Shown in pieces: positions 1 to 31,627 of a stretch of 31,627 nt of DNA. The DNA is from a virus. The stretch spans positions 1 through 31,627 of IMG/VR virus record IMGVR_UViG_3300025646_000198. One strand, given 5' to 3'. Below the pieces are notes generated by a model. It searched no databases, was not told where the DNA came from, and saw only the letters and a list, made by a program, of their open reading frames with translations. Position 1 is the stretch's first letter, and the number at the start of each line of letters is the position of its first letter. A program made the position numbers and the translations under genes.

Positions 1-146
1 TCTAACGGATTATAACCACTTGTGTCAATGTTTCTAATACGACCAAAATGAAGAACATAACCAAAGTCATTGTTATCAATATCTTCTTTGGCAATACCCA
101 TCATTAGTTTTGGGTTAGCGTTGATTTCGCTTTGGACTGCTTCCTT
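1..146. repeat. Terminal direct repeat, left copy
   Basis: Positions 1-146 match 31482-31627. Bases 21-146 (126 bases) are identical; in the first 20 bases only 16, 18 and 20 differ. Both copies encode the same part of the tail fibre in the same frame. This is best explained as overlap of a circular assembly rather than as biological terminal repeats. Confidence 0.9.
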
Positions 147-1016
147 AAATGTATAATGGTTTCCTTGAATACCTGCGAATTGAACTGCCATACCTTTGGC
201 AATATCTCCACTCGCTTTACCATAGTATTCTAAATCTTGACCAATGTTCAAATAGTTTTCATTGTATAAACCAAGTTTTAATGAACCATATTCATCTTCC
301 CATGATAATTTACCCGTATCGGCAGTTGTGCTACTACCTGCGTCTGGTGTTAAGCGTAATGTTCCTACTTGAAAGACAACTTCTTCGGCAGTAGAACCAT
401 TGATATAATATAAACGACCTACACCTTCATCTTCAATGTAAAAGTATCGGTCATCATAAGCGTCACCTGTTAATGTTGGTAAAGCACCAGCAACCGTAAT
501 ACTATCGGCTTTGTCTAATTTCGTTGATAACGCAAAGAACCAATCTTCATAAGGTTCGGTATCATCAGCAGGAACAACCAAATCGGCAACAGGTGCGTAA
601 CCAATATCTAAATTAAATATATCGCTAACAACGATACGCCCAGTAACCGATAAGATTTCCGTTGGGTTTTCTTCATCATCAAACTCAACTTCGCCATTGT
701 ATGCCTTAAAGACAACGACTAACTTACCTTTAACAGCACTATACCAACTGTTAAGAGTGACTTCGTAATATGAATCTTCGCCAGTTCCAACTTTTGAACA
801 AATGTCTAATCGTCTTTCACCATCGGCACGTTTCGTGACAATCGTAGCAGTAGAACTATCAATGTCTTCGCCAAGATAAAAGCGAATCGTTGTCGCTTCC
901 GTAGAACCGATAAATTCTTCACCGATATAAGCAATCGGCTTACCATTGACATCGTATGGTTTGCGATCACCTTTGTTGTAATAGACGCTAATGATTTTTG
1001 CTTGATTAAAGTTCAT
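1..1016 (-). CDS. Tail fibre / receptor-binding protein, N-terminal part (continues at 31481 across the contig junction)
   Basis: An open frame starts at ATG 1016 and is still open at base 1 (338 codons). An AGGTAGG ribosome site lies 7 bases before the ATG. The same frame resumes at the right edge of the window: residue 305 here is the first Met of the 31585-28232 frame, and 304 + 1117 residues gives a 1421-residue protein. The N-terminal ~170 residues are beta-rich (NFNQAKIISVYYNKGDRKPY, later RIVVSDIFNLDIGYAPVADL) and loosely recall the N-terminal attachment domain of Gram-positive baseplate upper proteins (BppU). That comparison is low confidence. The gene follows the tail hub gene, the usual place for a host-recognition fibre. 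Residues 332-334 differ between the two contig ends (TSG versus TGD), as expected from strain variation. Confidence 0.85.
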   Translation of the reverse strand, partial: MNFNQAKIISVYYNKGDRKPYDVNGKPIAYIGEEFIGSTEATTIRFYLGEDIDSSTATIVTKRADGERRLDICSKVGTGEDSYYEVTLNSWYSAVKGKLVVVFKAYNGEVEFDDEENPTEILSVTGRIVVSDIFNLDIGYAPVADLVVPADDTEPYEDWFFALSTKLDKADSITVAGALPTLTGDAYDDRYFYIEDEGVGRLYYINGSTAEEVVFQVGTLRLTPDAGSSTTADTGKLSWEDEYGSLKLGLYNENYLNIGQDLEYYGKASGDIAKGMAVQFAGIQGNHYTFKEAVQSEINANPKLMMGIAKEDIDNNDFGYVLHFGRIRNIDTSGYNPL

Positions 1017-1021
1017 ATAAT

Positions 1022-1047
1022 AACCTACCTATAATAATTATATCATT
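1022..1047 (-). promoter_or_regulatory. Late promoter/RBS module, copy A
   Basis: The minus strand reads AATGATATAATTATTATAGG followed by TAGGTT, with a perfect TATAAT box and the AGGTAGG ribosome site of the tail-fibre gene. The 26 bases are identical to 6769-6794, and 21 of them recur at 27672-27692. No consensus -35 box is visible. I infer a phage late promoter fused to a leader of about 20 bases. Confidence 0.55.
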
Positions 1048-1069
1048 ATGGGTAAAGTGTATTTTAGAA

Positions 1070-3748
1070 CTATATTTTCCAGTTGTTAATATACAATCGT
1101 ATTGCCGAAGTGGTGTTTGGAGAAATTGCTACATAATCATTGATAGCAAACAAGAACTTAACGGTAGAACCATCGGTAGCATAAACACCAACATTCGTTA
1201 TCGCACTTGTATTTAACGTGCTACTAAAAGTAGAATATAATGTTAAATCAACAATTCTACTTCCTGTGCCACTACGACTAATCGTCACTCGTTTATCGGT
1301 GCTACCACTTGGTGCGTTAAGATTGTATAATCTATCGGCATTTTCACTTGTAAATCGTGTCGTATTGTTAATTACATAATGATAGCGTATAGGGAACGAA
1401 CCACTTGGTGCTTCAATAAATGTGCTAAATAACTTTTCGCCAACAACCACATTACCTTGAACGCCATAACTATCGTTTGCTTGTATCATGTATTCAAAGA
1501 CGGGTATCTCATAAGCGTCTTTATCGTAATCGGCTTCTTGTATGCGAATTAAGAATTGTCCTTCGGCAATAACCACATCTTCATAAAAGTCTTCGTTGAT
1601 ATCAACGGGGTTATCAAAAGGAATTAAAGCGTTAGTCGCAATCGTATCATTATAGATTTCGTTAGCGTCTTTAATTTGGTTTGTTGAACAAAACAAAACT
1701 TCAAAGTTGTTTGCTTTACCAGAAGCGTTTGTATAAACAATAGGCGTTTGAACAAGCGTTCCACTCACACGACTAAACTCATAACCAAGAACGTTATTGT
1801 CTTGCCAATTCACATTGACTAATTTAGATTTGTGTAAATCAAACACCGATGGGTTTTTAATATAACGCACGATAGTAGGAGTGCCACCATATTCATTTTT
1901 TGCTAATACAGTAAAGTCAAAGTTAGAACCAGCAATACTTGAAGTAAGTTGTAATGCTCTGCTTAAATTCAAATACGAATCTTCACTATTTACATCGGTT
2001 AGCGATAATTCAATGTAGTCCTTATAGAGTTGGGTTCTAAATACTAAGTTATCGTCAGGTATCTTATACGAGATAACAGAACTATCGGCAACAATGTTCT
2101 CACTACGAGCAATACGATTTTTAGATAACGTATAAATGGCGTTAATCCACTCATGTTCATCAGTTAATAATAAGTCCAACGAACGTTGTGTTACGACATA
2201 TAAGTCGTTGCCTTCACGCACTAATTGTCCGAGTGGTAAAACATTATCTAAATCGTCATATCGTGCGTTTCTAATCTTTGTGCCTTCTACACTATCTTGT
2301 GTGTGCGAGAACACCAATTTAGAAGCCGATAAAGCGTCTATAACCTTACCATTTTGATTGAAGAATTTTTCATCTTGTGCGTCATTATCGTTGTCAATAG
2401 ATACCTTTATGTCGGCAATAGGGTAATACAAGAATTGAGCAAACGCAACTTCGTTATTTATTGGTGGATCGGTTTCTATAACAAGTTTGAATACACCAAC
2501 ATCTTCATACAAGACATATTCAGGGTTGTGGTCTAACGAACTTGTTAAACCATTTCTAAACGACTTTGCCATAACCACTTCATTTGTAAATGGAATCCAA
2601 TGGCAAGTTCTGTCTTTGATATCATCATCATCAATAGCGTCATAAACAAATTTGTTTTCCAAACCCATTTTCTTGTAATACAAATTGGCACGTCCATTAT
2701 CGCTAACGGAAGAATCGTATGTTTTATCAATATCTTCGTTTTTGCCAACGGAGTAAAAAGTGTTTGGATTTGGTAAGTTGCTAATCGCACTTGCTTTTTC
2801 ACCTGCCGATAATGAACCAAAGTTATTGATAAGTGTTTCAAACACATTACTATCAAAGTAATAACCATAATACAACTCGGTTGTAGAACCACCAGCCGTT
2901 ATGTATCGTAAATAAACGGGAACATATAAATTGATAGAAAGTATGTCGTCAATCTTTGATGGTAAATAAATTCTTGCCGTATCTCTGTTTGTGCTATCAA
3001 AAGTCACATCGTTAGGAACAAATTGTTGATAACCACCAAATGTTGGCGATATAACCAAATTACTTGACTTGGCGTTTTGTATGTTTGCCACCGAACGAGT
3101 GGTAAATTGGTCGGCACTATTTCTATTCTTTTCGTATTGCGTTGGGAATTGTGTGTTTAGTCCATTGACTACTGCCGTATCTAAACCCACTCGGTTTATA
3201 AAATAAAGCGTTGGTTCATACGTAGAAGTTGTATCAACATACATCTTGGGGATTGCGTCAATGGCACGACTAATGGTTTTAATCGCATTGGCAACCGTAT
3301 AGTTCTCAAAAGACATAAACGGCATTATCTTATCTTTGTCTAAAAAGTTAGCATATTCAACTGCGATAGTTAGTTTAGCAATATCAAATAATCGGTCTAA
3401 CATTTGTTCTAACGTGTATGTATTAGGAGCAAAGGCACAATTAGGTAAGTGTTTATACGCATAGAACTCTAAATACTCAACTAACTCAATTTCATGTTCG
3501 TATTGCCCTGTGGTAATGTATGTAGAAGTATCGGCTTTGATAACCCACCATGTATCGGTATCTTCGTGATACGCAACGGTATTGACTTCAAATTCTTCTC
3601 GGTAAGTATTGCTTGTAACTACCTTAACTTTCATATTGCTTGGCGTATCGTTTAAGTTATCTTCAATGTTAAAAGTGCCTTCGATGGTTAAATCAACCGA
3701 AGCAGTATTACTGATTTTATTAAATAGCGTTAATGTTCCACTTGCCAT
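1070..3748 (-). CDS. Tail hub / tail-associated (Tal-like) protein
   Basis: 892 residues, β-rich. Residues ~50-125 carry the pattern seen at the start of many phage hub proteins: an EEFEVNTVAYHEDTDTWWVI strand pair, then EHEIELVEYLEFYAYKHLPN and TLEQMLDRLFDIAKL. In Gram-positive phages this gp27-like domain forms the distal hub joining tail to fibre. The C-terminal ~90 residues (from TRFTSENADRLYNLNAPSGS) form a separate β-domain that may bind the fibre or receptor. No peptidase or lysozyme motif is visible, unlike many Tal proteins. It follows the 165-residue tail protein (2-base gap) and precedes the fibre gene. AGGA lies 9 bases before the ATG. Hub role inferred from fold pattern and position. 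Confidence 0.65.
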   Translation of the reverse strand: MASGTLTLFNKISNTASVDLTIEGTFNIEDNLNDTPSNMKVKVVTSNTYREEFEVNTVAYHEDTDTWWVIKADTSTYITTGQYEHEIELVEYLEFYAYKHLPNCAFAPNTYTLEQMLDRLFDIAKLTIAVEYANFLDKDKIMPFMSFENYTVANAIKTISRAIDAIPKMYVDTTSTYEPTLYFINRVGLDTAVVNGLNTQFPTQYEKNRNSADQFTTRSVANIQNAKSSNLVISPTFGGYQQFVPNDVTFDSTNRDTARIYLPSKIDDILSINLYVPVYLRYITAGGSTTELYYGYYFDSNVFETLINNFGSLSAGEKASAISNLPNPNTFYSVGKNEDIDKTYDSSVSDNGRANLYYKKMGLENKFVYDAIDDDDIKDRTCHWIPFTNEVVMAKSFRNGLTSSLDHNPEYVLYEDVGVFKLVIETDPPINNEVAFAQFLYYPIADIKVSIDNDNDAQDEKFFNQNGKVIDALSASKLVFSHTQDSVEGTKIRNARYDDLDNVLPLGQLVREGNDLYVVTQRSLDLLLTDEHEWINAIYTLSKNRIARSENIVADSSVISYKIPDDNLVFRTQLYKDYIELSLTDVNSEDSYLNLSRALQLTSSIAGSNFDFTVLAKNEYGGTPTIVRYIKNPSVFDLHKSKLVNVNWQDNNVLGYEFSRVSGTLVQTPIVYTNASGKANNFEVLFCSTNQIKDANEIYNDTIATNALIPFDNPVDINEDFYEDVVIAEGQFLIRIQEADYDKDAYEIPVFEYMIQANDSYGVQGNVVVGEKLFSTFIEAPSGSFPIRYHYVINNTTRFTSENADRLYNLNAPSGSTDKRVTISRSGTGSRIVDLTLYSTFSSTLNTSAITNVGVYATDGSTVKFLFAINDYVAISPNTTSAIRLYINNWKI

Positions 3749-3750
3749 GT

Positions 3751-4248
3751 TTATTGATTCCTGTAAGTTATTTTACCAAAGATATTACGATTGATTTTAT
3801 AGTTCTCGCCTAATACGGTTTGACCACTTGTAATCTTTAAGTAGTTTGCCTTGTTTTCTTCTTTTGCTTTCTTTTGTTGCTCTCTAAACCAAACATCAAA
3901 CTCCATAATTGCTAATTGGATTAAGATTAAACTTGCGACACCAGACAAAGCACTCATACCATTTGCTTTGAAATCAGCAGGTAATTGTCTTACGGCATTA
4001 AAACCACGTTGTGCCTTTTCCCAATAACCACCTGTCCATCGGTTAATGAGTGGGTTAATAGGACGCATATATCGGTTGTGATCCACCCCACCACTTGATT
4101 TACCCGTTGGGTTATGTGCCGTTAATGAAGTGCCACCTTTAACACCAGCACCTTTTAACGGAATTGGGTTTCCATCTGCGTCTGTTCTTGTTGTGCCACT
4201 CGCTGTTCCACCTTGCGAACGAACAATGAACTCATAAATAGTCGCCAT
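3751..4248 (-). CDS. Small tail protein with one hydrophobic helix (possible miniature tape measure)
   Basis: 165 residues. The N-terminus is Gly/Thr-rich and flexible (SQGGTASGTTRTDADGNP). Next is a Trp-containing stretch (INRWTGGYWEKAQRGFNAVR), then a hydrophobic helix at ~99-121 (MSALSGVASLILIQLAIMEFDVWF), then a charged Lys/Glu helix. The start overlaps the upstream stop as TAATG, so translation is probably coupled. The gene occupies the slot where siphoviruses have the tape measure, between tail-tube and hub genes, and tape measures also carry membrane-type helices. At roughly 0.15 nm per residue it would span only about 25 nm. That reading is inference; it could equally be a tail-tip adaptor. 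Confidence 0.5.
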   Translation of the reverse strand: MATIYEFIVRSQGGTASGTTRTDADGNPIPLKGAGVKGGTSLTAHNPTGKSSGGVDHNRYMRPINPLINRWTGGYWEKAQRGFNAVRQLPADFKANGMSALSGVASLILIQLAIMEFDVWFREQQKKAKEENKANYLKITSGQTVLGENYKINRNIFGKITYRNQ

Positions 4249-5447
4249 TAGTAAGCACCTACGTTCATCGCCACCGATAACATCATCACATCACCATTAG
4301 TGTTTTGAGTTGTGATTTCGCCTAATTTAGCATAGAACTTATCTACATTTAATACCCCGTATGAATATCTATACTCTTTTATGGTAAAAGTTTGATTAGC
4401 GTAAGTGCTTGAACCAATACCAAAGCGTGAATACTTATACCAATCGTTATACAATGCGTTGGTCGTATCATAGATAAACGAATACGATAACTTGTTGGCA
4501 ACACCGATAATGCGTTCTTTCCCTTGATAGCCCGTTCCCCACTCGCCATACCCATCGGTATCAAGTGCTAATGAAGCAGGTATCTCGTTTGGTTCAACAG
4601 TGTAAATCGTTCCCGTATCTTTACCCACTTGGATTGTGGTTTGCGTAATATCGTTGCCTAACATAACCTTTTCATCGGTAATTGTGACATTACCACCAAA
4701 GAATAAATACACTCTATCTAAACCATTGTTAATATAGGGTTCTTGTGATTGAACACCATTGAACGAAATAGACATCTTGTATAAATCGTAATCACCCAAA
4801 TCGGTTGAATTGCCAATCGTATAAACACCACCACTAACCGACACTGTGCGTTGTAATAGTTTATTAACACCACTTACAGGTGTGTTAGGTTGATATATCG
4901 TGTAAGTCACACCATTGGTTAAATTGTAGTAGGTTGATAAATGTGTTCCAATAGCAGTCTTGGCACTTGCGTCATCAGGGTTAATCGTTTGTAAATTAAG
5001 ATTAAGATAAATCTTGTTTTCCATGTTGATTTTGTCGTTGGTAAATGTTGGGTTAGCAAAGACAATAACCGAACCACTATTGAGTTGTGCTAATTCAAAC
5101 TTACGACCACGTAAATCGTCTATTAGAGCCTTGATTTTTCCCAAGACATAATCTCTATCGGTAAGTTCAATATCGAGCCTTACAGAGTAGTTTGTGGGGA
5201 CTACATAGTTAGTCTTGATATTTAAGATTTCACTATCTCCTGCTTGGGCAATAATACCCATCGCTTTATAGTCGCTTTCACTCTTTTCACGATTTTGTAA
5301 AGCAATTAAATCTTTTATGGTATCAACATAACGACTAATTTGTTCTTGGTCTTGGATTTGTTCATAAAACGAAGCAAGAAAAATACTTGAATCGTTTAAC
5401 TTATTCTCGAATAATGCTCTTACTAAATCTATTTCATATACTTCCAT
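4248..5447 (-). CDS. Tail protein, probable tail tube or tail completion
   Basis: 399 residues, not recognised by sequence. The first ~70 residues are helical (KDLIALQNREKSESDYKAMG). The rest is rich in β-strand and in Thr, Asn and Tyr, as in phage tail-tube and nozzle proteins (ending MMLSVAMNVGAY). I prefer the second of two adjacent ATGs because the GGAGG site is 6 bases from it and only 3 from the first (5450). It sits between the neck genes and the hub gene. The structural role is inferred from position and composition. It shares no visible motif with sheath proteins, so a contractile tail is not supported. Confidence 0.55.
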   Translation of the reverse strand: MEVYEIDLVRALFENKLNDSSIFLASFYEQIQDQEQISRYVDTIKDLIALQNREKSESDYKAMGIIAQAGDSEILNIKTNYVVPTNYSVRLDIELTDRDYVLGKIKALIDDLRGRKFELAQLNSGSVIVFANPTFTNDKINMENKIYLNLNLQTINPDDASAKTAIGTHLSTYYNLTNGVTYTIYQPNTPVSGVNKLLQRTVSVSGGVYTIGNSTDLGDYDLYKMSISFNGVQSQEPYINNGLDRVYLFFGGNVTITDEKVMLGNDITQTTIQVGKDTGTIYTVEPNEIPASLALDTDGYGEWGTGYQGKERIIGVANKLSYSFIYDTTNALYNDWYKYSRFGIGSSTYANQTFTIKEYRYSYGVLNVDKFYAKLGEITTQNTNGDVMMLSVAMNVGAY

Positions 5448-5449
5448 CA

Positions 5450-6076
5450 TTAACCTCCAATGATTTCGCCTGTGAAGTTATCAACAGCGATGGTTGGCAC
5501 ACCTTGATTTAACCCACGATGAGATACTAAATGTAGGTTAAGAAAGTTTGCTATGCCAGGCAAGATACTTTCTAATATGCGTTCAATATAAGCGAAGTGT
5601 ATGTTATAACGAAACGGCAACTTTGCTTTGCGTTCTTTTTCACTTAACACACGATTACGGTCAGCGATACCACTATAACTTCTTCGTCCCGTTCTATACT
5701 CTTGTCGATATTCTTGCGTAAGGGTTTGTTGTTTTGGCGATGGTGCTAATAAGACACCATAATCACGTTTGTTTCGTGGAAACACCTTTGCTTGACTACC
5801 GAGTGTTTGCTTTGTTCCCTTACCAGGATTTTGTATCGTTCTTGCGTCTTCTAAAATATGGTAATGTGGTGTTCTTCGTTCTGCCGATTCATTACCAAGA
5901 TGAAAGTATTGAATATCAGGCGACACAACGATAATTGGGTTATTGTTTAACGCTAATGTCTTCATGTGTGGTTTGCGATAATCTCTTTCCTTGCTTTTAT
6001 CAAAAGGAAATAACGGACTATCTCTCATTTCCGTTTTAATCATAACAGCAAGTTGTGAAACTAATGACGAAGCCAT
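5450..6076 (-). CDS. Neck / tail-completion protein
   Basis: 208 residues, very basic in the middle (KERDYRKPH, RQEYRTGRRSYSG, SEKERKAKLPFRYN). The helical N-terminus (LVSQLAVMIKTEMRDS) resembles the start of gp16/gp17-like tail-completion proteins. The C-terminus contains an amphipathic helix (YIERILESILPGIANFLNLH). The start overlaps the stop of the 110-residue connector gene and the stop abuts the next start, so the genes are translationally coupled. Assigned by order (portal, capsid, connector, closure, this gene), not by a diagnostic motif. Confidence 0.5.
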   Translation of the reverse strand: MASSLVSQLAVMIKTEMRDSPLFPFDKSKERDYRKPHMKTLALNNNPIIVVSPDIQYFHLGNESAERRTPHYHILEDARTIQNPGKGTKQTLGSQAKVFPRNKRDYGVLLAPSPKQQTLTQEYRQEYRTGRRSYSGIADRNRVLSEKERKAKLPFRYNIHFAYIERILESILPGIANFLNLHLVSHRGLNQGVPTIAVDNFTGEIIGG

Positions 6077-6408
6077 TATTCTAATACCACCTGTGTTTCT
6101 TGAACTTTTGATTTAAGCAAATGTCTTACTGCGATGTTGCCTTGACGATAAACGAAAGTTTGTTCGGTTACTTGTAGCGTTAAACCATCGTGTAAAGTAA
6201 TCACATCACCTTTTACGAACTTATGTTCGCCATAGACACCGATAACGCAAGTGGGTTTAATTGCTTGTTTCGCAAACTCATTAGTCATCGCTAATGTTAA
6301 TGGTTGAACATAATAGTAAAATATCTTCTCGGCTTGGTCGTTAGATGGACTTTGCCAAGTGCCTTCATATAAAAAAGTTCTACGATCAACGACATTGAAC
6401 TTAATCAT
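6076..6408 (-). CDS. Head-closure protein (gp16-like)
   Basis: 110 residues, predicted as a small β-barrel: strands around FNVVDRRTFLYEG, CVIGVYGEHKFVKGDVITLH, LTLQVTEQTFVYRQGNIAVR. This size and all-β pattern match head-closure proteins that sit under the connector ring. The start overlaps the upstream stop by 4 bases (ATGA). Assignment rests on gene order, length and strand pattern. Confidence 0.5.
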   Translation of the reverse strand: MIKFNVVDRRTFLYEGTWQSPSNDQAEKIFYYYVQPLTLAMTNEFAKQAIKPTCVIGVYGEHKFVKGDVITLHDGLTLQVTEQTFVYRQGNIAVRHLLKSKVQETQVVLE

Positions 6409-6764
6409 TTTTGAAATCCATTAACCTTTTTCAACTTCAAGCGATTAGAAATCACACTATCGACTTCTTGCGTAATGGGGTTTTCATCAAGGTTCAACAA
6501 GTTAAACACGATTAGCGTTTGAGCATACTTAAAGGAACGTTCTCTATCTGCTAACTTTGTTGCCGAAAAGGTATCATCAAAGATAATATCGTGAATATCT
6601 TGTTCGGTGTCAATGTTTGGGTTCAAGTCAAAGATACGAGTAATCAATGCTTCAAATGCCGTATTGAGTAACGCACCAACCGAATCATCTTCAAGGTAAT
6701 CTTTGGGAACGATACCGAATTGTTGTAAATCTTCTTCTGTTAAAATATAATCTCTTAATTCCAT
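6405..6764 (-). CDS. Head-tail connector (gp15/gp6-like adaptor)
   Basis: 119 residues, mostly helical and acidic (LTEEDLQQFG, DYLEDDSVGALLNTAFEALI, DRERSFKYAQTLIVFNLLNL), as in adaptor proteins that dock on the portal. The frame opens upstream at 6806, but that start would sit inside the capsid terminator. I use ATG 6764 (MELRDYILTEED), which has AGGTAGG 6 bases upstream and lies just after the repeated promoter module. First gene of the connector-tail transcription unit. Confidence 0.6.
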   Translation of the reverse strand: MELRDYILTEEDLQQFGIVPKDYLEDDSVGALLNTAFEALITRIFDLNPNIDTEQDIHDIIFDDTFSATKLADRERSFKYAQTLIVFNLLNLDENPITQEVDSVISNRLKLKKVNGFQK

Positions 6765-6768
6765 ATTC

Positions 6769-6794
6769 AACCTACCTATAATAATTATATCATT
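6769..6794 (-). promoter_or_regulatory. Late promoter/RBS module, copy B
   Basis: 26 bases identical to 1022-1047, containing TATAAT and AGGTAGG on the minus strand. It lies directly downstream of the capsid terminator and directly upstream of the connector gene, which argues that it restarts transcription. Confidence 0.6.
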
Positions 6795-6803
6795 TAAGGC
6801 AAA

Positions 6804-6832
6804 CAAAAAAGGTGTCTTGCGACACCCTTTAA
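6804..6832 (-). terminator. Intrinsic terminator after major capsid gene
   Basis: On the minus strand GGTGTC, loop GCAA, GACACC is followed by six T. The 6-bp stem can be extended by AAA-TTT past a bulged G. It lies just beyond the capsid stop. Confidence 0.85.
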
Positions 6833-6852
6833 GTTTTGTTTAGTTTAGACTA

Positions 6853-7713
6853 TTAGGCTGCTTCGGTGAATTTCATCGCATAGGAGTCGATGACTAACAC
6901 AGAGGCTTCGGAAGCGTCAGGATAAACGAGTTCGGCTTGTAAGCGAACACCATTGAAGTTTTCCGAGTTAATCGCACGAAGCATGTTTAAGGAGTATGGG
7001 TAAGCAACCCCTTCATAGTTTAATAATAAGAAATCAACACCAGTGACATGTTGCGAGGAAACAACTTGAAGACCAAATAAAGTCCCAATCGTTCCAGGAA
7101 GTTGTCCTTGTCCATCGAACAACGCTTTGAAGTCTGCGTCTTGACGGAGTAATTTTTCACCAGCAGTTCCAACAACTAACGTGGTTGGTAAGATACCATT
7201 GGTGGCGTTGGAGAACGAGGTGTTAGAAACACCGTCAATCTTAACGGAAGCACCTAATTTGAAGGTTGCGATACCTTCGGCAACAGCGTCAATGAACGAA
7301 GCACCATTGGTGTAGGTTTTCGCTTGGGCTAATGCGAGTAAGTCCGTATAGAACTTGCCACCCAATGAGTTACCCATTTTGACAGCGACTTGGGCAGTTT
7401 TCGCACCCACGATGTCAATAGCGATTGCGTCAATAGCAATTTGTGGGATTTTTTCGTCAGCGTGTAAAGCACGTGTCATAACAACAGTTGCTTTCTTACT
7501 ACCGACTTGTGCCGTATCAAAGTCATCACCAGCACTTGCGTCTTCGATCGCAGGAGCAAGGTCATACCAGAACTCGGCAGTTTCAGCACCGATTAAACCA
7601 CCTAATTCGGGTTTAACGGTAACACCTGGAATAACACCAGAGATTCCTTGAACGGTTGGAATTAACACACCCGTAGCAACGGTATCTCCTAAATAAGATT
7701 TTGCGTAAGCCAT
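6853..7713 (-). CDS. Major capsid protein (HK97-fold)
   Basis: 286 residues. The sequence is Ala/Gly/Val-rich, with an N-terminal arm (SYLGDTVATGVLIPTVQG) and a spine-like helix (ADEKIPQIAIDAIAIDIVGAK). Further features are KMGNSLGGKFYTDLLALAQA and a C-terminal β-region ending SYAMKFTEAA, the layout of small HK97-type capsid proteins. It is preceded by a scaffold gene, as in SPP1-like head clusters, and followed at once by a strong terminator. Its codons are visibly more GC-rich than neighbouring genes, as often seen for the most expressed virion gene. GAGG lies before the ATG. The capsid role is secure from context; the fold is inferred. Confidence 0.85.
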   Translation of the reverse strand: MAYAKSYLGDTVATGVLIPTVQGISGVIPGVTVKPELGGLIGAETAEFWYDLAPAIEDASAGDDFDTAQVGSKKATVVMTRALHADEKIPQIAIDAIAIDIVGAKTAQVAVKMGNSLGGKFYTDLLALAQAKTYTNGASFIDAVAEGIATFKLGASVKIDGVSNTSFSNATNGILPTTLVVGTAGEKLLRQDADFKALFDGQGQLPGTIGTLFGLQVVSSQHVTGVDFLLLNYEGVAYPYSLNMLRAINSENFNGVRLQAELVYPDASEASVLVIDSYAMKFTEAA

Positions 7714-7732
7714 AGACTAATACCTCTTTGTT

Positions 7733-8293
7733 TTAACGTTTCCCTTGTAAATACTTTGCTAACGCTGGGTTTGCTTTCACAATACTATCAACGACAGATG
7801 TATTTTGAGAAATCGTTGGGGAAGTTTTTGGAGCAGTTCCACCGACTGCTGGTTTTCCTAATTGTTCAGCGTATTCGACATACTCTTTCTTCAACGCTTT
7901 GATCACCGATGGAATATCGGCAATATCGGCATTGACTAATCGCACATCGTTTTGGAAGAACGCAGGAAGTTGTGCTTCGGCTAATTGTTGCTTAATCGTG
8001 AATTGCTTTTTCTCAATTTTTAGAGTGTTCAATTCACCAGATAACGCTTCAATTTGTTCTTGTGCCTCTGCTTTGATTTGTTCTTCAAGTGTCATCTTTT
8101 GCTTGGCGAGTTGTTTTTCAACCTTTTCTCGTTCGGCTTTGGACGCTTGATTCACTTTCGCTTGGAAGTTAGTTTCAAATTCTTCTAACTTCGCCTTAAT
8201 AGCATTAAATTCTTCAATGCTAACTGTCGGTTGAACTTCCGACTTGACTTCCGTAGGTTGAACTACGGGTTGGACTACTGCTTCTTCTGCCAT
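7733..8293 (-). CDS. Capsid scaffolding protein
   Basis: 186 residues. The N-terminus is low-complexity Val/Gln/Pro (VVQPVVQPTEVKSEVQPTVS). Residues ~28-105 form a long Lys/Glu/Gln coiled coil (AKAEREKVEKQLAKQKM-like run, then EEQIKAEAQEQIEALSGELN). The C-terminal part is short and Lys/Arg-ended (SIVKANPALAKYLQGKR), suited to binding the capsid interior. It lies immediately before the major capsid gene, the standard place for a scaffold. No protease motif is visible, so removal rather than self-cleavage is likely. Confidence 0.85.
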   Translation of the reverse strand: MAEEAVVQPVVQPTEVKSEVQPTVSIEEFNAIKAKLEEFETNFQAKVNQASKAEREKVEKQLAKQKMTLEEQIKAEAQEQIEALSGELNTLKIEKKQFTIKQQLAEAQLPAFFQNDVRLVNADIADIPSVIKALKKEYVEYAEQLGKPAVGGTAPKTSPTISQNTSVVDSIVKANPALAKYLQGKR

Positions 8294-8350
8294 AAATACC
8301 TCTATTCACACTTTTTTACTTGTAGTGGTCAAGTTTGGCAATTCTCACTC

Positions 8351-8409
8351 TTTATACACATTGTGGCAGTGTTGATAAACAATTCCTTGTCTATCTATTA
8401 CTAATTATA
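8351..8409 (-). promoter_or_regulatory. Candidate promoter region of scaffold-capsid unit
   Basis: Between the portal terminator and the scaffold gene the minus strand has a perfect TATAAT at 8409-8404, with following bases (TAGTAATAG) resembling the repeated late module. A second -10-like TATAAA lies at 8356-8351. Neither has a good -35 box. One of them probably drives the two capsid genes. Confidence 0.4.
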
Positions 8410-8413
8410 ACAA

Positions 8414-8444
8414 ATAAAAAAACCCATTTTTGATAGTATGGGTT
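8414..8444 (-). terminator. Intrinsic terminator after portal gene
   Basis: On the minus strand AACCCAT (8444-8438), a 10-base loop and ATGGGTT (8427-8421) are followed by a run of T. A 7-bp perfect stem plus U-tract is a standard Rho-independent terminator. It separates the terminase-portal unit from scaffold-capsid. Confidence 0.85.
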
Positions 8445-8466
8445 CTTTTTAGTTATATTTTAGTAG

Positions 8467-9975
8467 TTATTCGGTTTCTATATCGTCTGGGTTTGATAGA
8501 TTTTGTGCGACACCTTGTGCGTTGGCTAAAACGTTATCAATTTCACTTGGGTCGCTTGTCGCCATCATTTGGCGTTGTCTATTGGTTTCATTATTCCCAC
8601 CATTAGCAATTAACTCTTGTTGTTGTCCCATAGGTTCTTCTACTTCGCTTAAATACTCATCAACATTACTAATCCACGATAATTGTTGTAAGGCATAGCG
8701 TTTGTTAAGCAAACCAAGTTGGTTAAGCGATACAAATTGCGTAATCTTGTCCATGTCGTTGCTTGGTAAGTGATGAGAATACTCAATTTCAATGTCGTTC
8801 ATATCGAATAGATACTTTTGACCTTCTCTACCACCAAATCGTTCCACGAACGATAAGGTAATACCTAATATGACACTTAATGCTGATGAGAAGAAACGTT
8901 CTTTTTCTTTTGCTAAATCAAGGAACGCTTTTAATTTAAGTTTTAACGCAGGTTCGGAAGCGTTTTGAGCAAACTCGGGACGATTAAAGTCAAACACACG
9001 AGATACACTTTCAATGTTTTGATAAATGTTATCTAACAAGTTTTGTGTATCGCTTTGGTCTAACGGATTAGTCAAGAACTTCGCATTAGCGTTATCGCCT
9101 TCAATGGCAAGAACACGATTATTTTTTAACATGGACACGAATTGTTCTTGTTCTTCATCATTACCAACTCTTACGTTTTGTAACATAAGCACATATTTCA
9201 CTTGGTCATCGACATTTTGAATACGTGCGTTTTGAATGGTGTTATAAGCACTAATTAGTCCATACACAGGTCTTGCGTCACCAAACATTAACTCATTGTT
9301 CTTGAACTCAATAATCGGCACTTCGCCTAATTGGTGTTCGGTTATTTCTGCTTGTCCTTCAAAGGAATATAAAGGCAAGGTATTGGCAATCGACAAGTCA
9401 TTAACGGAAACAGTGCGTAAGTTATAGAAATTGACATCATCATAGACATAGACACGATAATACTCATATTTCGAGTTGTTGTTATACTCGGTTTGTTTAA
9501 GTAGCGTAAAAGCGAATAAGGGTTTGGGTTTGACCGATGTATCATAGACTACGTTAGTCAGTTCAGGGTCAAGCGAAACATAGCGTGGAAAGGTATCGCC
9601 CACTTCGGTATAGACCAACATGTAGCCACTACCCGTTTTAGAGGCATTAAGACCGACATCGTAGAGTTCTTTACCAAAATCACCAATCTTTAACTTCTTG
9701 TTAAAGTCAATGAGTTTCTTACGTTCTCGTTCTTTGTCGCTATACGTGGTAAAGTCGGGTAAATCACCAATGAACATTTCGGTAGCAGTATCGACTATCT
9801 TTTTAGCGATATTAACCTTGTATAAGACGTTCGGTAATTCACCTGTGTAAAACTTTTTATCTTCATTAACTTTGTTGATAACATCAAGTGTGTGAAGTTC
9901 TAACGCTTTGCGTATGACTTCAACAAACGTGCTGTCATCTCGTAATTGTTCTTTTGTGTAGTTTAATTTAATCAT
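8467..9975 (-). CDS. Portal protein (SPP1 gp6-type)
   Basis: 502 residues, the usual length of SPP1-type portals. The N-terminus is helical (FVEVIRKALELHTLDVINKV). The wing region includes FYTGELPNVLYKVNIAKKIV and SGYMLVYTEVGDTFPRYVSLDPE. A long crown/stem helical region follows (LLDNIYQNIESVSRVFDF, ALKLKLKAFLDLAKEKERFF). The Gln/Asn-rich tail is flexible. Portals form the dodecameric ring at one capsid vertex through which DNA is pumped. The ATG overlaps the terminase stop (ATGA), so the two are coupled. A terminator follows the gene. Confidence 0.9.
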   Translation of the reverse strand: MIKLNYTKEQLRDDSTFVEVIRKALELHTLDVINKVNEDKKFYTGELPNVLYKVNIAKKIVDTATEMFIGDLPDFTTYSDKERERKKLIDFNKKLKIGDFGKELYDVGLNASKTGSGYMLVYTEVGDTFPRYVSLDPELTNVVYDTSVKPKPLFAFTLLKQTEYNNNSKYEYYRVYVYDDVNFYNLRTVSVNDLSIANTLPLYSFEGQAEITEHQLGEVPIIEFKNNELMFGDARPVYGLISAYNTIQNARIQNVDDQVKYVLMLQNVRVGNDEEQEQFVSMLKNNRVLAIEGDNANAKFLTNPLDQSDTQNLLDNIYQNIESVSRVFDFNRPEFAQNASEPALKLKLKAFLDLAKEKERFFSSALSVILGITLSFVERFGGREGQKYLFDMNDIEIEYSHHLPSNDMDKITQFVSLNQLGLLNKRYALQQLSWISNVDEYLSEVEEPMGQQQELIANGGNNETNRQRQMMATSDPSEIDNVLANAQGVAQNLSNPDDIETE

Positions 9976-11582
9976 AGTTTTATGTTTCCACCTCTAAAAG
10001 CACGATTGATTCTTTCAATGTTGCTACCTAATACTATTTTACCACTATTTGAATAGCGAATTTCGTTGAGGTATTGGGTTGTGCTATCTACTTCGTCATC
10101 GTGGTCGGAATTAGGGAAACGCATAAACTGTTGAATGTAATCTTCAATGTTCTTATCAAGTTCTTCGCTTGGTATAAAAATGTTCCCTGCTTCAAAGTAA
10201 GGTGTGACGGCACTTGCCCTTGCTAATTTGGATTCTTTGGGGTTAATTGCCACGATACCACCGATTTCTTTATTAAGCGTTTCAATAACAGCACCACCAT
10301 TCGCACGTTTTTCAATGTATATGCGTCTTGCTTGTGGGTATGTTGCCGTCATTTGTTTAATCATCTCAACGGTTTCGGTAAAGGACATACGTTTTTTAAT
10401 ACGCTTGATTAAATAATGATTACCACCTTTTCTACCCCACACTTGTCCTGCCACGAAGTCGGAACTCGCTTTATTGTCAATCGCTAAATCCCACGATTGA
10501 ACGACTTCATCAAACACAGTCGGTAAATCGGCTTTGGTGTAATGCTTAAACATGTGGCGTTGAAACAAGTTACCATTTTCGATAGATGGTTTGCCCATAT
10601 AGAGTGAGTTCCATACACGCTTACCCACGTTCTTATAAGTCAAATCTGCCCATTGTGCGTCACGTCCCAACTCGGGACACAACATCTCGCCTTTCTTACG
10701 ATTAAGCACGTCAAAACCACCATCAGCAACTTCGGGTATATTTACGACTAACCACCCATTACTCTTGGACAACTTACCGATTAAGTCGTCTTCGTGCCAA
10801 CGAGTATGTATTACGATAATCGCATTTCCTTTACCTTCGGCACGAGTTAGCACCGAATCACGAAACATTTGTTCAACTTTATCACGAACATTACCGTTAT
10901 AGGCTTCTTCCCCGTTCTTGTAGGGATCATCGACTATGATTAAACGACCACCATTACCCGTAATACCACCTGTGATACCAACGGACATAATGCCTCCTCG
11001 ATGTCCTTTGACTTCAAAGAGCGATTTATTATCTTGGGAAGGGGAAATGTCTAAACCCCATATCTCTTTCCAAAAGCGTTTTGCTTTTTGTCGGTTCTTA
11101 TCACCAAATCGTTCGGCTAACTCGCTATTGTAAGCCGTAAGAATAGCCATAGAATCGGGATTGCGACCAACAAACCACGATGGAAGTGTTTCAGTAAAGG
11201 TGTATGACTTACCAACTCGTGGAGGCACTGATAAACAAAGTCTAACTGACTGTCCTTTTTCAATTTTTGTTACCGTATCTTGTATTATTTCAGCCAAAAA
11301 TCGGTGAAACTTGGTAGGTATAAAGCCTGGTATGGTGTAGCGAAGATAATCAAGGTATGATAGTCTTGCGTTTGCCTTTTCAAGTTCTTTTCGGTAGATA
11401 GCAAGGTTTTCTTCGGGAATCGTTTTGCGAAACTCAACCAATTTCTTAATCTTTTCATCGTCAATGTTCTCACTTTTCTGTGAGGGTTTCGGTTTCTTTG
11501 CTTTCAAGATGTTCAAGTCATTATTCACACTCTCTTTTTGAGCAGTGATAAGTGCTTGTGCTAATTTTTGTTCAATCGACAT
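9972..11582 (-). CDS. terL: Terminase large subunit (packaging ATPase-nuclease)
   Basis: 536 residues. The ATPase domain has Walker A VPPRVGKS (119-126), a following PSWFVGRNPDSMAILTAY segment typical of the Terminase_6 family, Walker B LIIVDD (214-219), and a coupling motif near IIVIHTRWHEDD. The RNase H-fold nuclease has acidic residues D365 (SWDLA), E424 (IEKRANG) and D495/D499 (HDDEVDS). All key residues are present, so it should be active. It powers DNA translocation into the prohead and cuts the concatemer. It starts one base after the stop of the zinc-ribbon gene and overlaps the portal gene by 4 bases. Confidence 0.95.
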   Translation of the reverse strand: MSIEQKLAQALITAQKESVNNDLNILKAKKPKPSQKSENIDDEKIKKLVEFRKTIPEENLAIYRKELEKANARLSYLDYLRYTIPGFIPTKFHRFLAEIIQDTVTKIEKGQSVRLCLSVPPRVGKSYTFTETLPSWFVGRNPDSMAILTAYNSELAERFGDKNRQKAKRFWKEIWGLDISPSQDNKSLFEVKGHRGGIMSVGITGGITGNGGRLIIVDDPYKNGEEAYNGNVRDKVEQMFRDSVLTRAEGKGNAIIVIHTRWHEDDLIGKLSKSNGWLVVNIPEVADGGFDVLNRKKGEMLCPELGRDAQWADLTYKNVGKRVWNSLYMGKPSIENGNLFQRHMFKHYTKADLPTVFDEVVQSWDLAIDNKASSDFVAGQVWGRKGGNHYLIKRIKKRMSFTETVEMIKQMTATYPQARRIYIEKRANGGAVIETLNKEIGGIVAINPKESKLARASAVTPYFEAGNIFIPSEELDKNIEDYIQQFMRFPNSDHDDEVDSTTQYLNEIRYSNSGKIVLGSNIERINRAFRGGNIKL

Positions 11583-11583
11583 G

Positions 11584-11859
11584 TTATTTCGCCTTTAACC
11601 AATGGTGTTGGCAAAACTCTTGATACGACACAACCGTAGTCTCCCCACACTTTAAGCATACAACACCAACTTTTTGTGGAGGTGTTCCACGCCAATAAGG
11701 CATTTTCTTTTTAATGAAACACGATTCACCACAAAATCGGCAAATAGACGCACTTTTTACATCGTATTGAGTGTTATTTTCATCATTATCACTCATTTTG
11801 ATAGTGCTTACATCATCGCTTGAAAGTGGTTTCATAAAAACAAACTTATTCCGTTTCAT
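11584..11859 (-). CDS. Small zinc-ribbon protein between the terminase genes
   Basis: 91 residues. The frame is open back to 11937, but ATG 11859 (MKRNKFVFMK) has GGAG 6 bases upstream and overlaps the terS stop by only 14 bases, so I prefer it. Two CxxC pairs (ICRFCGESCF and VCLKCGETT) lie about 27 residues apart and make a probable zinc ribbon, followed by CQHHW. A zinc-ribbon protein between the two terminase subunits is unusual. It might assist pac recognition or late transcription, but nothing in the sequence proves a function. Confidence 0.7.
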   Translation of the reverse strand: MKRNKFVFMKPLSSDDVSTIKMSDNDENNTQYDVKSASICRFCGESCFIKKKMPYWRGTPPQKVGVVCLKCGETTVVSYQEFCQHHWLKAK

Positions 11860-12427
11860 GTGGGACTCCATCTTCGGTAATATATTCTTTGGGTTTCTTT
11901 TGAACTTCCAATGTCTTAATCGTTTCTTTCTTCTCAATTAACATCAATGCTTGTTTCTCTGCGTCACTTAAAGTCGCCAACACTTTGGCATACTCGTTTT
12001 GATCACTGATGGCGTGTTGCTTACCATAGACTTGTGGGACTTGGTTTTCTAACAAGAACTTTAAGGCATTAAATCTTACATTAGGAGGTATATCTTCTTC
12101 CAACCATACGGGTTCGCCATCTCGGTTTAGAATTTGTCGTCTAATGGTTTGTTTCCCCAGTGCCATTTCAAACATCGACATTGACAACATCGTGTTAGCA
12201 AACTCTTTACCCTTGACGAACGCACCCAATGTTTCGGGGTATTTTCTATTAAGTTCTTCCCACTCTTTTTTATTAAGCGTTAAGTATTTGGCAATCTCGG
12301 TTTGTGTTTTACCATTGGTAGCCCACACATAGATATTCTTTACTGTTTGTTTAATGGTATCGTTCAACGTATCATCTAACGTTGCCACATAATCATCTGC
12401 CATTTGTTTGATAACTTTTTTGGACAT
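11846..12427 (-). CDS. terS: Terminase small subunit
   Basis: 193 residues. The N-terminal half contains a helix-turn-helix (NGKTQTEIAKYLTLNKKEWEEL, ~55-76), the DNA-recognition part of small terminases. A central helical segment follows (ANTMLSMSMFEMALG). Residues ~115-150 (PPNVRFNALKFLLENQVPQVYG) match the oligomerisation region common in this family, and the C-terminus is charged. It binds the packaging site and recruits the large subunit. It is the first gene of the late operon, with GAGGGAAG before the ATG and a good promoter just upstream. Confidence 0.85.
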   Translation of the reverse strand: MSKKVIKQMADDYVATLDDTLNDTIKQTVKNIYVWATNGKTQTEIAKYLTLNKKEWEELNRKYPETLGAFVKGKEFANTMLSMSMFEMALGKQTIRRQILNRDGEPVWLEEDIPPNVRFNALKFLLENQVPQVYGKQHAISDQNEYAKVLATLSDAEKQALMLIEKKETIKTLEVQKKPKEYITEDGVPHETE

Positions 12428-12444
12428 AACTTCCCTCTCACTTC

Positions 12445-12473
12445 ATTTTACCATATGCGATATTACGACACAA
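12445..12473 (-). promoter_or_regulatory. Promoter of the terminase operon
   Basis: On the minus strand TTGTGT (12473-12468), a 17-base spacer and TAAAAT (12450-12445) preceded by TGG (extended -10). The predicted start lies about 10 bases before terS, leaving just room for its ribosome site. The -35 box is weak, the -10 good. Confidence 0.5.
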
Positions 12474-12850
12474 AAGTAATATAACCATAGTATAAGTCCC
12501 AAAATAATTATTTATATATTTAGAAAAGATATTACATATTTTTATAAAATTTTATTTATTATTTATAAACTATCACTATTTATTTATATGGGGGAGTATA
12601 TATTTATATAAACTATTACTATATATTTATAATACCTATTCCTACGTATATATACCTATGCTTATATATATAATTTAAGACTATTTATTTCTTTAAGACT
12701 ATATATATACTTTTATATACCTATCTCTATATATAATACCTATCTCTATATATAATACCTATCTCTATATATAAATAACTATATATAGGTATAATAACTA
12801 TCTCTATATATCTTAAAGACTATTATATATTTTTATGTATTATATACGGG
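12474..12850. repeat. AT-rich repeat region between accessory and late operons (candidate origin/control region)
   Basis: About 380 bases of almost pure A/T without a plausible gene. Three perfect tandem copies of ATACCTATCTCTATATATA lie at 12717-12735, 12736-12754 and 12755-12773, with a degenerate fourth at 12794-12811. Upstream are looser relatives such as AACTATCACTATTTAT near 12568 and TACCTATTCCTACG near 12633. Tandem iterons in easily melted DNA at an operon boundary are typical of replication origins or regulator-binding arrays. Which one applies here is not shown. Confidence 0.6.
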
Positions 12851-13265
12851 CTCTGTCCCCCCTTTGTTTCTTGCGTGTTTCCTTGACCCCCACCACACCC
12901 CACGCCAAAAGTCAAGCATAATTTTGTAAAGTTTGAGAGAGTGAAGCAGTCCCAACCCCAAGCAAGGAAGCGATAGGCAAGGCGTGGCATAGTGGGAACA
13001 AGTGGGAAAGATAGGCAAGGGAAAAGCAAGGCCCGAATAGTCAAGATATGCCCTTATCTTCTTATACTGTGTATCACCCACTATATAGCAATATACACTC
13101 ATAGTAGGATTCTTTCTATAAAGGCATTTATAAGCCCATAGAAAAGAAAAGTATATTTTTAATATGTTTATACCTGGAAGCAATAGTTTGGTCTTAAATA
13201 GGCCTTTATGAGCGTTATAACACTATTCGGTAATAAAAACATCTTAAAAGATAAAAACATAAAAG
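12851..13265. other. Non-coding GC-richer patch and flank, function unknown
   Basis: Abruptly GC-richer than the AT tract beside it. On the minus strand it is pyrimidine-rich, with CCTTGCCTATC twice and TTCCCACT twice near 12960-13020, and a G-run around 12900. Two overlapping short frames exist (to 116 codons), but neither has a ribosome site or protein-like composition. I see no gene. It may belong to an origin, a packaging site or an RNA. Confidence 0.4.
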
Positions 13266-13301
13266 CAAAAGAAAAGCCCGTTGAGGTGATCGCAGGGCTT
13301 T
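13266..13301 (-). terminator. Intrinsic terminator of accessory operon
   Basis: On the minus strand AAAGCCC (13301-13295), a 15-base loop and GGGCTTT (13279-13273) run into TTCTTTTG. It lies 24 bases after the last gene of the accessory operon. Confidence 0.8.
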
Positions 13302-13324
13302 AATGGTCTTTTAATTATCTTTGA

Positions 13325-13540
13325 TTATGGTCTTAATTCTTTGATAATCTTTTCATTATGTTTAATTCGGTAATAGTTAGGCCTTAATTGGTTAATGATA
13401 AAGTCACACGCTTCAAGAGCGTTGTTACTTACGGCATAATACTCTGCTGACTTCATTATCTGGGCTTCATCATTAAATAAAATATAACTGACCATAAACG
13501 TGTTAGGCTTTGAATAGACGGTGATGTATAAGTCTTTCAT
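13325..13540 (-). CDS. Hypothetical protein, last gene of accessory operon
   Basis: 71 residues, not recognised. The pattern is a β-hairpin (YITVYSKPNTFMVSYILFND), a helix (NNALEACDFIINQL) and a basic C-terminus (RIKHNEKIIKELRP). The ATG begins one base after the stop of the ribbon-helix-helix gene, whose last codons supply a GAGGA ribosome site, so the two are probably co-translated. A terminator follows. Confidence 0.65.
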   Translation of the reverse strand: MKDLYITVYSKPNTFMVSYILFNDEAQIMKSAEYYAVSNNALEACDFIINQLRPNYYRIKHNEKIIKELRP

Positions 13541-13541
13541 G

Positions 13542-13694
13542 TTATTCCTCTTTGTTTGTTTTATAAATAACGGCTAAGTTTAATAAATAAATAACTTGCT
13601 TATTGACGCTTCTATACTCTTCCGTTGCCATGTTTCGAATAAGATCCATTAACTCAGAAGGTATGGAAAGCGTCACTGTATCAGTCTTGGTCAT
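13542..13694 (-). CDS. Ribbon-helix-helix (Arc/CopG-type) DNA-binding protein
   Basis: 50 residues. An N-terminal β-strand TDTVTLSIPSELMD, helix one (LMDLIRNMATEE) and helix two (SVNKQVIYLLNLAVIY) give the Arc/CopG layout, in which a dimer inserts the strand into the DNA major groove. The gene overlaps the stop of the upstream gene by 14 bases and ends one base before the next ATG. As the only clear transcription factor in this operon it could autoregulate it or control neighbouring promoters. The target is unknown. The family call is fairly secure despite the small size. Confidence 0.75.
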   Translation of the reverse strand: MTKTDTVTLSIPSELMDLIRNMATEEYRSVNKQVIYLLNLAVIYKTNKEE

Positions 13695-14280
13695 GGTATC
13701 GGCTTCCATCAGCATAAAATTCTAAGCCATACATCTCAGCAAAGTCTTGGGCGTCTTCAATGGTGACATCATAGAGTGAATAGCCTATTGCTTTCCATTC
13801 TTCACAAAGTTTTACGTAAAGCGTCTTGAAGGCGTTAATAATAGCGTCAAGCATATAATCAGGAATCAATTGAGCAAAGTCTTCCAAGATGGTGACATTG
13901 ACATGCCAGCCAGCAGCGTAAGCATAACGCCCAGAAGACTTGACCTTCACTTCAATGGCTTCTTCTTTGTTTAATAACTCTATATTATTGATGACGGCTT
14001 CTTCAATTCCTTTGAGGCCTTTCATGGCTTGGATTAACTCAGGGCTGTTGAAGTTGTCACAGTTAAAGGAAACGCCATCGCCTTGACTGTATGAAAGTGA
14101 GAAGCGTGGATCAACGTCTATGGAATAAACGGCTTTTAAGTCTTCTGCCATGTTAATAGAGAAGGAATCAAAGCGTAAGCCTGTGACTTCTTCTTCCACG
14201 CCCTTACGGGCTACTTCTTGGGCTTCCTTGCTTAATTCATCAAAGTCATAAACGTGAAAGGTCTTAGTAACTTGCTTCAT
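13681..14280 (-). CDS. Conserved phage/plasmid protein with FDELS and SQGDG motifs
   Basis: 199 residues. It opens with VYDFDELSKEAQEVARKG and continues with FSINMAEDLKAVYSIDVDP and FSLSYSQGDGVSFNC (~82-96). I recall a widespread phage and plasmid family with the same start (YxFDELSxxAKxxA) and the same SQGDG(V/A)xF core, but know no established function for it. The C-terminal half is helical (MLDAIINAFKTLYVKLCEEW). It follows the 199-residue gene by 3 bases and overlaps the ribbon-helix-helix gene. It ends with TGA. Acidic overall, so a DNA-mimic or anti-host role is conceivable but unsupported. Confidence 0.7.
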   Translation of the reverse strand: MKQVTKTFHVYDFDELSKEAQEVARKGVEEEVTGLRFDSFSINMAEDLKAVYSIDVDPRFSLSYSQGDGVSFNCDNFNSPELIQAMKGLKGIEEAVINNIELLNKEEAIEVKVKSSGRYAYAAGWHVNVTILEDFAQLIPDYMLDAIINAFKTLYVKLCEEWKAIGYSLYDVTIEDAQDFAEMYGLEFYADGSRYHDQD

Positions 14281-14283
14281 GGT

Positions 14284-14883
14284 CTATTTATCTCCTTTGA
14301 CGTGGTCTTCAATGGCTTCCCAGATGGATTGCTTATCACACTCAGCACAAACTTCAAATACTTCACCGTCAGGGCCTTCAACTTCAATCATATCGGAGTG
14401 TGCTGTAACTTTTACATTATAAGAAAGGCTATTAACTTTGATTGAATTATAAACGTCAGCAGAGTCAATGGCTTCATAGAAGAAGTAATCTTCTTCATTA
14501 TCGTCAAGAATAACGGCTTCAACTGTATAGTTACCTCTTACATCTCCATAACGGTGAAAGGACACTATTTTATAGTTACGGCCTTTGAATTTTACATTAT
14601 GCCATTGAATATCGTGATCAATGTTTCCACTCCAATTATATGAATTGAAGCCTTTGACATATTCAAAGCCGTCACCTTCTTCACCATCTTCAAACGCTTC
14701 CAGGATTCTTTTAGTCAAATAAGCATTAACTTCATATTCAAGTAACGCCTCAGCAATTTTAACGGCCTGAGGAAGGAAAGGCTTTTCTTCTGCTTTGGTT
14801 AATGTTACGGGCTGACCAAACACTTCCACGGCTTTCCCGTCTAAGTCTTTCAGATCGGCAATAATCTTTTCTAAGTTTGACAT
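14284..14883 (-). CDS. Hypothetical acidic protein, first gene of accessory operon
   Basis: 199 residues, not recognised. The N-terminal helix is MSNLEKIIADLKDL. A helical segment at ~38-70 (VKIAEALLEYEVNAYLTKRI) is followed by an acidic β-rich half with many Asp, Glu and Tyr (LDDNEEDYFFYEAID). It ends in a small CAECDKQSIWEAIEDHVKG helix. AAAGGAG precedes the ATG, and an 8-bp hairpin sits directly upstream of that site, so translation may be regulated. GGCC sites and GC-rich codons set this gene and the next apart from the rest of the genome. Confidence 0.65.
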   Translation of the reverse strand: MSNLEKIIADLKDLDGKAVEVFGQPVTLTKAEEKPFLPQAVKIAEALLEYEVNAYLTKRILEAFEDGEEGDGFEYVKGFNSYNWSGNIDHDIQWHNVKFKGRNYKIVSFHRYGDVRGNYTVEAVILDDNEEDYFFYEAIDSADVYNSIKVNSLSYNVKVTAHSDMIEVEGPDGEVFEVCAECDKQSIWEAIEDHVKGDK

Positions 14884-15371
14884 CTTCTTCTCCTTTGGCC
14901 TTGAAGGGCTTTACAATCAAGGCCTGGCAACTAACGGCAACGGCTTTATATCTTATAGGCTTCCTCCTTTGACTGATTAAAGAATAAAACATAATTAAAT
15001 AAAAAACAACTAAAACTTTTATAAATTATTGGAAACAGTAAAAAACTGCGATGAATAGCATGTAAAACTTTGCTGACTTTGGCGTTATGGTTAAGCCATG
15101 GAAGTTATAAAACTTAATCAAACAAACAAAAGACCAGGAGCAGAAACGCCACGCCGATCAACTGTGATGGCTTTGTTTTTTAATTTTACGCCCTTAAATG
15201 AAACACGCCCACGCAATACCAAAAACGCAATCAAAAGTCAATGCTATAATTTACTTTTAGCAATCCAGGCTATCGATTGCCAAAACTTTAACGCTTTACT
15301 CAATTAAAGTGATAGCAAAGTAGGGTAGGGGTAGGCTCACGTCCCAAGTAAATTTTCTTTATTTTTATCAA
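14884..15371 (-). promoter_or_regulatory. Long structured leader / intergenic region before accessory operon
   Basis: About 490 bases without a convincing gene. On the minus strand an 11-bp stem lies at 15285-15275 with 15265-15255 (one G-U pair, 9-base loop). An 8-bp stem GGCCTTGA/TCAAGGCC (14924-14917 with 14904-14897) sits immediately before the AAAGGAG ribosome site of 14883. An unused AAAGGAGG lies near 14970 with no start codon after it. A weak promoter TTGACT, 17 bases, TATTGC is at 15241-15213. This fits a regulated 5' leader. Confidence 0.45.
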
Positions 15372-15401
15372 TAAAAAAACGATACCAGTTAGAATATCGT
15401 T
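15372..15401 (-). terminator. Intrinsic terminator of early/replication operon
   Basis: On the minus strand AACGATA (15401-15395), a 10-base loop and TATCGTT (15384-15378) are followed by a run of T. It lies about 40 bases after the last early gene. Confidence 0.85.
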
Positions 15402-15441
15402 AATTTTCGTTTTGTTATTATGTTTTTTGGAGATAGGGGGG

Positions 15442-15669
15442 TTATTCTTCCACCTCCACAAACTCAATACGGCATTTCTTATCGTTATAATGATAAATCG
15501 TTTGCTTGTTGGCATAGAATCGTTTAACAATGGATCGTATCGTTTCTTTGGATTGTCCAGAAGCCTTGACTAATTGCCCAATGTTATCAAACACTTCCAC
15601 GATGTGCGATAACTCATCATCTTCTACCAACACAATGTAATACTTGTTGCGATAATATGGGTGTGTCAT
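15442..15669 (-). CDS. Small protein with possible helix-turn-helix, end of early operon
   Basis: 75 residues. A strand pair KYYIVLVEDDELSHIVEVFD is followed by NIGQLVKASGQSKETIRSIVKRF (~29-51), which reads as a helix-turn-helix, then a β-hairpin (YHYNDKKCRIEFVEVEE). It resembles small phage regulators that decide on repeated motifs, but I know no named family. GGAGGTAGC precedes the ATG. Last gene before the early terminator. Confidence 0.6.
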   Translation of the reverse strand: MTHPYYRNKYYIVLVEDDELSHIVEVFDNIGQLVKASGQSKETIRSIVKRFYANKQTIYHYNDKKCRIEFVEVEE

Positions 15670-15697
15670 TTTGCTACCTCCATAGCATTATCTTAAA

Positions 15698-16222
15698 CTA
15701 ATCTTCGTTATCTGGCAAGAACAATTCGTTATTACTTGCGTCTTCGCCATCTTCTTTGCCTAATTTGCGATATTTTGATACTTCTTTTACTCTAAAATCA
15801 ATGTAATCTTCAATTTCTATTTCTTCGGCAGTCTTGGTTTGTGCTTTATACAGTTCCATATCAACCGAATAATCATTTAACTCGGTAATCGTTGGGTGTG
15901 GGTATTTAATAATGCCTGTAACAACATAGACACGTCTTGAACCCCATTTATCAATCGTTCCCGTCATATGAACCATATCATTCTCTTTCAGTGTGCCAAA
16001 GATAACTCGTAAGTGCTTAAAGATAACCACTAACCATTTCTTGCGTTGGTAATACCCAAATTGAACCCACATCTCATCATATTTAGCGTGTCGCTTTACC
16101 CTACGAATACGACCATCACCCGACCAATTCTTAATCACATCTTCACCTGTGATGTAGAATGTTTCGGCTTCGGCAGTGCGTGGAAAGAACTTGTATTTAC
16201 GACCTTTATCAAAGTGTGCCAT
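15698..16222 (-). CDS. Hypothetical protein with possible OB-fold
   Basis: 174 residues. The basic N-terminus (MAHFDKGRKYKFFPRTAE) is followed by strands through WVQFGYYQRKKWLVVIFKHL and NDMVHMTGTIDKWGSRRVYVV (~100-120), a pattern like a β-barrel nucleic-acid-binding domain. The tail is very acidic (KEDGEDASNNELFLPDNED), as in proteins that bind SSB or compete with DNA. The start overlaps the stop of the previous gene. Nucleic-acid binding is an inference from strand pattern and charge only. Confidence 0.5.
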   Translation of the reverse strand: MAHFDKGRKYKFFPRTAEAETFYITGEDVIKNWSGDGRIRRVKRHAKYDEMWVQFGYYQRKKWLVVIFKHLRVIFGTLKENDMVHMTGTIDKWGSRRVYVVTGIIKYPHPTITELNDYSVDMELYKAQTKTAEEIEIEDYIDFRVKEVSKYRKLGKEDGEDASNNELFLPDNED

Positions 16223-16482
16223 TATTCTAACTCAAAAATCATAATACGACCAGCGTATTCATCGTTATCTTCGTTTTCTTGTAAAATTAAGTCGTAAAAA
16301 CCTAATCCAAACGTTCCAACTTGATAAGGACTGTCGGAGTTGTATTTGTCGTAATCAATATCATCGGGGTAATATAGTTCGTTTTGTTCTAAAATCATTT
16401 TAATTGTGTCGCCAAGACGAGTTGTTTGGTAAGATTCTTTATTGTTCCAAACATCTTCAAATACTACTAAAAATTGTTTCAT
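16222..16482 (-). CDS. Hypothetical acidic protein
   Basis: 86 residues, not recognised. The strand MKQFLVVFEDVWN precedes a helix (LGDTIKMILEQNEL), an Asp/Tyr-rich loop (YYPDDIDYDKYNSD) and two more strands ending GRIMIFELE. The start overlaps the upstream stop as ATGA and the stop overlaps the next ATG, so it is an integral part of the early operon. Confidence 0.6.
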   Translation of the reverse strand: MKQFLVVFEDVWNNKESYQTTRLGDTIKMILEQNELYYPDDIDYDKYNSDSPYQVGTFGLGFYDLILQENEDNDEYAGRIMIFELE

Positions 16483-16709
16483 AAATTGACTTCTCCTTTA
16501 ATCCAATTTCGTAAATCTTCAAAGTTTTTCATAAATAAATCGTCTAAATCAAAACGCATTAAAAACTTTATGCCATACGCTATGCCAAGTTGTTCAATGA
16601 CCACCACATTCTTACCAATTTTAGCAAGAACTGTGAATACAGGTGCTTTTTCGACCTTATAATCTATCTTCAAATCATCAAACAAGTCTTCTAATCTATT
16701 CTTCGCCAT
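16479..16709 (-). CDS. Hypothetical small protein
   Basis: 76 residues from ATG 16709 (MAKNRLEDLFDDLKIDYKVE), chosen because AGGAGG lies 7 bases upstream. The frame extends to 16772 but only into the Mom-like gene. The pattern is a helix, then strands (APVFTVLAKIGKNVVVIEQL), then a C-terminal helix with FMKNFEDLRNWIKG. It overlaps the end of the Mom-like gene by 14 bases. Function unknown; it could be a partner of the Mom-like protein because the two are coupled. Confidence 0.6.
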   Translation of the reverse strand: MAKNRLEDLFDDLKIDYKVEKAPVFTVLAKIGKNVVVIEQLGIAYGIKFLMRFDLDDLFMKNFEDLRNWIKGEVNL

Positions 16710-17508
16710 AATCTTCCTCCTGGAACAATGATACCACTTCTGTTGGTTTTTGGTAATTGTTTTCAAAAACATTCATGTTAAATTGTGGTTGTTCTATTTT
16801 TATAAACGATTTACTACCAACTCTTTTCTTAAAAACAAGTGAATCTGCTTTGGGATTCTTAATGTTTTTATATTCTTCGTATGAATCCAACACCTTTCTT
16901 GCTTTTTTGTTTAATGGCATAATATATCTAAACATTAGTCCGTCTATCTTGGCAATTCCTTTATGTTCGCAAAAACGTTGTGTTAGCCAAAAAATCTTTG
17001 TTTTGTTTTCAAACTTTGCGTTTTCAATACATAATTGTTTGGCACTTCGTGGGTGAATCTTCTCTTTGGTGTTCTCGTCCATATAAACACTTGTCCAAAA
17101 ACTACCAATGTATCGAAATGAACTTGCTTGATAAACATAACCAACCTTGCCCATAATTCCATCGGCTAATGTGTAAAGAAACTGAACACTTGGCATGTTT
17201 TGTTTTAACCACTTGACTAAAACGCTAATGGTTTGGCTTCCAAAAGCACCATTGTCATTAACATCTTTGCTAAAACACATCTTTCCAATCTCTAAATAAT
17301 CACTTGTTTTGTAATCGTGATTTGGAAAAATCTTTTTAATTGTTCCAAGTGGTTGAGTTCCATAACCAAGAGTGACAACGCCTTTCAATACATTATCTTC
17401 AAAGAATCCAAGATAAAACTTGTTTAATCTCGGCATAATTTTTGAATAATGATACTTGAAAACAAAACTTATTGCCTTGTTCTTGTCTATTTCTTTGATT
17501 TCTAACAT
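16696..17508 (-). CDS. Mom-like DNA-modification protein (GNAT-fold)
   Basis: 270 residues. It shows the ordered signatures of the phage Mu Mom family: KYHYSKIMP (19-26), FYLGFFEDNVLKGVVTLGYG (31-50), EIGKMCFSKDVNDNGAFGSQ (73-92), LYTLADGIMGKVGYVYQASS (111-130) with D116, and FRYIGSF then HPRSAKQ. Mom converts adenine to a carbamoylmethyl form and shields phage DNA from restriction. One position differs: the family's GHxGxVYQA reads GKVGYVYQA here. No Com-type activator is visible nearby. It lies in the recombination block right after RusA. Family call fairly secure; the exact base product is unknown. Confidence 0.75.
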   Translation of the reverse strand: MLEIKEIDKNKAISFVFKYHYSKIMPRLNKFYLGFFEDNVLKGVVTLGYGTQPLGTIKKIFPNHDYKTSDYLEIGKMCFSKDVNDNGAFGSQTISVLVKWLKQNMPSVQFLYTLADGIMGKVGYVYQASSFRYIGSFWTSVYMDENTKEKIHPRSAKQLCIENAKFENKTKIFWLTQRFCEHKGIAKIDGLMFRYIMPLNKKARKVLDSYEEYKNIKNPKADSLVFKKRVGSKSFIKIEQPQFNMNVFENNYQKPTEVVSLFQEEDYGEE

Positions 17509-17969
17509 TATTCCTTTTCGTAGATGACTACGACAACCCTTTCTGTCGTTATATTATCATAACAATAGAATTTATCAACAGTTAATCGCACCACACTTGC
17601 GTCATCGTCATAGGCAACGCCATTCAACCCATCTAAAATTGCTTTGGCGATATTATCGGTATCGGGTTTCTTGGTGGGGAACTTATCTTCAATCAAGTTT
17701 AACGCTTCTTGTTTCTTGGTTAATTTTGGTTTTGTGAAAAATGCTTGAATTTCAATTATAAGGGGTTTTTTACCATAGGTAGTGTTTTTACACTCGGAAA
17801 TGATTTTCGCCTTGCTATGAGCCTCTAAATAGGCTTCTACGACATTTTGCTTATAAGAAATGTTCTCTTGTGGTGAATACATGCGAATAAACTTACCCAT
17901 ACGGACTGCTCTTGGTCGTTTTTGACCAAAGGGTTTGCCCAATACAGTAAATTGGATTCTATTCTTCAT
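17508..17969 (-). CDS. rusA: RusA-family Holliday junction resolvase (canonical copy)
   Basis: 153 residues. It starts with FTVLGKPFGQKRPRAVRMG, the usual RusA N-terminal strand and basic loop. The catalytic block KKPDTDNIAKAILDGLNGVA (101-119) holds D103, D105, K109 and D113, and YDDDASVVRL (120-129) supplies a further acidic site. RusA dimers cut Holliday junctions and branched DNA, so this enzyme should resolve recombination and packaging intermediates. It overlaps the degenerate paralogue upstream by 4 bases and touches the Mom-like gene. Confidence 0.9.
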   Translation of the reverse strand: MKNRIQFTVLGKPFGQKRPRAVRMGKFIRMYSPQENISYKQNVVEAYLEAHSKAKIISECKNTTYGKKPLIIEIQAFFTKPKLTKKQEALNLIEDKFPTKKPDTDNIAKAILDGLNGVAYDDDASVVRLTVDKFYCYDNITTERVVVVIYEKE

Positions 17970-18343
17970 AATTTATACACCTCGAACTCCACCTTTTGAT
18001 AAGGGTTTGTTAATTTGTTAATAAATATCTCGGCAACTTGTTTCTTGGAGTCATACGCAACGTTTTCTAACGCTTCAATGACCAATTCGGTAATGCGTAA
18101 GATGTCGGTGGAACGGAACGAGTATTTTTCGTGTTGTTCATACACCGATTCTTTCACTTTTCGGTCATAAATGTTAATGGACAACCCTACTGGTTCAGGT
18201 TGCCCATAATATCGATCGCCATAATGTGCTACATACGCTTTGGCAACATCTGCCATAAACTTTTGCTTTTCGGCTGGTGCTTTGAACCACACTTGTTTTG
18301 AGTAATACTCAAACGTAATGGTGGGTTTAGGTGCGTTTTTCAT
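17966..18343 (-). CDS. RusA-like protein with degenerate active site
   Basis: 125 residues. Residues 78-106 align with the RusA catalytic block of the next gene: STDILRITELVIEALENVAY then DSKKQVAEI. Aligned against KPDTDNIAKAILDGLNGVAY it keeps D80, the hydrophobic helix and the AY-D step. It replaces the second Asp with Leu (82), Asn with Arg (83), Lys with Glu (86) and Asp with Glu (90), and the DDD step becomes DSK. It is therefore probably a non-catalytic relative, perhaps a heterodimer partner or a DNA-binding regulator. It overlaps the canonical gene by 4 bases. Confidence 0.6.
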   Translation of the reverse strand: MKNAPKPTITFEYYSKQVWFKAPAEKQKFMADVAKAYVAHYGDRYYGQPEPVGLSINIYDRKVKESVYEQHEKYSFRSTDILRITELVIEALENVAYDSKKQVAEIFINKLTNPYQKVEFEVYKL

Positions 18344-18641
18344 TGAGTTTTTTATACCCCTTAATGAACTTTAACACAGCACTTTCTAAATCATTAAGGT
18401 TTTGTACGACTTTTCGAGTGGGTTGTTCATCTTCTTTTTTACCCATCTCTAAAAAAATGTAATAATCGTTATAAACAGCGTGATGAACCACACGCAATTT
18501 GTAGAGATATTCGTTATCGTCTTCCCAAAGTGCTTGTCCTTTGTGTGCTACATAGCCACGATTACGAAAGGTAAGTGGTTTATCTTGAAACCAATCGGCA
18601 CATTTACGGAACAATTTACCAACTTTTGCTAATTCAGTCAT
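18327..18641 (-). CDS. Hypothetical protein
   Basis: 104 residues, not recognised. A helix (MTELAKVGKLFRKCADWFQD), a β-region with GYVAHKGQALWEDDNEYLYK and YYIFLEMGKK, and a C-terminal amphipathic helix (LNDLESAVLKFIKGYKKLNE). It overlaps both neighbours by a few bases, so it is co-translated with the MazG-like and RusA-like genes. Confidence 0.6.
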   Translation of the reverse strand: MTELAKVGKLFRKCADWFQDKPLTFRNRGYVAHKGQALWEDDNEYLYKLRVVHHAVYNDYYIFLEMGKKEDEQPTRKVVQNLNDLESAVLKFIKGYKKLNEKRT

Positions 18642-18931
18642 TATTCTTCCTTGATGAATATGCCATTCACCATCTTACCTTTTCTATCTTTGATAACATC
18701 ATACGCTTCATCAATACAAAACTCAATGTCTAATTCAAGTTGCTCTGCCAAAATAGTCAAGACAACATAAATGTCGCCAATAGCGTCTATCACTTGGTTC
18801 TTTTGGTCACGTGCTAATCCACTTGCTAACTCACCGACTTCTTCCATCAATTTAATCATTTGCTTTGATGGTTCGGCAGTGTTAAGCCCACGATCAATCG
18901 CCCATTGTCTAATCTTTTCGGTTGTTGTCAT
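18641..18931 (-). CDS. MazG-like nucleotide pyrophosphohydrolase
   Basis: 96 residues from ATG 18931 (MTTTEKIRQWAIDRGL). This start overlaps the phosphoesterase stop as ATGA and has GGAAGGA 9 bases upstream; the longer frame to 18958 lies inside that gene. The MazG signature is present: KLMEEVGELASGLA (E30, E31, E34) and VIDAIGDIYVVLTILAEQL (D49, D53). The family hydrolyses NTPs or dNTPs to monophosphates. In phages it is thought to adjust nucleotide pools or to lower host ppGpp. It is a single four-helix domain, as usual for phage versions. Confidence 0.85.
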   Translation of the reverse strand: MTTTEKIRQWAIDRGLNTAEPSKQMIKLMEEVGELASGLARDQKNQVIDAIGDIYVVLTILAEQLELDIEFCIDEAYDVIKDRKGKMVNGIFIKEE

Positions 18932-20142
18932 TTCGTTAAGTCCTTCCATTGTTGCCAATCGTTCTTAATATGTTTATATTGAATAATGCTTTCGGGGACA
19001 ATACGAGTGACTGTGCCTTCTTCATCAAAATCAACGGTCACAATCCACGCACCACTTGTGTTTTGTATGCGTTTTCCTTTTTCCCAATCGCTTTGTGAGT
19101 GGGTTGATGGCACTTCAAAGTAATGGACATTTCGGTATTGGAAGTAAAGCGACTTGTGATGGTGTCCAACAAACAAGATATTCGGTTTATCGCCACCACT
19201 TAATGAATCCAAATACTTTTGTCCTGCGTATGATGTCGCATACGATGAACCATCTTGTGGGTGGAATAACTCCATTTTACATTTATCATTGAGTTTAATG
19301 ACTGCCGTATTGATACCAAGATAAATCATATCAGGTCGTTGTGCCGAAATACCTTTACCGATATTCGCACCACCATTTTCAATGTGAAAGTGATCGTGGT
19401 TTCCTGTAATGAAGTAAGTGGTAATGCCGTCACGATGTGGGTAAGCACTCACAATATGTTCTAATTGTTCGTCAAACGAAATAGCGTGTAGCGAGAAAAT
19501 GTGGGCTGGGCGAGAACGCTTAAACCCTTCACTAATGTCGCCACAATGATAAACAGTATCAATGCCACGTTCTACTGCTAAATCGTAGAGATAGTGAATA
19601 AACGAGGTTTGTTCATTAACCGAACCCATGTGCGAATCGCTTAACACCATAAAGGTTTTGGACTTCACCACACCAACAGCGTGTTCATACTCTTGTTTAT
19701 CTTGGCGTAAAGTCGTATCAATGGCGTATTGTTGATAACCACCGATATTGACTTTCTTTAATTGGACAATACCTTCGTTTTCAATAAGCGAGAGATAACC
19801 AAGTGCTTCCACTTCACTCACGCCAGCACGATACGCTAATTCTTTTAGTTGTTTCGCACCACTTTTTAACAGTGAAACAATTTTAGTTTTCACATCGGAA
19901 TCGACACCACCATTTTGGTCAATGACTTCTTTGATTTCTTTTTCGTATTTTGCTTCTAAATCACCCAAGACTTTAACGGCTCGGTTATACCTTGCCCTCC
20001 AAATATCTTTGGTTGCTGTTTCTTGGAAGAAATCGTTTAGTTTAGCACTTGCTAATTTCCAAATGATTTGCTTACTGCGTGGTTCGGCACACGTGCGAGT
20101 GATTTCAATGATTTTGTCACGATCGGTTGTAAAGTTATACAT
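18928..20142 (-). CDS. Metallophosphoesterase with N-terminal winged-helix domain
   Basis: 404 residues. Residues ~85-145 form a winged helix-turn-helix (KQLKELAYRAGVSEVEALGY then LSLIENEGIV and a YQQYAID wing). A calcineurin-type phosphoesterase follows with all metal motifs: D169-S-H171, G201-D202, G247-N-H-D-H and G326-H-H-H. Enzymes of this fold act as nucleases (Mre11/SbcD), 2',3'-cyclic phosphodiesterases or protein phosphatases. The DNA-binding domain and the recombination neighbours favour a nucleic-acid substrate. That is inference. It overlaps the MazG-like gene by 4 bases. Confidence 0.8.
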   Translation of the reverse strand: MYNFTTDRDKIIEITRTCAEPRSKQIIWKLASAKLNDFFQETATKDIWRARYNRAVKVLGDLEAKYEKEIKEVIDQNGGVDSDVKTKIVSLLKSGAKQLKELAYRAGVSEVEALGYLSLIENEGIVQLKKVNIGGYQQYAIDTTLRQDKQEYEHAVGVVKSKTFMVLSDSHMGSVNEQTSFIHYLYDLAVERGIDTVYHCGDISEGFKRSRPAHIFSLHAISFDEQLEHIVSAYPHRDGITTYFITGNHDHFHIENGGANIGKGISAQRPDMIYLGINTAVIKLNDKCKMELFHPQDGSSYATSYAGQKYLDSLSGGDKPNILFVGHHHKSLYFQYRNVHYFEVPSTHSQSDWEKGKRIQNTSGAWIVTVDFDEEGTVTRIVPESIIQYKHIKNDWQQWKDLTK

Positions 20143-20143
20143 G

Positions 20144-20377
20144 TTATATTCCTAATTCCTTAAATAATTGTGTGATAGCCATTAAGACATCAGCGTCTGT
20201 ATAGACAGGCATTGTTTCTTCTTCGATTTCGGCAATGATACAAAACTCTTTGTTCTTCTTATCAACATTAACAAAGTTGATTTGTTGTGCGTCTATCTTC
20301 TTACTAAACGACACAAAGTTTTCACTTTCACTAACAATAGTATAACCTATCATCGCAAATCGTTCTTTGGCAGTCAT
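20144..20377 (-). CDS. Small GY-type hypothetical protein
   Basis: 77 residues: a helix KERFAMIGY, then strands TIVSESENFVSFSKKI, QQINFVNVDKKNKEFCIIAE, then a C-terminal helix VLMAITQLFKELGI. The layout (helix ending in GY or GF, then a β-meander) is shared with the genes starting at 24661, 24285 and 21477. Small proteins of this form are common in Firmicutes phages without a known function. Its start overlaps the previous stop. Confidence 0.6.
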   Translation of the reverse strand: MTAKERFAMIGYTIVSESENFVSFSKKIDAQQINFVNVDKKNKEFCIIAEIEEETMPVYTDADVLMAITQLFKELGI

Positions 20378-20802
20378 TATTCGCCACCTTCATATTCTTT
20401 GGCAAAGGTTTCAAAGTAATCACGTGCCATTGAATCACCAAACACTAATCGCATTTGTCCATTAAGGTTTGCTTTATGGTCTTTCCACGCCAAACGCTTA
20501 ATCATCGCCTTAATAGATTTCCAACGGTTAATGGAATATTCTTTATATTCATCTTCATTGGCAATCTTAATCCCTTGTGGTGTCGATAAGATAATCTTTT
20601 GGATCACACCACTTTCGTTGATTCTACGAATATCAATCGTCATAAAATAACGAACACCCGAATCGTGGAAGTTAATTTCCACAAGTGGGTCAGTTCCATA
20701 ATCTTCTTTCATGCGTTCGTAGATTTCACGTTGCGTAAGCCACGTATTCGCATTGTCCTTTAATAAGTCGTATAACTTCCATTGTCTTGTCGTAAGTTCC
20801 AT
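20377..20802 (-). CDS. Conserved phage protein with winged-helix N-terminus
   Basis: 141 residues. It opens with LTTRQWKLYDLLKDNANTWL and TQREIYERMKEDYG, a winged-helix-like start. Then come NFHDSGVRYFMTIDIRRINE and SGVIQKIILSTPQGIKIANE, and a basic C-terminal half (RWKSIKAMIKRLAWKDHKAN then GQMRLVFGDS). I recall a phage family from low-GC Gram-positives with the same LTxRQ, HDSxAR and GxIQKII phrases and no proven role. DNA binding is plausible, perhaps at the origin. TTTCCTCC complement (GGAGG) precedes the ATG. Confidence 0.65.
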   Translation of the reverse strand: MELTTRQWKLYDLLKDNANTWLTQREIYERMKEDYGTDPLVEINFHDSGVRYFMTIDIRRINESGVIQKIILSTPQGIKIANEDEYKEYSINRWKSIKAMIKRLAWKDHKANLNGQMRLVFGDSMARDYFETFAKEYEGGE

Positions 20803-20832
20803 AACATTTCCTCCTGTATGGTTTTCTTTATT

Positions 20833-21042
20833 TTAATTGATAATCTTATCTTCGTCAAGTCCAAATTCGTCATTGATTAAATCGTCCATTGTTTCCATTA
20901 ACACATTGATTTGTTCTGCGATGTCTTGTCGCTTTTCTTCATCAACTTCTACGATCAACTCGGCAAACAGTTTAGACAATTTATATGCCATTTGTGATAA
21001 TTCGGCATAAACCTTTTGTTCATCGCTTAATAGATTTTCCAA
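20833..21042 (-). CDS. Small acidic helical protein
   Basis: 69 residues, almost entirely helical and acidic (LSQMAYKLSKLFAELIVEVD, EKRQDIAEQINVLMETMDDL). Likely a coiled-coil hairpin that oligomerises or inhibits a partner. It overlaps the upstream gene by 23 bases. No family recognised. Confidence 0.55.
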   Translation of the reverse strand: MENLLSDEQKVYAELSQMAYKLSKLFAELIVEVDEEKRQDIAEQINVLMETMDDLINDEFGLDEDKIIN

Positions 21043-21238
21043 TTTTGTCTAACTCCTGTGATGATTTATCAAGTAATCGGTGTTTTCGCATTATATCGTA
21101 GAAGTATCGTAATTGCTTTTTTAAGTCATCGGCTATCTCTAATAATAACGTTGAACCACATTCTTCGTGAATGTCATAACACTTGTTAATCATTAAGAAG
21201 ATTTCGTTAGCGTGTCTTTTTGCTTCTTCGTATTTCAT
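21020..21238 (-). CDS. Small helical hypothetical protein
   Basis: 72 residues, helical throughout (YEEAKRHANEIFLMINKCYD, LLLEIADDLKKQLRYFYDIM), ending basic (IGKSIKR). It overlaps the gene on each side, as expected in a compact early operon. No recognised family. Confidence 0.55.
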   Translation of the reverse strand: MKYEEAKRHANEIFLMINKCYDIHEECGSTLLLEIADDLKKQLRYFYDIMRKHRLLDKSSQELDKIGKSIKR

Positions 21239-21477
21239 TTCCAGAATAACTCCTTAAAGATAAAGTCATTGATTAACGTGTGGAATCGCTTTGATACGCT
21301 AATAGGTTTTTTCACACCATTACGCACCGTATAATAGTCGTAATACTCCAAATGGCAGTAGAATATCAATGTTTCACGATACGTAATATGTTTGCGTTCG
21401 TAGATAATCGTTCCCATGTTATTCAGGACTTCTACAAACCCCATATCTTTTAGCGTATCGCTTGGTTTAATTGCCAT
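21235..21477 (-). CDS. Small GY-type hypothetical protein
   Basis: 80 residues from ATG 21477 (MAIKPSDTLKDMGFVEVL), preferred over the longer frame to 21513 because it overlaps the upstream stop by only 11 bases and has GGGAAG before it. Helix LKDMGF, then alternating strands (TIIYERKHITYRETLIFYCH, YDYYTVRNG), then a basic helix. Same layout as the proteins starting at 24661, 24285 and 20377. Function unknown. Confidence 0.6.
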   Translation of the reverse strand: MAIKPSDTLKDMGFVEVLNNMGTIIYERKHITYRETLIFYCHLEYYDYYTVRNGVKKPISVSKRFHTLINDFIFKELFWK

Positions 21478-21820
21478 AGTTGTCTTCCCATACATCTTCT
21501 TCACTGGGTTCAAACGTGCGTTCTACCCACTTGTTGATTTGGTTGGTAAAGCGTTCAATAATAACCAAGTGTAATGCGTTAATCACTTCTTCTGGCAACG
21601 ATGAGTCATAGTCCATTAAATAATAGACTTGGTGGCGATCATACACATTGTAGCCCAACTTTTCATTGACAAGATTGAAGATAAGTTCTTCTTCGGTATT
21701 GTTGATATAGAACGATTCACCTTCGGGATTGTTGTAATCTTGGTTAGGGTAGATACTCGTTCCTGTGCTATCAGTGTCGATAAGATAACTTCCGTATTCA
21801 CTTTGGTATTCTTTTGCCAT
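21467..21820 (-). CDS. Hypothetical acidic protein
   Basis: 117 residues from ATG 21820 (MAKEYQSEYGSYLIDTD); AGGTGG lies 9 bases upstream. The frame reaches 21832 through a GTG that is part of that site. It is Asn/Asp/Glu/Tyr-rich, with a helix ELIFNLVNEKLGY, then PEEVINALHLVIIERFTNQI and an acidic end (EPSEEDVWEDNYGN). No recognised family. It follows the SSB gene. Confidence 0.6.
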   Translation of the reverse strand: MAKEYQSEYGSYLIDTDSTGTSIYPNQDYNNPEGESFYINNTEEELIFNLVNEKLGYNVYDRHQVYYLMDYDSSLPEEVINALHLVIIERFTNQINKWVERTFEPSEEDVWEDNYGN

Positions 21821-21847
21821 GGTATTAACCACCTTTCTACACTTATA

Positions 21848-22264
21848 TTAAAACGGCAAGTCTTCATCGTCAAGCATTGTTTTGATTTCTTGAATCTCTT
21901 TTTGAATCGGATTCTTTTCTTTTTTTGGATTTAAGGTCTTAAAAGGTTCGTCATAATGCTTTTCAACATCAACCCTTTCGCCAATCAAGTTTAAATCAAA
22001 CGCTTGTTTGCCACCATAGTTAATGCTAATGTTTCCACGAACGACACAGTGGAATTGTTTTTCACATTCTTGGATTAACTCAATGGTGTCTTGGTCAAAT
22101 AACACAAAGTTAAAATAACGTTTGTTTTCAATGTCGTAATTAGTACCACCATAACGTGTTTGAACCACTTGTAATCGGCAATATAACTTGCCACTCTTTT
22201 CACTTTTCTTAATTAGTGGTTTTAATTCAACAACCCCACCAATCGCAAATTTGTTTGTTTCCAT
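21848..22264 (-). CDS. ssb: Single-stranded DNA-binding protein with classical acidic tip
   Basis: 138 residues. The OB-fold strands are visible in FAIGGVVELKPLIKKSEKSG, KLYCRLQVVQTRYGG, RYFNFVLFDQ and CVVRGNISINYGGKQAFDLN. After a Lys/Pro linker the protein ends DDEDLPF, the conserved SSB tail that recruits recombination and replication proteins. It overlaps the preceding SSB-like gene by one base (TAATG). It should coat phage ssDNA and hand it to the Sak3 annealing protein. Confidence 0.8.
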   Translation of the reverse strand: METNKFAIGGVVELKPLIKKSEKSGKLYCRLQVVQTRYGGTNYDIENKRYFNFVLFDQDTIELIQECEKQFHCVVRGNISINYGGKQAFDLNLIGERVDVEKHYDEPFKTLNPKKEKNPIQKEIQEIKTMLDDEDLPF

Positions 22265-22773
22265 TATTTTAACTTCCCTAATTCTATTGCTAATTCTTCT
22301 TCGGTTAATTCACTAACGGGCTTTGATAACTTTGGTGCTGGTGGTGGTGTCCGTTGGAACACAGTGGTATTCTCATAAATTTCTTTGGGAACACCTTTTT
22401 CTTGTTCGCTTTTTGGTTTGATCACAGGCAACATCATCTTTTCAATGATTTCAATTTCGTTGGCAAGTAATTTAATCACCGTTCGTGGTGCTTCATCTTT
22501 CGTGTAAGTTTCCACACTCACGTTGCCCTTAACACGCACATACGCTTGTTGATTTAAGGCAAATAACTTTTCAGCGTATTCTGGGTTAAAGCATAAGATT
22601 TGAAAACCTTTATATCGGTCTTTTCCATCTTTGGTCTTATAGGGTTGTTGTAATAAGAAAAGTAAATAGGGTTTCTTATTCTTGAACGTGTTGTATCGAC
22701 GGAAACCATAACGAACCAAACCCGTAAGTTCAAATTCGTTAATGTCGCTTCCAATACGGGGATTATTCGCCAT
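22264..22773 (-). CDS. SSB-like OB-fold protein lacking the acidic tip
   Basis: 169 residues. The OB-type pattern matches the next gene: FELTGLVRYGFRRYNTFKNK, PYLLFLLQQPY, FQILCFNPEYAEKLF, AYVRVKGNVSVETY, TVIKLLANEIEII. The C-terminal ~45 residues are Pro/Lys-rich and end ELAIELGKLK, with no DDxxPF tip. Two consecutive OB-fold proteins, one with and one without the protein-recruiting tip, suggest divided labour or a hetero-oligomer. Its start overlaps the 56-residue gene by 11 bases. Confidence 0.65.
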   Translation of the reverse strand: MANNPRIGSDINEFELTGLVRYGFRRYNTFKNKKPYLLFLLQQPYKTKDGKDRYKGFQILCFNPEYAEKLFALNQQAYVRVKGNVSVETYTKDEAPRTVIKLLANEIEIIEKMMLPVIKPKSEQEKGVPKEIYENTTVFQRTPPPAPKLSKPVSELTEEELAIELGKLK

Positions 22774-22933
22774 CAGTGGTTTCCAACTTTAATTGTTCTT
22801 CGGCTTGGGTTTTAATCTTTGTCCAAAGTTGTAAGACATTTTCTAATGGTAATTTGCTTAACGCCACCAATAAGATATTGACTTCATCAACCGTAAGACC
22901 TTCTAAACTAACGACTTGTTTTTCTTGTGCCAT
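22763..22933 (-). CDS. Small helical protein between Sak3 and SSB genes
   Basis: 56 residues, start ATG 22933 (MAQEKQVVSLEGLTVDEVNI). Two helices, the second LPLENVLQLWTKIKTQAEEQ. The phrase LTVDEVN-L--AL-KLP-E-V--L--KI--Q resembles small proteins I recall beside ssDNA-binding genes in other low-GC phages, without a proven role. It overlaps the SSB-like gene by 11 bases, and GAAGG precedes its ATG. Confidence 0.65.
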   Translation of the reverse strand: MAQEKQVVSLEGLTVDEVNILLVALSKLPLENVLQLWTKIKTQAEEQLKLETTDGE

Positions 22934-22951
22934 ATTATGACCTTCTTTCTT

Positions 22952-23587
22952 TTATTGTTTCTTTGCTAACAAACCTTGAATGTTTAATAGCAGTGATCGA
23001 CCTTGTGCTTCTGTTAGGTCACTAAATTTTAACACACCTAATTTCATAATGTGGTGATTAACTTTCGTGCGTTCTTCGGCATTAAGTTGCTCAAACGCTT
23101 CTTGAAGTTGTGAGACGGTGTTTTCTCGAATGACTTCTTTTTCACCACCAGCAACCACCATTTGTTTTGGTTTGTATTCGGTGTTCTTGGTATCATCTTC
23201 GGGTAAATCTTCACCTGCGTAGATGTATAAACCTAAACCATGACGACTAATCGCTTTGGTCAATGAACGTTGAATCGCTTTATTGACATCAAATGACGTA
23301 AGCGTTTCTAACGGAATCGATTTATTACGGAAGTCCATAACGGGCAAGTATTCAATGTGTTCAAGTCCTTCAACCGTCACACCCGTTTTAACCCACGCTG
23401 TTTTGCCATCAGTGAAGTAGTTCCACCCTTGTTGGTTTTCATAGACCGTATAAGTCGCAGTGGGGAAGTTTTCTTTTAATACACCCCACGCCCACGCCCA
23501 CGATAAATAGGTAAGACCATTTTTTGCTTCCGTCTTATCATTGACATTAACTTTCGACAACTTCTTGTAAATTTCTTCTTGTGCCAT
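22952..23587 (-). CDS. Sak3-family single-strand annealing protein (DUF1071)
   Basis: 211 residues from ATG 23587 (MAQEEIYKKLSKVNV), which has AAAGGAAA upstream; the frame allows a start 15 bases earlier. The motif YLSWAWAWGVLKENFPTATY, the block TLTSFDVNKAIQRSLTKAIS and RHGLGLYIYAGEDLP are the hallmarks of DUF1071/Sak3, a Rad52-superfamily annealing protein first described in lactococcal phages. It pairs complementary ssDNA during phage recombination, and the adjacent SSB genes support this. Confidence 0.8.
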   Translation of the reverse strand: MAQEEIYKKLSKVNVNDKTEAKNGLTYLSWAWAWGVLKENFPTATYTVYENQQGWNYFTDGKTAWVKTGVTVEGLEHIEYLPVMDFRNKSIPLETLTSFDVNKAIQRSLTKAISRHGLGLYIYAGEDLPEDDTKNTEYKPKQMVVAGGEKEVIRENTVSQLQEAFEQLNAEERTKVNHHIMKLGVLKFSDLTEAQGRSLLLNIQGLLAKKQ

Positions 23588-23588
23588 A

Positions 23589-23762
23589 CTATTTCCTTTC
23601 ATTTAACCCACATGTTAAGTGAGTGTATCGCTTTTTACCGAGTGCGATCAAGAACCTCGTTTTTTTGCCACAATACATACAACGCCTTCCCGACTTGTGT
23701 GTCCATAGGTGCGTTATGTCGCAAACACCAATATCGGGCCACACGTATTTTGTCTTATACAT
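23589..23762 (-). CDS. Small basic protein with zinc-binding cysteines
   Basis: 57 residues, start ATG 23762 (MYKTKYVWPDIGVCDITHLW) with AGGAAG 7 bases upstream. Cys and His residues are arranged VCDITHLWTH, then RRCMYCGKKTR, then YTHLTCG. At least one CxxC with further Cys/His could hold one zinc ion. It is strongly basic in the second half, so nucleic-acid binding is plausible. It ends one base before the Sak3 ATG. Confidence 0.7.
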   Translation of the reverse strand: MYKTKYVWPDIGVCDITHLWTHKSGRRCMYCGKKTRFLIALGKKRYTHLTCGLNERK

Positions 23763-23804
23763 ATATCACTTCCTTTCTATGAGATAACAATATACCTAAA
23801 CGGA

Positions 23805-23981
23805 TTATTCGTCAATATGTTTTTGTAAAGTTTCGTTAATCGACTTCATCGTAGCGTCTATAATCACAAACAATGTATTAACATCAATGTTCTTTTGTCG
23901 CAACGCATATAACACTTTCAAATCTTCACGAACCATATTAAGCGTGACTTCTAAATCAAACACTCTTTTTTCTAATTCCAT
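23805..23981 (-). CDS. Small coiled-coil protein
   Basis: 58 residues from ATG 23981 (MELEKRVFDLEVTLNMVRED), preferred to the frame's first Met at 24005 because AAGG lies 9 bases upstream and it avoids overlap with the preceding gene. Heptad Leu/Val/Ile spacing and charge suggest a coiled coil, followed by a second helix (VIIDATMKSINETLQKHID). Function unknown. Confidence 0.55.
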   Translation of the reverse strand: MELEKRVFDLEVTLNMVREDLKVLYALRQKNIDVNTLFVIIDATMKSINETLQKHIDE

Positions 23982-23982
23982 A

Positions 23983-24285
23983 TTAGTCTGCCTTATAGTC
24001 ATCATCGACTGTGGTTTCTAAATAAAACTTACGGGCTTCTTCTAATGCTTCTTTGTAGGTTAGACCGAACTTGTCATCAACCACAATATGTTTGCTATCG
24101 AAACCTTTCCACGCACACAGTCCTTTATCGTTGAACCCAATGTTAAATTGTGCTTCACGATTACCGACTTCGACAAAGAAGTAGAAGACATCGTAATTTT
24201 GGTGTGGTATTCCAGCACCGAAACGATACCCAATCTTCTCCATGTCACGTATCAACTTGTTTTCAAATTGGTCTTGTTTTTCCAT
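23983..24285 (-). CDS. Small GY-type hypothetical protein
   Basis: 100 residues. Helix ENKLIRDMEKIGYRFG, strands YDVFYFFVEV, EAQFNIGFND and HIVVDDKFG, then helix TYKEALEEARKFYLET and an acidic tail. It shares the helix-GY-β-meander layout with proteins starting at 24661, 21477 and 20377. AGGAGG precedes the ATG. No recognised family. Confidence 0.6.
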   Translation of the reverse strand: MEKQDQFENKLIRDMEKIGYRFGAGIPHQNYDVFYFFVEVGNREAQFNIGFNDKGLCAWKGFDSKHIVVDDKFGLTYKEALEEARKFYLETTVDDDYKAD

Positions 24286-24310
24286 TTCAAGAACCTCCTG
24301 TGATTTTATT

Positions 24311-24661
24311 TTACTTAATAATTATAAATCCGTCAATAAATAATTGTAAAATATGTGTCATATCAATCCAATCGGCAAATGAGAATTGGTCTATTTCGTT
24401 TTCAAACTCTAAATAATTGTCTTTGGAATAACGCTTACTGTATATACTTGGTAATTTCTTGTGATCGTTTGTCGCATAGAGTTTCACTTCCTTTGTTTTG
24501 TAGTTTATGCGTATAGACACTTCCACATTATTAAAGTTTTTGGTTAAACGATTTAACACAAACCAATAGTCGTCAGTAAATCGGTGATAGAAGAACCCAT
24601 ATTTAATTAAATCCATTTCTTGAACGTCATCAGCCAAGCGAACATTTTTTAGTTTTTTCAT
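24311..24661 (-). CDS. First gene of early operon, GY-type hypothetical protein
   Basis: 116 residues. Helix DVQEMDLIKYGFFYHRF, then strands DYWFVLNRL, VEVSIRINYKTKEVKLYATN, then a C-terminal helix DWIDMTHILQLFIDGFIIIK. GGAGG lies 5 bases before the ATG. As the first gene after the control region it is probably among the earliest expressed. Function unknown; layout shared with three later genes of the operon. Confidence 0.65.
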   Translation of the reverse strand: MKKLKNVRLADDVQEMDLIKYGFFYHRFTDDYWFVLNRLTKNFNNVEVSIRINYKTKEVKLYATNDHKKLPSIYSKRYSKDNYLEFENEIDQFSFADWIDMTHILQLFIDGFIIIK

Positions 24662-25057
24662 AAAACCTCCACACCACGATTATATCGTATCATATTTTAT
24701 TTGCTACCTATTGTTATATAAAATATGAACACTATTTATATATAGTGATTATATATATTAAAGAATAGATATAATATTTTATCTATACTATCATAGACAT
24801 TATAAAATATATTGACATTATAATTAAAGAATTATATATTTCTTAAAAAATATAAATATATTTAATTATTAACTATCACTTAATACGAATATAACTATCA
24901 TTTAACACAACAAGTAAATATACTTAACAACTAAAAAACAATACAAAAAGAAATTAAGCGATTTAAGACACGATTTTTTTTCGGTAATACAAATACTCTA
25001 CCCAACCCATTATCGTTGCTCTATGGGGTTATAAATGGCGTTAGAAGTGATTTCACA
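24662..25057 (-). promoter_or_regulatory. AT-rich control region of the early operon
   Basis: About 400 bases with no gene. A TATAAT box lies near 24692-24687, shortly before the first early gene, without a clear -35. Direct repeats TAACTATCACTTAA (24870-24883) and TAACTATCATTTAA (24892-24905) are 22 bases apart, about two helical turns. GACATTATAA occurs at 24796-24805 and 24814-24823. Inverted repeats are CACTAT/ATAGTG (24730-24747) and GTGATTTCAC (25047-25056). AACTATCACT also occurs near 12568 in the other AT-rich region. This looks like an operator-rich promoter region. Confidence 0.5.
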
Positions 25058-25321
25058 AATAAAAACACCCACCGAAGGAGGGCGATGGGTGTAGGTCAAT
25101 GGGTATATTGGTAATCGCTGTGTCGAACGGATGGCACATTTGTTTATTTGTTCCACTTGATACAATCTCGTGTTAGCGATTAGTATTCTGGTGGAGGTGA
25201 TGGGTATTACCCCATGTTTCTATAACACTCGGAGGTTAGCGTTACAGTCATCAAACACCCCCGTAGATAGACAAGTGCCTCTCAATACAATTTCTCACTT
25301 TTGTAGAAAGCACTTATCTAT
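25058..25321 (-). ncRNA. Candidate structured non-coding RNA with three anti-Shine-Dalgarno motifs
   Basis: A ~260-base minus-strand unit with a TATAAT at 25332-25327 and a terminator at its end. Stems: 25321-25310 with 25278-25267 (12 bp, one G-U), 25247-25238 with 25229-25220 (10 bp, two G-U, 8-base loop AACCUCCG), outer GUGUUU/AAACAU beside it, 25182-25175 with 25119-25112 (8 bp), and the terminator stem. CCUCC occurs in that loop, in AUCACCUCC (25201-25193, identical to the tail of bacterial 16S rRNA) and in CCUCCUU (25081-25075). No open frame with a ribosome site is present on this strand. Function not known; titration of ribosome sites is inference. Confidence 0.55.
25061..25092 (-). 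terminator. Intrinsic terminator of late block / ncRNA
   Basis: On the minus strand ACACCCA (25092-25086), a 14-base loop and TGGGTGT (25071-25065) run into TTTTATTTG. A perfect 7-bp GC-rich stem with U-tract makes it one of the strongest terminators in the genome. Confidence 0.85.
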
Positions 25322-25326
25322 AAATT

Positions 25327-25332
25327 ATTATA
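25327..25332 (-). promoter_or_regulatory. TATAAT box in front of the ncRNA candidate
   Basis: A perfect -10 hexamer on the minus strand, 3 bases after the stop codon of the last late gene. The expected start point coincides with the first base of the 12-bp stem of the RNA. The -35 region (around GTGGCA) does not match consensus. Confidence 0.45.
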
Positions 25333-25334
25333 CA

Positions 25335-26192
25335 CTATTTTACGACTTCTGCCACTTCATAGATACGCAGTTCTTTGACCAACGAACCGTTATCGTGGGA
25401 TTCAATGAATTTAGAGATATAATTTCTACGGACATCATAGATTTTAGCATAATCGTTCATAATATCAAGCCCTAATTTGAACGCAAAGCCATAGGACATA
25501 ATGGAAAGACCAACATTGAATACCGAATCATAGACTGCTTGACCGATAGACACATCGTTAGAGATGACTGCCGATGAAGAAATTGCCAATGTGACAAAGG
25601 TTAAGACCATTTTAGGGAATAATTCTCGTAGAATGGTGTTCTTTTCACTGTATAGTGCCATTTGAATACGATTTTTTATATCATACGCACTTAAATATGT
25701 TTGCGAATCAACAAATGGGAAGTCAAAATCGCCATGTTTAAGTTTCTTGATTAACAAGAAATGCCATTTGGTCAATGAATAGTCATCTAATTTAGGTTGT
25801 ATCTCTCTTAACGACAATTTATATAAATCTTCGGGTATGCCATTAGCGAACAACACATCTTTGACATATTGTTCTCGTTGCTTGATATAGTCTTGCTTCA
25901 CATAAAGACCAAACGTAGTCAATAACCCTTTGTCCTTGATTAGCGTAATCGCCTTATTTAACAAGTTCTTTGCTTCTGTGTAATTCAACTTTGCTTCACC
26001 ACTAATCTTGCCATCAGGAATACCAAAGTAAATCCACGCAATTTGTAAAAGGTATTTGAAAAAAAGTTCTAACCAAAAGCGTTCGGTAAGAATTTTGTTT
26101 AGGTCAAGTCCTACTTGTAAAACCGAATAAACAATTAAGATACCCAACACCAATGGGTATAATACAAACTTGTACGTATCTATCTTTTTCAT
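25335..26192 (-). CDS. Multi-spanning membrane protein, unknown function
   Basis: 285 residues. Membrane segments at ~11-28 (FVLYPLVLGILIVYSVL) and ~39-57 (WLELFFKYLLQIAWIYFGI). A soluble charged middle follows (70-190; NYTEAKNLLNKAITLIKDKG). Two more segments are at ~197-215 (MVLTFVTLAISSSAVI) and ~225-245 (GLSIMSYGFAFKLGLDIM). It is the last and largest gene of the post-fibre membrane cassette and overlaps the 66-residue protein by 4 bases. Possible roles are lysis, superinfection exclusion or envelope remodelling. No enzyme motif is visible. Confidence 0.7.
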   Translation of the reverse strand: MKKIDTYKFVLYPLVLGILIVYSVLQVGLDLNKILTERFWLELFFKYLLQIAWIYFGIPDGKISGEAKLNYTEAKNLLNKAITLIKDKGLLTTFGLYVKQDYIKQREQYVKDVLFANGIPEDLYKLSLREIQPKLDDYSLTKWHFLLIKKLKHGDFDFPFVDSQTYLSAYDIKNRIQMALYSEKNTILRELFPKMVLTFVTLAISSSAVISNDVSIGQAVYDSVFNVGLSIMSYGFAFKLGLDIMNDYAKIYDVRRNYISKFIESHDNGSLVKELRIYEVAEVVK

Positions 26193-26389
26193 TTATCACC
26201 CCACACTTTATCGGCAATAAGAAATGCCAACGGCACTGCCAAGATTAGCAAAATAGAGATAACCGAAGGGCTGGAAATGAACGTAATAAAGTCAAAGTTT
26301 GTTAGTATCGCATACACCACCCATAGAACACTTACTACAACGCCTATAAACGTCATTACAAGCGATTCTTTTAATTTCTTAATGTTCAT
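26189..26389 (-). CDS. Small two-helix membrane protein, holin-like
   Basis: 66 residues: a basic N-terminus (MNIKKLKES), a membrane helix (VMTFIGVVVSVLWVVYAIL), a short loop, a second helix (SVISILLILAVPLAFLIA) and a charged end (DKVWGDK). The size, topology and charged C-terminus fit class II holins, which make membrane lesions at lysis. It lies in the right genomic place. Holins share little sequence, so this remains a topology-based call. Confidence 0.55.
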   Translation of the reverse strand: MNIKKLKESLVMTFIGVVVSVLWVVYAILTNFDFITFISSPSVISILLILAVPLAFLIADKVWGDK

Positions 26390-26390
26390 A

Positions 26391-26867
26391 TTACAAACCT
26401 AAAAGTTTGTTCTCTTGGAAGATTTTTTCTCGTTGTAAAGAATCTATCATAAGTAGCGTATAACCAATCGTGCCACTAATTAGCGACACAATGCCAAAGG
26501 TATAGAGAACGGAAGATAATTGACCAATAACATAGACACCACCAATTAACATACCAAACGAACTCGCATATTCTAATAGTTGAATAAAACGCCAAAAGGC
26601 AGGAACAGGTCTTCCTTGAATATCGCTAATATGTAGCACTTGGGTTAGACGTTTTCTAATTTGGGTAATATAAACCAAAACCAATATGGCAAGAATTACT
26701 AACGCCCAAACGCTAAATACGACTTGTCCTCCACCCGTTCCAGGTGTTGTATCGGTTGTCGTTGTAATATCAATGGCAACAACACCAATGTAAATAAGTG
26801 GGACAACCCAAATAAAGATGAAGCCTAAAACACGCAACCAACTACTTTGCTTTTTCTTTTTTTTCAT
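26391..26867 (-). CDS. Four-helix membrane protein
   Basis: 158 residues. A basic start (MKKKKKQSSW) and four hydrophobic segments: VLGFIFIWVVPLIYIGVVAI, VVFSVWALVILAILVLVYI, EYASSFGMLIGGVYVIGQLS and YTFGIVSLISGTIGYTLLMI. It ends QREKIFQENKLLGL. No recognised family. GGAGG-type site before the ATG. Part of the cassette of consecutive membrane proteins. Confidence 0.65.
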   Translation of the reverse strand: MKKKKKQSSWLRVLGFIFIWVVPLIYIGVVAIDITTTTDTTPGTGGGQVVFSVWALVILAILVLVYITQIRKRLTQVLHISDIQGRPVPAFWRFIQLLEYASSFGMLIGGVYVIGQLSSVLYTFGIVSLISGTIGYTLLMIDSLQREKIFQENKLLGL

Positions 26868-26886
26868 AACAACCTCCGTTGATTAA

Positions 26887-27336
26887 CTAATCTTTCTTTT
26901 TTAATATCGACACTGCTTTTTGTTCGACTGTCTTAACGGCTTGATTTACTTTCTCTTGGATTTGTTCTTGTATCGAGAGTTCTTGTTTCTTTTGTTCAAG
27001 TTGCTCACCTAATTCTTTCACTTTTTTATTTGGACTATTCTTGGCAATTTCCATAAGCAAGTCATCATTCGCTTGTTGGTAATCTTTTTGTGCTTGTTCG
27101 AGTTCTTTAATGCGTAATGCGTCAAGGTTTGTCATTTCTTTTAATTCGGCAATCTTATCGGTCAAAGCAACAATCGCACCATTACTTGGAATAAATGTTC
27201 GTAGAATTGTAGATATACCGACAAACCCAGCAGTGCCTAAACCCATAACCCAAGTCCAAGCGTTGTTAAGTAATTCGGTGAGAAATCCTAATGTTTCAGG
27301 TTGTTCGCCAACCACTTCGGTTAATAGATGTAGCAT
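26887..27336 (-). CDS. Membrane-anchored coiled-coil protein
   Basis: 149 residues. One hydrophobic segment at ~24-46 (LNNAWTWVMGLGTAGFVGIS) is followed by a ~90-residue coiled coil (LTDKIAELKEMTNLDALRIK, KELGEQLEQKKQELSIQEQI) and a Lys-rich end. The start overlaps the upstream stop as TAATG, so it is coupled to the 108-residue coiled-coil protein. A single membrane anchor plus long coil recalls spanin- or injection-type parts, but the function is unknown. Confidence 0.6.
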   Translation of the reverse strand: MLHLLTEVVGEQPETLGFLTELLNNAWTWVMGLGTAGFVGISTILRTFIPSNGAIVALTDKIAELKEMTNLDALRIKELEQAQKDYQQANDDLLMEIAKNSPNKKVKELGEQLEQKKQELSIQEQIQEKVNQAVKTVEQKAVSILKKKD

Positions 27337-27662
27337 TATTCTTCTCCTTTAATAACAGCAAGTTCGTGTTTCAATGCTTTTACTTCTTCTTGTAAAAGTT
27401 CAATATCTTTACTTAACAAAATAAAGCGATTGGTAATAAGTTCTTCTTGGGCAAGTTGTTCTTGTTTAATCTTCGCTTCATATTGTTGTCTATTCAGTTC
27501 TGCTTGTTTTTGTAATTCTTCAATAAACCCTTCGGCAACCCATTGTAAAAGATGAACTTCAATGATTTCGCCATTGGGTGCTTTTTGTAAATAGACCAAT
27601 TTGTCCTTAACGGCAATTTGTTTGCGTTGTTGTTCTTTGATTTGACTTAATGTTGCTCTCAT
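27336..27662 (-). CDS. Coiled-coil protein
   Basis: 108 residues. A short β-segment (DKLVYLQKAPNGEIIEVHLL) is followed by a long charged coiled coil (FIEELQKQAELNRQQYEAKI then LLQEEVKALKHELAVIKGEE). No membrane segment. The gene starts just after the third copy of the repeated late promoter module, which suggests it opens its own transcription unit together with the membrane proteins behind it. Confidence 0.6.
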   Translation of the reverse strand: MRATLSQIKEQQRKQIAVKDKLVYLQKAPNGEIIEVHLLQWVAEGFIEELQKQAELNRQQYEAKIKQEQLAQEELITNRFILLSKDIELLQEEVKALKHELAVIKGEE

Positions 27663-27671
27663 AGTTATACC

Positions 27672-27692
27672 ACCTATAATAATTATATCATT
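27672..27692 (-). promoter_or_regulatory. Late promoter/RBS module, copy C
   Basis: 21 bases identical to parts of 1022-1047 and 6769-6794 (minus strand AATGATATAATTATTATAGG plus T), followed by GG as the ribosome site of the coiled-coil gene at 27662. Confidence 0.55.
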
Positions 27693-27981
27693 ATTTTTTT
27701 AACACCCTTTTTAGTATGTAATATGCCGATGTAGGTATGATTAACCACATAGGTATAATCGGTTGTGCGAAGAAGATATAGATACTTGTAGCGATGATAA
27801 GAAATTGATTATCTTTGGTTATAAACCACAGGACTAAAAAAGGCAACCAAAACATAGACCAAAACAAGTTTGCTAACAAAAGAGAAAGCCACCCATAACG
27901 AGTGGCGAATAACTCTTTTAGTATTCTCTTGACTTTACCCTTTGCTGTCAATGTGCTTTCTTCGGTTTTCTTTGAACTCAT
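27691..27981 (-). CDS. Small membrane protein, holin-like
   Basis: 96 residues. A basic N-terminus (SSKKTEESTLTAKGKVKRIL) is followed by hydrophobic segments WLSLLLANLFWSMFWLPFLV and FLIIATSIYIFFAQPIIPMW, running into a third short one and a basic end (YILKRVLKK). The topology would suit a holin or other small pore former. Its first 46 bases overlap the 41-residue gene upstream. No sequence family recognised. Confidence 0.55.
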   Translation of the reverse strand: MSSKKTEESTLTAKGKVKRILKELFATRYGWLSLLLANLFWSMFWLPFLVLWFITKDNQFLIIATSIYIFFAQPIIPMWLIIPTSAYYILKRVLKK

Positions 27982-28060
27982 TGAACGCTTCTTTCAACTC
28001 TTTCCATTTAGGGTAGCGTTTGAACTCTCGTTTGTATCGTGCTTCGTTATATCTACGCAT
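27935..28060 (-). CDS. Small basic peptide gene
   Basis: 41 residues, start ATG 28060 overlapping the stop of the 55-residue gene (ATGCGTAG). Very basic and helical (MRRYNEARYKREFKRYPKWK, ELKEAFNEFKENRRKHIDSK). It overlaps the following membrane-protein gene by 46 bases in another frame, which lowers confidence, but the composition is protein-like and no other frame covers 27982-28052. Confidence 0.45.
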   Translation of the reverse strand: MRRYNEARYKREFKRYPKWKELKEAFNEFKENRRKHIDSKG

Positions 28061-28220
28061 TAGTGATTTGGAACAAGATTTCTTCTACTGTGGTTTTGCC
28101 ACAACGCACTTTACCAACAAGTTCTTTTGGTAATTCTCGTTCGTTAAAAGGTTCGTGTGATGAGTGTATCGCCACGATAACACCTTCTTCGTTTTCTTCA
28201 TATTGATAATAAATTTCCAT
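28053..28220 (-). CDS. Small acidic protein after the tail fibre
   Basis: 55 residues, start ATG 28220 with AAAGGAG 6 bases upstream, 12 bases after the fibre stop. Sequence begins MEIYYQYEENEEGVIVAIHS and ends VRCGKTTVEEILFQITNA. It is β-rich then helical, not recognised. It could be a fibre-assembly helper by position, but nothing in the sequence proves that. Confidence 0.65.
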   Translation of the reverse strand: MEIYYQYEENEEGVIVAIHSSHEPFNERELPKELVGKVRCGKTTVEEILFQITNA

Positions 28221-28231
28221 ATTATTCTCCT

Positions 28232-31200
28232 TTAATAATTAACACCATAGATTTTCACAGTAGAAGCATTACGAAGTTTAATGTCTAATTGTGTTCCATC
28301 GGTATTATTTCTAAACACATAAGCACTTGCGATAGTTCCACTATCGTCAATACACACAGCACCAACACCTTCTCGGTCTTGTCCTGCGTTTGCGTAGGTT
28401 AAATCGGCAACGGGTAATTTAGCAACACCCCAAATGATTTCATCGCTATTAACATAAAGTTCAACACGAATTTGGATTTCATCAAATGTATCAATGTCCG
28501 TTACGGTTAATGTGCCATCACTTATTCTTGAACCCAACAAAGTATAACTTGGAATAATAGTCGCACCACTGAAATTACCATCTTTGTCGATATAAGATTT
28601 TTCAACACCATTAAATCGGAACGATACAATTTTTCCCGTAGAAGAAGAATTGTTTTGATTTACAACTAACGCAGGGTTACTATCTGCGATGTTGCGAGAA
28701 ATAGTCGTTCCAGTTGTTGAAGGTGTAATCAAAGCGTTGTTTATTGTTGTGTAATTTCTAATTTGGGAAGTGGCAAATGTTCCGTCATTAGAAATATACG
28801 CTTGTGCCACACCTGCTTTTTGCCATACTTGTATATTGCCCGTAGCACTTGCGTTTGCGAGATTTACCGTTAAAGCAGGGTTTGTATCAGCAACGTTGCG
28901 AGAGATTAAAGTGCCACTTGATGATGGGTGAATTAAAGCATTGTTTGAAGTGATTTTATTAGCAACATATTCGGCTCTCATAACACCATATTGGTCGATA
29001 AAAATTTGCGTTATATTATTTACTTTCCACTCTTGTAAATTCGTTGCGTGACTTGCTAATGTATCAACAATGAGTGGAACACGAGTAGTAGCACCACTCT
29101 TGACTTGTAATTGTGCCGATGGCGATGTTTCATTGATACCAACATTACTACCACTCGGTTGTAAAATTAAGTTAGATGTAAAAGCACCATTATTTCTTTT
29201 TGCTTGAATAGTTGAATAACGCAATCCAGCGTCGCTATTATAACCAGAAGAAAAGTGTAAAGAACCTGTGTTCGCAGGGGTTGTTGCGTCTAATGTTTTA
29301 AAAATCGTTGTTTCATAAACACCATTAGTGGTTGTTGGTAAAGCAACTTCTAATTGCGTAGCAGGAGAACTCGTCCCAATCCCAACATTACCACTATCTC
29401 TAACAATGGTTAATCTTTCTGTAAATGAAGCACCACCAGTTTTAATATGAAATAAATTAGCACTTCCATCATAAACTAATTCAGCACCATTTGTTGTCGG
29501 TGTAGAACTTTCGCTTAAACGAATACCAGCGTTGTTTGCGTTTAAGTTTGTATCAATAGTTAAATATGTATCGCCACTACTTCTTAAAGATAATAGCGAA
29601 GCAGGAGAACTCGTCCCAATACCAACTTTTCCGTCATTGGTAATTCGCATTTTTTCAGTTTCGGAAGCAAAGTTTTTTGTATTAAAAGCAAGACCATAAA
29701 GAACACCACTACTTGCTTCACTTATTGAACTTATAGAACCAGCAATACCAGTTCCACCACTTGAAGCGTCATTAGAACGGAAAGATAACGTCCCAATAAC
29801 GTCACTCAAACCAACAGTAGTGTTTGTGTTTTCTATACGAAGTTCTTGCGAACCAGCACCAGCAATATGTAATTTCGTCAAAGGTGTAACACCAATACCA
29901 ATGTTGGGTGCGATTAACACAGCACTCGTATTGCGATTAAACACGAACTCGCTAACAGATGAATTACCAAACACCATTTGGTTGGACTTGTTGGTGTATG
30001 CTTCAAATCCAACTGCCGTTGAATTTGAGGCACTTACTAATTGTGAAGCGTTATAACCACTATCTCTACCAACAAATGTATTAGTGCCACCAGTTGTAAT
30101 AGAACGACCAGAATTAACACCAACGGCAACATTAGAACTTCCTGTGCTTGAAGAAAGTAAAGCACGATGACCTACTGCGACACTTAAACTACCACTTGTT
30201 ATATTTGATAACGCTTCCGTTCCTATGCTTGTTATTTGAGAACCAGTTGTAGAAAGATTACCAGAATTAACACCAAAGAATAAGTTTTGTGTTCCAGGTG
30301 TGGTTAGTAATCTCGTTCCATTTTGGTTGATAAACCCATCTTTGGTAATTTCTAATTTATTCGCACCAGCAAATTGTAAGCGTAAAATATCGCCTGTGGA
30401 AGAAGCGTTTGCTAAATTGACGATTAACGATGGGTTTGCGTCAGCGATATTGCGAGAGATGATAGTTCCGTTATTGGCGACATTTACATAAGCATAATTC
30501 GAACTACCAGAATTTCCCATACCAGTAGTAGTAGCAAACCTTCCGTCTAAATTCATTCTTGAAACTTGGGAACCATTTACTTGCCACTCTTGTAAGTTCG
30601 TACTATGACTTGGTAATGTATTAACAATTAAAGGAACAACATTAGTCGCACTGTTAGTTACTCGTGTATCGGTTAATGTTTGTGTGCCATCAATAATGTT
30701 CAATGTGTTATCTAACGCAGTGTCGGCATTGTCATAAGCCGTTTGACCTAAATCACCACGAAATGCCGTTGTTGAAGTTGTTCCCAAAGCAAGAGTTTCG
30801 GAAATCACAACATACGCACTACCACTCCAACGATATAACTTGTTGGTGTCTAACGCAACATAAAGAATATCGGTTTCACCAACTTCGGGGAAATCTTCTA
30901 ACGAATCATATTCGGCAAGGTCATCTTGTTCCCCACTTAAATACTGTGACGGAACTTTACCATTAGAACCTAACGGGACGACACCATTTGCCACACCCTT
31001 TTGCGATAACGGAATATAGGTTGATGACGCAGTAGCACTTCTTAAATAAGTTGTGTTAATCACATCGCCATTTTGGTCGGCTAACGCTTTTGGAACAACC
31101 GTTGTGCCGTCTTCAATATCGTCAATATCATTTTCGGCAGTGGTCATGCGACTTTCAAGTGAATCAATATCACTTTCGGCTGTGTCCATACGCCCTTCAA

Positions 31201-31627
31201 GATTATCAATGTCCGTTTCGGCAGTGGTTAATTCACTACTATTTTCCCAACGAGAGTTCGCACTATTCCAACGCAAGATTTGATTATCGGCAATAGAAGT
31301 AATGTGAATATCTTGTAATTCACTTAACTTTGGTTCAAAGGTTGGACGAACAAGAATAATACCATTGTTCGCAATTTTTACAACAACTGCCATTAAGATT
31401 TTAGCATTAGGTGCTGTGGGTTGAGTAATGGTTAATTCACCAGGAGTAGAACCACCACTATTAAACCATAATAGATTTTGTTCTAACGGATTATAATCTC
31501 CTGTGTCAATGTTTCTAATACGACCAAAATGAAGAACATAACCAAAGTCATTGTTATCAATATCTTCTTTGGCAATACCCATCATTAGTTTTGGGTTAGC
31601 GTTGATTTCGCTTTGGACTGCTTCCTT
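28232..31627 (-). CDS. Tail fibre / receptor-binding protein, C-terminal part (starts at 1016 beyond the junction)
   Basis: Continuation of the fibre whose start lies at 1016; the frame is open to the right edge. Using fused numbering, residues ~425-464 hold three 14-residue repeats (TAETDIDNLEGRMD, TAESDIDSLESRMT, TAENDIDDIEDG), typical of a trimeric coiled coil. Next come the tail-fibre phrases LYVALDTNKLYRWSGSAYV and FRGDLGQTAYDNADTALDN. Several copies of VGIGTSSPA and three copies of an ISRN(I/V)AD-NP-L-VN module follow. The C-terminus is a compact beta domain ending KIYGVNY. Repeated GIGT-SP shaft modules are common in phage fibres that end in an S74 chaperone, but no such self-cleaving domain is visible. 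Role inferred: host recognition at the tail tip. No terminator follows; the next gene begins 12 bases on. Confidence 0.85.
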   Translation of the reverse strand, partial: KEAVQSEINANPKLMMGIAKEDIDNNDFGYVLHFGRIRNIDTGDYNPLEQNLLWFNSGGSTPGELTITQPTAPNAKILMAVVVKIANNGIILVRPTFEPKLSELQDIHITSIADNQILRWNSANSRWENSSELTTAETDIDNLEGRMDTAESDIDSLESRMTTAENDIDDIEDGTTVVPKALADQNGDVINTTYLRSATASSTYIPLSQKGVANGVVPLGSNGKVPSQYLSGEQDDLAEYDSLEDFPEVGETDILYVALDTNKLYRWSGSAYVVISETLALGTTSTTAFRGDLGQTAYDNADTALDNTLNIIDGTQTLTDTRVTNSATNVVPLIVNTLPSHSTNLQEWQVNGSQVSRMNLDGRFATTTGMGNSGSSNYAYVNVANNGTIISRNIADANPSLIVNLANASSTGDILRLQFAGANKLEITKDGFINQNGTRLLTTPGTQNLFFGVNSGNLSTTGSQITSIGTEALSNITSGSLSVAVGHRALLSSSTGSSNVAVGVNSGRSITTGGTNTFVGRDSGYNASQLVSASNSTAVGFEAYTNKSNQMVFGNSSVSEFVFNRNTSAVLIAPNIGIGVTPLTKLHIAGAGSQELRIENTNTTVGLSDVIGTLSFRSNDASSGGTGIAGSISSISEASSGVLYGLAFNTKNFASETEKMRITNDGKVGIGTSSPASLLSLRSSGDTYLTIDTNLNANNAGIRLSESSTPTTNGAELVYDGSANLFHIKTGGASFTERLTIVRDSGNVGIGTSSPATQLEVALPTTTNGVYETTIFKTLDATTPANTGSLHFSSGYNSDAGLRYSTIQAKRNNGAFTSNLILQPSGSNVGINETSPSAQLQVKSGATTRVPLIVDTLASHATNLQEWKVNNITQIFIDQYGVMRAEYVANKITSNNALIHPSSSGTLISRNVADTNPALTVNLANASATGNIQVWQKAGVAQAYISNDGTFATSQIRNYTTINNALITPSTTGTTISRNIADSNPALVVNQNNSSSTGKIVSFRFNGVEKSYIDKDGNFSGATIIPSYTLLGSRISDGTLTVTDIDTFDEIQIRVELYVNSDEIIWGVAKLPVADLTYANAGQDREGVGAVCIDDSGTIASAYVFRNNTDGTQLDIKLRNASTVKIYGVNY
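31482..31627. repeat. Terminal direct repeat, right copy
   Basis: Right-hand partner of bases 1-146. The match runs exactly to the last base of the window, as expected for a closed circle or a terminally redundant genome assembled from short reads. Confidence 0.9.

Follow-up and report, generated by a model that had tools for sequence, protein, structure and literature searches.

In tmRNA, the acceptor carries a G3-U70 pair and A73 and ends in CACCUCCACCA, the D stem is missing, and a long arm replaces the anticodon arm. In plant RNA viruses, tRNA-like structures form the 3' end of the genome, and most of them have pseudoknotted acceptors. The G3-U70 pair alone, when moved into other tRNAs, makes them substrates of AlaRS (PMC6515474). 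Another group of RNAs that bears on the present case is the alpha-r14 sRNAs, which have three hairpins with an ultraconserved CCUCCUCCC in their unpaired regions (PMC10746234). In the literature searched, a partial collection, no phage RNA of the kind presented here was found described. The locus lies in a window of 31,627 nucleotides (the whole stretch of DNA that was analyzed, IMG/VR record IMGVR_UViG_3300025646_000198). On balance, it is probably an autonomous small-RNA gene of a tailed phage that encodes a tRNA mimic, one that would serve as a decoy or substrate for proteins that bind tRNAs.

The window contains genes for a portal, a terminase, a Sak-type annealing protein, RusA, and MazG-like and Mom-like proteins, and it can therefore be assigned to a tailed phage. 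The closest terminase homologues in named records belong mostly to the Bacillota and their phages, with at most 44% identity. The ORF at 16696-17508 encodes a member of the Mom DNA-modification family (E 1e-56 to Pfam PF25680). Almost identical peptides (KEAVQSEINANPKLMMGIAKEDIDNNDFGYVLHFGRIRNIDT...) are encoded at the two ends of the window (1-150 and 31480-31627). The contig therefore looks like a nearly complete genome in circular permutation, its ends interrupting a tail gene.

The locus and its minus-strand RNA

The RNA gene sits where the late/lysis genes end and ahead of the early genes (Table 1). A TATAAT box had been pointed out on the minus strand when the sequence was first read, and it is present at 25332-25327, directly past the stop codon of an upstream ORF of 285 amino acids. 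The protein of this ORF has no match in Pfam or PHROG, and its AlphaFold model (pLDDT 40) is too poor for use. The stem expected at the predicted first base of the RNA was recovered as a hairpin from about +1 (25319; z -3.97), as was the strong terminator, with its stem at 25092-25065 followed by a T tail. In the AT-rich gap ahead of the early genes, a 44-bp stretch with ATCGTGTCTTAAATCGCTT (24945-24988), 82% conserved in a relative, is a possible origin or early control site.

Table 1. Features of the RNA locus, with positions in the window
Feature	Position	Strand	Location or basis
Candidate -35, GTGGCA	at 25355	-	sequence
-10 box TATAAT, the RNA's own promoter	25327..25332	-	sequence
Upstream ORF, 285 aa, membrane-type, synteny anchor	25335..26192	-	ORF list and relatives
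5' hairpin, start at about +1 (predicted start 25319)	25266..25321	-	fold z -3.97
tRNA-like unit 1, 74 nt	25189..25262	-	unconstrained fold, scan, relatives
CCUCC no. 1	25231..25235	-	central-arm loop
CCUCC no. 2	25193..25197	-	acceptor 3' strand, next to ACCA; U70 of G3-U70 lies in it
Possible tRNA-like unit 2, 73 nt	25109..25181	-	acceptor and ACCA; weak fold
CCUCC no. 3	25081-25077	-	terminator loop
Intrinsic terminator: 10-bp stem, then U tail	25055..25092	-	sequence; stem 25092-25065

The choice of strand is decided by folding. The minus strand folds at -77.7 kcal/mol (z -3.48), a value that none of 200 shuffles attains, whereas the plus strand (z -0.94) is equaled by 35 of 200; the minus strand is thus the correct call, as the sequence-only reading had proposed, and its predicted fold includes seven G-U pairs. 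That reading had also raised the alternative of a coding gene on the plus strand, which is not supported: the sole plus-strand ORF at the locus (25170-25475) overlaps the conserved ORF on the minus strand.

The tRNA-like units

Unit 1 opens with a 7-bp acceptor helix (GGGGGUG/CACCUCC, pair probability ~0.66), followed by an 8-nt linker that has no stem where the D arm would be, a 10-bp central arm in the place of the anticodon arm, the linker AAAC, a T-arm-like hairpin of 5 bp (AUGGG/CCCAU) stacked directly on the acceptor, the acceptor 3' strand, and an encoded ACCA end. The central arm (25247-25220) is the 10-bp stem with the loop AACCUCCG that had been noticed from the letters, and its helix has a pair probability of ~1.0. 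The minimum-energy fold of the unit, calculated without constraints, is identical to the centroid (z -3.34). The segment AUCACCUCC, which contains the second CCUCC, had been taken for a free linker and turned out to be mostly base-paired in the predicted fold; it comprises the last part of the T stem together with the seven acceptor bases (the 3' strand of the acceptor-like helix) that precede the discriminator A and CCA.

The 31.6-kb window was scanned for 7-bp acceptors that directly adjoin a 5-bp hairpin and are followed by NCCA, and unit 1 was the only match with a score of 20 or more. When the region of unit 1 and that of its counterpart in related phages (described below) were each shuffled, the observed score was reached in 0 of 4,000 shuffles, and any match at all appeared in 14 and 2 of 4,000, respectively. 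With default settings, ARAGORN calls no tRNA or tmRNA gene at the locus and no tRNA gene in either the window genome or the relative; Rfam, searched at gathering score for the window and at permissive E-values for both loci, gives nothing credible, with no tRNA match up to E 10.

A possible second unit begins seven nucleotides past the first. Its acceptor (AAUCGCU/AGCGAUU) is a perfect 7 bp followed by ACCA, and corresponds to a long-range stem previously described as 8 bp; the 7-8 bp pairing is present as claimed and is weak, with a pair probability of ~0.5. The interior of the unit is weak as well, with one mismatch in the T-arm, no stable center, and a z of -1.39 for its own fold, and it does not carry G3-U70. 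Two 7-bp plus NCCA units within 270 nt were seen in 1 of 4,000 shuffles. Unit 2 has no counterpart in the two relatives and no sequence similarity to their unit.

Conservation in relatives and wider searches

The 285-aa protein was searched for in viral contigs, genome contigs, phages, and two partly overlapping draws of 398 sampled genomes each, and the only relative to emerge was an IMG/VR contig, IMGVR_UViG_3300037502_002621 (64,576 bases), which holds two related phage genomes. In this contig (L266-L269), the genomes lie in tandem and are ~91-98% identical in their matching parts, and the arrangement may reflect a concatemer of mixed origin, a pair of prophages, or a chimeric assembly. The ORF is 82-83% identical in the relatives. 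At the syntenic place there is again a TATAAT (3865-3870 in L002, and in L003), preceded by TGn, and 8 nt past it, directly downstream of the 285-aa gene, starts a tRNA-like unit of 67 nt, followed by a terminator that is 95-96% identical and has CCUUCC as its loop. The relatives lack the 5' hairpin. Their two copies of the unit differ at 1 of 67 positions, even though an 11-nt insertion is found immediately ahead of the promoter and a long one past the terminator.

The relatives' unit (GGCAAUA...UCGGG-UUGU-CCCGA-UAUUGCC-ACCA, with the acceptor GGCAAUA/UAUUGCC) follows the plan of unit 1: a 7-bp acceptor, a linker of 8-9 nt without a D stem, a central arm, AAAC (identical in both), a 5-bp T-arm hairpin, and ACCA. 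Both units have the 7-bp acceptor, the 5-bp T stem, and the discriminator and CCA of a tRNA, and both lack the D arm and a UUCRA T loop, with GUAAUA in unit 1 and UUGU in the relatives. In a scan of the 64.6-kb contig, the two orthologous units scored highest, at 31, and two other matches reached at most 25.5. The relatives' unit has C3-G70 in place of G3-U70, so alanine cannot be a common feature of the units.

Despite the large sequence divergence between unit 1 and the relatives' unit, all acceptor and T-stem pairs are kept. In a MAFFT alignment based on sequence alone, 100% of the cells pair and 5 pairs are changed on both sides, compared with a shuffle mean of 1.7 (a single shuffle of 500 reaches 5) and with 0-1 when the structure is slid along as a control; in an element alignment, 6 of 12 pairs are changed on both sides and none is broken, all these counts resting on effectively two sequences, that is, two distinct types that are maybe not strict homologues. 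The score of the alignment between the two types was reached by 37 of 1,000 shuffles.

These helices speak to the proposal that the units are decaying tRNA genes, the functionless relics of captured tRNAs that have lost the D arm and T loop. Decay would explain why an RNA of tRNA size with CCA has no recognizable decoding features, as well as the poor fold of the second unit (z -1.39), and tRNA genes are frequent in phages. Relics would hardly be expected to keep their helices intact in both phage types through paired changes with none broken, to retain promoter and terminator, and to agree at 66 of 67 positions between the two relative genomes (which differ at 1), and we consider decay quite improbable. 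An accidental likeness is unlikely too. Here the RNA would be a structured 3' element or an unrelated small RNA, for example a processing or stability element that closes the late transcript, whose three-way junction and CCA only happen to resemble a tRNA; a site where the late gene block ends, finishing in a strong terminator, suits such an element, and one chance look-alike in ~3.2 Mb is known. Against it stand the recurrence of ACCA and the whole plan at the syntenic locus of diverged relatives, the low shuffle rates in both regions, and the RNA's own conserved -10 box.

The relatives also bear on the CCUCC motifs. The sequence-only reading had seen in them an anti-Shine-Dalgarno regulatory RNA, whose exposed CCUCC would repress translation by base-pairing to ribosome-binding sites that read GGAGG. 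All three segments are indeed present and exceed chance (a shuffle mean of 0.21 per 270 nt, with three reached in 2 of 4,000 shuffles), hairpin loops hold two of them, and the alpha-r14 sRNAs, with CCUCCUCCC in unpaired hairpin parts, offer a precedent (PMC10746234). Absence of the motif from relatives had been named in advance as a finding that would refute the idea, and no CCUCC occurs at the syntenic place in either of the two relatives, where the central arm, acceptor, and terminator loop were inspected, which contrasts with the ultraconserved motif of alpha-r14 and leaves the anti-Shine-Dalgarno reading unsupported. Moreover, one of the three segments is paired inside the acceptor helix, and the scores of the Rfam ar14 model, 12.6 and 15.1 bits, are far below its cutoff of 58.8 and come mainly from the terminator. 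What stands of the earlier reading is a structured minus-strand RNA with its own promoter and terminator, whereas its mechanism now appears very doubtful. The CCUCC in the loop may have a role in the phage of the window alone.

Further members were sought more widely. A DNA similarity search in phages and plasmids gave nothing useful, and a TerL search reached only homologues at 51% or less. A covariance model was built on the three units, and in ~3.3 Mb of other loci it detected no further member; its one match in 398 genomes lies in a coding region resembling mutL and was set aside as chance. The tRNA-like scan of ~3.2 Mb of other phage loci returned tRNA-type genes and a single look-alike, in a Morganella prophage (L249). 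The aligned phage relatives of this look-alike have the hairpins without an acceptor or CCA, and it was rejected as a coincidence. The look-alike is a hairpin array (6940-7000) between a Q-like and a holin-like gene, and parts of its hairpins recur in Proteus and Providencia phages. In another locus (L079, 8778-8852), a tRNA-shaped gene with CCA, uncalled by ARAGORN, lies directly ahead of tRNA-Met.

Function and comparison with known systems

If the locus encodes a tRNA mimic, the RNA gene would yield one or two tRNA-shaped RNAs. Decoding is unlikely, since the units have no D arm and their T loop is not of the standard kind. What unit 1 and the relatives' unit keep is the 12-bp stack of acceptor and T stem, the discriminator A, and CCA, which are the parts read by RNase P, the CCA-adding enzyme, and synthetases. 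With the enzyme-read parts conserved and the decoding parts missing, we infer an RNA that would be bound as a tRNA look-alike and might also undergo trimming and charging. The RNA would be transcribed, trimmed to its CCA end, and then act through binding by proteins that recognize tRNAs. Most likely, it would stand in for a host tRNA or serve as a decoy for one, for instance where a defense system or toxin attacks tRNAs, and the replacement of the cargo within a kept promoter-terminator frame would fit a decoy under arms-race selection. Other roles, as an aminoacyl donor, a stability element, or a relic, remain beside it as candidates. Unit 1 carries G1-C72, G2-C71, G3-U70, and A73, the alanine identity set, and its charging by AlaRS is therefore a specific prediction.

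One could, more tentatively, consider a fast-evolving class of phage tRNA mimics, D-armless and non-decoding, that would be carried on an autonomous cassette with a constant promoter and terminator and an exchangeable tRNA-like cargo, and would divert host enzymes or toxins acting on tRNAs. Since tRNA finders miss such RNAs, mimics of this type could be common in phages and yet absent from annotations. Should the tRNA enzymes of the host bind or charge them, they would provide small tools for probing tRNA-targeting phage defense, as well as an example, besides tmRNA, of a tRNA-like RNA of the alanine type.

Among the known systems, the alpha-r14/NfeR1 anti-Shine-Dalgarno sRNAs (PMC10746234) share with the phage RNA several hairpins, CCUCC in loops, and an intrinsic terminator, but the phage motif is shorter and not conserved, and the phage RNA has at its core a three-way junction that ends in CCA. 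The tRNA-like domain of tmRNA (Rfam RF00023/RF04321) resembles unit 1 in the G3-U70/A73 acceptor ending in CACCUCCACCA, the missing D stem, and the long arm; the phage unit differs in having no tag reading frame, pseudoknots, or standard T loop, and in the relatives no G3-U70, and the Rfam model of permuted tmRNA gives only a 9.7-bit match. Phage-encoded tRNAs, such as those of T4 and T5, have in common with the unit the tRNA size, the encoded CCA, and a gene outside the protein genes; unlike them, the unit has neither a D arm nor a UUCRA T loop, has a long central arm without a clear anticodon, and is uncalled by ARAGORN. The tRNA-like structures of plant RNA viruses (PMC4810235) are likewise virus-encoded tRNA mimics with a CCA end, whereas the phage has a DNA genome in which the unit forms a gene of its own.
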